Source: Paracoccaceae bacterium
GTDB taxonomy: Bacteria > Pseudomonadota > Alphaproteobacteria > Rhodobacterales > Rhodobacteraceae
Reading direction: 5' to 3'
Assembly (NCBI GenBank): GCA_024639125.1
Contig: JAHEJA010000014.1
Location: 1-64,000, forward strand
DNA: 64,000 nt
This document shows, in pieces, positions 1 through 64,000 of the stretch. The notes below the pieces were generated by a model, which was not told the DNA's origin, did no database searches, and saw nothing but the letters and a program-made list of their open reading frames with translations. Within the stretch, counting starts at the first letter, position 1. The number at the start of each line of letters is the position of its first letter. The translations under genes and the position numbers were made by a program.

Positions 1-521
1 GCTTCTTCTGTAACCACATCCGTTGCGTCAACGGCTTCTTCTGTCACGGCATCTGTTGCCTCTGCTGCGTCTTCGGCAACGTCTTGGGTCGTTGCTTCAA
101 TCGCGTCCACTGTTTCTTCGCTCGCTTCAGTCACCGCATCGGTTTCTTCGACAACAACATCCGCTGCTTCAGTTGTCGTCTCGATGGCAGTGTCTGCAGC
201 ATCCGTTACAGTTTCGCTCACGGCGTCAACTGCATCCGCCGCAGCATCTGTTGCTTGCTCGACAGCTGTTTCAACGGCCTCCACCGCAGTATCGCTCGCC
301 GCTTCTACAGTGGCGTCAGCGTCTTCAACAATTGTTTCAGTCGTATCAGCGACGGCATCGGCAGCATCCGTTACTGTTTCAGTGACGGCTTCAACGGCTG
401 TTTCAACATCAGTGGTTTCAACAACATCTGACACCGCATCAGACACTGACATTCCAGTGTAAACTTTGTAGCCGACAAAAAGTACGGCAATCGCAATAAC
501 TGCAAAGATTACATTTTTCAT
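1..521 (-). CDS. Acidic low-complexity membrane-anchored protein, partial
   Basis: The gene runs off the left edge, so its C-terminus is unseen; about 173 residues are readable. The start is an ATG at complement 521-519 with AAAGGA seven bases upstream. Residues 4-17 (VIFAVIAIAVLFVG) form one hydrophobic helix, followed by a single lysine at 19. From residue 25 the visible chain has no Lys, Arg, Pro, Leu or aromatic residue and is almost wholly A, V, T, D, E and S. Near-repeats such as TVTDAADAV, TVTDAADTA and ATDAAADAV recur. This looks like an N-terminally anchored or exported protein with a long, strongly negative, probably helical or disordered tail. No family is recognised. It is divergent from infC. 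The frame is open throughout and the opposite-strand frames are its mirror. Confidence 0.75.
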   Translation of the reverse strand, partial: MKNVIFAVIAIAVLFVGYKVYTGMSVSDAVSDVVETTDVETAVEAVTETVTDAADAVADTTETIVEDADATVEAASDTAVEAVETAVEQATDAAADAVDAVSETVTDAADTAIETTTEAADVVVEETDAVTEASEETVDAIEATTQDVAEDAAEATDAVTEEAVDATDVVTEE

Positions 522-711
522 TCTTGCATCCTTTAAAAATGAACCGAAGGACAGTTCGGCTCTTGCGATCCTTTCATCTGAATCAAATAGAACACACAAG
601 GGGGAAACTATCGGCGAAGTCCCCCCTGCAAGCGGATTCTTGCTTGAAGTTCCCAATTTTCATAGCTAATGTGACGCCAATCAATGTGGTAACCATACAA
701 GGAACAAAACC
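522..711. other. Divergent intergenic region, acidic-protein gene / infC
   Basis: This 190-base spacer holds the ribosome-binding site of the leftward gene, a small dyad CCGAA/TTCGG (544-548 / 555-559), a six-pair dyad GGGGGA/TCCCCC (600-605 / 620-625), a possible infC promoter and the infC ribosome-binding site. No stable open frame or RNA gene is apparent. Confidence 0.5.
644..672 (+). promoter_or_regulatory. Possible infC promoter
   Basis: TTGAAG (644-649) and TAATGT (667-672) are separated by 17 bases. Transcription would begin near 679, giving a leader of about 30 bases that still contains the infC ribosome-binding site. Both boxes match the sigma-70 consensus only partly, so this is a weak call. 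Confidence 0.3.
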
Positions 712-714
712 ATA
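699..714 (+). promoter_or_regulatory. Shine-Dalgarno and ATA start codon of infC
   Basis: AAGGA (699-703) is followed by an eight-base spacer and ATA at 712-714. The frame is open only back to the TAA at 667-669. Between that stop and 712 it contains no ATG, GTG or TTG. The codons after ATA read ARRPHNAPP, the usual N-terminus of Rhodobacterales IF3 just after its initiator. The sequence therefore points to ATA as the initiation codon. Confidence 0.8.
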
Positions 715-1257
715 GCTCGCAGACCTCATAACGCGCCACCTTCGCGCGACTCCGGCCCCCGTGTTAACGACCGGATCCGGTGCCCAGAAATTCGACTAAT
801 CGGTGCAGAAGGCGAAAACGTAGGATTAATCACACCTGAAAAAGCACTTGTCATGGCAGAAGAAGTCGGACTTGATTTGGTGGAAATTTCTCCGAATGCC
901 AACCCACCCGTTTGTAAAATCATGGACTTTGGCAAGTTCAAATACGAACAACAAAAGCGCGAATCTGAAGCTCGGAAAAAGCAAAAGATCATCGAGATCA
1001 AAGAGGTCAAGTTCCGTCCAGGGACGGATACTCATGACTACGAAGTCAAAATGCGCAGCGTGATTAAGTTTCTTGAAAACGGTGACAAGGTGAAAATTAC
1101 ACTTCGTTTCCGTGGTCGTGAAATGGCGCACCAAAACTTGGGTCGTGAATTGCTAGAACGTGTTTCACAGGATGTGAAAGACACTGGCAAAGTTGAAAAC
1201 ATGCCCAAAATGGAAGGTCGCCAAATGACCATGATGATTGGTCCTGTGACCAAGTAG
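712..1257 (+). CDS. infC: Translation initiation factor IF-3
   Basis: IF3 binds the 30S subunit, prevents premature 50S joining and checks the start codon-initiator tRNA match. The 181-residue product has the full two-domain form: N-terminal domain about 1-85 with [14 protein letters not shown] and [18 protein letters not shown], a lysine-rich linker ([14 protein letters not shown]), and a C-terminal domain with [17 protein letters not shown] and [12 protein letters not shown]. The first ATG (853) is residue 48 and would delete half of the N-terminal domain. The start is therefore placed at ATA 712, after a good ribosome-binding site. In E. coli infC starts at AUU, and IF3 represses its own translation by rejecting non-canonical starts; the same loop is inferred here. 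The gene stands alone and is closed by the terminator at 1292. Confidence 0.93.
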
Positions 1258-1291
1258 TCATCATCTTGTTAGATGTGCATAAAATGTGATT

Positions 1292-1325
1292 AAGCCGAAG
1301 ATGCCATTCTTCGGCTTTTTTGTTT
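1292..1325 (+). terminator. Intrinsic terminator after infC
   Basis: A perfect ten-pair stem, AAGCCGAAGA (1292-1301) with TCTTCGGCTT (1308-1317), loop TGCCAT, is followed by TTTTTTGTTT. It lies between infC and the convergent gene ending at 1324. In the reverse direction the tail is TTAATC, so it works best for infC. Confidence 0.9.
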
Positions 1326-2325
1326 AGGATCCTTTGCGTGAGCGGCGCGGCAAAGGGCGTGTCGGGATTTCTTTCAATAGCCCCCCAACCGACATATTCG
1401 CAAAATCCTGATCACTTAGCACGTGACCACAGGCCAAGCGTGACAAAACCCAATCCGCACCATTTAGCGCCGGCGACCGCGCACAACCGGGCAATCCAAT
1501 CACAGGACGCCCCGCAAGTTCGCCATGAAACAATAGATTTCCAGGATCCACAGGCATTCCAAATCGTAACAGGTTGCCTCCGGCTTGGGTCAAGGCCATT
1601 GGCGCCACATCATAGCAATCTGATGTCGCTGACCCCGTTAATATCAGCGTCATATCAGACGTGCGCGTCGCAATTGCCCGCGACAGGTCCTCAATCATGT
1701 GAGGCACTGTCACGACATTGGCCAGCGACATATCCAACGCTTCGAGCCGCGCACGGATGGCATCGACGCCTTTGTCTGGCGATACGCCAACAGCTTGGGT
1801 GACAATCAAATCCGCAGAGCGCATAACAGGCGTTGCAAGCCGAACAGAAGCACGGGCAATGTCACAAGCGCGGTCCAAATCCGATTGCGTCACAGCGTAG
1901 CTAATGATTTTCACAGTTCCAACCAACCCGCCGGATTGCATTTGCTGAAAGTCGGGCACGGTTGCAATTGTGATCATCGGATCAACAGCATTCATTGCGA
2001 TAAGCCGGTCTTTGTCCAAACGCACGATCCCTGCCCGTTCGGCAATCAAATTGACCCGTCCGGTAAACGCCACACTGCGTCGCAAATTTGCACGGCCCAG
2101 ATCAGGACAAATGGCGTGGGCCAATTGTTCCGCTGCCTGATCTTCGTGAACATCACCGGCTTCTAATGTGGCCACGGTCACGGTTTTTACATCTGCCGCC
2201 ACCAAATCATCTATGTGACTTTGATCCAAAAATACGCCCTTGCGCAACCGCTTGCCAGCGCAGTCGATGGAATGGGCAAGCACGCTTCCAATGGCATCAG
2301 CGACAGATATATCACCGAATTTCAT
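1324..2325 (-). CDS. Molybdopterin-binding (MoCF domain) protein
   Basis: 333 residues with a MoeA/MogA-like molybdopterin-binding fold in the C-terminal half: LILTGSATSDCYDVAPM at about 220, then GRPVIGLPGCARSPALNG and a conserved VGGLLKEIPTRP tail. Such proteins act in tailoring or inserting the molybdenum cofactor of xanthine-dehydrogenase/CO-dehydrogenase-type enzymes. In many relatives this domain is followed by a MocA/MobA-like nucleotidyltransferase; here the chain stops just after the tail, so that domain is absent. Its ATG overlaps the stop of the XdhC-like gene by four bases (ATGA), making it the last gene of the 5479-1324 operon. The exact reaction is not known. Confidence 0.8.
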   Translation of the reverse strand: MKFGDISVADAIGSVLAHSIDCAGKRLRKGVFLDQSHIDDLVAADVKTVTVATLEAGDVHEDQAAEQLAHAICPDLGRANLRRSVAFTGRVNLIAERAGIVRLDKDRLIAMNAVDPMITIATVPDFQQMQSGGLVGTVKIISYAVTQSDLDRACDIARASVRLATPVMRSADLIVTQAVGVSPDKGVDAIRARLEALDMSLANVVTVPHMIEDLSRAIATRTSDMTLILTGSATSDCYDVAPMALTQAGGNLLRFGMPVDPGNLLFHGELAGRPVIGLPGCARSPALNGADWVLSRLACGHVLSDQDFANMSVGGLLKEIPTRPLPRRSRKGS

Positions 2326-3299
2326 GAGGGGCGTCTTAGGGTTTGAAGAACTTGCGCCATAATCGACACCGCGATTTCAGAAGGTGTCGCCGCGCCGATA
2401 TTCAATCCAATCGGTCCATGGATACGGTCGATATCTGCATCCATAAATCCAAGCTCTTTCATGCGCTCGACACGTTTGGCATGTGTGCGCGAACTGCCCA
2501 ATGCGCCTATGTAAAATGGGTCGGATTTCAGCGCATAAATCAATGCTGGATCATCCAGTTTCGGATCATGTGTCAACAGAACCAATGCGGTGCGCGCATC
2601 CACCCCAAGCTGTTCCAATGCCTCATCTGGCCAGTCTTCTAAAATGGTTTCGCCCGGAAAGCGTTCATCCGATCCAAAGCTGGCACGCGGATCAATAATG
2701 ACCGGATCAAATCCAGCGATCCGCGCCATCGGCACCAAAGCTTGGGCAATGTGCACAGCCCCCACCACCACCATGCGCAATGGCGGATTATGGATAGCAA
2801 CAAAGGTTTCACCGTCCGCTTCAAAACCAGATTTATCCATGCGAAACCGTTCTGCATGCCCCTCAATACTTAGGCTGCGCTCGGCGGTATTTACATTAAC
2901 CCAATAGGCAACCGAACGACGGGCGGCGCGATGATCAACCAAACGTTGCAACATATCTTGGCTCAAGGCTGTTCCCACGGGTTCCAATAGAATACGAATT
3001 GTACCGCCACAGGCCAAACCAACCGAAAATGCATCCTGATCGCTGACGCCATATTCCAAAAGCTTGTGCGTGCCAGCCTCTAATGCATCTATAGCTTCTA
3101 GAACAACGGCCCCTTCGACACAGCCCCCCGAAACGGATCCCTGCATTTCACCATCTTTGTTGATCACCAATTGCCCGCCAATGCGGCGCGGCGCGGATCC
3201 CCAAGTTTCCACAACAGTTGCCAAAACAGCACCTTTGCCAGCCAAATGCCAGTCTAGCGCAAGCTCTGGCATATTTTCAAAAACGGTCTCGGTCCGCAT
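2322..3299 (-). CDS. XdhC/CoxI family molybdoenzyme maturation protein
   Basis: 325 residues. The N-terminal XdhC_CoxI domain carries TVVETWGSAPRRIGGQL and GSVSGGCVEGAVV (about 53-65) with the conserved glycine-cysteine segment. The C-terminal XdhC Rossmann-like domain has VVVGAVHIAQALVP at about 177 and YIGALGSSRTHAKRV near 270. XdhC proteins bind molybdenum cofactor, promote its sulfuration and hand it to xanthine-dehydrogenase-type hydroxylases in the cytoplasm. AAAGGA lies upstream of the ATG at 3299. It sits between the CoxE-like and molybdopterin-binding genes. No hydroxylase large, medium or small subunit is in the window, so the client enzyme is unknown. Confidence 0.9.
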   Translation of the reverse strand: MRTETVFENMPELALDWHLAGKGAVLATVVETWGSAPRRIGGQLVINKDGEMQGSVSGGCVEGAVVLEAIDALEAGTHKLLEYGVSDQDAFSVGLACGGTIRILLEPVGTALSQDMLQRLVDHRAARRSVAYWVNVNTAERSLSIEGHAERFRMDKSGFEADGETFVAIHNPPLRMVVVGAVHIAQALVPMARIAGFDPVIIDPRASFGSDERFPGETILEDWPDEALEQLGVDARTALVLLTHDPKLDDPALIYALKSDPFYIGALGSSRTHAKRVERMKELGFMDADIDRIHGPIGLNIGAATPSEIAVSIMAQVLQTLRRPS

Positions 3300-3313
3300 T
3301 TCAATGGTATCCT

Positions 3314-4570
3314 TTAGCTGTTCATCATCTGCATCAAGCGTCTCTTTTCGCCCAGATCATCCCGATGAGATATGACCTCTGCGAGCTCTTGCAAAGAGGC
3401 AATCGAATGACTGGCACGGAAACTATGGACATGGGGCAACATTGCGCGAATTCCAGTTGCTTTGGGGGCAAATTCATCCCAGCGCAGCAGCGGGTTCAAC
3501 CAAATCAGGCGCTTTGATGACAATGCGATACGCTGGGTTTCTTTGCCAAGGTCATAGTCCCCACCGCGATCCAATCCATCCGTAATCAAAAGAACAACGG
3601 CCCCTTGCCCCATGACGCGTCGTGACCAATCGCGATTGAAATCATGCAGACAATTGCCGATCCTCGTGCCCCCTTCCCAGTCTTGGGCCTGCGCTCCGGC
3701 AGCGGCTAGGGCGGCATCAACGTCGCGGGTTTTCATATGTGGGGTGATATTGGTCAAACGTGTCCCAAAGGTAAAAGCATTCACTTTGGCCCAGCCTGCC
3801 CCTTGGTGATTGCTGACCGCGTGCAAGAAATGCAGCACCATGCGGCTATATTGGCTCATCGAGCCGGATATATCACACAAAACCACCAAATTGGGCCATC
3901 TTATGCGCGGCTCTTTCAGGCTAAGCACCCCAAAATCGCCCCCTTTTCGCAAAGACGCACGCAAAGTACGGGTGCGATCTATTTGCGATCCTATCAAAGC
4001 GGCTTTGGTCCGCCGAGACGCGATTGGTTTAACAGGCAAACGCAACCGCGCAATTAAGGCTTTGGCTTGCGCTATTTCAGCGCTGCTCATTTGTTCAAAA
4101 TCCAAAGTGCGCAAACGTTCTTCGCGCGACATCGTAAAGGACGCATCCACTTCGATCATGGTTTCGCCTTCGTCTTCTTCGCGTTCGGGGGCCTCCGGCT
4201 GCAAACCATCAAGCAAGGCTTCTGCCGCGCGCTTTTCTGCGGCGGCCGCTTTGCGTTCTTCTTGGACCCCACGAACCGCCGGCAACATCATCGACATCAT
4301 ATGTTCCAAAAACCGTGGATCACGCCAATAAAGGCGAAACACTTGGGAAAACGTGGCACGATGTTCGGGTCGGTTCACAAAGCATGCATGTAGCGCCCAA
4401 TAAAAATCGACTTTATCCGTGAAACCCGCCGCTTGGACCGCGCGCACAGCATCAATCACCCGCCCAGGTCCAACAGGAAGCCCAGCGCGACGCAAAGCAC
4501 GCGCGAAATGCATGATATTCTCAGCAAGTCGTGGATGCTCTGGCAACTCAAGGGGAATATGTTCCACCAT
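3314..4570 (-). CDS. coxE: CoxE-like von Willebrand factor A domain protein
   Basis: 418 residues. The C-terminal half is a VWA domain with the metal-site motif CDISGSMSQYS (DxSxS, about residue 230), then VVLLITDGLDRGGDYDLG. The N-terminal half is helical with an acidic linker (EREEDEGETMIEVD). In Oligotropha carboxidovorans CoxD and CoxE cooperate in assembling the [CuSMoO2] centre of CO dehydrogenase; related MoxR-VWA pairs chaperone other metalloenzymes. The adjacent MoxR ATPase supports the pairing. The start is ATG 4570, three bases after the MoxR stop. As coxL, coxM and coxS are not nearby, the target may be another molybdenum hydroxylase. Confidence 0.88.
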   Translation of the reverse strand: MVEHIPLELPEHPRLAENIMHFARALRRAGLPVGPGRVIDAVRAVQAAGFTDKVDFYWALHACFVNRPEHRATFSQVFRLYWRDPRFLEHMMSMMLPAVRGVQEERKAAAAEKRAAEALLDGLQPEAPEREEDEGETMIEVDASFTMSREERLRTLDFEQMSSAEIAQAKALIARLRLPVKPIASRRTKAALIGSQIDRTRTLRASLRKGGDFGVLSLKEPRIRWPNLVVLCDISGSMSQYSRMVLHFLHAVSNHQGAGWAKVNAFTFGTRLTNITPHMKTRDVDAALAAAGAQAQDWEGGTRIGNCLHDFNRDWSRRVMGQGAVVLLITDGLDRGGDYDLGKETQRIALSSKRLIWLNPLLRWDEFAPKATGIRAMLPHVHSFRASHSIASLQELAEVISHRDDLGEKRRLMQMMNS

Positions 4571-4573
4571 GAT

Positions 4574-5479
4574 TTATGCCTGTTCCAGCGTTTCCTTGGC
4601 TTCGTCCAAAATACGTTTGGCTTCGGAGCCTTGGATTTTCGCAATATCATCTTGGTATTTTAGAATTGCCCCAAGCGTGTCCGATATGACTTCGGGACTA
4701 AGTTCGATCACATCCAGAGCCAGCAAACATTTTGCCCAGTCAATGGTTTCAGCCACACCCGGCTTTTTGAACAGATCTTCGGTGCGTAGTTGCTGAACAA
4801 AGGCCACAACGTTGCGGCTAAGGTCTTGGGCGACATCGGGCGCACGTGCATTCAAAATATCCAATTCACGATCGAATTTTGGATAATCCACCCAATGATA
4901 TAAACAACGCCGCTTTAACGCATCATGGACTTCGCGCGTACGATTAGACGTTAATATCACGATTGGCGGCTCTTCGGCCTTGATTGTGCCGATTTCCGGT
5001 ATCGTCACTTGGAAATCGGACAATGCCTCAAGCAAGAATGCCTCGAAAGGTTCATCAGTGCGGTCCAATTCATCAATTAACAAAATCGGCGCCCCCCCTT
5101 CATGAGGTTGCATTGCATCTAACAAAGGACGTTTGATCAGGTATTTGTCGCTAAACAAATCCTCTTGCAAGGCGCTTGCGTCTTTCCCACCGCTCGCTTC
5201 GGCGGTTCGGATAGCAATCATTTGTGCGGTGAAATTCCATTCATAGACAGCAGATGACGCATCCAGGCCTTCGTAACATTGCAACCGAATAAGCCGTTTT
5301 CCCATTGCTGCTGCCATGGCTTTGGCAATTTCGGTTTTCCCGACACCTGCTTCGCCTTCTAAGAAAAGCGGCCGCCCCAACTTGAGCGAAAGAAAAACAA
5401 CTGTTGCAAGGTCGCGCCCGCAAATATACCCCTGTGCGCCCAGCGCAGATTGTACGTCATCAATGGATGCAAATATCAC
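4574..5479 (-). CDS. coxD: CoxD-like MoxR family AAA+ ATPase
   Basis: An AAA+ ATPase of about 301 residues in the MoxR/CoxD class. It has Walker A GEAGVGKTE, Walker B ILLIDELDR, sensor ILTSNRTREVHDALKRRC and the CoxD-typical LGAQGYICGRDLATVVFLSL N-terminus. It probably uses ATP hydrolysis with the CoxE partner downstream to remodel an apo-metalloenzyme. I place the start at GTG 5479 because GAGGGGG precedes it at good spacing and the family homology begins there; an in-frame ATG at 5530 would add 17 unconserved residues. It is the first gene of a tightly packed four-gene minus-strand operon. Its 5' region is shared with the divergent glycosyltransferase gene. Confidence 0.88.
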   Translation of the reverse strand: MIFASIDDVQSALGAQGYICGRDLATVVFLSLKLGRPLFLEGEAGVGKTEIAKAMAAAMGKRLIRLQCYEGLDASSAVYEWNFTAQMIAIRTAEASGGKDASALQEDLFSDKYLIKRPLLDAMQPHEGGAPILLIDELDRTDEPFEAFLLEALSDFQVTIPEIGTIKAEEPPIVILTSNRTREVHDALKRRCLYHWVDYPKFDRELDILNARAPDVAQDLSRNVVAFVQQLRTEDLFKKPGVAETIDWAKCLLALDVIELSPEVISDTLGAILKYQDDIAKIQGSEAKRILDEAKETLEQA

Positions 5480-5672
5480 GTGGTTTCCCCCTCTTTGGTA
5501 CATAGCTGCATTCCATTCCCGTCGGGTCAACCCTTTCTAAAGTAGGAGATGCGAATAAATCCGTCATGGGCGTTGCAAAATCACCGCGCTTTTTGACAAT
5601 TAACATTTTCATGCCCACACTTTGGTCCTAGACAGACTACAAAGATTTACAGCCAAAGACGGAGCCGTCCCT

Positions 5673-6719
5673 ATGCCCAGCGCAGTTGCCCTTTTGACAC
5701 AAAAGAACGAAGGCGCCTTTCTATTGGAATGGTTCGCCCACCATATCGCAACAGGGTTTGACAATGTATTGGTCTATTCGAATGATTGTGAAGATGGCAG
5801 CGATGCGATGCTCGACCGGCTCCAAGAGCTGGGATACTGTACCCATGAACGAAACGACGGTCCCTATGATGATCGTGGTATCCAATTCACGGCCTTAAAG
5901 CTTGCCGAAAAGCACCCATTGATCCAAAATGCTGATTGGATTTTGTCGATGGATATTGATGAATTCGTCAATGTTAAGGTTGGCGATCATACATTGGATG
6001 ACCTTTGGGCCGCATTACCCGAGGCGACTGCGATTACGTTGACTTGGCGGCTGTTTGGTAACAATGGCGTTTATGACATCCAGGATCGTCCGATACGTGA
6101 ACAGTTCACCAAAGCCGCCCCAAAAACATTGGCGTGGCCATGGCGCGCCTTTATGATTAAAACACTCTATAAAAATGATGGCACCTACCGCAAAGTCGGG
6201 GTGCATCGCCCGCGTAACCCGAACAAAGACAAACTGTCCTCTGCGCGCTGGTATGACGGGTCTGGCCGTCTATTGGGTGATACCTTTTTAACGAACCGCC
6301 TCTTTTCGGATTTTACACAAGACACATATGATTTGGTCCAGATGAACCATTATCCATTGGGGGCAATGCAGAATTTCATCATCAAGGTAGACCGGGGTCG
6401 TTCAGGTCATTCTTATCAGCCGCTTGGAATGGATTATTGGACCGAACGCAACTACAACACTGAACAAGACCTGAGCATTCTCTCCCTTGCTGAGAAAACA
6501 AACGCGATCTATCAAAACCTGTTGTCTGATCCGGTGTTGGCACGGCTTCACCATGCCTCCTTGGTCTGGCGACATGCGCAATTTGATCGGCTCATGCAAC
6601 AAGAACCCATGCGTGCCCTTTTGGGTCGTATGATGGTTACGCCGCAAACACAGCCAATTTCCCCGGAAAATGCGGCTGTTTTAGTGAAATATGCACAAAA
6701 CGCCCAAAATGATTCTTAA
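5673..6719 (+). CDS. Glycosyltransferase family 2-like protein
   Basis: 348 residues from ATG 5673, which follows GGAG at suitable spacing. An upstream TTG (5622) is in frame but has no ribosome-binding site. The N-terminus, ALLTQKNEGAFLLEWFAHH, is the usual opening of the Glyco_tranf_2_4 group. DWILSMDIDEFVNV supplies the DxD metal/sugar-nucleotide motif. The C-terminal half has MNHYPLGAMQNFIIK and RGRSGHSYQ. It probably transfers a sugar to a surface glycan, but donor and acceptor cannot be read from sequence. No signal peptide or membrane helix is seen. The gene is followed by an unknown gene that I recall accompanying such transferases in other roseobacters. A second member of the family lies at 32914. 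Confidence 0.78.
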   Translation: MPSAVALLTQKNEGAFLLEWFAHHIATGFDNVLVYSNDCEDGSDAMLDRLQELGYCTHERNDGPYDDRGIQFTALKLAEKHPLIQNADWILSMDIDEFVNVKVGDHTLDDLWAALPEATAITLTWRLFGNNGVYDIQDRPIREQFTKAAPKTLAWPWRAFMIKTLYKNDGTYRKVGVHRPRNPNKDKLSSARWYDGSGRLLGDTFLTNRLFSDFTQDTYDLVQMNHYPLGAMQNFIIKVDRGRSGHSYQPLGMDYWTERNYNTEQDLSILSLAEKTNAIYQNLLSDPVLARLHHASLVWRHAQFDRLMQQEPMRALLGRMMVTPQTQPISPENAAVLVKYAQNAQNDS

Positions 6720-6773
6720 CTTGAACAAATTTTAAACAAAGTTCGCCGTCATCCTAAATGCCAACGAAAAACT

Positions 6774-7745
6774 ATGGTTGACGCACTTATGACAACGCTA
6801 AATGATTTATTTTCATCTGTATTTGAAAAATCCGATTTCGACACTTGGTTAGAAGACGTCGGCGCATGCGACGATTGTTTCATTGAATATCTGGGATCAG
6901 ATCACGCAGCCATCGTCATTGAATCCGGAAAAACCCTATTTGTGGATTTTTCCAGTTTTGATGACTTGTTCAAAACAGAAAAAATGGGGCAACCTTTGGC
7001 ATGGGGGATCGCCCAAGAATTCGGTTGGTCAACCCTTTCGCTTGTATCGTCCAAGGATACATGGTTTCGCGATCCCTATGTTTATGCCTATTTCAACCGG
7101 CTCGTAGATGATGGCATTCTAGACGACTATGATCGTGTGATATTTTACGGATCCGAACAGGCAGGATATGCCGCAGCCGCCTATTCTGTGTGTTATCCAA
7201 ACGCAGAGGTGATCCTTATTTCACCCCAAGCAACCCAAGACCCGGATATTGCCATCTGGGATCGACGCCACCCACAGGCGCGGCGCCTAAACTTTCGCGC
7301 GCCCTACGGTTACGCGCCAACCATGGCCGAAGCCGCCGCTCGCATTACTGTCCTTTATGATCCCCTCTTGGACGAAGATGCCATGCATGCCGCCCTCTTT
7401 CCGCAGAAAACGACGCGCCATATCCGTGTACGGCATCATAAATCAGAAATCGAACGCATGCTCATCGAAACAGGGCTATTTAATGCAATGATCGAAACAG
7501 TGGTTAACAACGCGACAAGCACGCAACCATTGTTTGAATTACTCCGCGAACGGCACATGTACCTACCCTACCTTCGCGCGCTTTTGGTGAAATGCGACCA
7601 AGAAAAACGCTATACCCTCGCCAAAGCCATCTGCACTCATACACTCAAGCATTACAACGCGCCACGCTTTCGCAAATACCTTACGGTGATCGAAAATATG
7701 GAAGCAGAGCAGAAATCTGCGGGAAAAGACAACTCGGTCGCCTAA
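6774..7745 (+). CDS. Unknown roseobacter-type protein beside a glycosyltransferase
   Basis: 323 residues, no membrane helix. The middle reads VIFYGSEQAGYAAAAYS, then VILISPQATQDPDIAIWD, which looks like the strand-elbow-helix of an alpha/beta hydrolase. At the nucleophile position of G-x-S-x-G, however, the sequence gives G-S-E-Q-A, so no catalytic serine is in place. Related roseobacter proteins are, from memory, often labelled phosphoadenosine phosphosulfate reductase; no PAPS-reductase motif is visible and I do not adopt that name. The C-terminal 100 residues are helical. ATG 6774 and ATG 6789 are both possible starts; neither has a strong ribosome-binding site. It follows the glycosyltransferase by 54 bases and probably works with it. 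Function unknown. Confidence 0.7.
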   Translation: MVDALMTTLNDLFSSVFEKSDFDTWLEDVGACDDCFIEYLGSDHAAIVIESGKTLFVDFSSFDDLFKTEKMGQPLAWGIAQEFGWSTLSLVSSKDTWFRDPYVYAYFNRLVDDGILDDYDRVIFYGSEQAGYAAAAYSVCYPNAEVILISPQATQDPDIAIWDRRHPQARRLNFRAPYGYAPTMAEAAARITVLYDPLLDEDAMHAALFPQKTTRHIRVRHHKSEIERMLIETGLFNAMIETVVNNATSTQPLFELLRERHMYLPYLRALLVKCDQEKRYTLAKAICTHTLKHYNAPRFRKYLTVIENMEAEQKSAGKDNSVA

Positions 7746-7787
7746 ACCCCCTAGCCGAAACGCCCAAGATTGTGTAACGGCAGTGCC

Positions 7788-8828
7788 ATGAGCACAGAAT
7801 TGAAAATCACCCGCCCCGATGACTGGCATCTTCACCTGCGCGATGGTGATATGCTGGCTGCTGTTTTGCCTGAAACCGCCCGCCATTTTGCCCGTGCGAT
7901 TATTATGCCGAATTTGGTGCCGCCTATCGTCACCGGCGATCACGCCCGCGCGTACCGCGACCGCATCCTGACGGCTTTGCCCGAAGGCATGACGTTCGAA
8001 CCGCTGATGACGCTCTATCTGACAGAAACCACGGATCCAGATGACCTTGCCGCTGCTTTTGAAAGCGGCCTCATCAAAGCCGTCAAACTTTACCCTGCTG
8101 GGGCGACGACGAATTCTGCCTCCGGTGTGCGTAACTTTGAAAATGTGCGCGCCGTTCTGGAACGCATGGCAGACATTGGATGCCCGCTCTGTATTCATGG
8201 CGAAGTCACCACAGGGGACGTTGATATCTTTGATCGTGAAGCGGTGTTTATTGACACCGTCCTAGATCCACTGCGCCGCGCAATTCCGGGGCTTCGGGTT
8301 GTGATGGAACATATCACCACAGCCGACGGTGTGGCCTATGCGCAATCCGCTGACCAAGATCTGGGCGCAACGATCACAACACACCATTTGATTATCAACC
8401 GCAATCACATCTTGGTTGGCGGGATCAAGCCGCATTATTATTGCCTGCCGGTTGCAAAACGCGAAAGCCATCGCCAAGCCCTAGTGGCTGCGGCAACAAG
8501 TGGTGACAAACGCTTCTTTCTTGGCACCGATAGCGCGCCCCACCTTGACCACCTCAAAGAAAACGCTTGCGGCTGTGCTGGCTGCTTTACTGCAACCAAT
8601 ACCATGTCCCTTTTGGCTCACGTCTTCGAAGACCAAAACGCGCTTTCTAACCTAGAAGCCTTTGCCTCGCTCAATGGCCCGTCGTTCTACAAGTTACCTG
8701 TAAACACTGATACGCTCACCCTGACCAAAGGCGCAAAAGCACAGTGGCCCGACAAAATCGACACCCCCCAAGGTCCAGTCACCGTTTTTGACCCGGGCTT
8801 TGATGTCTTTTGGTCTGTTACTGACTAG
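7788..8828 (+). CDS. pyrC: Dihydroorotase (PyrC type)
   Basis: Catalyses reversible ring closure of carbamoyl-aspartate to dihydroorotate, the third step of UMP synthesis. 346 residues, the size of the E. coli PyrC class. Zinc ligands are visible in [10 protein letters not shown] near the N-terminus, the carboxylated lysine in [12 protein letters not shown] (about 98), histidines in CIHGE and MEHITT, and the catalytic aspartate in LGTDSAPH. Homology begins at [13 protein letters not shown], so ATG 7788 is taken as the start rather than the in-frame TTG at 7770. pyrE follows 82 bases downstream on the same strand, so the pair is probably cotranscribed. Confidence 0.96.
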
Positions 8829-8833
8829 TCTTT

Positions 8834-8862
8834 CTTTTTGCCAAAATACTCCCGCCGGAGGC
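8834..8862. repeat. Short intergenic motif resembling a dispersed Rhodobacteraceae repeat
   Basis: The pyrC-pyrE spacer contains CCAAAATACTCCCGCCGGAG, which includes the dyad CTCC/GGAG. I recall near-identical CAAAATACTCC-type strings downstream of many roseobacter genes; a degenerate relative (GAAAAAATACTC, ending at 58921) lies before mccA. Whether it is a true repeat family cannot be tested within one window. Confidence 0.35.
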
Positions 8863-8910
8863 GCAAGAACCGATCAAACCGCGCCTCCCTTCCTACCGAA
8901 AGGACACCGA

Positions 8911-9588
8911 ATGATCCCTTCCTCTTTCCCTGATGCAAAAGAAATCGCGCGTTTAACGGCTCGTATGTTGCTTGAAATCAAAGCCGTCCACTTTAACGCC
9001 ACTGATCCCTTTATTTTGGCATCTGGCCTGCCTAGCCCAACCTATATCGATTGTCGCAAACTGATCAGCTATCCACGCATCCGCTCGACGCTTATGGATT
9101 TTTTAACGATCACAGTTATGCGCAATGCAGGGTTTGAAGCCTTTGACAACATCGCAGGTGGTGAAACGGCAGGTATCCCCTTTGCTGCACTCGTCGCAGA
9201 GCGTATGGCGCTTCCTATGACCTATGTGCGCAAAAAACCCAAAGGTTACGGAAGAAATGCCCGCATCGAAGGCGCAATGTCCGAAGGCGAACGTGTGCTT
9301 TTGGTCGAGGATTTGACAACAGACGGCGGCTCGAAGCTTAGCTTTGTGGATGCCATCCGTGAAACCGGGGCCACCTGTGGTCATACAGCTGTTATCTTTT
9401 ATTATGGTATTTTCCCGGATACGGAAAAAACCCTTGGGGATCATGGTGTCGATCTTCATTATCTTTGCACATGGTGGGATGTGCTTGAAGAAGCCAAAGC
9501 ACAAGGCAGCTTTGATTCTGACACATTAAGCGAAGTCGAAGCCTTCTTAAATGCTCCACGCGATTGGCAAGAGGCGCGCTCTAAATAA
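8911..9588 (+). CDS. pyrE: Orotate phosphoribosyltransferase
   Basis: Joins orotate and PRPP to form OMP, the fifth step of pyrimidine synthesis. 225 residues. The PRPP-binding signature is [17 protein letters not shown], and [19 protein letters not shown] near the N-terminus matches the substrate loop of the family. [19 protein letters not shown] supplies the flexible catalytic loop lysines. The start at ATG 8911 has AAAGGA eight bases upstream; a longer frame back to 8788 lies inside pyrC and has no homology. It is downstream of pyrC and is followed by a strong hairpin and then dnaB. Confidence 0.96.
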
Positions 9589-9616
9589 TTTGATCGCACC
9601 TCTGATATTTAACTAC

Positions 9617-9649
9617 ATTATGTGGCGCACGTTTTTTGCGCCACATAAT
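9617..9649. repeat. 13-bp perfect inverted repeat between pyrE and dnaB
   Basis: ATTATGTGGCGCA (9617-9629) and TGCGCCACATAAT (9637-9649) are exact reverse complements around a seven-base spacer. As RNA this would be a very stable hairpin, but no T-tract follows on either strand. It could block exonucleases, separate pyrE from dnaB expression, or be a protein-binding dyad. Confidence 0.8.
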
Positions 9650-9665
9650 ATGACGACATCAAAAG

Positions 9666-9674
9666 TTATCCACA
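9666..9674 (+). promoter_or_regulatory. Perfect DnaA box upstream of dnaB
   Basis: TTATCCACA matches the strongest form of the consensus DnaA-binding nonamer and lies 67 bases before the dnaB start. Only one copy is seen nearby, so this is a candidate DnaA-responsive promoter rather than a replication origin. Confidence 0.55.
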
Positions 9675-9741
9675 GAAACATACAATTTGCGATTTGCCTG
9701 AAAATTCGGTAACACAGACGGGCATTTATGACGGGTGACCC

Positions 9742-11238
9742 ATGAACAAGATCGCAAATATCTCTGACAAAACGCCAGATGTTCAAGCCCCCGATACCAT
9801 GCCTCATTCTATCGAAGCAGAACAACAGCTGCTTGGGGCGATTCTGACAAACAACGATGTGTATGACCGCGTTGCGTCCATTATCAAACCTGAACATTTC
9901 TTTGAACCTGTACATGCGCGCATCTACGAAGTGGCTGCAGCACGGATCGCCAAAAACAATCTGGCCTCGCCAGTGACGCTTTCCACATTCTTACAAGAAG
10001 ATGACGGGCTCAAGGAATTGGGCGGCGGCACTTACCTTGCGCGGCTTGCGGGCGCGGCTATTGCCGGTTTTGCCGTGCGCGATTATGCGCAAATGATTTA
10101 CGATCTGGCTATTCGGCGCGAATTGATCCGCTTGGGCGAAGATATTTCGGAACGGGCGCGCCACGTCGATATCGAAACGGAACCCAAAGAACAGATTATC
10201 CTTGCCGAACAATCGCTTTATAAGCTTGGCGAAGAAGGCAATTCAGACAGCGGATTTCAATCCTTTCTCAAAGCCGTCACTGCCGCAGTTGATGTGGCAA
10301 ATAACGCCTATCAGCGCGAAGGCGGACTTGCCGGTATTTCCACAGGGCTTGTGGATATGGATAAAAAATTGGGCGGGCTTCACCCTTCTGACTTGTTGAT
10401 CCTTGCTGGGCGTCCGTCAATGGGTAAAACATCGCTTGCGACCAACATTGCCTATAACATCGCCAAATCCTTTAAACGGGGCGTTAAATCGGATGGGACA
10501 GAAGGCACCATCGAAGGGGGTGTTGTTGGGTTTTATTCGCTCGAAATGAGCGCGGAACAATTGGCAGCGCGTATTTTGTCCGAAGCCGCCGAAGTGCCCT
10601 CGGAACAGATCCGTAAGGGTGACATGACCGAAGCCGAATTCCGCCGCTTTGTTGAGGCTGCAAAACGGCTTGAAAGCTGTCCGCTGTATATTGACGACAC
10701 ACCTGCTTTGCCAATTTCTCAGCTTGCCGCACGTGCGCGCCGTCTAAAACGGACCCATGGACTAGATGTGTTGATTATTGACTATTTGCAGCTGGTGCGC
10801 CCCGCCACAGCAAAAGACAGCCGCGTCAACGAAGTTTCCGAAATCACACAAGGGATGAAAGCCATTGCCAAGGAATTGAACATTCCTGTGATTGCCCTGT
10901 CCCAGTTGTCCCGTCAGGTTGAAAACCGCGAAGACAAGCGACCACAATTGTCAGACCTGCGTGAATCTGGGTCGATTGAACAGGACGCCGATGTGGTTAT
11001 GTTTGTGTTCCGTGAAGAATATTACAAAGAGCGGGAAAAACCGGGTGACCATGATTTGGACAAAATGGCCATTTGGCAGGACGAAATGGAACGGCTGCAT
11101 GGTCGCGCCGAGGTGATTATTGGCAAACAGCGTCACGGTCCAATTGGATCCGTTGATCTATCTTTCGAAGGTCAATTTACGCGATTTGGCAATTTGATAA
11201 AGCCTTGGCAGCAAGATGGCGGTGACAATCGCTCTTAA
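9742..11238 (+). CDS. dnaB: Replicative DNA helicase DnaB
   Basis: The ring-shaped 5'-3' helicase that unwinds DNA at the replication fork. 498 residues, normal for the family. The N-terminal domain (about 20-125) opens with PHSIEAEQQLLGAIL. The RecA-like motor domain has Walker A ILAGRPSMGKTSLA at about 215, Walker B DVLIIDYLQLVRP, and the arginine-finger region QLSRQVENREDKRPQLSDLR. The tail VIIGKQRHGPIGSVDLSFEG is typical. There is no intein or frameshift. A DnaA box and a long inverted repeat occupy its upstream region. Clear ortholog. Confidence 0.97.
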   Translation: MNKIANISDKTPDVQAPDTMPHSIEAEQQLLGAILTNNDVYDRVASIIKPEHFFEPVHARIYEVAAARIAKNNLASPVTLSTFLQEDDGLKELGGGTYLARLAGAAIAGFAVRDYAQMIYDLAIRRELIRLGEDISERARHVDIETEPKEQIILAEQSLYKLGEEGNSDSGFQSFLKAVTAAVDVANNAYQREGGLAGISTGLVDMDKKLGGLHPSDLLILAGRPSMGKTSLATNIAYNIAKSFKRGVKSDGTEGTIEGGVVGFYSLEMSAEQLAARILSEAAEVPSEQIRKGDMTEAEFRRFVEAAKRLESCPLYIDDTPALPISQLAARARRLKRTHGLDVLIIDYLQLVRPATAKDSRVNEVSEITQGMKAIAKELNIPVIALSQLSRQVENREDKRPQLSDLRESGSIEQDADVVMFVFREEYYKEREKPGDHDLDKMAIWQDEMERLHGRAEVIIGKQRHGPIGSVDLSFEGQFTRFGNLIKPWQQDGGDNRS

Positions 11239-11256
11239 TTCGTTAACTTGAATTTA

Positions 11257-11297
11257 GGGAATTCGTGCTTAGGTCTGTGACACGGGTTGGAATTCCC
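11257..11297. repeat. Spaced inverted repeat after dnaB
   Basis: GGGAATTC (11257-11264) and GAATTCCC (11290-11297) are exact reverse complements 25 bases apart. They lie after the dnaB stop and before the tiny reading frame at 11351. No T-tract follows, so this is not an intrinsic terminator. Confidence 0.45.
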
Positions 11298-11350
11298 ATT
11301 TGCAATATCCCTAGAAATACGGCATATTGCTCTTGTAATAGGAGAAATTG

Positions 11351-11383
11351 ATGAAACTAGGCCCTGATCCGATTATCATCTAA
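11351..11383 (+). CDS. Ten-codon reading frame (MKLGPDPIII)
   Basis: AGGAG lies six bases before an ATG that opens ATG AAA CTA GGC CCT GAT CCG ATT ATC ATC TAA. The ribosome-binding site is among the best in the window, yet the product would be only ten residues, with a charged/proline N-terminal half and a hydrophobic isoleucine tail. No longer frame continues from it. TTGCAA and ATATT elements upstream could form a promoter. It faces the convergent gene ending at 11395. It could encode a leader or signalling peptide, be a remnant of a lost gene, or be chance. No function is claimed. Confidence 0.4.
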   Translation: MKLGPDPIII

Positions 11384-11394
11384 ACGTTAAGGCA

Positions 11395-12024
11395 TTATCG
11401 CTTTAGCGTAGACATCCTGTTGTCCAACGCGATTTGCCGTTGTTTTAGCTCGATTATCCCCTCATCTTGGAGTCTTAGATGCCGTTCAAGGGCCAGTTCG
11501 GGATATTCACGTTCAAGTGCCTGCAAAAGATCATGCCCCGCAAACCAAGCATCTAGTAATGTCCGTCGGATTACATCCACTGCATTAAAGCGCCCAGCCG
11601 TACTAAGTGTTTTATAACTCGGAAGGTTCAATCCTTCGACTTGTATCCGGTTCTTCTCTAACAATCCGTAAAACAAAACGATTTTTGCCATAAGGTGATC
11701 CGAGATCACCCAAAGATCTTCAATCAAGTTGCTATAAAATACCGTATGACGCGCGTCTGTCACATGTGGAACCAAGTTCACATTTTTCTCTAACGCGGCC
11801 CGAATAACCGAGGATGGCGGGCTTTTGTCAAGAAACACCTCCATATCCGCCGTGTTGAAATCAATTTCCGCATAAAGCGCACGGATCAGGTTATTCTTTT
11901 CTCGCAAACTATCCCTTTGTTTGCGTTGATCTTCGAACCTTCGCTGCACCATCCAAAACACGAATGCAATCGAAGGAGCTAAAAACGCCAAAATAAAACG
12001 AATATCTAAATCAAATGCTGTCAC
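11395..12024 (-). CDS. Unknown membrane-anchored coiled-coil protein
   Basis: 209 residues from GTG 12024, chosen because AAGGGAG sits eight bases upstream; an in-frame TTG at 12069 would add 15 residues without such a site. Residues about 6-25 form one membrane helix (FILAFLAPSIAFVFWMV). A basic, heptad-like stretch follows (QRRFEDQRKQRDSLREKNN). The cytoplasmic remainder is mostly helical and ends in an amphipathic segment (IELKQRQIALDNRM). No enzyme motif is visible and no family is recognised. It is isolated, convergent with the reading frame at 11351 and divergent from alr. Function unknown. Confidence 0.65.
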   Translation of the reverse strand: MTAFDLDIRFILAFLAPSIAFVFWMVQRRFEDQRKQRDSLREKNNLIRALYAEIDFNTADMEVFLDKSPPSSVIRAALEKNVNLVPHVTDARHTVFYSNLIEDLWVISDHLMAKIVLFYGLLEKNRIQVEGLNLPSYKTLSTAGRFNAVDVIRRTLLDAWFAGHDLLQALEREYPELALERHLRLQDEGIIELKQRQIALDNRMSTLKR

Positions 12025-12205
12025 AATCGCGGCTCCCTTGTTTTTAGCATTCCACACCAGCCACACCAAAGACCACTATTAACTTTCTAAAGGTCATAAA
12101 GCCAATTAAACATAATCTAAATTCACCAAAGTAAATCTTAGAGCAAAAGCCAAAAAGGTGACCTTTGCTCTTGACCTTAGTCGCTTTGCAGTCAAGAAAA
12201 CCGGT

Positions 12206-13240
12206 ATGAGCACAGCAACATTGACGATTGACCTTACCGCTTTGCGCGCCAATTGGCGGGCACTGAAAGCTATGTCACAAGCAGAAACCGGCGCAGTCAT
12301 CAAAGCCGATGGATATGGATTAGGCAGCGCGCCTGTGGCCCGCGCCCTGTTAAAAGAAGGCGTGAAAACATTTTTCGTTGCCGCCGCCGAAGAAGGCATA
12401 GCCGTGCGCGATGCCGTTGGGTCGGGCCCCGTAATCTATGTCTTTTCGGGTCACATGGAGGGTGATAGCCCGCTATTGCAAGATCACGATCTGACACCAT
12501 TGTTGAATTCTGTTGATCAGCTTATTCGTCATGCGGAAACCATTCCTGACCATCCCTTTGGTGTCCAGCTCGATACAGGTATGAACCGCCTTGGGATGGA
12601 AGCCGTGGAATGGTTCGCGGTCAAAGACTTGGTTCTTGGCCTTGGTCCAAAACTAATCATGTCGCATCTTGCCTGTGCGGACGATCCCGATCACCCCATG
12701 AACCGTCAACAGTTGTTGGAATTCAAACGCCTGACCGAAGGATTGAACGTGCCGCGATCCTTGGCTGCCACGGGCGGAATATTGCTTGGATCGGAATATC
12801 ATTTCGACCTGACGCGCCCGGGCATAGGCATCTATGGGGGGCGTCCCTTTGTCAAAGCACGCAGTGTGGTTACGGTTGATGTGCCCGTGATCCAAATACG
12901 CGAAATCGACAAGGGCGAAACAGTTGGCTATTCGAATACATGGACAGCCCCGACCCCCCGCCGCATTGCGACAATCGCTGCTGGCTACGCTGATGGGATT
13001 ATTCGCGCTATGGGTCCAAAAATCCGTGCCTATGCTGGGGATGTAGGATGCCCTGTGGTGGGGCGTATTTCGATGGATATGATTGGCGTGGATATCACTT
13101 TGCTTGATCACACCCCAAAACGGCTTAGCCTACTGACACGTCAACAAGGTGTTGATACAGTGGCCACAGCTGCGGGGACAATTGGATATGAAATCCTGAC
13201 ATCCCTTGGCGCTCGCTACAAAAGACGGTACATAGAATAA
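12206..13240 (+). CDS. alr: Alanine racemase
   Basis: PLP enzyme that interconverts L- and D-alanine for peptidoglycan. 344 residues from ATG 12206, where homology begins ([19 protein letters not shown]); an in-frame GTG at 12158 lies upstream. The PLP lysine is in [12 protein letters not shown], and the second catalytic tyrosine lies in the C-terminal domain near [20 protein letters not shown] and [13 protein letters not shown] are standard family motifs. The stop overlaps the next ATG by one base (TAATG). It is the first gene of a run through mlaE, mlaF, a small membrane protein, radA and cvpA, so envelope and DNA-repair genes share a transcript here. Confidence 0.95.
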
Positions 13241-14022
13241 TGAATTTTATTGGGATGCTTGCACATTTGGGACGGACCGTAATGGCGCTTTTGGCGGCAA
13301 TCGGGCGTATTACCTTATTTGCATTGAACACAGTGAAACACCTCTTTTCGCCCCCGTTTTATGGCAAAGAGCTGTTCGCAGCTTTGGTACAAATCGGTTG
13401 GCTATCCTTGCCGGTCGTTGGTCTAACAGCCTTTTTTACCGGCGGTGCTTTGGCGCTTCAGATTTATGCAGGTGGCGCGCGCTTCAACGCGGAATCCGTC
13501 GTGCCATCAATCGTTGCTATTGGTATGGCGCGGGAATTGGGGCCGGTACTCGGCGGATTGATGGTTGCTGCACGCGTTTCTAGCTCGATCGCTGCAGAAA
13601 TCGGCACAATGAAAGTAACCGAACAAATTGATGCCTTGGTTACATTATCAACGAACCCAATGAAATATCTCACCCTTCCACGGGTGCTTGCTGCGACGCT
13701 TGCTGTGCCCATCCTTGTGGCTGTTGGCGATGCAATTGGTATTATGGGCGGGTATATTGTGGGAACCGAACGACTTGGGTTTAATGCGGCGGCCTATTTG
13801 AAAAACACCGTGGATTTTCTGACCCTTGCTGACATCACAAGCGGTATGGTCAAAGGGGCAGTATTTGGATTTATCGTGGCGTTGATGGGCTGCTATTTTG
13901 GCATGAATTCAGGACGCGGCGCCCAAGGTGTGGGCCGTGCGACTAAATCCGCCGTTGTGACATCCAGCGTGATGATCCTTGCTGCGAATTACATTTTAAC
14001 CGAGGCCTTTTTCAGCGCATGA
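13240..14022 (+). CDS. mlaE: MlaE-family ABC transporter permease
   Basis: 260 residues with five to six hydrophobic segments and the MlaE (DUF140) core: VPSIVAIGMARELGPVLGGLMVAARVSSSIAAEIGTM, shown here only as a guide to residues about 86-122, followed by EQIDALVTL. MlaE permeases, with MlaF ATPases, move phospholipids between the inner and outer membranes in the Mla pathway. The start overlaps the alr stop by one base, and its own stop overlaps mlaF by four bases, so the three genes are translationally coupled. No MlaD, MlaB or MlaC gene follows, so substrate-binding partners must be encoded elsewhere. Confidence 0.92.
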   Translation: MNFIGMLAHLGRTVMALLAAIGRITLFALNTVKHLFSPPFYGKELFAALVQIGWLSLPVVGLTAFFTGGALALQIYAGGARFNAESVVPSIVAIGMARELGPVLGGLMVAARVSSSIAAEIGTMKVTEQIDALVTLSTNPMKYLTLPRVLAATLAVPILVAVGDAIGIMGGYIVGTERLGFNAAAYLKNTVDFLTLADITSGMVKGAVFGFIVALMGCYFGMNSGRGAQGVGRATKSAVVTSSVMILAANYILTEAFFSA

Positions 14023-14765
14023 TTTCTTTGAGCAAAGTATTCAAGTCCTTTGGGCCTATAGATGTTCTCCAAGGCGTTGACCTTAGCATTGAGCGTGGAA
14101 AATCCATGGTCATCATTGGGGGATCCGGCACAGGGAAATCGGTGTGTTTGAAATGTGTTCTTGGGCTGATCAAACCCGATCAAGGGCTGATCACTGTGGA
14201 TGGTCAAGATGTCCAAACCGCCGAAAGAGAAGCCTTCCTGGCACGATTTGGAATGCTCTTTCAGGGCGGCGCATTGTTTGACAGTTTACCGGTTTGGCAA
14301 AACGTCGCCTTTCGTTTGATGCGCGGCTCTTTGAAACGCCCCAAGGAAGAAGCCCGTGACATTGCAATCGAAAAACTGCGCCGTGTCGGATTGAAACCCG
14401 AGGTGGCGGATAAGTTTCCGGCTGAATTATCAGGTGGCATGCAAAAACGAGTGGGCTTGGCCCGTGCGATTGCCGCTGATCCCGAGATCATCTTTTTTGA
14501 TGAACCGACAACGGGTCTTGATCCGATTATGTCTGGGGTTATCAATGACCTCATTCGTGAAATCGTCGTGGAAATGGGGGCAACGGCTATGACAATCACC
14601 CATGACATGACATCCGTGCGCGCTATTGCGGACGATATTGCCATGCTTCACAATGGCGTCATCCAATGGACCGGACCTGTAGCGGATATGGATCAATCTG
14701 GAGACCCCTATTTGGACCAATTCATTCACGGTCGCGCCGAAGGGCCTATCGAAGCAGTTCGATAA
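14019..14765 (+). CDS. mlaF: MlaF-family ABC transporter ATPase
   Basis: 248-residue nucleotide-binding subunit. Walker A IIGGSGTGKSVCLKC at about 31-45, signature LSGGMQKRVGLARA at about 140, Walker B IIFFDEPTTGLDPIMS, switch histidine in MTITHDMTSVRAI. The FQGGALFDSLPVWQNV segment after Walker A is characteristic of the Mla/Ttg2 type. It powers phospholipid (or another hydrophobic substrate) transport with the adjacent permease. Overlaps of four bases with mlaE and one base with the next gene show a tight operon. Confidence 0.93.
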   Translation: MISLSKVFKSFGPIDVLQGVDLSIERGKSMVIIGGSGTGKSVCLKCVLGLIKPDQGLITVDGQDVQTAEREAFLARFGMLFQGGALFDSLPVWQNVAFRLMRGSLKRPKEEARDIAIEKLRRVGLKPEVADKFPAELSGGMQKRVGLARAIAADPEIIFFDEPTTGLDPIMSGVINDLIREIVVEMGATAMTITHDMTSVRAIADDIAMLHNGVIQWTGPVADMDQSGDPYLDQFIHGRAEGPIEAVR

Positions 14766-15154
14766 TGGAAAATTTCTTTCGCCCGCCGCCCGAAGTTGTC
14801 GCTTTGCTGATTTTCAAAAAATTCGTCTACCTTCAAGCCATTATGGTGCTTGCTGTGATCCAAAGTTTTTTAACCACAGCAGCGGCACGTAAATTTGCCA
14901 TTTTATCGCTTTTCTCTGCGGCTCTTGGCGTGTTTTTCATGTTTGGGCCTGCTGCCTTGGGCATATATTCGGGGATTTTGCACATTCTTGCGTCTAAATA
15001 TACATTGGCTCTGTCTGGACTGTTGCCCTATGGTGTCGCATCGATGTTGTTATTATTAAGCTTTCAAACACAAAAACGGTTCGGCACTTGGGCTGATCGG
15101 TTTCACTTTGTTTTGATTGTCTGCTTTTTGGTACTTTGGTACCTTACTCTCTAA
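14765..15154 (+). CDS. Small multi-pass membrane protein
   Basis: 129 residues. The ATG at 14765 overlaps the mlaF stop (TAATG). Four hydrophobic segments are visible: about 22-42, 48-66, 78-97 and 106-127. The short N-terminal soluble part reads MENFFRPPPEVVALLIFKKF. No catalytic motif or family is recognised. Position directly after mlaEF suggests a role in the same membrane process, but this is inferred from context only. An eighty-base gap separates it from radA. Confidence 0.7.
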   Translation: MENFFRPPPEVVALLIFKKFVYLQAIMVLAVIQSFLTTAAARKFAILSLFSAALGVFFMFGPAALGIYSGILHILASKYTLALSGLLPYGVASMLLLLSFQTQKRFGTWADRFHFVLIVCFLVLWYLTL

Positions 15155-15234
15155 GGATATCACCTATTTCAATTTGACGTTTTTCTGAAAAATTTGCCCC
15201 TTGCGAGGCGGCACACAGTTTGGCACTAGTCCTT

Positions 15235-16599
15235 ATGGCAAAAACAAAATCATTTTCTTGTACGGCATGCGGTAACGTCACCACAAAATGGGCGGGACGA
15301 TGCGAAGCATGCGGTGAATGGAACACCATCAGCGAAGATGCGGGCATTTCAAAAGGACCAAGCAAAGGGTCAATTGGCGCCAAACGCGGATCGCAAATTA
15401 TTTTAAGCGACCTTTCAGCCCAAGAAACGCCACCTCCGCGCACGCAATGTGGCATTGCCGAATTGGACCGAGTTTTAGGGGGTGGATTGGTTCCGGCCTC
15501 TGCTCTTTTGGTTGGGGGCGATCCGGGCATCGGGAAATCAACCTTGCTTTTGCAAGCTGCCGCCGAATTTGCGCGCGCTGGATTAAAGACGTTTTACATT
15601 TCCGGCGAAGAAGCCAGCGCACAGGTCCGTATGCGGGCTATGCGCCTTGGTTTGTCGGATGCGCCTGTGAAACTTGCCGCTGAAACCAACCTGCGCGATA
15701 TTTTGACGACATTAGATGCGGAAAAGCCCGATTTGGTGATTATCGACTCGATCCAAACCATGTGGGCCGACACCGTCGAAAGCGCCCCCGGAAGCGTGTC
15801 ACAGGTACGCGCGGCAGCCCATGAATTAACGTCCTTTGCCAAGCGCAAGGGGTTTTCTGTGATCCTTGTTGGTCATGTGACAAAAGATGGTCAAATTGCC
15901 GGTCCCCGTGTTGTTGAACATATGGTGGACACCGTGCTTTATTTCGAAGGCGAACGCGGTCACCAATTCCGTATTCTGCGTGCTGTCAAAAACCGATTTG
16001 GTCCAGCCGACGAAATCGGTGTGTTTGAAATGACCGGTGGTGGGCTGTCCGAAGTTAAAAACCCATCCGCGCTTTTTCTATCAGAACGCGGCGAACCAAC
16101 CCCCGGTTCTGTGGTGTTCGCAGGCATAGAAGGCACGCGCCCTGTCCTAGTCGAATTCCAAGCGTTGATTGCCCCATCCCCCCACAGCCAACCACGCCGA
16201 ACCGTTGTTGGTTGGGACGGAAGCCGCTTGGCCATGATTTTGGCGGTGCTCGAAGCACGCTGCGGCATTCCGTTTACTGGCTTGGACGTTTATTTAAATG
16301 TTGCAGGTGGATTGAAAATTAGCGAACCTGCGGCAGATCTAGCTGTGGCTGCGGCGCTTTTATCTGCGCGAGAAGACGTAAGTTTGCCAAAGGATACTGT
16401 TGTTTACGGTGAAATTAGTCTATCAGGCGCGCTAAGACCCGTGTCGCAGGCAGAAAACAGATTGAAAGAAGCACAGAAACTTGGTTTTTCCAAGGCGATT
16501 GCACCAGTTGGGGGGAAACAACTGGATGTCGAGGGAATGGAATTAATGCAAATGTCAGAGCTTTTGGCATTTGTGGGTGAAGTATTTGGCGCAGGGTGA
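15235..16599 (+). CDS. radA: DNA repair protein RadA
   Basis: RecA-like helicase that drives branch migration during recombination repair. 454 residues. N-terminal C4 zinc finger CTACGNVTTKWAGRCEACGEW (residues about 8-28, ligands CxxC and CxxC). Walker A LVGGDPGIGKSTLLLQ at about 100, RadA-specific KNRFG motif in VKNRFGPADEIGVFEM near 245, and a C-terminal Lon-like domain (NVAGGLKISEPAADLAVAAA, RPVSQAENRLKEA). The start is ATG 15235 (MAKTKSFSC); an in-frame TTG at 15220 lacks support. cvpA follows closely. Confidence 0.95.
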   Translation: MAKTKSFSCTACGNVTTKWAGRCEACGEWNTISEDAGISKGPSKGSIGAKRGSQIILSDLSAQETPPPRTQCGIAELDRVLGGGLVPASALLVGGDPGIGKSTLLLQAAAEFARAGLKTFYISGEEASAQVRMRAMRLGLSDAPVKLAAETNLRDILTTLDAEKPDLVIIDSIQTMWADTVESAPGSVSQVRAAAHELTSFAKRKGFSVILVGHVTKDGQIAGPRVVEHMVDTVLYFEGERGHQFRILRAVKNRFGPADEIGVFEMTGGGLSEVKNPSALFLSERGEPTPGSVVFAGIEGTRPVLVEFQALIAPSPHSQPRRTVVGWDGSRLAMILAVLEARCGIPFTGLDVYLNVAGGLKISEPAADLAVAAALLSAREDVSLPKDTVVYGEISLSGALRPVSQAENRLKEAQKLGFSKAIAPVGGKQLDVEGMELMQMSELLAFVGEVFGAG

Positions 16600-16624
16600 T
16601 GCGCAATAAGGGGATGCCTTGGGT

Positions 16625-17176
16625 ATGGAAGGTTTTAATTTAGTAGACGGAATTGTTTTAGTCGTCGTGGCACTATCTGCGCTATTGGCGTATTCACGCG
16701 GATTGGTGCGTGAAGCAATGGCCATTGCAGGCTGGATAGGTGCTGCATTTTTGGCGTTTATATTTGCGCCCCAAGTCATGCCTTTGATAAAAGAAATCCC
16801 GGTTGTTGGGCCCATTTTATCCGATAGCTGTGAACTTTCTATCATTGCGTCATTTGCAGCCGTATTTGCGATTTCGCTGGTGATTGTGTCCTTTTTCACG
16901 CCACTTCTGTCGTCGCTCATTAACAAATCAGCCCTTGGAACAGTCGACCAAGGTTTGGGATTTGTATTTGGCGCAATTCGCGGCATTGCCTTAATCGCTG
17001 TTGCGTTCTTTGCCTATAAAACAGTGCTAAGTGCCGAGTCATTTCCAATCATCGACCAAAGCCGCTCGGCACAGGTATTTCAGGATATGGTGACAAGCAT
17101 CGAAAAAAGTGAACCCGAGCGTTTGTTCGGTTGGATCACGAAGCAATATGAACAACTGGTCGCGGTCTGCGACTAG
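16625..17176 (+). CDS. cvpA: CvpA family membrane protein
   Basis: 183 residues from ATG 16625 (MEGFNLVDGIVLVVVALSAL); AAGGGG lies about ten bases upstream. Four membrane segments: about 8-25, 31-50, 68-90 and 105-125, followed by a cytoplasmic helical tail. CvpA was named for colicin V production in E. coli and is tied to envelope homeostasis; its molecular role is not settled. Here it sits 25 bases after radA and in front of purF, an order also found next to purF in E. coli. The terminator at 17201 separates it from purF. Confidence 0.9.
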   Translation: MEGFNLVDGIVLVVVALSALLAYSRGLVREAMAIAGWIGAAFLAFIFAPQVMPLIKEIPVVGPILSDSCELSIIASFAAVFAISLVIVSFFTPLLSSLINKSALGTVDQGLGFVFGAIRGIALIAVAFFAYKTVLSAESFPIIDQSRSAQVFQDMVTSIEKSEPERLFGWITKQYEQLVAVCD

Positions 17177-17200
17177 ACGAAAGGTTATATTTATGACTCC

Positions 17201-17230
17201 AAGGGCGCCAAATATGGCGTCCTTTTTGTT
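17201..17230 (+). terminator. Intrinsic terminator after cvpA
   Basis: AAGGGCGCCA (17201-17210) pairs with TGGCGTCCTT (17215-17224) over ten pairs including one G-T wobble, with an AATA loop and the tail TTTTTGTTT. It ends the alr-to-cvpA transcript, so purF probably has its own promoter. Confidence 0.88.
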
Positions 17231-17300
17231 TCACAAATCCGAAAGAGGGTCGATCCTTTGGTGACATACGGGCCGTTACGCTCTAAGAGGGTGATCACAA

Positions 17301-18794
17301 ATGCCTCAAGATTCGGAGCACCGTGATTTGTCTGCCAAACAAATGCCCCCCGCCCATCCTTTTGATGATGATAAACTAAAAGAAGAGTGCGGCGTCTTTG
17401 GCGTTGTTGGTGTCGCAGATGCCGCCAACTTTGTAGCTCTGGGGTTACATGCCTTGCAGCATCGCGGCCAAGAAGCCGGCGGTATCGTCGCGTATGATTC
17501 CGAACTGGGCTTCAACTCTGCCCGCCGCTTTGGTTATGTGCGTGATAACTTTACGTCTCAGTCGGTAATGGAAACACTTCCGGGATCCTTGTCGATCGGT
17601 CATGTGCGTTATTCCACAGCTGGATCCAAAGGGGCTGCTATCCGCGATGTGCAACCGTTTTTTGGCGAATTCGCCATGGGCGGTGCCGCGATTGCCCACA
17701 ACGGTAATTTGACCAACGCGGATTCATTGCGCCGCGAATTGATTGAACGCGGATCAATATTCCAAAGCTCGTCCGACAGCGAATGTATCATTCACCTAAT
17801 GGCACGTTCGCTTCAAAAGAATATCCCTGAACGCATGGAAGACGCCTTGCGCCGCGTCGAAGGCGCCTTTTCCGTCGTTGCGATGACCCGAACCAAATTG
17901 ATGGGTGTGCGCGATCCTTTGGGTGTGCGTCCTTTGGTTTTGGGGAAAATTGGTGATGGTTGGGCGCTTAGCTCGGAAACCTGTGCATTGGATATCATCG
18001 GTGCCGAATATATCCGCGAAATTGAACCTGGTGAAATGGTAGTTATTACCGAAAAAGGTGTCGAAAGCCATTTCCCGTTCCGCCGCCGTGAACCACGTTT
18101 TTGTATCTTTGAACACGTCTACTTTTCTCGACCAGACAGCATCATTGGTGGACGCTCGGTCTATGAAACACGTCGTCAAATTGGCGTAGAGCTTGCCAAA
18201 GAAAGCCCCGTGGATGCGGATCTTGTTTGCGCGGTTCCCGACAGCGGTACACCAGCGGCAATTGGGTTTTCCCAACAATCCGGCATTCCGTTTGCAATGG
18301 GTATTATCCGCAACCAATATATGGGACGGACCTTTATCGAACCAACAGAGCAAATCAGAAATATGGGTGTGCGACTTAAACTGAACGTCAATCGGGCGTT
18401 AATAAAAGGGAAGCGCATTATTTTGGTAGATGACTCTGTGGTACGAGGAACGACTTCACGCAAGATAAAAGAAATGATCTTGGACGCAGGCGCGGCCGAG
18501 GTGCATTTCCGTATTGCGTCCCCTCCGACTGCGTGGCCATGTTTTTACGGGGTAGACACACCCCAACGTGAAAAACTTTTGGCCGCAACCATGAGCGAAG
18601 ATGAAATGTGCGCGCATTTGGCTGTAGATAGCCTCAAGTTCATTTCGCTCGACGGACTATATCGTGCTGTTGGCGAAGCAGAGGGCCGCAAAGCTTCTTG
18701 TCCGCAGTATTGTGATGCATGTTTCTCGGGGGAATACCCGGTCGAACCATCTGATATGATTGCCAAGGGATTCGCGGTTAAGGCCGCTGAATGA
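17301..18794 (+). CDS. purF: Amidophosphoribosyltransferase
   Basis: First enzyme of purine synthesis: glutamine and PRPP give phosphoribosylamine. 497 residues. A propeptide of 29 residues precedes Cys30 (KLKEECGVFGVVG), which becomes the N-terminal glutaminase nucleophile after cleavage. The PRPP motif is IILVDDSVVRGTTS in the C-terminal half. Cysteines in RFCIFEHVYF, AWPCFYGVD and CPQYCDACFSGEYP match the [4Fe-4S] ligands of the Bacillus subtilis type, so this is the iron-sulfur, oxygen-sensitive form. Its last four bases overlap the next gene. It heads a run through SDR, surE, pcm and an NlpD-like gene. Confidence 0.96.
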   Translation: MPQDSEHRDLSAKQMPPAHPFDDDKLKEECGVFGVVGVADAANFVALGLHALQHRGQEAGGIVAYDSELGFNSARRFGYVRDNFTSQSVMETLPGSLSIGHVRYSTAGSKGAAIRDVQPFFGEFAMGGAAIAHNGNLTNADSLRRELIERGSIFQSSSDSECIIHLMARSLQKNIPERMEDALRRVEGAFSVVAMTRTKLMGVRDPLGVRPLVLGKIGDGWALSSETCALDIIGAEYIREIEPGEMVVITEKGVESHFPFRRREPRFCIFEHVYFSRPDSIIGGRSVYETRRQIGVELAKESPVDADLVCAVPDSGTPAAIGFSQQSGIPFAMGIIRNQYMGRTFIEPTEQIRNMGVRLKLNVNRALIKGKRIILVDDSVVRGTTSRKIKEMILDAGAAEVHFRIASPPTAWPCFYGVDTPQREKLLAATMSEDEMCAHLAVDSLKFISLDGLYRAVGEAEGRKASCPQYCDACFSGEYPVEPSDMIAKGFAVKAAE

Positions 18795-19414
18795 AATGGA
18801 TAAAAAGCTTTCAAACACTTTTTCCCTCTGTCACCTATGATCAAAATCTAAGCGAAGTTCCAGCGCGTGATACGCGTTGGGATTGCTTACTAGATCCAAA
18901 CGTCGCCTGTACATGTTGCGATCAACCTTTTGGTAAACTCCTTAGTTTTGCCTATTTATCTCCGCAAATTTGGGCCGATGACATGGCCCCCAATGTCAAC
19001 GCCGCCTTTCATGCGACGGACCAAGATATTTTATGCGAAGACTTTTGTCGTCTAAATGCGAAAAACTATGTGCGTGCTATCCTATGCCTTCCCTTAGAAG
19101 GCTATGACGTGCCGATTGTCATTGGCATCTGGGTCTTGCTAGAAGATGACTATTTGGACCGATATATCACAAGCTTTGCAACAGACACGCAAGCGGATAT
19201 CGGCCCCTTGTTTGGTTGGATGGCAAACAGCATCGGAAACCACCCTGCCCCGACCCCCGTTATTCTTCATCCACAAAACGATCGCCAACGCCCATTGGCG
19301 CAAATCGCATTCGAAGATCATCCGCTTTATGTCGCGCAACTCGATGGGCTTACGTTTGATCAGTTTGAAACCATTCTGCAAAGCTGTGGTCATAATTTGC
19401 CCAAAGCGGACTAG
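18791..19414 (+). CDS. DUF2199 domain protein
   Basis: 207 residues, starting inside the purF stop (ATGA overlap). An N-terminal CTCCDQPFG pair of cysteines, CEDFCRLNAKNYVRAIL, VIGIWVLLEDDYLDRYI, GPLFGWMANSIGNHP and LAQIAFEDHPLYVAQLDG follow the DUF2199 order. Similar proteins elsewhere have no established function; the paired cysteines may bind metal. No signal peptide or membrane helix is present. Co-translation with purF is conspicuous but does not reveal a role. Confidence 0.78.
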   Translation: MKWIKSFQTLFPSVTYDQNLSEVPARDTRWDCLLDPNVACTCCDQPFGKLLSFAYLSPQIWADDMAPNVNAAFHATDQDILCEDFCRLNAKNYVRAILCLPLEGYDVPIVIGIWVLLEDDYLDRYITSFATDTQADIGPLFGWMANSIGNHPAPTPVILHPQNDRQRPLAQIAFEDHPLYVAQLDGLTFDQFETILQSCGHNLPKAD

Positions 19415-19467
19415 CGCGGTGCGCTTGCTCTCTTGACGATGGCTCAAAAACAGATCATCTGAAGCAC

Positions 19468-20112
19468 ATGACTGATAAAATTGCTCTTATTACTGGTGCA
19501 TCACGCGGATTGGGCGCTGCTTTGGCAGAGGCTCTTTGTGAAACGCATCATATCGTTGCCGTCGCGCGGACCACTGGCGCGCTTGAAGACCTGGATGACC
19601 GCATCAAAGCCAAAGGCGGCCAAGCTACGCTTGCCCCCATGGATGTCACGAATATGGATGCAATGGCGCAACTGTGCCGTTCCATTTATGACCGCTGGGG
19701 CAAAGTGGATGTTTGGGCGCATACGGCAGTTCATGCAGCGCCTTTGACCCCTGCTGCGACGTTGGATGCGCGGGATTGGGAAAAATCCGTTGCGCTGAAC
19801 GTGACCACGACGGGAAAACTTATTCCGTTTATGGCCCCGCTTTTGGGGGATGCAGGACATGCTGTGTTTTTCCAAGATGCGACAATCGGTGCAAAATTCC
19901 ACGGGGCCTATGGCGCGACCAAAGCTGCGCAAATTAATCTTGTTCAGACATGGGCACAAGAAAGCGCAAATGTCGGGCCACATGTTCATATCGTTGCTCC
20001 GGATGCGATGCCAACGGCGACACGTGCGCGTTTTCATCCCGGTGAAGACCGTGAAAAATTGGCCTCTGTACACGATCAAGCCGCAAAAATTCTGGCACAA
20101 TTGCAACTATAG
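19468..20112 (+). CDS. Short-chain dehydrogenase/reductase
   Basis: 214-residue Rossmann oxidoreductase. The cofactor motif is TGASRGLGAA (about 9-18) and DVTN follows at about 61. The active-site YGATK is present near 151, but the usual catalytic serine about 13 residues before the tyrosine is absent (FFQDATIGAK), and the NNAG motif is replaced by WAHTAV. Substrate is unknown and activity may be altered. It stands between the DUF2199 gene and surE, a position where other roseobacters often carry serS. Confidence 0.82.
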   Translation: MTDKIALITGASRGLGAALAEALCETHHIVAVARTTGALEDLDDRIKAKGGQATLAPMDVTNMDAMAQLCRSIYDRWGKVDVWAHTAVHAAPLTPAATLDARDWEKSVALNVTTTGKLIPFMAPLLGDAGHAVFFQDATIGAKFHGAYGATKAAQINLVQTWAQESANVGPHVHIVAPDAMPTATRARFHPGEDREKLASVHDQAAKILAQLQL

Positions 20113-20179
20113 CATCTGTCGGCTTGCCCCACGGCCTTTGCTTCTCTATTGAAGTACAAGACAATATGTGGGGCACACG

Positions 20180-20962
20180 ATGCGAATTCTTGTAACGAAT
20201 GACGATGGAATCAATGCCGAAGGTTTGGGCGTTTTAGAACAAATTGCCGCCGAAATCGTAGGGCCAGATGGTGAAATTTGGGTGGTCGCCCCCTCGACAG
20301 AGCGATCTGGCGTGTCCCACTGCATTAGCTACACAACCCCTATGCTGATAAACGAACACGGCCCACGCCGGTTTTCGGTGGATGGATTTCCCGCGGATTG
20401 CGTCCTTGCAGGCGTGCATCACGTCCTAAAAGACGCAAAGCCCGACTTGATCTTATCAGGCGTGAACAAAGGCAATAACTCGGCTGAAAACGCCTTATAT
20501 TCTGGAACATTGGGCGCCGCATTAGAAGGCGCAATGCAGGGCATTCTATCGATTGCACTGTCACAGTATTTTGGTCCAAAAATGACCAACCTGAGTGATA
20601 AATTCGAAACAAGCCGCCGCTTTGGAGCACAGGTTGTAAAAACAATTCTGGATCAAAAGCTGGAAAACACCAGTGATTACAAATTGTTTTACAACGTAAA
20701 TTTCCCCCCTGTTCCGGCAGCTGATGTCCAAGGTATCAAAGCGTGCCCACAAGGGTATCGGAATGGTACGTGCTTTGGTGTTGATCCCTTTATTGCCAAA
20801 AACGGGCGCCAATTTTTGTTTGTTCGAGGCGGTGATCAACATATTCAAACCACAGCAGGCACCGACGCGGCGTTGAACCTTGATGGTTATATTTCGGTCA
20901 CACCAATGCGTGCTGATTTGACCGCCCATGATGTGCTACCTCAGCTCAAGGGATTTGAATGA
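20180..20962 (+). CDS. surE: 5'/3'-nucleotidase SurE
   Basis: Divalent-metal phosphatase acting on nucleoside monophosphates, linked to stationary-phase survival. 260 residues from ATG 20180; an in-frame GTG at 20168 is not needed. The metal site is [17 protein letters not shown] (Asp8-Asp9) with [20 protein letters not shown] near 92-110. [13 protein letters not shown] is the third conserved motif. It overlaps pcm by four bases, the classical surE-pcm pairing seen in E. coli and many other bacteria. Confidence 0.96.
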
Positions 20963-21603
20963 CGCTTTCGCCTGAACTCAAGATGCAGTTTCTTTATGCG
21001 CTCCGATCCAAAGGGGTGACAGATACACGTGTCTTGTCGGCTATGGAAAAAACGGATCGTGGTCTGTTTGTAAAAGGCCTGTTCTCGGAACGCGCCTACG
21101 AAGATATGCCGCTTCCGATTGCCTGCGGTCAAACCATTTCACAACCCTCTGTTGTTGGGCTGATGACCCAAGCCTTGAAAGTACGTCCAAGGGATAAAGT
21201 GCTCGAAGTTGGGACCGGTTCTGGCTATCAGGCCGCAATTCTTAGCCATCTCGCGCGTCGTGTGTACACCGTCGAACGGCATAAACGTTTGGTGCGCGAA
21301 GCTGCGGGTCTTTTTCAGCACCTCGATTTGGTCAATATCACACCCATTTTGGGCGATGGAAGCCATGGGCTGCCTGATCAGGCGCCGTTTGATCGCATCA
21401 TCGTAACCGCAGCTGCCGAAGACCCGCCCGGAACATTGCTGCAACAGCTCAAGCCTGGTGGTATCATGGTGGTGCCTGTGGGCCAATCTGACACCGTTCA
21501 GAGTCTCATTCGGGTCACACGTACCGAAAATGGATATGATTATGATGACCTAAGATCCGTAAGATTCGTTCCCCTCGTTGAAGGATTGGGAAAAGACAGT
21601 TAA
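20959..21603 (+). CDS. pcm: Protein-L-isoaspartate O-methyltransferase
   Basis: Methylates abnormal L-isoaspartyl residues with S-adenosylmethionine so that aged proteins can be repaired. 214 residues. SAM motif [20 protein letters not shown] at about 79-97, the PCMT signature [18 protein letters not shown] near 56, and [20 protein letters not shown] for post-motif I. Clear complete ortholog with ATG inside the surE stop. The NlpD-like gene follows 42 bases later, as pcm-nlpD does in many proteobacteria. Confidence 0.96.
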
Positions 21604-21645
21604 ATTAACCCCAAACCCAAAGAGGTTATGGTGAGGAGTGAGCAT

Positions 21646-22803
21646 ATGAAACAAGCAAACAAAAGCGTTTTATTCGCAACGCTAAGCGCGATTGCATTAA
21701 CCGGCTGTACAGATACCTCTGGACTGGACTTTGATTTCCGCCGAAATAATTACAACACGGCTGAAGCCGCACAAAAAGCGACGGCAGATCGTCCGCAGCC
21801 AGATGCCAACGGGATCATTTCATACCCCACGTACCGCGTCGCAGTTGCCCGCCGTGGAGACACGCTAAAATCCGTAGCCGAGCGTATTGGACAAGACCCT
21901 GCGAGCCTTGCCAAATATAACGGCACCACGGTCGATGCCCGCCTGCGCGAAGGCGAAATTGTGTCTATTCCCGGACAATCGGGCTCAGCAGTTCCAGCAC
22001 AAAGGGGCGTGACCACTGCCCCGTTGGATGGGGAAAGCGATGTCAACATCACCGCGCTTGCGCAATCTGCAATTGGCACCAGCCCCACGACACCACGGAC
22101 AAGCGGCACTAGCGCCTCGCAAAGCGAACCCTTGCGCCACCGTGTTGAACGGGGCGAAACGGCTTATACCATCGCCCGTCTATATCAGGTATCCGTACGA
22201 TCCTTGGCAGAGTGGAATGGCCTTGGCAGCGACCTGTCGATCCGCGAAGGGCAACAATTGATCATTCCCGTTGCCAAAGCAGAACCTGTAAAAACGGCCA
22301 GTGCATCGACTGTGACAGCCCCTGGAACAGGAACGCCGACACCAACACCACCAAGCGCCAAAGCGCCCTTACCGGTGACCACGCCCCCTGCAATCAAGCC
22401 AGCGGCAAAGCCTGCAACAGCCCCCAAAGCCACACAGGTTGCAACACCCAAAGGCGGGCAACTGGCCTATCCGGTCCAAGGTAAAATCATTCGCGAATAC
22501 GTCAAAGGCAAAACAGATGGGATTGATCTATCCGCTGCAGTGGGTTCATCGATTGTTGCAGCCGAAAAAGGTGTGGTTGCAGCCATTACCGCAGATGCAG
22601 ATCAGGTGCCTATTGTCGTGATCAAACATGATAGCGGTTTGTTAACAGTTTATGCCAACGTTGGGGATATCAAGGTCGCCAAAGGCGCTGCCGTTACAAG
22701 AGGACAACGAATTGGGTCCATCCGTGACGGAAACCCCGCGTATCTACACTTTGAAGTGCGTCGCGGATTTGACAGTGTCGATCCAATGGATTTCTTGAAA
22801 TAA
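21646..22803 (+). CDS. NlpD-like LysM/M23 lipoprotein
   Basis: 385 residues from ATG 21646, preceded by AGGAG; an in-frame GTG at 21628 is upstream. The lipobox is IALTGC (Cys at about 22), so it is predicted to be an outer-membrane lipoprotein. Two LysM domains, about 60-108 (YRVAVARRGDTLKSVAERIG) and 165-210 (HRVERGETAYTIARLYQ), bind peptidoglycan. A Thr/Pro/Ala/Lys-rich linker leads to an M23 (LytM) domain. The usual zinc ligands are altered (TDGIDLS in place of HxGxD, YANVG in place of YAH), so it is probably a non-catalytic activator of amidases at division, as NlpD is in E. coli. It lies downstream of surE-pcm. Confidence 0.88.
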   Translation: MKQANKSVLFATLSAIALTGCTDTSGLDFDFRRNNYNTAEAAQKATADRPQPDANGIISYPTYRVAVARRGDTLKSVAERIGQDPASLAKYNGTTVDARLREGEIVSIPGQSGSAVPAQRGVTTAPLDGESDVNITALAQSAIGTSPTTPRTSGTSASQSEPLRHRVERGETAYTIARLYQVSVRSLAEWNGLGSDLSIREGQQLIIPVAKAEPVKTASASTVTAPGTGTPTPTPPSAKAPLPVTTPPAIKPAAKPATAPKATQVATPKGGQLAYPVQGKIIREYVKGKTDGIDLSAAVGSSIVAAEKGVVAAITADADQVPIVVIKHDSGLLTVYANVGDIKVAKGAAVTRGQRIGSIRDGNPAYLHFEVRRGFDSVDPMDFLK

Positions 22804-22808
22804 GCTGA

Positions 22809-23657
22809 TTAGGCTTTGTTTATGGCAATGCCTTTTCGCCCTGCAAGATCCATAAAATATTGCCAAGCCACACGCCCAGATCGAGATCCGCGTGTGGCTT
22901 GCCATTCTATGGCTTCGGCTCTTAGTGTGTCGCTATCAATGCTTACACCATGGGCATCACAGTAGCCTTGGATCATTTCCAAATATTCGTCCTGAGAACA
23001 TGGGTGAAAGCCAAGCCATAACCCAAACCGATCAGATAAGGATACTTTTTCTTCGACGGCTTCACTTGGATTGATGGAACTTGACCGTTCATTTTCAATC
23101 ATGTCGCGTGGCATAAGATGACGGCGATTAGAGGTCGCATAAAGCAACACATTGTCCGGGCGGCCCTCGATGCCACCATCCAAAACGGCCTTGAGTGATT
23201 TGTAATGCTGATCATCATGGCTAAAGCTAAGATCATCACAGAACAAAACAAACCGTTCCCGAGATGCGCGCAACAAATTCAACAAACGCCCCACTGAAGG
23301 TAAATCTTCGCGCTGAAGTTCGACAATCTTTAAGGCAAGCCCTTGTGCATTGATTTGCGCATGTATTGCCTTGACCAAGGACGATTTTCCCATGCCGCGT
23401 GCGCCCCACAATAACGCGTTGTTTGCCGCAAACCCTTGGGCGAATTGGCGTGTGTTTTCCAACAGCGTATCACGCGCACGATCAATCCCAACAAGCAGGC
23501 TTACATCGACGCGAGACACCTGTTCAACAGGCTGAAGATAATCAGGCGTGACATGCCAAACAAAGGCCGAATAGTTCGAAAAATCGGGGGCTTGGACAGG
23601 GGGAGGACTTATGCGCTCGAGTGCATTTGCAATGCGGTTGAGTTCAGTGGCGTCCAT
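22809..23657 (-). CDS. DUF815 family AAA+ ATPase
   Basis: About 282 residues. N-terminal helical part (NRIANALERI), then AAA+ core: Walker A LLWGARGMGKSSLVKA, Walker B FVLFCDDLSF, and LLYATSNRRHLMPRDM with an arginine-rich sensor. The DUF815-typical FGLWLGFHPCSQDEYLEMI follows. Its cellular role is unestablished. I take ATG 23657, with GGGGG five bases upstream; ATG 23669 would add four residues. It ends five bases from the convergent NlpD-like gene and lies just downstream of tatC, probably on the tat transcript. Confidence 0.87.
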   Translation of the reverse strand: MDATELNRIANALERISPPPVQAPDFSNYSAFVWHVTPDYLQPVEQVSRVDVSLLVGIDRARDTLLENTRQFAQGFAANNALLWGARGMGKSSLVKAIHAQINAQGLALKIVELQREDLPSVGRLLNLLRASRERFVLFCDDLSFSHDDQHYKSLKAVLDGGIEGRPDNVLLYATSNRRHLMPRDMIENERSSSINPSEAVEEKVSLSDRFGLWLGFHPCSQDEYLEMIQGYCDAHGVSIDSDTLRAEAIEWQATRGSRSGRVAWQYFMDLAGRKGIAINKA

Positions 23658-23672
23658 TTTATCCCCCATGTC

Positions 23673-24545
23673 TTAGTCTTCGTCGAATTCTTTCATAAGA
23701 GGATCGTCAAATTCCTCTTCGTCGTCATAATAGCCTTCTTCCCGTAGACGATCTTCGCGTTTCTTTTCAACGCGTCCAACGAGCAAGATGGAAATTTCAT
23801 ATAGTCCATAAACGACAACAAACAAAATGACCTGAGTAATCACATCAGGGGGCGTCACAATCGCCGCCAAGATCAAGATCGCGACAACGGCATATTTACG
23901 CACATTGCCCAACCCTTCGGCGCTGACAAGGCCCGCTTTGCCCAACAGGGTCAAAAGCACCGGCAATTGAAAGCACAAACCAAAGGCCACGATGAATTTA
24001 ATCGTCAGGCTTAGATATTCCTGAGCCGAACCCTGAAACGCAATGCCAGCTGTTGCACTGCCGGTGGTTTCTTCGCTAATGACCGATCCTGCTTGTTGAA
24101 AGCCAAGGAAGAAATCAAACGCCAATGGTGTCACAACGTAATATGCAAACGAGGCGCCCAAAAAGAACATGAAAGGCGATGCAATCAAGAACGGTAAGAA
24201 TGCGCCTTTTTCGGATTTATACAACCCAGGTGCCACAAAGCGCCACATTTGATACGCAATGAAAGGAAAGGACAGGATCAATCCACCCATTAACGAAATC
24301 GAGATAGCAACAAAGAAGCCTTCTTGTAGTTTGATCAAGATCAGCCCGCAATCCGAATGCCCTTTTAGGGCCATTGCAGAACACAATGGTTGCGTCAGAA
24401 AGTTAAAGATCGGGTTCCAAACCGTGAAACAGATAATCATGCCGACAATAAAGGCGGACACTGAATAAATAAGACGCGTGCGGAGTTCGGCCAAATGCTC
24501 GATCAACGGGGCCGAGCTGCTTTCTAGGTCGTCGGTATTGCTCAT
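23673..24545 (-). CDS. tatC: Sec-independent translocase subunit TatC
   Basis: Core receptor of the twin-arginine pathway, which exports folded proteins, including many molybdenum and iron-sulfur enzymes. 290 residues with six membrane helices. [20 protein letters not shown] at the N-terminus carries the conserved signal-binding surface, and [22 protein letters not shown] and [10 protein letters not shown] are family hallmarks. The C-terminus is a very acidic tail ([15 protein letters not shown]). The ATG overlaps the tatB stop by four bases. Confidence 0.96.
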
Positions 24546-24991
24546 TCGCTATCCTTGGGCGCAGAGGGGGCTTCTTCCGCTTTGGTGATTGCGGCGGCCG
24601 CTTCTGCTTCGGCTTTTTCACGTGCGACGCGGTCAGACGCCATTTTCGCCGACGCCTCTTTTATTTTGCGTGCAGCGTCAGCGCGTTCTTCGGCAAGCTT
24701 GCCTGTTTCACTGTCTGCGTCAAACTCTGTAAAGCTTTTGGCTGCTTTTGCTGCGCTGTTTAATCCGGTTTCAAGTGGGTTGGTTGCCGCACGAAGGGTC
24801 TTTGAAACATCTTTGACGCCTGCATCATCTGCGGCTTGGTCCATTGCTCGGGAAAATTCACGGGCCATGCCTTTGGCCTTGCCGACAAATTCGCCTACGC
24901 GGCGGAACAACATAGGAAGATCCTTTGGCCCCACCACAATAAGCGCCACTATCCCAATAAGGAGCAGCTCGGTCCAACCCAAATCAAACAT
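24542..24991 (-). CDS. tatB: Sec-independent translocase subunit TatB
   Basis: 149 residues. One N-terminal membrane helix [20 protein letters not shown], then GPKDLP and the amphipathic helix [21 protein letters not shown] that define TatB. The long C-terminal tail is Ala/Glu/Lys-rich and probably disordered. TatB passes Tat substrates from TatC to the TatA pore. It lies three bases after tatA and overlaps tatC. Confidence 0.95.
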
Positions 24992-24994
24992 GAA

Positions 24995-25210
24995 TTAGGC
25001 CTTTTCTTTTTCGGTCTCTGGTGTCACGTCTTTCGCCGTTTCAGCCACTTGTTCTTCGATTTCTTTCGAACCGTCGTTCACGCCCTTTTTAAAGGCTGTG
25101 ATACCTTTTCCAACTTCACCCATCAAAGAGCTGATTTTGCCACGACCGAAAAGCACAAGCACCACAACAGCGATCAGCAAAAGACCTGGAAGTCCAATAT
25201 TATTTAGCAT
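24995..25210 (-). CDS. tatA: Sec-independent translocase subunit TatA
   Basis: 71 residues from ATG 25210, which has AGGAG seven bases upstream; a longer frame to 25240 starts in the leader. The short membrane helix ([18 protein letters not shown]) is followed by [20 protein letters not shown], the amphipathic helix of TatA, and an acidic tail. Oligomers form the protein-conducting element. First gene of tatABC-DUF815. A small dyad, GGGC/GCCC (25230-25233 / 25241-25244), lies in its leader. Confidence 0.94.
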
Positions 25211-25291
25211 TTTATTTCTCCTGTCCGTCGGGCGTTGCAAGCCCTGATTTTATTCTCTGCCTTACTATCTATTGCTTATCTGCGCACGATT

Positions 25292-25324
25292 AAAGCCGCA
25301 AAAGCGCGCAGGCGGCTTTTTTTT
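25292..25324 (+). terminator. Rightward intrinsic terminator with no upstream gene
   Basis: AAAGCCGC (25292-25299) pairs perfectly with GCGGCTTT (25312-25319), and the T-run extends through 25324 (eight T). On the other strand the stem is followed only by TTTAATCG. It therefore ends rightward transcription, yet the only gene to its left, tatA, points away from it. Confidence 0.75.
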
Positions 25325-25448
25325 GCCCATCGGCACAAACTCGGGCGTTCCAGAATGATACTTTGGGAGGCTCTAAAAATTATCACAGTGTATATTTCTG
25401 AACTGCCACACTCAGTTGGCCGCCAAAACGGTTCGTGACTTTAGCCGT

Positions 25449-25475
25449 GGTTTTTGCAAACCGGCTTTGCAAAAC
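25449..25475. repeat. Hairpin TTTTGCAAA-CCGG-TTTGCAAAA
   Basis: GGTTTTTGCAAA and TTTGCAAAACC are nearly exact reverse complements (one extra T) around CCGGC. The hairpin is stable and lies about 180 bases before the 25653 gene. It could be part of an untranslated RNA or an operator; no T-tract follows. Confidence 0.5.
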
Positions 25476-25652
25476 CAACCAAAAAGCACGGGCCAATTGA
25501 ATAATATTCAGCAATTTCAGCACATTAAAACATATCCGATCGGCGATAACTTGTTGAAAAGTACATGGTAAGGTATTCCAACAGCCTCCCTCCCCTGTCT
25601 GATCGATAGAAATGTGTTAAATTGATAAGTGTCATTAGAGGACGGTTTATCA

Positions 25653-26084
25653 ATGCGTACAATTTTATACTCACTCGTCGGTATCTTGTGGTTGTCAAGC
25701 TTGAACGCCACTAACTATGCCATCATTGACATATCCCCATGGGAATCACTTGGACGTGGAAAAACACCTGCGTCTTGTACTTTGGGAACGTCAAAATCGA
25801 CCTATCTAGGGCAAGAAGACATTACCCGCCATATATGGGTTAAACTGACGACCCTGCCCCAGGACGAAACGCTGTTGGATAAATCGCTTATCCAATTGAC
25901 TGCCTTTAACACCAAAGATCAAATCGTTGGCACACATGTTTATAACCTGCGCAAAACCCACCGCGAGCAGCCTGTTTCACTTCCGCTGTTGTGGAGCATG
26001 CGTGATGTGTACCGCGTTGATATTGAATATATAAAATCCAATCCACTGGATTTCGGCTGTGTTCTTGCTGCAAAGATTGACTAA
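25653..26084 (+). CDS. Secreted protein of unknown function
   Basis: 143 residues from ATG 25653, preceded by GAGG; an in-frame GTG at 25629 is less likely. Residues 1-19 (MRTILYSLVGILWLSSLNA) form a Sec signal peptide with cleavage after NA. The mature part has two cysteines (ASCTLG and FGCVLA) that could form a disulfide, and looks beta-rich. No family is recognised. It stands alone; its stop overlaps the stop of the convergent ABC ATPase by three to four bases. Confidence 0.68.
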   Translation: MRTILYSLVGILWLSSLNATNYAIIDISPWESLGRGKTPASCTLGTSKSTYLGQEDITRHIWVKLTTLPQDETLLDKSLIQLTAFNTKDQIVGTHVYNLRKTHREQPVSLPLLWSMRDVYRVDIEYIKSNPLDFGCVLAAKID

Positions 26085-27163
26085 GCGTTGTAAACGAAAC
26101 ACTTATCCCGCGGGATGGTTAACCACATTGCTTGGCCTGCTTTGGGCAAAAACACATTTGGCACCGTCGCTTTTAATATCGAACCATCAAAGTCCATTTG
26201 GAATTCGATCAAGCTTTCGCTGCCCATGAACCGCGCGCGTTTCACGGTTGCCCGCGCGGCGACACCTTGGGATTTGGTCGGGTTCGGTCCTTTTCCGGCA
26301 CGATCGAAATCTATACGCAAGTGTTGCGGTCGAAAGACAATATCCACGATGGCGCCATCGACACGACCCGGGGCAAAAAACTGACCAAATGGGGTATCCG
26401 CCAAGGCACCTGTTACTTTGGCCCTGATTACATTCACATCCGAAAAAAACGCGACTGCGGCCCGATCAATTGGCGCATTATAGATGTTATATGGCGCACC
26501 TTGCTGGACGATTTCACCATCGCGCATCAACGCAATTTCATCCGCCATGCGCATGGCTTCTTCTGGTTCATGCGTGACCAAAAGAACCGCCGCATCTTCG
26601 ACCTTGAGAAGCGCCAAAGTTTCATCGCGGATATCGTCTCTTAGGCGATTGTCCAACCCTGAGAACGGTTCGTCCATTAACATAATATGCGGACGTGGTG
26701 CCAAAGCACGCGCCAAGGCAACACGCTGTTGTTCACCGCCAGACAGAGCATGCGGGAAATCATCCATTTTGCGCAACAGGCCAACTTTGTTCAAAAGATC
26801 TTTGACGCGCTCGCGTTTGGCGTCCTTTGGACCTGTCAGTCCAAACGCGACATTATCCGCAACACTTAAATGTGGAAACAGAGCAAAATCTTGAAACATT
26901 AAGCCAATTGAACGCTGTTCGGGCGGAATCCGAAAAATCGTATCACAGACCAATTTTCCATCTGCCCAGATTTCACCCTCGTCCTGACGCTCAACGCCCG
27001 CAATAATCCGCAACGTTGTTGATTTACCGCATCCAGATGGACCCAATAGGCATGTAACCTGTCCGGGCATAATGGAAAAAGACACATTGTTAACAACGGC
27101 CTTGCCATCAAAACGGCGGACTAGATTTTTCACTTCCAATCGTGGACGCGACAATTGGGTCAC
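26081..27163 (-). CDS. ABC transporter ATP-binding protein, FbpC/PotA type
   Basis: 360 residues from GTG 27163, with AAGGA nine bases upstream. Walker A LLGPSGCGKSTTLR at about 37, Q-loop FQDFALFPHLSV, signature LSGGEQQRVALARA, Walker B ILMDEPFSGLD, switch LVTHEPEEAMRMAD. A C-terminal TOBE-like region covers about 240-360 (FRPQHLRIDF). The overall form fits ATPases of ferric-iron, spermidine or thiamine importers. No permease or binding protein is adjacent, so it may serve a system encoded elsewhere. The symporter gene lies upstream on the same strand, 75 bases away. Confidence 0.85.
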   Translation of the reverse strand: MTQLSRPRLEVKNLVRRFDGKAVVNNVSFSIMPGQVTCLLGPSGCGKSTTLRIIAGVERQDEGEIWADGKLVCDTIFRIPPEQRSIGLMFQDFALFPHLSVADNVAFGLTGPKDAKRERVKDLLNKVGLLRKMDDFPHALSGGEQQRVALARALAPRPHIMLMDEPFSGLDNRLRDDIRDETLALLKVEDAAVLLVTHEPEEAMRMADEIALMRDGEIVQQGAPYNIYNAPIDRAAVAFFSDVNVIRAKVTGALADTPFGQFFAPGRVDGAIVDIVFRPQHLRIDFDRAGKGPNPTKSQGVAARATVKRARFMGSESLIEFQMDFDGSILKATVPNVFLPKAGQAMWLTIPRDKCFVYNA

Positions 27164-27238
27164 GGCAATGATCCTTGCTTTGGCGAATGTCCGATAAAAG
27201 TTATCGGGTTTATCGCATGCCTAGCAGCCAATCCGTGG

Positions 27239-28609
27239 TTAGGCAACCCGCCGGCTTCCCAGAAGCATACTGATTGCCCCAGCCCCAAGCACAAACAGGC
27301 AAATCACACAGAGTTGTTCGTATTTGTGACCCTCTGGTAAAATTGACGCGGCCCAATCATAACCCCGTGCAAAATACAAAATCGCCCCTGCCTGCGCAGC
27401 GCCGAAAGCCACTAAATACGCCCAAATGGATACATCTCGGCGCAGAATCAGGGCCGCGATAATGATCGGGGTCAAAAACATCGACGCCGTACCACTGACT
27501 GCGACCGCATCAAAGAGCGTGCCATTTCCCCAAAGCGTCAAGCCCCCTCCAAGCAAAAGGAAAATCACCATAGCGATCCGTCCACCTGTCAGGGTTCTGG
27601 GCACAAGGTGAAGCTCTTCGCTCATCAAGCGCGCCACAGCAGCCAGAGCCGAATCCAATGTAGAGAGGCCCGAAATTAACAAAGACAACGACACTGCGGC
27701 AAAAATAGGCGCCGGGAACATCGCGTTCCATGTGCCTAATAAATCATTTTCAATAGGCGCATTTATGTCAGCGGCGTGAATTCCAAATAACCCAAAGCCA
27801 AAAATACAGGCCGAAGATATCCAGAACGCATATAAGAATGATCTGCGCGTTGTTGCTTCGTCGGCCAAAAATCCACGATCCATCATAACTGGATCATGCA
27901 GTGGATAGGAAAACACCTGAAGCCCAGCAACCACAAGCAACACCCAACCGTTATAAGACCCTGCAACCCCTTGGGAGCTAAGAACAGAGGCAAACGAAAA
28001 CTCGGGCGAGAATATCAAGGCCACAAAAGCAATGGCAAAAACAATCAGGAAGACGATCATTTGTAAAACATCTGTGCGCAATGCCGCGCGCAATCCGCCC
28101 CAAGCGGAATAAAGAAACACAATGATTGCAAGTGTGATAACAGAAATTTCGCGGATATAGGTGACATCTGGTACCAAAACCGCAAAAATCAGCGCAACCA
28201 CCAATAAGTTAGCAAACACTTCGGACAATAATCGCAAGGCAATAACAATGTTATAGCTTGTGGTTCCGATGCTTCCAAATTGGCGCCGCAGCCAATCTTG
28301 GACGGATGTGCTTTGGTCTTGGCGCAATTTTGCCACCACATACCCCCCCGTGAGAAAGGACAGATAATAGGCGGTATAGGCCAAGGTTCCTGCAATTCCG
28401 TAGTAATAACCAAGGATCGCAGCATTCAACAAGGAGCGTGCAAAAATCCATGTTGTCACTTGGCTGAGCACCAATGTCCACAAGCCGGGCGCATGACCCG
28501 ACTGTGAGTGACCGTTAAAAAATCCGTCTGTCGTGACTTTTTGTGCCGACAAAAAGAAACTTAATCCCAAGGCCAGTGTTAAACCAACCAAAACCAAACC
28601 CAAAACCAT
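27239..28609 (-). CDS. Sodium:solute symporter family transporter
   Basis: 456 residues with about 12-13 membrane helices, fitting the SSS (LeuT-fold) family. Helix landmarks are GYYYGIAGTLAYTAYYLSFL near 65-85, SAWGGLRAALRTDVLQMIVF (the conserved GG-x-A-x-x-x-TD segment) near 170, and LLISGLSTLDSALAAVARL near 315. Substrate cannot be deduced; proline, pantothenate, acetate and others are used by relatives. GGAGGGG precedes the ATG. Neighbouring genes do not point to a pathway. Confidence 0.87.
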   Translation of the reverse strand: MVLGLVLVGLTLALGLSFFLSAQKVTTDGFFNGHSQSGHAPGLWTLVLSQVTTWIFARSLLNAAILGYYYGIAGTLAYTAYYLSFLTGGYVVAKLRQDQSTSVQDWLRRQFGSIGTTSYNIVIALRLLSEVFANLLVVALIFAVLVPDVTYIREISVITLAIIVFLYSAWGGLRAALRTDVLQMIVFLIVFAIAFVALIFSPEFSFASVLSSQGVAGSYNGWVLLVVAGLQVFSYPLHDPVMMDRGFLADEATTRRSFLYAFWISSACIFGFGLFGIHAADINAPIENDLLGTWNAMFPAPIFAAVSLSLLISGLSTLDSALAAVARLMSEELHLVPRTLTGGRIAMVIFLLLGGGLTLWGNGTLFDAVAVSGTASMFLTPIIIAALILRRDVSIWAYLVAFGAAQAGAILYFARGYDWAASILPEGHKYEQLCVICLFVLGAGAISMLLGSRRVA

Positions 28610-28697
28610 GACAACCCCTCCAATGTGTTAGATTGCTCTTAGAAGGTCATGGATCAGGTCGGTAGGTTTCTTTTGGCACTTAACACAATCGTGAAGA

Positions 28698-29477
28698 TTA
28701 AAGCGACGCGTTCACAGCACCACCATCCAATAGAATATTCTGGCCAATAATAAAGCCCGCATGTTGTGAACATAAAAAGGCACATGTCGCCCCAAATTCC
28801 TGGGCCGTACCATAACGCCCTGCAGGAATTGTTTGTGCGCGCTCAGCAGCCGCCTGTTCGACGGATATACCCCTTTGTTGTGCAACCCCACCATCAAGCG
28901 AAATAGCACGGTCCGTTGCATGGATGCCGGGCAAAAGATTATTGATCGTCACACCATGTCCTGCAACCTGACGGGCGGTTCCGGCTACATAGCCTGTCAA
29001 GCCAGCGCGCGCAGAATTGGACAAACCCAGCACAGCAATCGGCGCTTTTACCGATTGCGACGTTATGTTGACAACGCGTCCCCACCCCTTGGTCATCATC
29101 GAGGGCAGCAAGGCTTTCATCAATGCGATGGGTGTTAACATATTGGCATCAATCGCTTTAATGAAATCGTCACGATCCCAATCAGACCAAAGACCAGGTG
29201 GGGGACCACCCGCGTTGGTAACCAAAATATCAACATCCCCGGCCGCCTCCAGAACCTTGGTGCGTCCGTCTTCTGATGTAATATCCGCCGCAATCGCCGT
29301 CACCGAAACACCATAGGTTTTCTGGATATACTGCGCCGTTTCAATCAGCGCCTCTTCCCCTCTGGCACAGAGCGTTAGATCCACGCCTGCTGCCGCCAAG
29401 TTTTCCGCACAGCCACGACCCAAGCCTTTGCTTGATGCACATACCAACGCACGTTTCCCACGAATTCCAAGTTCCAT
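28698..29477 (-). CDS. Atypical SDR family oxidoreductase
   Basis: 259 residues from ATG 29477, with GGAGG six bases upstream; a longer frame to 29609 has no homology. The N-terminal cofactor motif is modified, CASSKGLGRGCAENLA, and NAGGPPPG keeps the NAG core. At the catalytic site the usual YxxxK reads SNSAR (ITSQSVKAPIAVLGLSNSAR), so Tyr becomes Ser and Lys becomes Arg. This pattern marks a known subgroup of FabG-like SDRs in which standard carbonyl reduction is doubtful. The C-terminus has IIGQNILLDGGAV. It stands alone between the symporter and the divergent Hint gene. Confidence 0.82.
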   Translation of the reverse strand: MELGIRGKRALVCASSKGLGRGCAENLAAAGVDLTLCARGEEALIETAQYIQKTYGVSVTAIAADITSEDGRTKVLEAAGDVDILVTNAGGPPPGLWSDWDRDDFIKAIDANMLTPIALMKALLPSMMTKGWGRVVNITSQSVKAPIAVLGLSNSARAGLTGYVAGTARQVAGHGVTINNLLPGIHATDRAISLDGGVAQQRGISVEQAAAERAQTIPAGRYGTAQEFGATCAFLCSQHAGFIIGQNILLDGGAVNASL

Positions 29478-29616
29478 ATCGTCCTCCAGTTTTGACGAAC
29501 TATGGCGCAAGCGTGGCAAAAGGCAATCGGAATTGCCCCTAAATGACCGAAGGCTTGTCCTGCTTTTGACATAAAGTCGGTCAAAACTCCCCGTTACCAA
29601 GGTAAACAAATTTGGA

Positions 29617-30675
29617 ATGGTGACGTTAATGGAAAGTGGAGATGTAAAAGGATCGAAGCTTTCAATGTCCGCAATCGCTAAGCAAAAGAAACAGAGGAAA
29701 ATGCAAACGGTCCCAGTTTATTCTGCAGAGTCTTTTCGCGTCGTAAATGGCGCAAATCTAGGCGACCCCATTTCCATTTCAGACGATCTTTGTTTGGATG
29801 ATACGTTTTCCCTGCGCGCCGCGGCTCCGCGTCAAAAATTGTCGTTGATCCTGAATGATGATGGACTGCGCGTTGGCAAAAATGGGGATACAGGGCAATT
29901 TATGAACCGCCTCTTTTTGGATTGCACAGTCACATTGATGAACCAAAAAGGCCATGTTATCGAGGCTTTGATTGTTGTTGAAGTCGATGATGCCGATATC
30001 ATACAATCTACTCTGTTGATGCCGCTGTGCCCAATCGAGGCCAAGGTTGAATATACCTTGATTGATGTCAACCGCGACACCGCCGAAGCGAAATTTGCAC
30101 AGATCGCGTGTGTTTCGTTTGTAAAAGGCACTCGGATTACATTAGCAACGGGCCAGATGATCCCAATAGAAGACCTAAGGGCGGGTGATTGCGTGATTAC
30201 ACGGGACGCCGGTATCCAAGAAATACGCTGGGTTGGCCATTCCACAGTGCGCGCAACCGGAGATTTTTCCCCCGTCATTATCAAAGCCAAAGCGCTTCAT
30301 AATCAAAACGATTTGGTTGTAAGCCCCGAACACCGGCTTTTTATCTATCAACGCAGTGATCAATTGGGGACAGGACGCGCCGAAACGTTGATCCGCGCAT
30401 CACAATTGGTCGACGGAGAAAGCGTCACGCGGTTAGAAGCCGGCTTTGTTGATTACTATCAATTATTGTTTGATGACCATCATATCATCTACGCAGAAGG
30501 CATCGCTGCCGAAAGCTTGCTCTTTGATCATCGCACGCGCTCGGCCCTGCCAGATCAAGCAACGAACGGAATTGACGCCCATCGCACGCGCTACAATGAT
30601 GACCTAGAAGTCAACGCCGAAACCTTTAAAGGATCGTCACCTGTTTCAATTTTACGTTTAGCATCAACCAGCTAA
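29617..30675 (+). CDS. Hint (hedgehog/intein) domain protein
   Basis: 352 residues from ATG 29617; internal ATGs at 29632 and 29665 are also possible. Residues about 30-160 are beta-rich and unrecognised. A Hint_2 domain covers about 165-320: SFVKGTRITLATGQMIPIED, then LRAGDCVITRDAGIQEIRWVG, VVSPEHRLFIY and DHHIIYAEG. The position normally held by the nucleophilic Cys-Phe is Ser167-Phe168. Serine can act as the first residue in inteins, so self-cleavage remains possible. In roseobacters such domains often close secreted calcium-binding repeat proteins, but no RTX repeats or signal peptide are seen here. It converges with the BLUF gene, two bases apart. Confidence 0.82.
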   Translation: MVTLMESGDVKGSKLSMSAIAKQKKQRKMQTVPVYSAESFRVVNGANLGDPISISDDLCLDDTFSLRAAAPRQKLSLILNDDGLRVGKNGDTGQFMNRLFLDCTVTLMNQKGHVIEALIVVEVDDADIIQSTLLMPLCPIEAKVEYTLIDVNRDTAEAKFAQIACVSFVKGTRITLATGQMIPIEDLRAGDCVITRDAGIQEIRWVGHSTVRATGDFSPVIIKAKALHNQNDLVVSPEHRLFIYQRSDQLGTGRAETLIRASQLVDGESVTRLEAGFVDYYQLLFDDHHIIYAEGIAAESLLFDHRTRSALPDQATNGIDAHRTRYNDDLEVNAETFKGSSPVSILRLASTS

Positions 30676-30677
30676 TG

Positions 30678-31124
30678 TCATTGATGCAACGAAACCGAAG
30701 CGCTACGACCTAGCAAAAACCCCGTCACAAATACGCGGATCAAACCGGATTGCAGGTGGGAATAATCATGATCATCTTCGAAAAATCCGTTTAACTGATC
30801 CAGATTTGAATGCGTCGACGTATCCAGTTTGGCAAATCCCATTTCCCATTTGGCAAACGCACGTCTTGCAACGAACCCATCGTACATCAGCATTACATTC
30901 TTGTGACGTGAATCCGACGTAATCCGATCAAGCGCGGCTGTGACTTTGTCTTTGTCACCCTCTAATACTTGCAGAAATTCTTTGCTTTCATATAACAAAA
31001 TACCTGTCAAACCTTGCGCCGAGTTATTCTTTTGGGCTTGAACCAAAATCGCTTCTAATGTGGCGTCGCTGAGTTCGACCTCTGTCTTTGATGTATATAT
31101 AATTTGATAAACGGGCTTTTGCAT
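30678..31124 (-). CDS. BLUF domain blue-light sensor
   Basis: 148 residues. The FAD-binding BLUF domain fills residues 1-95: YQIIYTSKTEV with the photoactive tyrosine, AQKNNSAQGLTGILLY with the flavin-contacting asparagine, ESKEFLQVLEGD with the key glutamine, and FAKWEMGFAKL with the Trp-x-Met pair of the signalling strand. The C-terminal 50 residues form short helices and no separate output domain, as in stand-alone PixD/Slr1694-type proteins. It would signal through protein partners that are not evident nearby. It is divergent from prfC. Confidence 0.92.
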   Translation of the reverse strand: MQKPVYQIIYTSKTEVELSDATLEAILVQAQKNNSAQGLTGILLYESKEFLQVLEGDKDKVTAALDRITSDSRHKNVMLMYDGFVARRAFAKWEMGFAKLDTSTHSNLDQLNGFFEDDHDYSHLQSGLIRVFVTGFLLGRSASVSLHQ

Positions 31125-31243
31125 TTAGGGCACTCTTTTCGAAACAAGTATCCCCCCGTAAAACGACATACCGCCGCCAAAGATTAGCCAAGCCCCCATT
31201 GTTTTTCTTGCCAAGGTGCAAGGGTCACAATATACGGCCCTAC

Positions 31244-32851
31244 ATGTTGGATACTGATACAAACCGCCCCGCTTTACCGCCTGAAATTGCCCGTCGTCGG
31301 ACCTTTGCGATCATCTCGCATCCGGACGCTGGCAAGACGACTCTTACGGAAAAGTTTCTGCTGTTTGGGGGCGCTATTCAAATGGCTGGTCAGGTGCGCG
31401 CCAAAGGCGAAGCACGCCGCACGCGGTCTGACTTTATGCAGATGGAAAAGGATCGGGGCATTTCTGTTTCTGCCTCTGCAATGTCCTTTGATTTCAAAAC
31501 CTTCCGCTTTAACCTTGTGGACACACCAGGTCACAGCGATTTTTCCGAAGACACCTATCGCACGCTGACTGCTGTTGATGCGGCTGTCATGGTGATTGAT
31601 GGTGCAAAAGGTGTCGAAAGCCAGACCCAAAAACTATTCGAAGTGTGCCGCTTGCGGGATTTGCCGATTTTGACATTTTGTAATAAAATGGACCGTGAAA
31701 GCCGCGATACATTTGAAATTATTGACGAAATTCAGGAAAACCTTGCGATTGATGTGACCCCTGCCAGCTGGCCAATTGGGGTTGGTTCCGAATTTATGGG
31801 GTGTTACGACATCCTGCGTGATCGGCTCGAACTTATGGACCGCGCCGATCGAAATCGCGTTGCGGAAAGTGTCGAAATTAATGGCATGAATGATCCCAAG
31901 CTGGTCGAACTTGTCCCCGCACATTTGCTTGCAAAGCTGCGCGAAGATGTTGAAATGGCGCGTGAACTTTTGCCACCGCTTGATCCTCAGGCCGTCTTAG
32001 AAGGGCATATGACCCCAATCTGGTTTGGCTCTGCGATCAATTCCTTCGGTGTTAAGGAATTGATGGATGGCATTGCAACATATGGACCAGAGCCTCAGGT
32101 GCAATCCGCATCACCACGCGATGTCGCGCCAGAAGAAACCAAAGTGTCCGGATTTGTGTTCAAAGTCCAAGCGAACATGGACCCAAAACACCGCGACCGT
32201 GTGGCCTTTGTGCGCATGGCATCGGGGCATTTCAAGCGTGGGATGAAATTGACCCATGTGCGCACCAAAAAACCTATGGCGGTCTCTAACCCAGTGATGT
32301 TCTTGGCCTCGGATCGGGAATTAGCAGAAGAAGCATGGGCCGGTGATATCATTGGCATCCCGAACCATGGGCAATTGCGGATTGGTGATACGCTCACCGA
32401 AGGCGAAGCAATTCGTGTGACCGGAATTCCGTCTTTTGCGCCTGAGCTGTTGCAAAACTGTCGTGCGGGCGATCCAATGAAAGCCAAGCATCTGGAAAAA
32501 GCCTTGATGCAATTTGCCGAAGAAGGGGCTGCCAAAGTGTTCAAACCAACCTTTGGCTCTGGCTTCATCGTTGGGGTCGTTGGTGCCTTGCAATTCGAAG
32601 TTTTGGCCAGCCGTATCGAATTGGAATATGGCTTGCCAGTCCGCTTTGAGCCGTCGCAATTTACCTCTGCACGCTGGGTCAATGGCGAGAAACAAGCCGT
32701 CGATAAATTCTGTGCCGTCAACAAACAACATATCGCCGAAGACAATGATGGCGACATCGTTTATTTGACACGCCTACAGTGGGATATTGACCGGATCGAA
32801 CGCGACTATCCTGATGTAAAACTTACCTCTACCAAGGAAATGATGACTTAA
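31244..32851 (+). CDS. prfC: Peptide chain release factor 3
   Basis: GTPase that removes RF1/RF2 from the ribosome after peptide release. 535 residues from ATG 31244 (MLDTDTNRPALPPEIARRRT), where family homology starts; the in-frame TTG at 31199 is upstream sequence. G1 ISHPDAGKTTLTE, switch region RGISVSASAMSF, G3 VDTPGHSDFSEDTYR, G4 FCNKMDRES. The KRGMKLTHVRT segment and the C-terminal RF3 domain are intact. It is monocistronic or precedes the glycosyltransferase at 32914 by 62 bases. Confidence 0.96.
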   Translation: MLDTDTNRPALPPEIARRRTFAIISHPDAGKTTLTEKFLLFGGAIQMAGQVRAKGEARRTRSDFMQMEKDRGISVSASAMSFDFKTFRFNLVDTPGHSDFSEDTYRTLTAVDAAVMVIDGAKGVESQTQKLFEVCRLRDLPILTFCNKMDRESRDTFEIIDEIQENLAIDVTPASWPIGVGSEFMGCYDILRDRLELMDRADRNRVAESVEINGMNDPKLVELVPAHLLAKLREDVEMARELLPPLDPQAVLEGHMTPIWFGSAINSFGVKELMDGIATYGPEPQVQSASPRDVAPEETKVSGFVFKVQANMDPKHRDRVAFVRMASGHFKRGMKLTHVRTKKPMAVSNPVMFLASDRELAEEAWAGDIIGIPNHGQLRIGDTLTEGEAIRVTGIPSFAPELLQNCRAGDPMKAKHLEKALMQFAEEGAAKVFKPTFGSGFIVGVVGALQFEVLASRIELEYGLPVRFEPSQFTSARWVNGEKQAVDKFCAVNKQHIAEDNDGDIVYLTRLQWDIDRIERDYPDVKLTSTKEMMT

Positions 32852-32913
32852 CCCTTGTCTGTTAGCCTCTATCCCCTTAGCCTTGGCGCGATTGGACAGA
32901 GGATATTGCAGAC

Positions 32914-33921
32914 GTGGGTCATTGGGGTGTCGTTTCCACCGTAAAAGCACCACTAAGTGAAGTGGTAAAATTTGTCGCCCATCATCTATCAATGGGCGCG
33001 CAATACTTTGTCATCTATTTGGATCAGCCAGACGCCGCCGTATTGGAATATTTTCGTGATGACCCTGACATCAAGATTATTCCAACAGAAGACAGCCATT
33101 GGACTACATTAGGTCATCGCCCGAAATCCATCGAAGGGCGTCAAGTTTTCAACATCAATCATGCCATAGATCACGTGCGCGACATCCGCCCCTCGATACA
33201 ATGGCTAGCGCATTTTGACATTGACGAATTTATAGTAAATCACGCTGCCAATCTCACGATTGCACAAAAGCTAAAGCGCATCCCCGACGACGTTCTTTCG
33301 GTACAAATCAAGCCAATTGAAAATTTGATCGCCCCTAATGGAACATTATCGCCTATTCACCACTTCAAGGCGCTGATGTATCCCTATGGCCGTCGCGCCA
33401 GATTATCATCCGAAATTTACCCGGAATTCGGGGATCGTATCATTGGCGGGTTTTTATCGCATAAAAATGGCAAGTCTATATTTAGGGTCACCAATCGCCC
33501 AGTTTTTGCGCGCATTCACTATGTTTCAAACGACGAAGCAGAGAAACGAAATCCAAAAGACACCGTTCATCTACGTGGCTATGAATTGGCGCATTACCAC
33601 AGCAAACCATGGGATCAATTTGAACCCCTCTACCATGAACGCCGCGAAACGGGGTCTTATCGCACCCTCAACAAAGGGAAACAAATGCGGCGCGCCGGTC
33701 TTAGTCCGCTTTGGGACGTTTTTACCGAAATCGAAAACACCGAAGGCATAGATGGTATTCGACGCATGCATCAGGCGCTCTGTATTGCGACGCCGGACCT
33801 TTTGGCGCGTCTAGAGAATTTTCACCTATTGCGAAGCTTTGACATGCAGTTTGATGCCAAAATTGCGCGGTACTTTCCGGATCTTGATTTGCCAACAGCG
33901 CGTATCGCCAATGCGGATTGA
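32914..33921 (+). CDS. Glycosyltransferase family 2-like protein
   Basis: 335 residues from GTG 32914, with GAGGA nine bases upstream. The N-terminal KAPLSEVVKFVAHHLSMGAQ matches the Glyco_tranf_2_4 opening. The DxD motif is LAHFDIDEFIVNH at about 98-110. The C-terminal half has LAHYHSKPWDQFEPLYHERR. It resembles the gene at 5673 in fold and motif order but is clearly diverged, so the two are distant family members, not a recent duplication. Donor and acceptor unknown. It follows prfC and precedes a DEAD-box helicase. Confidence 0.76.
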   Translation: MGHWGVVSTVKAPLSEVVKFVAHHLSMGAQYFVIYLDQPDAAVLEYFRDDPDIKIIPTEDSHWTTLGHRPKSIEGRQVFNINHAIDHVRDIRPSIQWLAHFDIDEFIVNHAANLTIAQKLKRIPDDVLSVQIKPIENLIAPNGTLSPIHHFKALMYPYGRRARLSSEIYPEFGDRIIGGFLSHKNGKSIFRVTNRPVFARIHYVSNDEAEKRNPKDTVHLRGYELAHYHSKPWDQFEPLYHERRETGSYRTLNKGKQMRRAGLSPLWDVFTEIENTEGIDGIRRMHQALCIATPDLLARLENFHLLRSFDMQFDAKIARYFPDLDLPTARIANAD

Positions 33922-34044
33922 CCAGAACACCTATTTTACTGTATACGCGAGCAGGATCCTTGAATGCAACAAGGCAGGGCTAAACGGGCCTGGATCTAAC
34001 TTTGACGATGCGGGCCAAAATGTGTCCGTAAACCACGGATACAG

Positions 34045-35541
34045 ATGACAAATTTCTCTGACCTGAACTTGAACCCGAAAATCCTCACCGCAATCGAAGA
34101 GGCGGGTTATAAAACCCCTACTCCGATCCAAGCCGGCGCTATTCCCGCTGCAATTGACGGCAAAGACGTTCTTGGAATTGCGCAAACAGGAACGGGTAAA
34201 ACCGCTAGCTTTACGCTTCCTATGATCCACATGTTGGCACGTGGTCGCGCCCGTGCGCGCATGCCGCGATCCTTAGTGCTTTGCCCCACACGGGAACTTG
34301 CCGCGCAAGTTGCTGAAAACTTTGATACTTATTCAAAAAACCTAAAGCTCACAAAGGCGCTTTTGATTGGCGGCGTGAGCTTCAAAGAGCAAGACCAGCT
34401 GATTGACAAAGGGGTTGATGTCTTGATCGCTACCCCGGGTCGGCTTTTGGATCATTTTGAACGCGGCAAGCTGTTGTTGACAGGCGTTCAAATTATGGTT
34501 GTCGACGAAGCCGACCGCATGCTGGACATGGGCTTTATTCCCGACATTGAACGTATTTTCAACCTGACGCCATTCACGCGTCAAACGCTCTTTTTCTCTG
34601 CGACGATGGCGCCAGAAATTGAACGGATTACCAATACGTTCCTATCCAATCCGACTCGCATCGAAGTCGCGCGCCAAGCAACGGCTTCTGAAAATATTGA
34701 GCAAGGGGTTGTGATGTTCAAAGCCTCGCGTCGGGATCGTGAAGGCACAGAAAAACGCAAAATCCTTAGGGCCTTGATCCAAGGTGAAGGCGATAAATGC
34801 ACAAACGCCATCGTCTTTTGCAATCGCAAAGTAGATGTCGATATCTGCGCAAAATCATTGAATAAATACGGCGTGCAAGCTGCCCCGATCCACGGTGATT
34901 TGGATCAAAGCCAGCGTACACAAACATTAGACGAATTTCGTGCCGGAAAATTGCGCGTGCTTGTGGCCTCGGATGTTGCTGCACGCGGGCTTGATGTTCC
35001 ATCGGTAAGCCATGTGTTCAATTTTGACGTTCCTAGCCATGCCGAAGATTACGTACACCGTATTGGTCGCACAGGTCGCGCCGGACGTGATGGCAAGACC
35101 GTTATGATATGCGCTCCCCGCGACGAAAAGAATTTTGAAGCAATTGAAGCGCTGATTCAAAAAGAAATCCCTCGAATTGAAAATCCTGTGCAACAGGACG
35201 CAGCAGAGTTTGAAGAAAAAGACACAAAGCCCAAAAGAACAAGAGGGCGCAAGCCGCACCAGCCTGCTTCTGCTGATGCAGAGGACAGTAAAGCCAGTAG
35301 TAAGGCCAGTACTCGGGCCAGCGACGCATTAGATGCGAAAACGCCAGATACAAAAAAACCAGACACGAAAAAACCGGAACGCGAAGAACGTACCGAGCGG
35401 GCAGAACGCAATGAACGTTCTGAACCTAATCGTGGGAATGGGCGATCAAACAAGTCACATGATCGCAATACGGTCGTGGGAATGGGCGATCACATGCCCA
35501 GCTTTATTGCGCTTAGCTTTGACGAACGTCGCGCCAGCTAA
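34045..35541 (+). CDS. DEAD-box ATP-dependent RNA helicase
   Basis: 498 residues. Helicase core about 1-375: Q-motif TPTPIQAGAIP, motif I AQTGTGKTA, Ib TPGRLLDH, motif II VDEADRMLD, motif III FFSATM, motif VI HRIGRTGRAGRDG. The roughly 120-residue tail is Lys/Glu/Arg-rich and disordered (TKKPDTKKPEREERTERAER) and ends in HMPSFIALSFDERRAS, a terminal motif I recall from related roseobacter helicases. RhlE-like; likely roles are ribosome assembly or RNA decay. A 19-base DNA repeat within the tail is listed separately. marR follows 55 bases downstream. Confidence 0.93.
   Translation: MTNFSDLNLNPKILTAIEEAGYKTPTPIQAGAIPAAIDGKDVLGIAQTGTGKTASFTLPMIHMLARGRARARMPRSLVLCPTRELAAQVAENFDTYSKNLKLTKALLIGGVSFKEQDQLIDKGVDVLIATPGRLLDHFERGKLLLTGVQIMVVDEADRMLDMGFIPDIERIFNLTPFTRQTLFFSATMAPEIERITNTFLSNPTRIEVARQATASENIEQGVVMFKASRRDREGTEKRKILRALIQGEGDKCTNAIVFCNRKVDVDICAKSLNKYGVQAAPIHGDLDQSQRTQTLDEFRAGKLRVLVASDVAARGLDVPSVSHVFNFDVPSHAEDYVHRIGRTGRAGRDGKTVMICAPRDEKNFEAIEALIQKEIPRIENPVQQDAAEFEEKDTKPKRTRGRKPHQPASADAEDSKASSKASTRASDALDAKTPDTKKPDTKKPEREERTERAERNERSEPNRGNGRSNKSHDRNTVVGMGDHMPSFIALSFDERRAS
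35430..35492 (+). repeat. 19-bp direct repeat in the helicase tail
   Basis: TCGTGGGAATGGGCGATCA occurs at 35430-35448 and again at 35474-35492. The offset of 44 bases is not a multiple of three, so the two copies are read in different frames: as RGNGRS first and as VVGMGD second. The second copy leads directly into the terminal HMPSFIALSF motif. Confidence 0.85.
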
Positions 35542-35562
35542 TCACATGGCATAATCCTTGCA

Positions 35563-35596
35563 CTGTATTCCGTCGATGAACCCGAACGGAATACAG
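35563..35596. promoter_or_regulatory. 11-bp dyad abutting the marR start codon
   Basis: CTGTATTCCGT (35563-35573) and ACGGAATACAG (35586-35596) are exact reverse complements around a 12-base spacer. The right arm ends at the base before the marR ATG and includes its only possible ribosome-binding bases (GGA). CATAAT at 35550-35555 could be the -10 element, placing the dyad across the whole leader. It is a strong candidate autoregulatory operator, or a hairpin that hides the ribosome-binding site. Confidence 0.65.
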
Positions 35597-36058
35597 ATGT
35601 CCCAAAATGCTCGCCTCCAAATAGAACGTGCTATGGCCCTTTCGGTCGAGCTTGGCCTTTTGACACAGGTCTATAACAACCGATTGTCGCAACTTTTGCG
35701 CGAACATGATGTAACCTTTCCACAATTCACGATATTGGATTACATTCTGCGAACTGGGGCAGATGGCACCACCGTCAGTCAAATCTCTGACGGTGTTGAG
35801 GTTTTACAACCCGCCGTCACCAAAACCGTCAAGAAATTCTCTGACCGCGGCTATTTGACTGTGTCGTCTGTTTCAAACGACAAACGGCAAAAGAATATTG
35901 TGATGACTGCAGACGGCGCAGGTTTCATAGGACGGCTGCGCGCCGCCCTATTGCCAGATGTGCTAAACTGTTTCGAAGACTGGGCAGAAGATCGGCTTAA
36001 TCGATTTAACGCCGATCTTGTCACATTTCGCGAATGGCTCGAAGAGAACCGTGTTTGA
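35597..36058 (+). CDS. MarR family transcriptional regulator
   Basis: 153 residues from ATG 35597. The winged-helix core reads FTILDYILRTGADGTTVSQI, then GVEVLQPAVTKTVKKFSDRGYL (recognition helix) and SSVSNDKRQKNIVMTADG (wing). Flanking helices form the usual dimer interface. The ligand and regulon are unknown; neither neighbour is an obvious efflux or catabolic target, so autoregulation through the adjacent dyad is the best-supported prediction. Its stop abuts the stop of the convergent RNase J gene with no spacer. Confidence 0.9.
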   Translation: MSQNARLQIERAMALSVELGLLTQVYNNRLSQLLREHDVTFPQFTILDYILRTGADGTTVSQISDGVEVLQPAVTKTVKKFSDRGYLTVSSVSNDKRQKNIVMTADGAGFIGRLRAALLPDVLNCFEDWAEDRLNRFNADLVTFREWLEENRV

Positions 36059-37726
36059 TTACATCAAACGGCTTATTACGACGGTGACTTCTGGCTTTTT
36101 GCCAATCTCATTCAAACAGGTCTGACGCGCGACGCGACGCAGCCCCTCTTCGAGCTTGTCATCATTCGTAATGGTCTTTTGCCCGGCCCGACCGATGAAT
36201 TGGCTCAGATCTTCTTCTAAGGCATCTACCAAAGCCACGTTTGAACGTCCGGTTTCGCATAGACCTTTGACTTCGCACCATGGTTCACCCAACAGCTCGT
36301 CATCTTCGTCCAAGATCACCGTAACCACCAAATGCCCATTCAACGCCATACGGATCCGATCCCGCACAATGCCGTCCATAGCGCCATATTGGACCGATCC
36401 ATCCACATAGCGACGTCCTGTATCGATGAATTCGGCAACCTTGGGTTCATTACCGGACAGATCAAGCATCATACCGTTCACACAGACCATCGAAGCACGG
36501 CCATGTTGCATAGCAAGCTTGGCATGTTCCCGCAGGTGGCGATGTTCCCCATGCATCGGAATAACAATCTGAGGCTGCACAATGTCATGCATTTTCAACA
36601 AATCTGGGCGATTGGCGTGACCGGACACATGATACAATCCTGAGCTGTCATCAACAATATCGACACCCATTTCAGAGAACTGATTCATGATGCGAATGAC
36701 ACCACGTTCGTTTCCGGGAATTGTTTTCGATGAAAAGAGGAACATATCGCCCTCTTTTACGGTCATGCCTTGGAATTTTCCGTTAGCAAGCTGCGCACTG
36801 GCTGCGCGGCGCTCTCCTTGGCTTCCGGTGACCAAAAGCATCAGGTTTTCCCGCGGAATGTTTGCGGCATCTTCGGGGGATACAACGGGTGGAAAATCTG
36901 TCAAAACGCCAGTTTCCAAAGAGGCTTCGACCATACGACGCATAGCGCGACCCATCAAGCAAATGGAACGCCCTGCCCTTTGGCCGGCTTCGGCAAGCGT
37001 TTTAACCCGTGCCACGTTGCTCGCAAATGTTGTTGCAACAACCATCGCAGGCGCGGATTGCACCAATTTTTCAATCTCTGGACCAACGGTCGCTTCTGAA
37101 CGTCCTTCATGGTGCGAAAACACATTGGTACTATCACAAACCAATGCTTTAACCCCGCCTTTGGACACCTCTGCCCACAATGCTGGATCAAAGGCTTCGC
37201 CAACGATTGGGGATGTGTCTAGCTTAAAATCACCTGTGTGAATTAGGCGCCCTTGCGGTGTGTCGATAACCAACGCACTGCTTTCTGGGATGGAATGTGA
37301 AATCGGCAAGAAGCCAACCGTGAATGGGCCCGCTTTGGTGGTATCCGGCCATTTGGTCACGGTCTTGACAGTTCGATCACTATGCCCGTGATCCGCCATT
37401 TTGCGACGTGCGATATTCGCCGTAAAGGCACGTGCATAGATTGGCGCGCCTAAATCATTCCATAAATGCCCAACCGCACCTACGTGGTCTTCGTGTGCAT
37501 GGGTAATAAAGATTGCTTCGATGTCATTGCGCCGCTCTTTGAGCCACGTGACATCCGGCAAAATAAGATCAACACCTGGGCTGCTATCCATATCGGGAAA
37601 GGTCACGCCCAAATCAACAACGATCAACTTTTCTTTGCCAACAGGCCCATAGCCATAGACATAGGCGTTCATGCCGATTTCGCCTGCGCCACCCAATGGC
37701 AAATATATCAGTCGATTGCTGCTCAT
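36059..37726 (-). CDS. rnj: Ribonuclease J
   Basis: 555-residue metallo-beta-lactamase/beta-CASP nuclease with endo- and 5'-exonuclease activity in mRNA decay and rRNA maturation. The zinc motif is ITHAHEDHVGAVGHL at about 72-86; GDFKLD and the beta-CASP helix with ATTFASNVARVKTLAEAG follow; MHGEHRHLREHAKLA closes the active site. Rhodobacterales use RNase J together with an RNase E. It ends the nuoA-N-birA-coaX-rnj transcription unit, three bases after coaX. No terminator separates it from the convergent marR-type gene. Confidence 0.95.
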   Translation of the reverse strand: MSSNRLIYLPLGGAGEIGMNAYVYGYGPVGKEKLIVVDLGVTFPDMDSSPGVDLILPDVTWLKERRNDIEAIFITHAHEDHVGAVGHLWNDLGAPIYARAFTANIARRKMADHGHSDRTVKTVTKWPDTTKAGPFTVGFLPISHSIPESSALVIDTPQGRLIHTGDFKLDTSPIVGEAFDPALWAEVSKGGVKALVCDSTNVFSHHEGRSEATVGPEIEKLVQSAPAMVVATTFASNVARVKTLAEAGQRAGRSICLMGRAMRRMVEASLETGVLTDFPPVVSPEDAANIPRENLMLLVTGSQGERRAASAQLANGKFQGMTVKEGDMFLFSSKTIPGNERGVIRIMNQFSEMGVDIVDDSSGLYHVSGHANRPDLLKMHDIVQPQIVIPMHGEHRHLREHAKLAMQHGRASMVCVNGMMLDLSGNEPKVAEFIDTGRRYVDGSVQYGAMDGIVRDRIRMALNGHLVVTVILDEDDELLGEPWCEVKGLCETGRSNVALVDALEEDLSQFIGRAGQKTITNDDKLEEGLRRVARQTCLNEIGKKPEVTVVISRLM

Positions 37727-37729
37727 GTA

Positions 37730-38503
37730 TTATCCGTTCTTTTTGTTGTGATCATGGATCAATCGAAGCCCATGCATCGTCAAATCATCTTGGAAAGCAT
37801 CAAATAGCGCATCTGACGCCTGAAACAAAGGGGCAAGTCCACCTGTGGCGATAACTTTCATATCGCGCTCATGTTCGGCTTTGATCCGCGTGCATATCTC
37901 TTTGATCAAACCAATATAGCCCCAGAACACACCAGATTGCATACAAGCCACCGTATTGGTGCCAATGACGTTTTGCGGACGCGCAATATCAACATGCGGC
38001 AAGGCTGCGGCGGCTTGGTGTAATGCCTGAAGCGATAAATTCACACCTGGCGCAATCACCCCACCGATATATGCGCCATCGTGATCTACCACATCAAAGG
38101 TGGTCGCCGTGCCAAAATCAACCACGATCAAATCACCGCCATACAGATCAAATCCTGAAACCGTATTGACCAATCGATCTGGCCCAACCGATGTGCCTTG
38201 ATCAACGCGGACATCCACAGGCAAATCGCATTCAGGTTTTCCAACCACCAAAGGGCGCGTATTGAAATAGCGATCCGCCAAAACACGCAGGTTGAACACA
38301 ACACGTGGCACTGTAGATGAAATAATGACATCTGTGATCACTGCATCAATTTTTTGCAACGACATCAGACTACTTAGCCAAACGTAATATTGATCAGCCG
38401 TTCTTTGATGTTCCGTTGCCGTGCGCCAAGTGGCAATGAATTCCGACCCGTTCCAGATCGAAAAAACAGTGTTCGTATTCCCGCAATCGATGGCTAAAAG
38501 CAT
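37730..38503 (-). CDS. coaX: Type III pantothenate kinase
   Basis: First step of coenzyme A synthesis, phosphorylating pantothenate. 257 residues. The phosphate motif is MLLAIDCGNTNTVFSIW (Asp6 and Gly8), VGPDRLVNTVSGF and VVDFGTATTFDVVD provide ATP/substrate contacts, and GGVIAPGVNLSLQALH follows. Complete. It lies ten bases after birA in the long minus-strand operon; coupling to complex I and biotin ligase genes is common in Rhodobacterales. Confidence 0.95.
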   Translation of the reverse strand: MLLAIDCGNTNTVFSIWNGSEFIATWRTATEHQRTADQYYVWLSSLMSLQKIDAVITDVIISSTVPRVVFNLRVLADRYFNTRPLVVGKPECDLPVDVRVDQGTSVGPDRLVNTVSGFDLYGGDLIVVDFGTATTFDVVDHDGAYIGGVIAPGVNLSLQALHQAAAALPHVDIARPQNVIGTNTVACMQSGVFWGYIGLIKEICTRIKAEHERDMKVIATGGLAPLFQASDALFDAFQDDLTMHGLRLIHDHNKKNG

Positions 38504-38513
38504 TCAAAGCCCC

Positions 38514-39266
38514 TTAAAAGTAAATATCGGCCGCTGCAATTTTTTCGCGCCCGGCCCCTGTTTCAAGGATCAAATGCCCTGTTTCGTCGATCGTGTCAAA
38601 GGTTCCAGTGATTTCACGATCCGCAATCCGTGCCGTTATTTCGGTGCCCAAGCGCGCAGCATGGTCCAACCAAAACGCACGGATAGGCGCAAACCCATAG
38701 GTTTGAAATTGTTCTTCTAGGATTGCATACTGACCCGCTAATATATCCAAAAAAGGTTCAGGCGATATCGCCAGTCCAGTGGCTTGGAAAATAGATGTCG
38801 GCGCAACGGCCCGAGGTTCCAAAGATGCGGGCTCAGGGGCATGACGCAGGTTGACCCCCATTCCAATCGCCAAGGCAAATTTAGATGGGCCAAGTGCTGA
38901 TGTTTCCAACAAAATGCCCGCAACCTTTTGTCCACCAAGCAAGACGTCATTCGGCCATTTCAACGAAAGGCTGCTGTCCGACCCGATGACTTGGGCGAAC
39001 GCTTTGTACAAAGCGCAGGCCGCCACAAAGGACCGCAAGGCAATTTTATCAGGGGTTTCATTCGGAAATAATAACAAGGTCGCGGCAAAGTTCCCTTCGG
39101 GGTCCGCCCACGGACGACCACGACGACCGCGCCCTTGGGTTTGCCTTAGGCCCAAAATCCAGGTTGGGCCATGGCTATCTTTGGCAATCCTTAGGGCATG
39201 TGCATTGGTGCTGTCCACTTCGGCCAGCACCGTTTTTGCATAGCCACTCGGAAAGTTAATTGACAA
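38514..39266 (-). CDS. birA: Biotin-[acetyl-CoA-carboxylase] ligase
   Basis: Attaches biotin to carboxylases; a substrate, the methylcrotonyl-CoA carboxylase alpha subunit, is encoded at 56922 in this window. About 250 residues, catalytic domain without the N-terminal repressor helix-turn-helix. [35 protein letters not shown] (biotinyl-AMP loop), [18 protein letters not shown] and IGMGVNLRH are all intact. There is no suitable ATG. TTG 39266 fits the family N-terminus and lies 11 bases inside the nuoN stop, so translational coupling is likely. A longer frame to 39350 lies within nuoN and is not homologous. Confidence 0.92.
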
Positions 39267-40698
39267 GTGTTGCTGCCGCCATTTGCGCGGCACCTTCGAT
39301 ACCGAACAGATTAACAACACCGACAACCATAATGATCGCAGAAGCAACAAGCACGCTGGTCAACAACGGCGCTGATCGACGATCCAAAGCATCGTCTTGA
39401 TCTTCGCCAAAGTACATAAAGTAAACAAGACGCAAGTAATAATACGCCCCGATTACAGACGCAATCACACCGAGTATTGCCAACCAGACAAGGCCCGCAT
39501 CAAAGGCGGCACGCAATACATACAGCTTACCAAAAAATCCAACCATTGGTGGAACCCCTGCAAGGCTGAACAATAGAACAAGCATTGCGATCGCCTTGGT
39601 AGGTTCTGTTTTCGACAACATATTCAGCGCAGAAATATCTGTTACGGGCTGGCCGTCTTTTTCCATGCTCATGATAAAGGCAAATGTACCAATGTTCATG
39701 GTGACATAAATAGCGACATAGACCAACATCGATTGCACGCCATACGCCGTACCAGCCGCCAAGCCCATCATCGCAAAGCCCATGTGCGCAATGGACGAAT
39801 AGGCCATCAAACGTTTGATATTTGTTTGCCCGATCGCTGCTATAGCGCCAAGGAACATCGACAAAACAGACAAAAGCGCGATAACTTGTTGCCAGTCACC
39901 AACATTATGTCCAAAGGCGTCATGCATGACACGCGCGAACAAAGCCAATGCCGCAACCTTGGGTGCCGTTGCAAAGAACGCCGTAACGGGTGTGGGCGAT
40001 CCTTCGTAAACATCCGGTGTCCACATGTGGAATGGCACAGCAGAAATTTTGAACGCAAGGCCGGAAATCACCAAGACCAAGCCAATCAACAAACCGATTG
40101 GCGCAGGACCGTGTCCAGCGGCATCAATGATACCCGAAAACGTTGTTGTCCCTGCAAAGCCATAAATCAACGACGCCCCATACAACAAAAGACCCGAAGA
40201 CAACGCACCAAGAACGAAATACTTCATCCCTGCTTCGGTTGATTTCACGCTATCACGACGGAACGATGCGACAACATAAAGCGCCAAAGACTGAAGCTCT
40301 AGGCCCATGTAAAGCGACATTAAATCGCCTGCGGATACCATCACCATCATACCCACAACCGCCAAAGCGATCAAAATTGGATATTCAAATTTTAGCAAAC
40401 CACGACGGGACATGTAATCTTGGCTCATGACCAAAACCGCCGCTGCGGACAATAGAATGGTCACTTTGGCAAAGCGCGAGAAACCATCGTCAATAAACAT
40501 GCCGTTGAATGCAATGTTCGTCGCCTGTCCCGCCCCTGCAATCCAGAAGGCAACCAATGCAAACACAATGGCGGTCAGATAGGTCAACATTGCCGCAGCT
40601 TTGTCTTGGGACGTGTAAACGGCCCCAATAAGCGCCAACATCGCATAGACGGAAAGGATAATCTCCGGCAGGATAATATTCAGATCAGCTTGGATCAT
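39256..40698 (-). CDS. nuoN: NADH-quinone oxidoreductase subunit N
   Basis: One of three antiporter-like proton channels in the membrane arm of complex I. 480 residues, about 14 membrane helices. Conserved charged residues lie in [14 protein letters not shown] (glutamate of helix 5), [21 protein letters not shown] (helix 7 lysine region) and [20 protein letters not shown]. Complete. It is the last nuo gene; birA starts within its end. Confidence 0.96.
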
Positions 40699-40713
40699 TT
40701 GTGTTTGCTCCTG

Positions 40714-42261
40714 TTAGTGCGATGCAACTGCGTCAGTGGCATAATTTGCCGCCTCAAGCGCAGAGTCAAAATTGATAATTAGCGCATGTACCGATGGTCC
40801 GATCAGATCAAGAACCAAGGCAGGGTAGACACCCAACAGCAATGTCATTGCAACCAATGGCGCAAAGATCATTCTTTCACGCGTGGTCATATCTGAAATC
40901 GTCCGCAAGGATTCCTTGATCAAGTCGCCCATCACGACGCGGCGGTATAGCCAAAGCGCATAGGCCGCAGACAAGATAACACCAGAGGTCGCAATCGCTG
41001 CAATCCATGTGTTTTCCTGAAAGATCCCCATGAGTGTGAGGAATTCGCCAACAAACCCGGACGTCCCAGGAAGCCCGACATTCGCCATCGTAAAGAACAT
41101 AAAGATCAGCGCATAAGCCGGCATCCGATTGACCAACCCACCATAGGCATCAATCTCGCGCGTGTGCATACGGTCATAAATGACCCCAACACAAAGGAAC
41201 AAAGCACCAGAGATAAAGCCGTGGCTAATCATCTGAAAGATTGCACCATCTAGGCCCTGTTGGTTGACCGTGAAAATCCCCATTGTCACGTAGCCCATAT
41301 GCGCAACAGACGAATAGGCAATCAGCTTTTTCATGTCTTCTTGGACCAAAGCGACAAGTGATGTGTAAACAATCGCAATCGCAGACAACCAGAAAACCAT
41401 ATCTGTCATAACTGCTGATCCAACTGGGAACATTGGCAAGCTAAAGCGTAAAAACCCATAGCCGCCCATTTTCAAGAGGATCGCAGCCAGCACAACGGAC
41501 CCAGCTGTCGGCGCTTGTACGTGCGCATCTGGCAACCATGTGTGAACGGGCCACATTGGCATTTTGACCGCAAAGCTGGCAAAGAATGCCAAGAACAACA
41601 TCGTTTGCAAACCGCCAACAATGTGAATTCCCATCACGCTGAAATCTTGGGATGCAAATTCATGGGTCATCAGCGTTGGAATATCTGTCGTGCCCGCATC
41701 TGCAAACATTGCGATCATCGCAACCAGCATCAAAACCGACCCCAAAAGCGTATAGAGGAAAAACTTGAAGGATGCATAGATCCGGTTTTTTCCGCCCCAG
41801 ATGCCAATGATCAAGAACATCGGAATAAGACCTGCTTCGAAGAACAGATAGAACAACACCATGTCTAGCGCCATAAAGACACCCAACATCAACGTTTCCA
41901 ACAATAGGAACGCGATCATATATTCCTTGACGCGCGATGTGACGCCCCAGCTGGCATAGATCACCAATGGCATCATAAAGGTTGTTAGCATCACGAACAG
42001 AACGCTAATGCCGTCCACGCCCATTTTGTAATTCAACCCCATGATCCAAGTGGCGTTTTCGACCATTTGGAACCCAGTGTTTGACGCATCAAACTGAGCA
42101 AGGATCATCAACGAGATCAAGAATGTCGCGACAGTCGTCACAAGCGCGAAGCGTTTGGCAACCAAGGCTGCGGCTTCGTCTTCGCCCCGAGCGACAATCA
42201 AAAGGATCAACGCGGCGAGTGCTGGCACAAATGTGACAATGGAAAGAAGTAGGTTATCCAT
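40714..42261 (-). CDS. nuoM: NADH-quinone oxidoreductase subunit M
   Basis: Second antiporter-like subunit, 515 residues, about 14 helices. [21 protein letters not shown] carries the conserved glutamate of helix 5. [20 protein letters not shown] is the Mrp/NuoM signature with the helix 7 lysine, and [18 protein letters not shown] follows. Complete ortholog in canonical order, nuoL one base upstream and nuoN 15 bases downstream. Confidence 0.96.
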
Positions 42262-42262
42262 A

Positions 42263-44395
42263 TCAGTGTGCTCCTCCGTTGAAGCTCATCCAAGTGATTA
42301 GAACGACGATGCCAATGACCATCGCGAATGCATAAGTAAAGATATATCCAGTCTGCGCCCGACCCGCGAGGCGAGTAAAGAAGGGAACAATGCCCATCGC
42401 GATACCGTTGATCGTTCCATCGATCACCGCCGTATCACCCCGTTTCCACAAGAACCGACCGATTGCTTTGGCAGGATTGACGAAAAGGAAATCGTAAATT
42501 TCATCAAAGTACCATTTATTCAACAAGAACAAATACAAAGGACGCTGGCTTTCTGCCAATTTCTTGGGCAAGCTTGGATTGATGATATAGAACCAAATTG
42601 CCATCAACAGACCAATAATCATCGCAACAAATGGGCTTACCTTGACCCATTTCGGGGCATGGTGTGCATCGTCCATCACGTGATTATCAGCTGCCATAAA
42701 GATCGCGCCTTTTGGCGCTTCGCCATGGGCGACAATCGCGTGGTCGTCATGCGCATGATCATCTGATTTGGCCGTGGTTTCTGCGCCATGATCTGCATCA
42801 GCTGCGTGATCTTTATCTTCGCCGTGACCCGTATCAGACCCATGCCCCGTATCAGCCGTTTCATGAACCGGAATACCAAAGAATTTATTCACAGAGTTAT
42901 GATCCCCAAAGAAGCTGTTGTACCACAACATACCCGAGAATATCGCCCCAAGAGCCAAGACCCCAAGAGGCACCAACATAACAACCGGGCTCTCATGCGC
43001 ATGATCATGCGTGTGCTTGTCACCGCGTGGCGTCCCAAAGAATGTCAAGAACATCAAGCGCCAGCTATAGAATGACGTGAACAGCGCGGCAATCACCAAC
43101 ATCCAGAATGCGTACCCCCCAGCAGTCCCTGCCCATGCGCTTTCGATTACGGCGTCTTTTGACAAGAAGCCAGCAAACCCAAAGTGCGTCAAAGGAATAC
43201 CAACGCCCGTAATGGCCAAGGTACCAATCATCATCGCCGCATAGGTATACGGGATCTTTTTGCGCAAACCGCCATAGTTCCGCATGTCTTGTTCATGATG
43301 CATCGCGTGGATCACAGATCCCGCGCCCAAGAACAACATCGCCTTGAAAAAAGCATGTGTGAACAAGTGGAACATCGCGACGGAATAAACCCCAACACCG
43401 GCAGCAACGAACATATAGCCAAGCTGCGAACACGTTGAATAGGCAATCACGCGTTTGATATCGTTTTGAACCAATCCGACAGTTGCCGCAAAGAAAGCCG
43501 TGGTCGCGCCCAAGAACGTCACGAATGCCATGGCTTCGGGGGCGTATTCCATCAAAGGCGACATGCGACACACCAAGAACACGCCAGCCGTAACCATCGT
43601 CGCTGCGTGGATCAATGCGGACACAGGTGTCGGACCTTCCATCGCGTCTGGCAACCAAGTGTGCAAGAACAACTGAGCTGATTTCCCCATTGCACCGATG
43701 AACAACAAGAACGCCAGCAGGTTCGCCGCATTCCAATCCGCCCACAAGAAATGCAAGGTCGTATCAGCAAGCGCTGGAGCCGCAGCAAACACGTCATTGA
43801 ATCGGATACTATCTGTTAAATAAAACAGACCAAAAATACCCAAAGCAAAGCCAAAGTCACCCACGCGGTTCACAACAAACGCCTTGATTGCGGCGGCATT
43901 TGCACTTGGTTTGCGGTAATAAAACCCAATCAACAGATAGGATGCAACGCCCACGCCTTCCCAGCCAAAGAACATTTGAACAAGGTTATCTGACGTAACA
44001 AGCATCAACATCGCAAAGGTAAAGAATGATAGATACGCAAAGAAACGCGGCTTGTAGCTTTCACCATCTTTCCAAGCAGGATCATGTGCCATGTAACCAA
44101 AGCTATAAAGGTGGACCAACGCCGAAACGGTTGTCACCACAATCAACATAATCGCAGTCAAACGATCCAAGCGGATCGACCAATCGGTGCTGAGCGCACC
44201 AGATTCAATAAAGCGAAGGATTTGAATGTGTTGGGTTTCGCCATCAAAGCTAAGAAACACAATCCAGCTAAGCAACGCTGCTAGAAACAACATTCCTGTC
44301 GTAACCATCTGCGCGCCTTTTTCGCCAATGAAACGCCAGCCAAAGCCACCAATAAGCGCACCAACCAGTGGGGCAAATAGAATAATTTTTTCCAT
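42263..44395 (-). CDS. nuoL: NADH-quinone oxidoreductase subunit L
   Basis: Largest proton-pumping subunit, 710 residues, with the long lateral helix at the C-terminus. [28 protein letters not shown]-type residues (about 140-167), [20 protein letters not shown] and [18 protein letters not shown] are diagnostic. Between helices near residues 460-570 there are His/Asp-rich stretches ([10 protein letters not shown], then [20 protein letters not shown] and DDHAHDDHA), unlike the E. coli protein. This loop may bind metal or be a simple disordered insertion. Reading frame is otherwise intact. Confidence 0.95.
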
Positions 44396-44400
44396 GGTCG

Positions 44401-44706
44401 TTAGCCTTTCATCACGTTGACATCTTCAACCGCGATCGTGCCACGGTTACGGAAGAAGCTAACTAAAATCGCCAATCCAATCGCGGCTTCTGCGGCCGCG
44501 ACGGTCAACACAAACAGCGTAAAGATCTGTCCAACCAAGTCGCCCGCATAGCTTGAGAATGCGACCAAGTTGATATTCACAGACAGCAACATCAATTCAA
44601 TCGACATCAATAGGATGATGACGTTCTTCCGGTTCAGGAAGAGCCCAAAGATACCAATAACGAATAGCATCGCCGCCACTGTTAGGTAATGTTCCAAACC
44701 AATCAT
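44401..44706 (-). CDS. nuoK: NADH-quinone oxidoreductase subunit K
   Basis: 101-residue, three-helix membrane subunit. The conserved glutamates lie in [18 protein letters not shown] (helix 2) and [18 protein letters not shown] (helix 3), both part of the central proton path. GAGGA lies upstream of the ATG. It is 38 bases after nuoJ and five before nuoL. Confidence 0.96.
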
Positions 44707-44744
44707 TTTATTCCTCGGTTCCCTTGTTCCAGTCCGGCACGAGC

Positions 44745-45353
44745 TTAAAGCCCTTGCCCCGGTTTTACGTCTTTTAGTTCCATAGCTTTCGCAGGATCAC
44801 GCCACATTTGCGCCAATACATTTTGGCGCTTTACATCTTTGCGGTGACGCAGTGTCAAAACGATCGCACCAATCATCGCAACCAACAGGATCAACCCCGC
44901 CAGTTGGAACAACAAGATATACTGATCATAAATCAAAAGCCCCAACGCCACTGTGTTTTCGACACCCTCTGGCGCAACAGCCGTGCGTGCTGCCATGGCT
45001 GTGTCTGCTTCAGTCCAGACGCCAAATGCCATCGTCAATTGCATAAGCAAGACCAAGCCAATCAAGAGCGCGAGTGGTAAATACCGCGACATTTCAGCCT
45101 TGAGTTCGGCGAAATCGACATCAAGCATCATCACAACAAACAAGAACAGCACAGCGACCGCACCGACGTATACGATCACCAATAGCATCGCCACGAACTC
45201 TGCGCCTAGCAAAACAAAGAGCCCTGCAGATGACAAAAATGCCAAAATCAGCCATAGTACCGAATGCACAGGATTGCGGCTCACGACAGTGAACAGTCCT
45301 CCTGTGATGGTGCAAAGTGCGAACAAATAGAACGCGAAAGTTGCAACGCTCAT
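44745..45353 (-). CDS. nuoJ: NADH-quinone oxidoreductase subunit J
   Basis: 202 residues, five membrane helices. [46 protein letters not shown]-type core (about 28-73) includes the helix 3 tyrosine/glycine segment that forms the pi-bulge in complex I. The C-terminus is a soluble basic tail. The ATG overlaps the stop of the CMD-like gene by four bases. Confidence 0.96.
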
Positions 45354-45757
45354 GTCTCTTTTTCCTCTTTGTCTTCCATAACCTCTTTGGCCAAATTCAT
45401 GGCGCGGGTCATGGCGGGTAAACCGGCAAACATCGACATTTGGCCGATGGTTTCGATAATTTCTTGGTGATGCGCCCCTGCTTCGATCAGGTGACGCACC
45501 GTTTGACGCACAAGCATATCGTTTTGTGCGCCTTGCATTGTCAGCCCTGCCAAAGTGATCAAAAGACGCGTTTTTGCGTCAAGACCGTCTTTGTTTATCG
45601 TCGTGCCAAAAAACATATCAAGCATGTCTTTTGGCATTTTAGGCATCAAATTTTCGAATTCCTTCGTAGAAAAGCTTGCCATAGCCGGATTGACGGAATT
45701 CACCATCTCGGCGGCCGCACGCATCATGTCTTCGAAAGGATTCTTTTGATCGCTCAT
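45350..45757 (-). CDS. Carboxymuconolactone decarboxylase-like protein inside nuo
   Basis: 135 residues. [20 protein letters not shown] and [30 protein letters not shown] match the AhpD-like/CMD helical fold, but the CxxC peroxidatic pair of AhpD is absent, so a disulfide reductase role is unlikely. It overlaps nuoI and nuoJ by four bases at each end, so it is translated with complex I. Additional reading frames within the nuo operon are known from Rhodobacter capsulatus; the role of this one is not established. An assembly or stress function is only a guess. Confidence 0.82.
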
Positions 45758-46248
45758 CGGTACGGTGCATCCATTTCCAAATTACGAGCAATCTCTGCTT
45801 CCCAACGTTCGCCATTCGAAAGCAGCTTTTCTTTGTCATAGAATAGCTCTTCGCGCGTTTCGGTTGAAAATTCAAAGTTCGGGCCTTCGACAATCGCATC
45901 CACCGGACAGGCTTCTTGGCAGAAACCACAGTAAATGCATTTTGTCATATCAATGTCATAGCGCGTGGTGCGGCGGCTACCGTCATCGCGCGGCTCTGCA
46001 TCAATCGTGATCGCTTGCGCCGGACATACCGCTTCGCAGAGCTTACAAGCAATGCACCGCTCTTCGCCGTTTGGATAACGACGCAATGCGTGTTCACCGC
46101 GAAAGCGTGGGGAAAGTGGTCCCTTTTCGTGCGGATAGTTTAGCGTGGCCTTGGGAGCAAAAAAGTACTTTAACCCCAATTTCATTCCGACCCAGAAATC
46201 CTGAAGTAGGAAATATTTGACCGCACGACCGTAATCTACATTTGCCAT
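45754..46248 (-). CDS. nuoI: NADH-quinone oxidoreductase subunit I
   Basis: 164-residue peripheral-arm subunit carrying clusters N6a and N6b. The two 4Fe-4S motifs are [12 protein letters not shown] and [12 protein letters not shown]. The start at ATG 46248 ([13 protein letters not shown]) has GGAGG within the end of nuoH; the frame extends to 46317 only through nuoH. It begins one base after the nuoH stop. Confidence 0.96.
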
Positions 46249-46249
46249 A

Positions 46250-47287
46250 TCAGCCTCCAATGACCCAGCGTGCATATGCGCCGCCGAATGCTTCAAATTT
46301 TGCAAGGAACGCAACAACCACGACCCAAACCAATGACATCGGTAGGAATACTTTCCAACCCAAGCGCATCAGCTGATCATAGCGGTACCGTGGTGTGATC
46401 GCTTTGACCATCGCGAATAGGAAAAAGAAGAATGCCATTTTGCCAATCATCCAAAGTACGCCGTCAGGCAAACCCGGGATTGGGGACAACCAACCGCCAA
46501 AGAATAGCAATGTGGTCAAAGCACACATCAAGAATATCGCGGTATATTCACCCGCCATAAACAACAGGAACGGTGTCGAGCTATATTCAACCTGATAACC
46601 AGCGACCAGTTCAGATTCCGCTTCGGGCAAATCAAATGGGGGACGGTTCGTTTCAGCCAACGCGGAAATAAAGAACAAGAACACCATTGGGAAATGCGGC
46701 AACCAGTACCAGCTAAAGAACCCGTAGTTACCATCCTGAGCCCGCACAATATCGCCAAAGTTCATAGAACCCGTGGAAATGATCACACCGATAATGATCA
46801 AACCGATAGAAACTTCGTAAGAAATCATCTGCGCAGCAGAGCGCAACGATCCCAAAAACGGGTATTTCGAGTTAGAGGCCCAGCCCCCCATGATCACGCC
46901 ATATACTTCGAGTGAGGAAACCGCGAACACATAAAGAATTGCCACGTTGATGTCTGAAACAACCCAACCATCGTTGAACGGAATAACCGCCCAAGCGACA
47001 AGCGCCAACACAAAGCTTGTCAATGGCGCCAACATAAAGACCGTTTTATCGGCTCCGGCTGGGATCACGATTTCTTTTACCACGTATTTTAACGCATCCG
47101 CCACGGTTTGAAGCAGGCCAAAGACACCCACAACGTTTGGACCGCGACGCATCTGAACAGCAGCCCAGATTTTGCGGTCTCCATAAACCAAAAACAGCAT
47201 CGAGATCATAACGAACCCGACAACGGCCAAAACTTGGGCCACAATAATCAGGGCAATTCCGCCCGGAGTAGTTAGGAAATCAGCCAT
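46250..47287 (-). CDS. nuoH: NADH-quinone oxidoreductase subunit H
   Basis: 345 residues, eight or more membrane helices, forming the quinone-binding cavity between the two arms. [19 protein letters not shown] near the N-terminus and [20 protein letters not shown] in the long cytoplasmic loop are diagnostic. [20 protein letters not shown] closes the protein. Complete. It follows the small lipoprotein gene by six bases. Confidence 0.96.
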
Positions 47288-47293
47288 AGGTCC

Positions 47294-47707
47294 TCACACC
47301 ATTGGTATTTCGTTAACCGCACAATTGGCCGCGACGACTTCGGCGTCGATCGTTTTCAATCCGCGGGGCAAAGCAGGAGAAATTAGGTAAACGGCATCTG
47401 CCACCCAATCCCCTGCCACGTTATTTACATTTGTGCGTATGTGGCGCGCAAATCCGTAACCACGGATCAACGTATATTGCGCCGCTGCACATTCTGCATA
47501 AGTCGTTGCAACAACTTCACTTAGTCCACCTTGGGCTGTGACATGGAATTGTACCATATCATCATCAAGCAGACTTGTCTTAACACCCTTGTAAGTGACG
47601 GCAGGCAAAGATGACTGGTTCATCGTGGCAGTCTCGTTTGACTGGCACCCCTGAACCGCACCCGCTGCGATCACCATCAAAGGCAATATGACAAGGCGAA
47701 GTTTCAT
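47294..47707 (-). CDS. Small lipoprotein between nuoG and nuoH
   Basis: 137 residues. An N-terminal signal (LVILPLMVIAAGAVQGC) ends in a lipobox, Cys at about 21. The mature domain has three further cysteines (ECAAAQYTLI, ANCAVNE) and no known motif. The ATG overlaps the nuoG stop (TAATG), so it is co-translated with complex I. It may be an envelope protein that travels with the operon by descent; no complex I role is known. It is unrelated in sequence to the lipoprotein at 49871. Confidence 0.75.
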   Translation of the reverse strand: MKLRLVILPLMVIAAGAVQGCQSNETATMNQSSLPAVTYKGVKTSLLDDDMVQFHVTAQGGLSEVVATTYAECAAAQYTLIRGYGFARHIRTNVNNVAGDWVADAVYLISPALPRGLKTIDAEVVAANCAVNEIPMV

Positions 47708-49725
47708 TATTCCGCTGCTACCTTTTCGACAGAGCGCGATTTCGCATTGGCGGACAATTCCGCCATCAAGCTAGACGCGCGTGCAATTGGGTTTGTTAGG
47801 TAAAAATCAGCAACCGCATTCCGGAAATCCGCTTTGCCAAGTTTGCCCGTTTTTTCTGCAACCCATTCATTCTGCGCAACTTGATCGATTGCTGCCAAAT
47901 GTGGCACCTCTTTGATCAAGGCTTTGCGCAGCTGAGCAAGGCTATCATAGGGCAATGTCGCCCCTAATTCCGCAGAAAGAGCCCGCAAAATAGCCCAGTT
48001 TTCCTTGGCTTCGCCCGGTGCAAATCCAGCACGCATAGCCAATTGTGGACGCCCTTCGGTGTTTACAAACAAACCGTTTTCTTCTGTATAGGCTGCCGCA
48101 GGAAGGATAATATCCGCCCGATGCGCACCACGATCCCCATGCGATCCTTGATAAATAACAAAGGCCCCGTCCGCGACGTCGACTTCATCCGCACCTAGGT
48201 TATAAATCACCTCAGCACCATCAATTGCTGCGTCCAAACCGCCCTCGGTCACGGCCCCAACATCCATCGCACCAACGCGCGCGGCAGCTGTGTGCAAGAC
48301 CATGAATTTGCTATTGGTGGCTTCTGCGAGCTTCATCGCCGATGCCAAAACAGCAGCACCATCCGCTTCGCGCAAGGCGCCTTGGCCGATGATGATTATC
48401 GATGGCTGTTCCAAAACATCGGTAAACTTATGTCCAAGCAAACCATCCAAAGCGGCGCGATCTGTGCCGACATGAGCATAATCATAAGTTAAATCAACGG
48501 CTTCGCCAACCAAACCAATTTGGGCGCCTTTGGTCCATGCTTTGCGAATGCGTGCATTTAGAACAGGCGCTTCGGTGCGTGGGTTGGTGCCGATCAACTG
48601 AATGAACTTGGCATCATCTATGTCTTCGATGGTGGCTGTTCCAACGTAACCCGACCGGTTGCCTGCAGGAAGTTTGGCATTATCTGTGCGGCATTCAACA
48701 GAACCGCCCATGCCTTGGATCATTGACTTGAGCGCGTAGGCCGCTTCAGTTGGGACCAAGTCACCAATCAATCCGGCTACTTTTTTACCCTTCATCGCAG
48801 AGGCCGCCGCAGCAAGGGCTTCGCCCCAAGTTGCTTTGCTCAGCTTACCGTTTTCGCGAATATAAGGCACATCAAGGCGTTGACGACGCAGACCATCCCA
48901 CACAAAACGGGTTTTATCGGAAATCCATTCTTCGTTCACACCATCATGGTTGCGTGGCAAAATACGCATCACTTCGCGCCCTTTGGTATCCACGCGAATG
49001 CTTGACCCAAGCGCATCCATGACGTCGATTGTCTCTGTCTTGGTCAATTCCCAAGGACGGGCTGTAAATGCATAAGGTTTGGACGTCAAAGCCCCAACAG
49101 GGCAAAGATCGATGATGTTGCCTTGCAAGTTACTGTCAAGCGTTTCGCCAAGATAAGATGTGATTTCGCTATCTTCGCCACGCCCCGTTTGACCCATCTG
49201 CGTGATACCGGCAACTTCGGTCGTGAAACGCACGCAGCGTGTACAGCTAATGCAACGCGTCATAGTCGTGGACACCAATGGCCCAAGGTCAAGATCTGTG
49301 CTGGCGCGCTTTGCTTCGCGATAGCGACTGTTTTCAACGCCGTACGCCATGGCTTGGTCTTGAAGATCGCATTCACCACCTTGGTCACAGATCGGACAAT
49401 CCAGTGGGTGGTTGATCAACAAAAATTCCATAACGCCTTCGCGCGCTTTTTTGACCATTGGTGAATTGGTCTTGACCACGGGCGGTTGACCTTCTGGGCC
49501 CGGGCGCAAATCGCGCACTTGCATCGCACAGCTCGCCGCAGGTTTAGGCGGACCGCCAACCACTTCGACCAAGCACATACGACAGTTACCGGCGATCGAC
49601 AAACGTTCGTGATAGCAAAAGCGCGGCACTTCGACACCGGCTTGTTCACAAGCCTGGATCAAGGTCATAGCGCCTTCTACTTCGATCTCTTTGTTGTCGA
49701 TGATGATTTTGCGTAGGTCTGCCAT
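47707..49725 (-). CDS. nuoG: NADH-quinone oxidoreductase subunit G
   Basis: 672 residues from ATG 49725 ([16 protein letters not shown]); an in-frame GTG at 49734 overlaps the preceding gene. The 2Fe-2S motif is [15 protein letters not shown], the His-ligated 4Fe-4S motif is [18 protein letters not shown], and the third cluster site is [14 protein letters not shown]. The rest is a molybdopterin-oxidoreductase-like domain without cofactor. The protein carries electrons from NuoF toward NuoB. Confidence 0.96.
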
Positions 49726-49730
49726 CACAT

Positions 49731-49874
49731 TCACTTTGCTTTTAAAGTCAGCACGTTTTTACGCGCTTTATTGTTTTCAACACGGATCGCTGCAGTCCGA
49801 GGTGCCGGCAGAGTTAATGCCACCACGCCAATCACGGCCACAGACAAAAGAATTGCAATTGCTAAACTCGTCAT
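49731..49874 (-). CDS. 47-residue single-pass membrane protein inside nuo
   Basis: A complete small frame, [18 protein letters not shown] followed by [20 protein letters not shown] and a basic tail ending LTLKAK. One membrane helix spans about residues 3-21, with a positively charged C-terminal half. Its ATG overlaps the stop of the upstream lipoprotein gene (ATGA), and its TGA is six bases before the nuoG ATG, so it bridges two genes of the operon with no gap. No family is recognised. Spacing and coupling make it a probable real gene. Confidence 0.65.
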
Positions 49875-50191
49875 ACAGAACAGCTCCCGTTTAGGTGAAG
49901 ATTGCCTTTGATGATGGTCGGGTCCGCTTCAGGCCCCTGCCCCCATTCAATGTCAGACGTTCCAAAAGTTTCGACACAGTATTTCGTGCCCTCATACTGG
50001 CCTGCTTCGCGTGACGCATCGACATTTTGCACTGCATTTTTGATGACAATGCGAAAATCTTCGGGCTTGTCTGGATAAGCATCTACAGAATAGGCAAAAA
50101 TGATACCGCCAAAAGGAATGCGGTTATCTTGCCATGCTTCACCGCAGGCAGACACAACAAATGCCAAGGATATGATGATTGGTAAACGCAT
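49871..50191 (-). CDS. Small lipoprotein between nuoF and nuoG
   Basis: 106 residues. Signal MRLPIIISLAFVVSAC with the lipobox cysteine at 16. The mature part is acidic and beta-rich with two cysteines (TKYCVETFG and NGSCSV). No known domain. It starts three bases after the nuoF stop and overlaps the 47-residue gene by four bases. Role in complex I unknown. Confidence 0.72.
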   Translation of the reverse strand: MRLPIIISLAFVVSACGEAWQDNRIPFGGIIFAYSVDAYPDKPEDFRIVIKNAVQNVDASREAGQYEGTKYCVETFGTSDIEWGQGPEADPTIIKGNLHLNGSCSV

Positions 50192-50194
50192 CGA

Positions 50195-51493
50195 TTACTC
50201 AGCAGCCACTGCACGGGCGCGTGTCGGGCGCTGGGATTTGATACGATCTTCTATTTCTTCGCGGAAATTTCGGATCAACCCTTGGATTGGCCACGCTGCG
50301 GCATCACCAAGCGCACAAATTGTGTGGCCTTCGACTTGTTTGGTGACATCCCAAAGCATATCAATTTCTTCTTGATCCGCTTCGCCTTTGACCAAACGAT
50401 CCATGACACGCATCATCCAACCGGTCCCTTCGCGGCACGGCGTACATTGACCACAGCTTTCGTGTTTGTAGAATTTTGACAACCGCCAAATTGCTTTGAT
50501 GATATCCGTGGATTTGTCCATCACGATCACAGCCGCAGTCCCCAAACCAGAGCCTAGTTCGCCACGCAAATAATCAAAATCCATGATGGCATCCCGCATG
50601 TTTTCACCGCGCACACAAGGCACCGATGACCCACCGGGAATAACCGCCAAAAGATTGTCCCATCCACCCCGAATGCCACCGCAATGCTTTTCAATCAGCT
50701 CTTCGAATGAAATGGACATGGCTTCTTCAACGACACATGGGTTGTTGACGTGACCAGAAATCGCAAACAATTTTGTCCCCGCGTTGTTTTGGCGACCAAA
50801 ACCTGCGAACCATTCTGGTCCTCGGCGCAAGATCGTCGGAACAACGGCAATAGATTCAACATTGTTAACAGTCGTCGGGCATCCATAAAGTCCGGCCCCC
50901 GCAGGGAACGGTGGCTTCATGCGTGGCATGCCTTTTTTGCCCTCAAGGCTTTCGATCAATGCGGTTTCTTCACCGCAGATATATGCCCCTGCACCGTGAT
51001 GCAGATAAAGGTCAAAATCCCATCCGGATTTCGCGGCATTTTTACCCAAAAGCCCGGCTGCATATGCTTCGTCAATCGCGTTTTGCAAAGCTTCGCGTTC
51101 ACGGATATATTCACCGCGAATATAGATATAACATGTGTTCGCATTCATCGCGAAAGATGCAATTAACGCCCCTTCGATCAACGTATGCGGATCGTGGCGC
51201 ATGATTTCGCGGTCTTTGCAGGTACCCGGTTCGGATTCATCCGCATTAATAACCAAATACGCAGGGCGCCCGTCGCTTTCTTTGGGCATGAAAGACCATT
51301 TCAAACCCGTTGGAAAACCCGCACCACCGCGACCGCGTAGACCAGATGCTTTCATCTGATCGATAACCCAATCACGACCGTTTTGGATAATCTTGGCGGT
51401 GCCATCCCAATGCCCACGCGCCATTGCGCCTTTGAGCGTTCGGTCGTGCATCCCGTAGATATTGGTAAAGATCCTGTCTTGATCCTTTAGCAT
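50195..51493 (-). CDS. nuoF: NADH-quinone oxidoreductase subunit F
   Basis: 432-residue NADH- and FMN-binding subunit. The NADH motif is [18 protein letters not shown] (about 53-70), the FMN motif [19 protein letters not shown] (about 175-193), and the N3 4Fe-4S site is [16 protein letters not shown] near 347-362 with a further Cys in [10 protein letters not shown]. Complete. It follows the DUF5337 gene by seven bases. Confidence 0.97.
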
Positions 51494-51500
51494 CTCGCGA

Positions 51501-51725
51501 TCATCCTTTATTATTCTGGCGTTTCCGCCAAATTTGAAATGTTACAACCAACGCCCAAAAGAACGCGGCCAAAGCAATTAGATCAATCAAAACTTGGAAC
51601 CGCAGTGGGATCCCAAGCTTTGATCCAATCCATTGAGCCACTATCCAGAACACCATAGCCCCCGCAATGACGATCGCTGCGATACGTCCTTGGGTTTCTT
51701 GCTTGTGGTCTGCGTCGTGGCTCAT
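51501..51725 (-). CDS. DUF5337 family small membrane protein
   Basis: 74 residues from ATG 51725, because GAGG lies at proper distance only for that codon; ATG 51734 would put the ribosome-binding site against the start. Two membrane helices, about 16-34 and 45-62, with a basic C-terminus ([12 protein letters not shown]). It corresponds to DUF5337, found within Rhodobacterales nuo operons. Role unproven; accessory membrane factor for complex I is a reasonable inference. Confidence 0.78.
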
Positions 51726-51736
51726 GTTTTTCATCC

Positions 51737-52723
51737 TCAGTAAACGCCGCCTTTGCCGACACGTTTAGAGAATTCAGTTTCACCACCAGACGCGAGCAAT
51801 GCGGCTTGTTCCACCCAATTGTCACGGCTTACGCGGCCTTTAAATCCGGCAAGGTTCGCATTGACCCATGCCACTTCGTCACCGGACCAAGAGGCGATCT
51901 GGTCGAAATGATAAAACCCAAGCTCATTGCAAAGTTTTTCCAGTTTCGGGCCAATACCCTTGATACGCTTTAGATCATCCGCACCACCGTCACGCGCAGC
52001 GCTCAATGCTTTTGGGCGCTGGCCTTCGTTGGTTCCTTCTAGCACGCCGTCCTTGTCATAGTCAGGGGTCGGTGCGTCGCCCTCTGTTGCCGGTGCCGCA
52101 GCTTTTGCTTTTGGTGCGGCCTTGGTCTTTGGTGCGGCCTTGGCTTTTGCTTCAGCTTTCGGCTTTGGTGCGGCTTTCGCCTTGGCTTTTGGTTCTGCTT
52201 CGGCATCAGCCTCGGCTTCGTATTTCCAAGTGCCTTTTCGATTTGCCAACTCAGCCTGCCCTGCCAATTCGGCAGAGGGCTTGATCTCGGCTGATCTTAG
52301 GTGTGCAGCCGTTTCGTTGGTCGCGCTTGCAGACGTCGTAGATGACGTATCATCCGAACCGGTTGCAGTATCGTTTGACGACGCTGTGGGCGCGGTTGTT
52401 GCCTCCGCGGCTGATGACGATGAAGCGGCTACCGAGCTGCTTGATCCTTGCACAGATGAAGACGTTGAAGTTCCTGAAACGGATGTCGCTGATGCAGATC
52501 CGCCAAGACCACCGGAATGGTGGCTTTCTGTCTGTGAGACACCGCAAAACGCCCAAGACAATAGCAAACCCAATAAAATAAACACAAGCGCCGCAATAAA
52601 TAATGCGCTTGGCCAATGCATGTGCATCATTGACAAACTCACGATAAATACAACCAACCCGATAAGCGCAGCTAGGCCCCAACAGCCCCACTGACATCTG
52701 GTATTTTTCATTGGTTCATTCAT
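51737..52723 (-). CDS. HHH-domain membrane protein, paralog of the NuoE tail
   Basis: 328 residues. Two membrane helices (about 13-33 and 38-60), then a long Ser/Thr/Ala stretch (about 75-140), an Ala/Lys/Pro-rich stretch (about 170-215) and a C-terminal helix-hairpin-helix module (about 249-328) that opens DDLKRIKGIGPKLEKL. That module matches the C-terminus of NuoE next door at about 55 of 80 positions. It lies 32 bases after nuoE with GGGGGA before its ATG. I infer a membrane-tethered partner of NuoE or a duplication of its tail. Confidence 0.8.
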   Translation of the reverse strand: MNEPMKNTRCQWGCWGLAALIGLVVFIVSLSMMHMHWPSALFIAALVFILLGLLLSWAFCGVSQTESHHSGGLGGSASATSVSGTSTSSSVQGSSSSVAASSSSAAEATTAPTASSNDTATGSDDTSSTTSASATNETAAHLRSAEIKPSAELAGQAELANRKGTWKYEAEADAEAEPKAKAKAAPKPKAEAKAKAAPKTKAAPKAKAAAPATEGDAPTPDYDKDGVLEGTNEGQRPKALSAARDGGADDLKRIKGIGPKLEKLCNELGFYHFDQIASWSGDEVAWVNANLAGFKGRVSRDNWVEQAALLASGGETEFSKRVGKGGVY

Positions 52724-52755
52724 CTAATTTCCCCCTTAATGTTAAAGACAGCGCC

Positions 52756-53910
52756 TTAATAGACGCCACCCTTTTTAACACGGGATGAGAATTCAGTCAT
52801 TTCTCCTGATGCAAGAATCTTGGCTTGCGCGACCCATTCGTCACGTGACGCGCGACCTTTGAAGCCTTCTAGGTTCTGATCAACCCATGAAAGTTCTTCG
52901 TCAGTCCAATTAGAAACTTGATCAAAATGAAAAAAGCCTAGCGTATTCAATAGCTTTTCAAGCTTGGGCCCAACACCTTTGATCAACTTCAGATCATCCG
53001 CACCAGATTTTCGCGGCGCTTTCAACGTGCTGGGTTTTTTTCCTGATTGAGCAGCTTCAGGCACCTTTGCGTCAGCTTTTGCAGCTTTCGCGGGGGTTTT
53101 CCCCTTAGCGGCTGTGGGCTTTGGCGCGCTTTGAGCTGCGGATTTGGCATTTCTTGGCGCAGAGGATTCTCTTGGAGGGGCCACTTTTTTCGTCGCCTTA
53201 TCTTTATCCAACCACGGCGTTAACAAAGGAACCTCGGTTCCATCGATACGCTTGATGCTATCCCCTAGATCAACGGCCAATTGCGCGCTTGCGTTATAGG
53301 GATGACGGCCCTCTTGGTATTCTGTCAGGCTGCTCAAGCCGCTTTTTGGTTCTGCGGCGTAGCGTCCGTTTTGTGGCCCGGCAACAGGAACCTTACCAGA
53401 AGCCATATCGTCGATCATTTTGGCAAAACCTTCTGCCGTCAAATCTTCGAAATAGTCTTTGCCGATTTGCGCCATTGGTGCGTTTGCACAGGATCCAAGA
53501 CATTCAACTTCTTCCCAGCTGAATTTTCCGTCTTCGGAAATCTGATGTGCCTTGGGTGCGATTTTCTCTTTGCACACAGCAATCAAATCCTCGGCCCCAC
53601 AAATCATGCAGGATAAGGTGCCGCAGACTTGGATATGCGCAACGGACCCGACAGGCTGCAACTGGAACATAAAGTAGAACGACGCAACTTCGAGTACACG
53701 AATGTAGGCCATATCCAACATGTCCGCGATGGCTTCAATCGCGGGGCGGGTGAGCCAGCCTTCTTGTTCTTGGGCGCGCCAGAGCAATGGGATCACAGCC
53801 GAAGCTTGACGTCCTTCTGGGTATTTCGTTATTTGCGCCTCTGCCCATGCGTGGTTCGCAGGCGTGAAAGCAAATGTTTCGGGTTGTTCGTGGTAAAGAC
53901 GGCGTAGCAT
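52756..53910 (-). CDS. nuoE: NADH-quinone oxidoreductase subunit E with HHH extension
   Basis: 384 residues. The first 190 are the thioredoxin-fold 2Fe-2S NuoE with ligands in VCGTLSC and [10 protein letters not shown] (cluster N1a). An Ala/Lys/Pro-rich linker (about 230-300) leads to a helix-hairpin-helix module opening [17 protein letters not shown]. coli NuoE is only about 166 residues, so more than half of this protein is extension. Similar tails are known in Rhodobacterales NuoE and ribosomal protein L21. Start overlaps the nuoD stop by one base. Confidence 0.95.
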
Positions 53911-55127
53911 TAGCGGTCAATCTCTCCGAATACGACATCCATTGTGCCGATGATTGCAGCTACGTCAGCCAACTGGTGACCCGACGCAATGTGATCCATG
54001 GCTTGCAAATGCAAGAACCCAGGCGCGCGTAATTTGGCACGGTAGGGTTTGTTTGTTCCATCAGCCACGAGATAGACACCGAATTCGCCCTTGGGGGCTT
54101 CTACGGCGGCGTAAACTTCACCAGCAGGAACATGGAACCCTTCGGTATAAAGTTTAAAGTGGTGAATCAACGCTTCCATTGATGTTTTCATGTCCGAACG
54201 CTTTGGCGGTGTCAGCTTGCCACGCGCCAAAACATCGCCTGTGGCTTCGCGTAATTTAACGACGGCTTGGCGAATGATGTGAACAGATTGACGCATTTCT
54301 TCCATGCGGCACAGATAACGATCATAGCAATCGCCGTTTTTGCCAACTGGGATTTGGAATTCAAATTCGTCGTAACACTCATAGGGTTGCGCGCGGCGCA
54401 GATCCCATGCGAACCCAGACCCACGCACCATAACACCCGAAAATCCAAAATTTTGGATGTCTTCTTCGGTGACGACGCCGATGTCGGCGTTGCGCTGTTT
54501 AAAGATGCGGTTTTCAGTCAAAAGATCATCAATGTCTTTTAGACGTGCTGGGAATTCGATAGCCCATTCTTCGATGTCATCGATCAAGGCATCTGGAATG
54601 TCTTGGTGAACACCACCGGGGCGGAAATAAGCGGCGTGCAAACGCGCGCCACACGCCCGTTCATAAAAACCCATCAGCTTTTCACGTTCTTCAAACCCCC
54701 AGAGCGGTGGTGTCAAAGCACCCACATCCATCGCTTGGGTTGTTACGTTCAACAAATGGTTCAAAACACGGCCAATTTCGGAATAAAGCACACGGATCAA
54801 CGAAGCACGACGCGGCACTTCAACACCGCAAAGCTTTTCAATTGCCAAACACCAAGCATGTTCTTGGTTCATTGGCGCCACATAGTCCAACCGGTCAAAG
54901 TAAGGCAGGTTCTGCAGATATGTTCTGCTTTCCATCAGCTTTTCTGTGCCACGATGCAGCAACCCGATATGCGGGTCGCAGCGTTCCACAATTTCGCCAT
55001 CCAGTTCAAGAACAAGACGCAAAACCCCGTGGGCCGCAGGGTGCTGAGGACCAAAGTTGATATTGAAATTACGGATCTTTTGTTCGCCTGTTTGGGCGTC
55101 TTCGAAACCTTTGGAGCCGTCCATCAT
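53910..55127 (-). CDS. nuoD: NADH-quinone oxidoreductase subunit D
   Basis: 405-residue 49-kDa-type subunit that, with NuoB and NuoH, forms the quinone site. [20 protein letters not shown] at about 24-43 holds the quinone-site histidines, and [31 protein letters not shown] and [10 protein letters not shown]-type helices follow. The C-terminal [20 protein letters not shown] is diagnostic. It is separate from nuoC here, not fused as in E. coli. Confidence 0.97.
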
Positions 55128-55729
55128 TTCGCCCCCTCTTTCTCATCACCAGGAAGAATATATTCCGCACCTTCCCATGGGCTCATAAAATCAAACTGAC
55201 GGTATTCTTGGGTCAATTTGACGGGTTCATAGACAACGCGCTTTTGCGCTTCGTCATAGCGAACCTCGGTGTAGCCCGTGGTTGGGAAATCTTTGCGTAG
55301 CGGATATCCACGGAACCCGTAGTCCGTCAGCAAGCGACGCAAATCCGGATGGCCCGTGAACAAAATGCCGAACATATCGAACACTTCGCGTTCAAACCAG
55401 TTTGAGGACGGGTGCACATCAACAATAGATGGCAATGTTTCGTCTTCTCGGATCGACACGCGCAAGCGAATGCGGTGGTTCTGGTACATGGACAAGAAAT
55501 GATACACCACATCAAACCGCTTGGCACGATCAGGATAATCCACTGCCGTCACATCAACCAATGTCGAAAACTTGCACGTCGGATCATTTTTCAAAAATTC
55601 AACGAATTCCACAATGTGGTTCGGCGCCACATCGATCGTCAATTCATCAAAGCTAATATCCCAACCCAAAACGCAATTGCTGCGCTTTGTTTCAAGATAT
55701 GTTCCCAATTCTTGCAAGGCCTGTGTCAT
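55124..55729 (-). CDS. nuoC: NADH-quinone oxidoreductase subunit C
   Basis: 201-residue 30-kDa-type subunit of the peripheral arm. [58 protein letters not shown]-type residues (about 112-150) are diagnostic. It overlaps nuoB and nuoD by four bases at either end, which favours equal translation of the three. Confidence 0.96.
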
Positions 55730-56259
55730 CTCTGAATTGTCCCTGTGCGGCGAATTTTACGTTGCAATGCCATAATTCCGTATAGCAGCGCCTCAGCCGT
55801 CGGAGGACATCCCGGAACATAAACATCAACGGGCACGATGCGATCACACCCGCGCACAACAGAATATGAATAGTGATAATATCCACCCCCATTCGCGCAT
55901 GATCCCATAGAAATCACATAACGCGGCTCGGGCATTTGGTCATAGACTTTGCGCAGCGCCGGGGCCATCTTATTGGTCAAAGTGCCTGCAACAATCATCA
56001 AATCGGATTGACGTGGCGAAGCACGTGGCGCCGTACCAAACCGTTCCATATCATAACGCGGCATTGCCGTATGCATCATTTCAACCGCACAACAGGCCAA
56101 ACCAAATGTCATCCAATGCAATGACCCAGTGCGTGCCCAGTTAATGATATCTTCTGTCGAAGTTAGCAAGAAACCTTTGTCTTGCAATTCTCGATTCAGC
56201 TCTTGGGTTGCAACCTCTTTGTCGAACCCTGCTGTATTGGCTCCGGTCATCACTCCCAT
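55726..56259 (-). CDS. nuoB: NADH-quinone oxidoreductase subunit B
   Basis: 177 residues carrying the terminal 4Fe-4S cluster N2. Ligands lie in [10 protein letters not shown] (adjacent cysteines), [12 protein letters not shown] and [18 protein letters not shown] 56259 ([13 protein letters not shown]) is taken, overlapping nuoA by ten bases; ATG 56250 is an alternative. The longer frame to 56331 lies within nuoA. Confidence 0.96.
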
Positions 56260-56615
56260 TCGAGCGCCCCCTTCTTCCATTCGTAGGCAAAGCCTGCGGT
56301 TAAAACACCCAAAAACACCATCATTGACCAAAATCCGACCATGCTCACGTCTTTAAAGGCAACGGCCCAAGGGAACAGGAATGCAATTTCAAGGTCAAAA
56401 ATGATGAACAAGATAGATACAAGATAAAACCGCACATCAAACTTCATGCGCGCATCATCGAATGCGTTGAATCCACATTCATATGCGGAAATTTTCTCAG
56501 GGTCAGGATTTCTAACAGCGACCACAACCGCTGCGAGGATCAAAACAAGACCAAGCCCAATGGCAATGGCCAAAAACACGAGGATTGGGAGGTACTCCCT
56601 CAACATCTCATCCAC
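56250..56615 (-). CDS. nuoA: NADH-quinone oxidoreductase subunit A
   Basis: 121 residues, three membrane helices, first gene of the nuo operon. The conserved loop [20 protein letters not shown] (about 41-60) contains the quinone-cavity cysteine, followed by [20 protein letters not shown]. Complete. AAAGGAG precedes the start region. Regulatory DNA lies at 56616-56921. Confidence 0.96.
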
Positions 56616-56672
56616 AGATGGCTCCTTTCATGCGAGCGACACAATAGCCGCTTTGCGTACTGGCTTGAGCGT

Positions 56673-56701
56673 GGTTTACCCCCGCTTCATCGCAGGGTCA
56701 A
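56673..56701 (-). promoter_or_regulatory. Possible nuoA promoter
   Basis: On the minus strand TTGACC (56701-56696) is followed after exactly 17 bases by TAAACC (56678-56673), about 60 bases before the nuoA start. The -35 box is good and the -10 box poor, which suggests dependence on an activator or a wrong -10 choice. Confidence 0.3.
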
Positions 56702-56749
56702 CAAGCCAGCTTCACATTCAATTTTGCGAACATGTTGTGCTCATGGTCA

Positions 56750-56767
56750 TGTATATCTTTGTATACA
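56750..56767. promoter_or_regulatory. TGTATA-N6-TATACA dyad upstream of nuo
   Basis: Six-base arms, exact, around TCTTTG, about 50 bases upstream of the possible nuo -35 box. This fits an activator site but short AT-rich dyads arise by chance. Confidence 0.25.
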
Positions 56768-56921
56768 AGGGAAACGTCCCATAATTTATAGTGTTACCCC
56801 AGAAGCGCTAAAATATTTTTTCACAGTACAAACATCAACTTTTGGTTATTTTTATAAACTTTTCAAACAGAGCCATGCCATTTCCCAAACGTTAACGCGT
56901 TTGTTTCCCATTTGAGTCGCC

Positions 56922-58862
56922 TCATCCATCTACAAAAGAAGCAAGGGTTTGTCCTGAATCCACTTGATCCCCATCCGCACAATAAACGTCTTCGACCGTG
57001 CCATCCTTGGGTGCACGCAACGTATGTTCCATTTTCATGGCCTCTAAGGTGACGACTGGATCGCCTTCTTTGACCTCTTGCCCTTTGGCAACAAACACGG
57101 TGCGGATCAAACCTGGCATTGGCGACAAAATCACATTTGCATCCCCCGTTGCAGATCCGGCTCGGTCCAAAGGATCGGCAAGCCTGAACTCTAACGACGG
57201 CGTTCCAAAGACGGTTATGCGTTTTCCATGCAAAACAGCAAACGGCAGCACACAATCGTTCAGCCATGCTTTGCCATGTGCAAATGTAATTCGTGACTCA
57301 GATGCCGTGATGCCACCATGTGAACATTCTATATCAAGATAATCCGCGCCATATGAATAGGACACAGCAATCGCCTCGTCCTCAGACCAAAGGTCGATGC
57401 TTTGCCACAACTGAGACCATAAATGAAATCCGGTCACAGCGGATCTTGCAAGTGAGGTTGCACAAAGCAGAGCCGCCGCAATAGACGCCAAAGTGATCTG
57501 CTGTGGCAACACCAATTGATCCAAGTCCCGCTCGATCAATCCCGTGTCCATATCAGCCTGTTCAAACCCGCTGTGCTCACACAGGGCGGACAAAAACCCT
57601 AAATTGGTCACCGCGCCAGCGACTTGAGTGTTCTTCAATGCCTTTGATAGCTTTGCCAACGCCTCTTTTCGGGTTGCCCCATGCGTAATCACCTTAGCGA
57701 TCATCGGATCATAAAATGGTGAAATCGTATCCCCGGCTCTTACACCAGTGTCGTTACGCGCCTCGGGATCAAATTTCAAATGATCCAATGTTCCTGTGGC
57801 AGGCAAAAATCCTTTGGGCACATCTTCGGCGTAAAGCCGTGCTTCAAAAGCATGCCCATTTATGGAAATATCGGACTGCGTCAAAGGCAAAGCCGCACCA
57901 CTGGCAACCCGCAACTGCCACTCGACAAGGTCAATTCCAGTGATCGCTTCGGTGACTGGGTGCTCTACCTGAAGCCGCGTATTCATCTCCATGAACCAAA
58001 ACCCATCGGGACGCAGCCCATGCGCACCATCCACAATGAATTCCACTGTGCCTGCACCGCAATAACCTATCGCTTCTGCCGCCCGCACTGCGGCCTCTCC
58101 CATTGCCAAACGCACTGCATCAGTCATCCCAGGAGCAGGCGCTTCTTCAATCACCTTTTGATGCCTGCGCTGCAAAGAACAATCTCGCTCATATAAATGA
58201 AGCGCCTGCGTCCCATCCCCAAAGACTTGCATTTCAATATGACGCGGCTGCAAAATATATTTTTCGATTAATACATCAGCATTGCCAAAGGCTGTTCGCG
58301 CCTCTGCCTGAGCCGACGCCAGAGCAGCTGAAAACTCAGCTGCGCAGTCCACGCGGCGCATACCCTTACCACCGCCGCCTGCCACAGCTTTGATCAAAAC
58401 CGGATACCCAATGCTGCTTGCCTCTTTAGCCAGCCGTTCAGGATCCTGATCTGTCCCGTGATACCCGGGAACAACTGGAACCCCTGCGGCCTCCATTAGC
58501 ACTTTGGCCGCGTCCTTTAATCCCATCGCCCGAATAGCCGAAGCAGAAGGCCCCACAAAGGCCAGCCCAGCGGCTTCGACAGCCTCAACAAAATCCGGGT
58601 TCTCGGACAAAAAACCATACCCGGGATGGACCGCCTCTGCGCCGTGCGCAATTGCTGCGGCAATGATCTTATCCACACATAGATAACTTTCACTCGGTTG
58701 CGATCCCCCAATATATACGGCCTCATCCGCCATCGACACATGACGTGCTTTGGCATCCGCATCAGAATACACCGCGACCACTTTGCATCCCAAGCGATGC
58801 GCCGTTTGCGTGATCCGGCATGCAATTTCACCACGATTGGCGATCAATATTTTCTTAAACAT
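56922..58862 (-). CDS. mccA: Methylcrotonyl-CoA carboxylase biotin-carrying alpha subunit
   Basis: 646 residues from ATG 58862, with GGAGG upstream. Biotin carboxylase domain about 1-450: KILIANRGEIACRI, ATP-grasp IKAVAGGGGKGMRRV, EMNTRLQVEHPVTE. C-terminal biotinyl domain with VTLEAMKMEHTLRAP, where the lysine is biotinylated by BirA. With MccB it carboxylates 3-methylcrotonyl-CoA in leucine breakdown. Related acyl-CoA carboxylases look alike; the ivd and mccB neighbours decide the assignment. Confidence 0.92.
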   Translation of the reverse strand: MFKKILIANRGEIACRITQTAHRLGCKVVAVYSDADAKARHVSMADEAVYIGGSQPSESYLCVDKIIAAAIAHGAEAVHPGYGFLSENPDFVEAVEAAGLAFVGPSASAIRAMGLKDAAKVLMEAAGVPVVPGYHGTDQDPERLAKEASSIGYPVLIKAVAGGGGKGMRRVDCAAEFSAALASAQAEARTAFGNADVLIEKYILQPRHIEMQVFGDGTQALHLYERDCSLQRRHQKVIEEAPAPGMTDAVRLAMGEAAVRAAEAIGYCGAGTVEFIVDGAHGLRPDGFWFMEMNTRLQVEHPVTEAITGIDLVEWQLRVASGAALPLTQSDISINGHAFEARLYAEDVPKGFLPATGTLDHLKFDPEARNDTGVRAGDTISPFYDPMIAKVITHGATRKEALAKLSKALKNTQVAGAVTNLGFLSALCEHSGFEQADMDTGLIERDLDQLVLPQQITLASIAAALLCATSLARSAVTGFHLWSQLWQSIDLWSEDEAIAVSYSYGADYLDIECSHGGITASESRITFAHGKAWLNDCVLPFAVLHGKRITVFGTPSLEFRLADPLDRAGSATGDANVILSPMPGLIRTVFVAKGQEVKEGDPVVTLEAMKMEHTLRAPKDGTVEDVYCADGDQVDSGQTLASFVDG

Positions 58863-58953
58863 TCCTGCCTCCATTGGCATAGTCGGCGCATGCATCCATC
58901 TTCATCTTTGAAAAAATACTCAAATTACACCCCCTCAAACCATACGCCGGTCA

Positions 58954-60558
58954 TTACATACGAAACACGCCAAAGCGCGTTTCCTCAATTGGTGCATTCA
59001 GGGCTGCACGCAGCGAAAGATATAGCACTTCACGGCTTTTACGCGGATCAATGATCCCATCATCCCAAAGCCGCGCAGAGGCATAAAGCGGGTGACTTTG
59101 CTCTTCGAACATATCAATCGTTGGTTGCTTGAATGCGGCCTCTTCTTCGTCGCTCCAACTGCCACCAGCGCGCTCGATACCATCTCGTTTAACAGTCGCA
59201 AGAACCCCTGCGGCTTGCGCACCACCCATCACAGAAATGCGCGAATTCGGCCAGCTCCACAAGAAACGTGGCTGATAGGCGCGCCCCGCCATCCCATAAT
59301 TCCCTGCGCCAAATGACCCACCAACCAGCATGGTTACCTTGGGAACAGAAGTGGTTGCAACAGCTGTCACCATTTTGGCACCATGACGCGCAATGCCTTC
59401 GTTTTCATAGCGACGGCCCACCATGAAACCCGTTATGTTTTGCAAAAAGACCAGTGGTATTTTACGTTGTGAACAAAGCTCCACAAAATGTGCGCCTTTT
59501 TGTGCTGCTTCGCTAAATAGCACACCGTTGTTCGCAATAATCCCAATCGGGCAGCCCCTTAGATGTGCAAACCCTGTAACCAAGGTTTCACCAAATCTTG
59601 GCTTGAATTCATCAAAACGCGATCCATCAACCAATCGCATGATTACTTCGCGGATGTCATAAGGCGTACGTAAATCAGCTGGCACAACACCAAGAATTTC
59701 TTCTGGATCATAAGCTGGCTCCTCTGACGGTTGCCAGTTCACATTTGTCGATTTGTCAAAATTTAAATGCGACACGGCACGACGCGCCAAGGCCAATGCA
59801 TGTGCGTCATCTTCGGCCAAGTAATCCGCAACGCCTGACAATCGCGTATGCACATCTCCGCCCCCCAAATCTTCGGCACTGACGATTTCACCAGTTGCCG
59901 CTTTGACCAAAGGCGGACCAGCTAGGAAAATAGTCCCTTGCTCTTTGACAATTATGGTCACATCCGACATTGCGGGCACATATGCCCCACCCGCTGTACA
60001 AGACCCCATCACAACGGCTATTTGCGGAATGCCTGCCGCACTCATGCGGGCTTGATTGTAAAAGATACGACCAAAATGATCGCGATCCGGAAATACCTCG
60101 TCTTGGTTAGGTAAATTTGCACCACCACTATCAACCAGATACACACAGGGCAGTCGGCATTCTTGGGCGATCTCTTGGGCGCGCAGATGCTTTTTCACGG
60201 TCATCGGGTAGTAAGTGCCGCCTTTGACCGTGGCGTCATTGCAGATAATCATGCATTCTTGTCCATGGATCACCCCAACGCCAGCGATCACGCCGGCACA
60301 AGGGGCTGCCCCATCATAAAGCCCATGCGCTGCGGTCGAGCCGACCTCAAGGAACCAAGACCCGGCATCCAACAGATTTGCCACGCGGTCCCGTGGCAAC
60401 ATTTTACCACGCGACACATGACGCGTCCGCGATTTTTCGCCGCCGCCCATGGCAGCCGCATTTGCGGCTTCTTGTATCTGTGCAATTGCGTCGAGATGCG
60501 CCAAGCGATTGGCTTTATAGGTCTCGGATGAAGTCACAATTTTGGATTGGAGTTTCAT
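58954..60558 (-). CDS. mccB: Methylcrotonyl-CoA carboxylase carboxyltransferase beta subunit
   Basis: 534 residues. Two crotonase-fold halves: [39 protein letters not shown] (N-domain oxyanion region), then [20 protein letters not shown] and [20 protein letters not shown] (C-domain). Transfers carboxyl from biotin to 3-methylcrotonyl-CoA. Its start overlaps the acyl-CoA synthetase stop by four bases; mccA follows after 91 bases, a spacer that includes a possible repeat-like CAAATTACACCCCCTC stretch. Confidence 0.94.
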
Positions 60559-62126
60559 GAGGTTGTCTCCGTTTCGCGGATTGCCCGCGCTCTAAGGTCT
60601 TTGCGGATTACTTTGCCAGTCACCGTCATAGGTAAGGCATCCAAGAAAGCTAATTCTCTAGGATAAGAGTACAGCGTAAGTTTTTGTTTTACATGATTTA
60701 TTATATCATCTCTTAAATCATCATTCGGTAGAAAATCGGGTTTCAGCACCACATAGGCTTTGACGATTTCAGTGCGCAAGGGATCAGGTTTTCCAACAAC
60801 GCCGACCGTGGCAACCGCTGCGTGCTGAAGAATACAATCTTCGATTTCAGAGGGACCAATACGATAGCCAGCAGACGTAATGACATCATCTTCTCGGCCC
60901 ACAAACCGAAGATAATCTCCATCCCAAATACCCCGATCACCCGTCAGCATCCAATCACCTTTGAATTTCGCTTGGGTTTGTTCAGGTTTGTTCCAATAGC
61001 CAAGCATCATGCTTGCGGCCCCTTTGCGGATCGCAACGTCACCTTCGTCTAGGCTGGGATGACCGTCTTGATCCAAGACCGCAAGCTCGAACCCCGGAAC
61101 GGCTTTGCCGATACAACCCGGCTTGGGATCAAACCAAAAAGATGCGCTAGATGCCACCATATTGCATTCGGTTTGTCCGTAAAATTCGTTAATGTCCACG
61201 CCCAACGCACGGCGCCCCCAAGCCAACATTTCCGCCCCTAATGGTTCGCCGCCTGATCCAACGGTGCGCAGGCCTTGGGCGCTAAATTCATGTGCCTTGA
61301 GCATGCGTAGGGCAGTTGGTGGAAAGAACACATTTTTTATAGGCAACTTGCTCAGAACATCGTGGCAATAGCTTGGAGAAAACTTATCCGCGCGTGCCGC
61401 AACAACCGGCACCCCCAATGCCAATCCTGGCATAAGTACGTCGAACAAACCGCCAATCCATGCCCAATCCGCCGGCGTCCAAAGACAATCGCCAGCGTGA
61501 CCCAATCCATTATGTGACATTTCCACACCGGGCAGATGCCCTGTCAGAACCCGATGCGCATGCAATGCGCCTTTGGGTGCGCCGGTGGTTCCTGATGTGT
61601 AAATCAAAACAGCAGGATCTTGGCTTTGGGTTTGGACAGTGTCAAACCGTCGTTTCCCCAAGTTTAGGGTTTCTGGTACGACACAGTCCCATGTCGCGTT
61701 TTCCAAACCACGATGCCCTTGAGGATCGGTTATGACAATTCTGGTATCTGAATCCTGTAGCCGAGTTGCCAAAGCATCTGGCCCAAACAGTTTAAACAAT
61801 GGGATCGAAATGGCCCCCAATTTCCAGATCGCTATATGAGCCGCCGCAGTCCATGCGGATTGGCTTCTTAAGACACCAACGCGATCTCCCTGTTGGACCC
61901 CCATGTCCAACAAGTGCCATGCCAAACCATCGGCCATTGCCCTTAGATCAGCATAGGGTATGTCCTGTGGATGATCGGGATCAAACGCTTCTATGATTGC
62001 AACGCGATTGGGATCGGTATCCGCCCAGCGATCACAAACCTGTTCCGCCATATTCAAATGGGGTGGAATGGACCATTTGAAGTCATTCACTGCCTCAAGA
62101 TAGGTATTATAAGTAATTGTTTTCAA
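60555..62126 (-). CDS. AMP-forming acyl-CoA synthetase in leucine cluster
   Basis: 523 residues from TTG 62126; GGAGG sits seven bases upstream and no ATG fits. The AMP-binding motif is [20 protein letters not shown] (about 174-193), [12 protein letters not shown] is the adenylate loop, [20 protein letters not shown] the hinge region, and [12 protein letters not shown] carries the C-terminal lysine. It activates a carboxylic acid to its CoA ester. Context suggests isovalerate, acetoacetate or another leucine-derived acid, but the acid cannot be fixed from sequence. It begins directly after the small gene at 62127. Confidence 0.88.
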
Positions 62127-62441
62127 TTACATACCTCCATTTGACTGTATCATAGACAATGTCTGTCCCCATGGGCCTATGGAATAGCTGACCTTTGTAA
62201 TATCTTTGTGTGTGCAGGTCACGATCATACGTTCCCAAAACCGGTTGCCTGGGGTTGCAAAACAGTCAGAACTATCCGCAGGAAGGCCCAGCGCGTCCAT
62301 TGATTGCAAATACACACCAACATAAAAATCTATGATATCTGTTTCGGTTAATCGTGCGGTTTTCACCCCCAAACGTAAACCGAATGCGGCAACAACGAAA
62401 CAGATCAAAAGGATCATACGCCAAGGGGTAAAGCGCAGCAT
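62127..62441 (-). CDS. Small unknown protein in leucine cluster
   Basis: 104 residues. One N-terminal membrane helix or signal (MILLICFVVAAFGLRLGV), then a soluble domain with two cysteines (SDCFATPG and VTCTHKD). No motif or family recognised. It lies one base after the ivd stop and abuts the acyl-CoA synthetase, so it is part of the operon. Function unknown; a periplasmic role is suggested only by the N-terminus. Confidence 0.68.
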   Translation of the reverse strand: MLRFTPWRMILLICFVVAAFGLRLGVKTARLTETDIIDFYVGVYLQSMDALGLPADSSDCFATPGNRFWERMIVTCTHKDITKVSYSIGPWGQTLSMIQSNGGM

Positions 62442-62442
62442 A

Positions 62443-63606
62443 TTAACGCATGGACCCCATCATTTCACGACCAATCAACATACGCCGAATTTCCGACGTC
62501 CCAGCACCGATTTCCATCAACTTAGCGTCCCGGAAAATGCGCCCCACGGGGTTGTCGTTCAAATATCCTGCACCACCCATCGCTTGCACGGCTTGGTGTG
62601 CAACTTTCATTGCTTCCTCGCTAGAATACAGCACGCAGGCCGCCGCATCTTGGCGCGTGACTTGACCGCGATCACAGGCTTTGGCAACTTCGTAAACATA
62701 GGCGCGTGCGGTATTCATGGCTGTATACATATCCGCCATTTTCCCCTGCATCAGTTGAAAATCACCAATACTTTGACCAAACTGTTTGCGTTCGACCATA
62801 TAGGGCATGATTTCATCCAAACAGGCCGCCATGATGCCCGTGCCAATTCCGGCCAAGACGACGCGCTCATAGTCCAGACCAGACATCAAAACGCGCACGC
62901 CCTTGCCCTCTTCGCCCAGAATGTTTTCAAACGGGACTTCGACATCTTCGAACACCAGCTCGGCAGTATTTGAACCACGCATGCCTAATTTATCAAAATG
63001 CTTGGAGGTTGAAAAACCTTTCATCGTTTTTTCAATCAAAAAGGCCGTTATGCCTTTGGATCCAGCATCCATATCGGTTTTTGCATAAACCACCAAAGTA
63101 TCCGCATCGGGCCCATTGGTGATCCAGTATTTACTGCCATTCAAACGAAAATAACCATTACGCTTTTCCGCCCTCAGCTGCATGGACACGACATCCGATC
63201 CGGCAGAGGGTTCAGACATCGCCAATGCACCGACATGTTCGCCGCTGATCAATTTGGGAAGATAGTGTTCTTTCTGTGCTGGTGTTCCATTTAGGTTGAT
63301 TTGATTCACACAAAGGTTTGAATGCGCACCATAAGACAGGCTTACGCTTGCACTGGCGCGGGCGATTTCTTCGACAGCGATAGTATGCGCAAGATAGCCC
63401 ATATTCGCACCACCGAAATCCTCGGAGACTGTAATCCCCAAAAGCCCCAAATCGCCCATTTCACGCCAAAGTTTCGCTGGAAATTCATTCTTTTGATCGA
63501 CCTCGGCAGCAATCGGCTTGACCCGATCTTGTGCCCACCGATGCGCAACGTCGCGCAGGGCATTGATTTCTTCCCCTAGATCGAATGTCATAGACCCCAA
63601 AAACAT
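62443..63606 (-). CDS. ivd: Isovaleryl-CoA dehydrogenase
   Basis: FAD enzyme that oxidises isovaleryl-CoA to 3-methylcrotonyl-CoA. 387 residues from ATG 63606, with AAAGGA seven bases upstream; an in-frame TTG/ATG further out (63636) lies inside the operator. [16 protein letters not shown] and [19 protein letters not shown] are acyl-CoA dehydrogenase signatures, and [19 protein letters not shown] holds the Glu in the position characteristic of isovaleryl-CoA dehydrogenases. [20 protein letters not shown] closes. First gene of the leucine operon. Confidence 0.93.
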
Positions 63607-63619
63607 GGCATTTCCTTTT

Positions 63620-63637
63620 ATTGAACACTTGTTCAAT
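63620..63637. promoter_or_regulatory. TetR-type palindromic operator before ivd
   Basis: ATTGAACA (63620-63627) and TGTTCAAT (63630-63637) are exact reverse complements around CT. The palindrome directly follows the -10 box on the minus strand and ends just before the ribosome-binding site. Its size and symmetry suit a TetR-family repressor, but no tetR gene is in the window. Confidence 0.6.
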
Positions 63638-63666
63638 ACTTAAGCCCTGTAATTTTTCTGCGTCAA
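63638..63666 (-). promoter_or_regulatory. Probable ivd promoter
   Basis: On the minus strand TTGACG (63666-63661) is followed after 17 bases by TTAAGT (63643-63638). Transcription would start within the palindrome at 63620-63637, so a bound repressor would block it. Confidence 0.45.
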
Positions 63667-63688
63667 GCCCGACAAATAAGAACCTTAC

Positions 63689-63701
63689 GTCCCAAAGGGA
63701 C
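63689..63701. repeat. Short dyad GTCCC-AAA-GGGAC
   Basis: Exact five-base arms around AAA in the divergent spacer between ivd and the cation transporter gene. It may be an operator for either gene; too short for confidence. Confidence 0.25.
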
Positions 63702-63754
63702 TTGATCCGCTTTCATTCCGATGCCACAGAGATAGCAACGAAAGGCCCATTTAC

Positions 63755-64000
63755 ATGACCCCAGTTATCCGCCTTGCCCTAGGAAGTCTGATTGTCGCCG
63801 TTCTGGTGCTTGGGATCAAATTTTGGGCCTATTGGATCACAGGATCGGTTGCGCTTTTCTCGGATGCATTGGAAAGCATTGTCAATTTTGCCTCTGCCCT
63901 TGCAGCATTGATTGCGGTCCGGCTTGCCGCCATTCCAGCAGACGGCAATCATCCCTATGGTCATGACAAAGCGGAATTAATCAGCGCGATCCTAGAAGGC
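63755..64000 (+). CDS. Cation diffusion facilitator transporter, partial
   Basis: The first 82 residues are present; the rest lies beyond the right edge. Two membrane helices (about 5-28 and 31-58) are followed by NHPYGHDKAELISAILEG. GSVALFSDALESIVNFASAL carries the helix 2 metal-site aspartate of CDF proteins, and HPYGHDKAE is a family signature. Such transporters export zinc, iron, cobalt or manganese by proton antiport; the metal is not predictable from this part. It is divergent from the ivd operon. Confidence 0.88.
   Translation, partial: MTPVIRLALGSLIVAVLVLGIKFWAYWITGSVALFSDALESIVNFASALAALIAVRLAAIPADGNHPYGHDKAELISAILEG

Follow-up and report, generated by a model that had tools for sequence, protein, structure and literature searches.

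A conserved Rhodobacterales envelope protein with a signal-anchor, an acidic 11-residue-repeat arm and a predicted three-helix head is a candidate periplasmic tether

The window analysed here, the whole stretch of 64,000 nucleotides, opens with the 5′ part of a gene for a cell-envelope protein of the Rhodobacterales that combines a signal-anchor, an acidic hendecad arm and a predicted three-helix head. The three-part layout, the amphipathic period of 11 residues, the position next to infC and the conservation within one bacterial family can all be read from the sequences compared. We propose that this protein acts as a periplasmic tether or stalk, a reading to which we assign a probability of about 45%, and we infer a dependence on cations and a partner for the head.

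Within one bacterial family, which is abundant in the sea, the protein is widespread and its locus is fixed. We conclude that it represents a real, conserved Rhodobacterales family of envelope proteins, unnamed in the Pfam and NCBIfam libraries searched. It bears an unusual arm on a known physical kind, the membrane-anchored 11-residue-repeat proteins, and does not constitute a new class of system. Among the top-listed titles and abstract openings from searches of the open-licence literature, none described this protein family, an absence that is weak evidence. The head offers a clean handle for defining the protein family. The arm amounts to an experiment by nature on an 11-residue amphipathic repeat with essentially no basic residues, and its behaviour bears on both hendecad coiled coils and LEA-type disorder.

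The gene continues across two contigs

A frame on the minus strand (521..3) starts at an ATG and remains open for 173 residues to the edge of the window. The first base of the window is also base 1 of contig C27, so the gene is cut by the contig edge, as an earlier note on this DNA had recognised. Positions 1-121 of the window are identical to positions 1-121 of a second contig from the same genome, C73, in reverse orientation. Across this exact 121-base overlap, the part in the window (1..521, minus strand; 173 of 254 residues) runs in one open frame into the remainder on C73 (L004:122-365, plus strand). The joined frame encodes 254 residues: an anchor at residues ~4-22, an arm at residues 24-198 and a head at residues ~199-254.

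A 33-bp tandem array flanks the joint, with 2.2 copies (76% matches) on one side and 4.3 copies (85%) on the other. About two of its 11-residue units lie in the window (4..74, minus strand), and it continues on C73 as L004:48-190. This repeat probably caused the break of C27 at the window edge. Because the array is found on both sides of the joint, the number of units there is uncertain; the reading frame and the head are certain. An assembly artefact was considered, given that the 121 end bases shared by the two contigs lie inside the 33-bp repeat. It was rejected since the same layout occurs uninterrupted in relatives, which indicates that the gene is real. The head profile matches a single time in the window's own genome, and a single-sequence scan of genome contigs found no relatives.

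The arm is acidic, nearly free of basic residues and periodic

The earlier note had described a long tail of extreme composition, and this was borne out. The arm visible in the window (residues 24-173; 3..452, minus strand) is devoid of K, R, H, P, L, F, W, Y, G, N and C, as is the complete arm of 175 residues (24-198). The statement that the tail holds only small, beta-branched and acidic residues was nearly correct, with one M and two Q found besides A, V, T, E, D, S and I. The short recurring units that had been reported are present, TVTDAADAV and TVTDAADTA being repeated in the arm. The net charge of the complete arm is −56 over 175 residues, with 56 D/E and zero K, R or N.

A repeat of 11 residues emerged clearly. 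Identity within the arm (24-198) was 0.384 at lag 11 (z 7.1) and 0.320 at lag 22 (z 4.8), scored against 500 composition-preserving shuffles. When hydrophobic periods from 3.2 to 4.2 were scanned, power was maximal at a period of 3.65, and this power was matched by 0/1000 shuffles. In the 11-residue register of the window arm, A/V/T/I predominate at positions a, b, e, f, h and i, and D/E at positions c, d, g and k. If helical, the arm would be amphipathic, one broad face being lined by small residues and another being acidic.

We found the anchor-arm-head layout in 83 further ORFs, a hydrophobic anchor being a condition for inclusion. The 84 proteins including that of the window gave 78 distinct ones; four further head-bearing ORFs, in which the script detected no anchor or no start, were left out: L059 (cut by a contig end), L061 (with masked bases), L014 and L056 (start search unsuccessful in both). 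Arm length among the 78 distinct proteins ranges from 54 to 439 residues (median 204.5), and the arms (15740 residues) are composed chiefly of A (38.0%), E (15.5%), T (13.5%), D (10.4%) and V (7.6%), with a median net charge of −0.26 per residue. The V and T content and the acidity of the window arm are above the family average. Since such an arm recurs in the bacterial family, its composition is characteristic and not a freak of one genome. The absence of basic residues claimed by the note holds for the window arm; family-wide it is common but not universal, with no K/R in the arms of 36 of the 78 distinct proteins and at most two in 60. Arms contain 0.78% K and 0.08% R (0.86% together), against 8.99% K and 1.05% R in the heads, so the scarcity of basic residues is specific to the arm. 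His and Cys amount to 0.0% in the arms and likewise in the heads (4395 residues) of the 78 distinct proteins.

Period statistics were computed for the 77 arms with at least 60 residues. Identity was highest at lag 11 in 30 arms and at lag 22 in 25; in a shuffled control with one copy per arm the best lags were spread, and lag 11 was best in 4. The lag-11 z-score exceeded 3 in 64/77 arms; as it was 3 or lower in the other 13, the repeat in identity is not shared by every arm. The hydrophobic period peaked at 3.62-3.72 in 68/77 arms, and the summed spectrum peaked at 3.65, where the mean normalised power was 31.9 vs 1.29 at the heptad period of 3.5. The amphipathic 11-residue pattern is thus kept while arm length and sequence drift.

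These data bear on two other explanations. The arm could be a neutral low-complexity linker whose length changes by slippage of 33-bp units while selection acts on the anchor and head only, and both the tandem array and the spread of arm lengths fit such a process. However, E and D codons are a single transition from K and N, yet the window arm holds its 56 D/E with no K, R or N; moreover, the amphipathic phase is preserved in 68/77 arms and two genomes (described below) encode an arm without a head. We therefore consider drift of this kind very unlikely. In line with the surface charge layer or cation binding raised in the earlier note, the arm could serve the periplasm as a polyanionic buffer for cations or a layer of charge, for which the median net charge of the arms and the −56 of the window arm speak. 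A pure charge layer would need neither the 3.65-residue amphipathic period nor a conserved head, and we regard it as improbable.

The amphipathic helix that had been suggested for the tail stands as a sequence pattern, with its 11-residue period and a hydrophobic period of ~3.65 across the family; a folded helix is a prediction of low confidence. In a model of full-length L035 (22 rows; mean pLDDT 61.7, pTM 0.30), the arm was drawn as long helices with pLDDT values of 36-72 by ten-residue block, and the head reached 77-87.

The head is conserved and predicted to form three helices

The earlier note had pointed to the downstream part of the protein as the place where a known family might appear. 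This part proved to be a conserved head of ~55 residues with no convincing match in Pfam, NCBIfam or the PDB. Thirty heads aligned over 58 columns with a mean column identity of 60%, residues F8, K27 and P41 being invariant. AlphaFold2 applied to the L090 head (48 rows) returned three helices with a mean pLDDT of 87.0 and a pTM of 0.66, and a three-helix head is predicted on this basis.

Neither the complete window protein nor its head gave a Pfam or NCBIfam match above cut-off. When the 30 heads were compared with Pfam at E≤0.1, six families appeared; the commonest, TcaA_2nd (2/30, best E 0.00096), and the others were judged to be chance matches. When the head profile was run against PDB sequences, 11 matches passed E≤10, none of them convincing. 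The best match (E 0.0034) was to C3HR3_4r, presumably a designed repeat protein, and was set aside with no stretch passing alone. Natural PDB chains, such as CdnC and STI1, were also dismissed as kin of the head, their matches starting only at E 0.5. The best of the 141 Foldseek matches to the head model (E≤10) had an E of 1.4, leaving none at or below 0.001. Kinship was not accepted, as many of the best 50 of the 141 are generic three-helix folds, including, among the matches listed, paramyxovirus phosphoprotein X domains and affibodies.

The anchor favours an outward-facing arm

The N-terminal membrane anchor (residues ~4-22; 456..512, minus strand) has counterparts in the relatives, with a similar pattern of M[KRN], a hydrophobic stretch and GY. 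A tyrosine is present at residues 15-22 in 77 of the 78 distinct proteins. In 76/78, the five N-terminal residues carry more positive charge than the 12 that follow the anchor, and in 2/78 the two sides are equal, a charge bias that favours a predicted topology with the N-terminus in and the arm out. No canonical lipobox was seen by eye in the anchors of the relatives. In one relative, L022, an apparently cleavable signal peptide, read by eye as HSAYA|M, takes the place of the usual anchor.

The gene occupies a fixed locus beside infC

A search with the single head sequence found the protein in 99/198 same-family genomes, and a 30-row head profile raised this to 117/198. In the order sample the head profile matched 191/244, every row listed belonging to the same family. 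In the class sample it matched 6/385, of which five were of the same family and one was marginal (E 9.3e-4, with an internal stop). The 'same family' sample of the window probably spans Roseobacteraceae and Paracoccaceae; Sulfitobacter belongs to the former and Vannielia to the latter, both within the Rhodobacterales.

We compared 57 named loci from genera including Sulfitobacter, Roseovarius, Tateyamaria and Shimia. A divergent infC adjoins the gene in 56 of these, the exception (L059) being cut at a contig edge. In the window this synteny marker, which lies outside the protein, is found at 712..1257 on the plus strand and encodes IF-3 (TIGR00168, 260.3 bits; cut-off 60). On the other side, a convergent ferredoxin-NADP-reductase-like (fpr-like) gene is present in 48/57 loci, within 300 bp in 30; among the nine loci without it, some stretches end early. 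The fpr-like gene of the window genome scores above cut-off for Pfam FAD_binding_6 (27.9 bits) and below it for the NCBIfam ferredoxin--NADP(+) reductase (115.8 bits vs 390). The intergenic stretch towards the fpr-like gene contains a stem of 12 pairs flanked by A and T runs (L004 385-415), likely a two-way terminator. With infC divergent upstream and the stem-loop and convergent fpr-like gene downstream, the gene looks monocistronic.

The infC frame itself apparently starts at an ATA, upstream of an ATG at 853, and the extended frame covers the whole IF-3 N domain. This start pattern fitted 20 of the 57 named loci (ATA in 19, ATC in one), the other 37 falling outside it.

Among the 81 family genomes negative for the head, 15 were inspected over ~1.5 kb on each side of infC, using a script filter and the eye. 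An anchor and arm without a head were found beside infC in two of them, L106 (2227-2835) and L112 (338-1294, minus strand). L109 has a diverged head, and L110 is truncated where the stretch compared ends. In the remaining 11 of the 15, no such protein was seen within ~1.5 kb of infC. The head-less arms and the genomes in which no such protein was seen suggest that the arm may act without the head and that some genera may do without the protein.

A model for a periplasmic tether

In the proposed tether, the N-terminal signal-anchor would fix the protein in the inner membrane with the N-terminus in and the arm out. The hendecad arm, with its A/V/T face and its D/E face, would keep the head off the membrane, and the head would dock on a putative envelope partner. 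The near absence of basic residues would cause arms to repel one another. At seawater-like ionic strength, and with Mg2+ or Ca2+, this charge would be screened and the arm could turn helical, possibly pairing through the A/V/T face; in low salt it may be a disordered polyanion. A bolder version is a salt-switched tether, whose arm, kept free of basic residues, would be a disordered polyanion in low salt and, at the cation levels of seawater, a hendecad helix, either extended or bundled; the position of the head would then report or respond to external salinity. We hold this version to be highly doubtful.

Several observations count against the tether. The arm of L035 is modelled as helix only at the 36-72 pLDDT given above. 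An eightfold range of arm lengths would be intolerable for a strict ruler spanning the periplasm. In addition, L106 and L112 retain arms without heads, and the protein was not seen in 11 of the 15 head-negative genomes inspected.

Relation to known proteins

The nearest physical analogues are LEA_4 and hendecad proteins. Among studied proteins, the physically nearest that we found is BilRI, a lipoprotein of the outer membrane that has 11-mer repeats and lacks aromatic residues (PMC8096337). BilRI is predicted by PSIPRED to be 97% helical, but by NMR it is disordered, with at most 19-21% helix in the repeats (PMC8096337). Like the arm protein, BilRI is membrane-anchored, low in complexity, built of 11-mers, free of aromatics and predicted to be helical. 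It differs in being a lipoprotein whose repeats contain lysine, ten of the eleven ending in KD[A/T], whereas the arm protein has a transmembrane anchor, near-zero basic residues and a conserved, predicted three-helix head. This case also weighs against the tether, as a helix predicted for such a protein proves little.

BilRI is a precedent for a membrane-anchored, LEA-like disordered protein in bacteria (PMC8096337). By extension, the arm could resemble LEA_4: a disordered, highly soluble 11-mer chain that would turn into helix under desiccation, cold or salt stress and shield the membrane or the proteins of the periplasm, with a secondary part for the head. The A/D/E-rich units and the 11-residue period resemble the 11-mer motif of LEA_4 (group 3 LEA) proteins, and the arm is retained without the head in L106 and L112. 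However, the regular lysines that accompany D/E and A in LEA_4 repeats are missing here, K and R making up 0.86% of 15740 arm residues. LEA_4 is absent from the Pfam matches listed for the window protein at E≤1 and for 22 relatives at E≤0.01. Furthermore, the head aligns across relatives at 60% mean column identity while arm length varies eightfold, which is unlike a pure protectant. We judge a protectant role to be rather unlikely.

A coat similar to phasins or apolipoproteins is a further alternative, in which the amphipathic arm would lie on a hydrophobic surface, either a membrane leaflet or, if the arm is cytoplasmic, a granule. Among 22 full-length relatives, 11 match Phasin_2 (PF09361) and 11 match Apolipoprotein at E≤0.01. 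The Phasin_2 match runs along the arm, and its gathering score of 24.9 was exceeded in 2/4 relatives scanned singly (L035, 27.7 bits; L040, 28.0 bits); L054 fell just under it (24.0) and L047 had no match. The match was absent (E≤0.1) from two full and two column-wise shuffles of L035, the four of nine shuffled copies that were scanned, indicating that it does not reflect composition alone, and Phasin_2 was kept as a rival for this reason. Conversely, the window protein has no Phasin_2 match at E≤1 and reaches 21.8 bits for Apolipoprotein (PF01442) against a cut-off of 90. Phasins are soluble granule proteins that are not known to carry a membrane anchor. By comparison, the window protein and its 83 relatives have an N-terminal hydrophobic stretch, together with an acidic arm of variable length and a separate head. 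An A/T/V face with acidic flanks would also be a poor binder of anionic lipids. Taken together, these points make a coat unlikely.

Hendecad coiled-coil stalk proteins have an 11-residue period and an anchor-stalk-head layout. The tether that we prefer resembles them in its three-part layout and in its hydrophobic period near 11/3 = 3.67 (68/77 arms; 3.65 in the window), but the arm is almost without basic residues for interhelical salt bridges, and its predicted helix comes from a single-chain model. The Ag473 family lipoprotein model NF047840 is matched by 13/22 relatives at E≤0.01; L035 scores 27.6 bits against its cut-off of 100, and the canonical lipobox was not seen by eye.

TolA has an N-terminal inner-membrane anchor, a long A/E-rich middle and a small C-terminal domain. 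The anchor/arm/head layout is similar, and the relatives L007 and L012 have TolA-like arms containing KAAEEAAAK. In contrast, TolA is absent from the Pfam matches listed for the window protein (E≤1) and for 22 relatives (E≤0.01), and the locus is that of infC and the fpr-like gene, not tol-pal. L007 (genome G003) also carries tandem copies of the gene (790-1668 and 1872-2279), the second being short, at 134 residues, and located directly downstream of the first.
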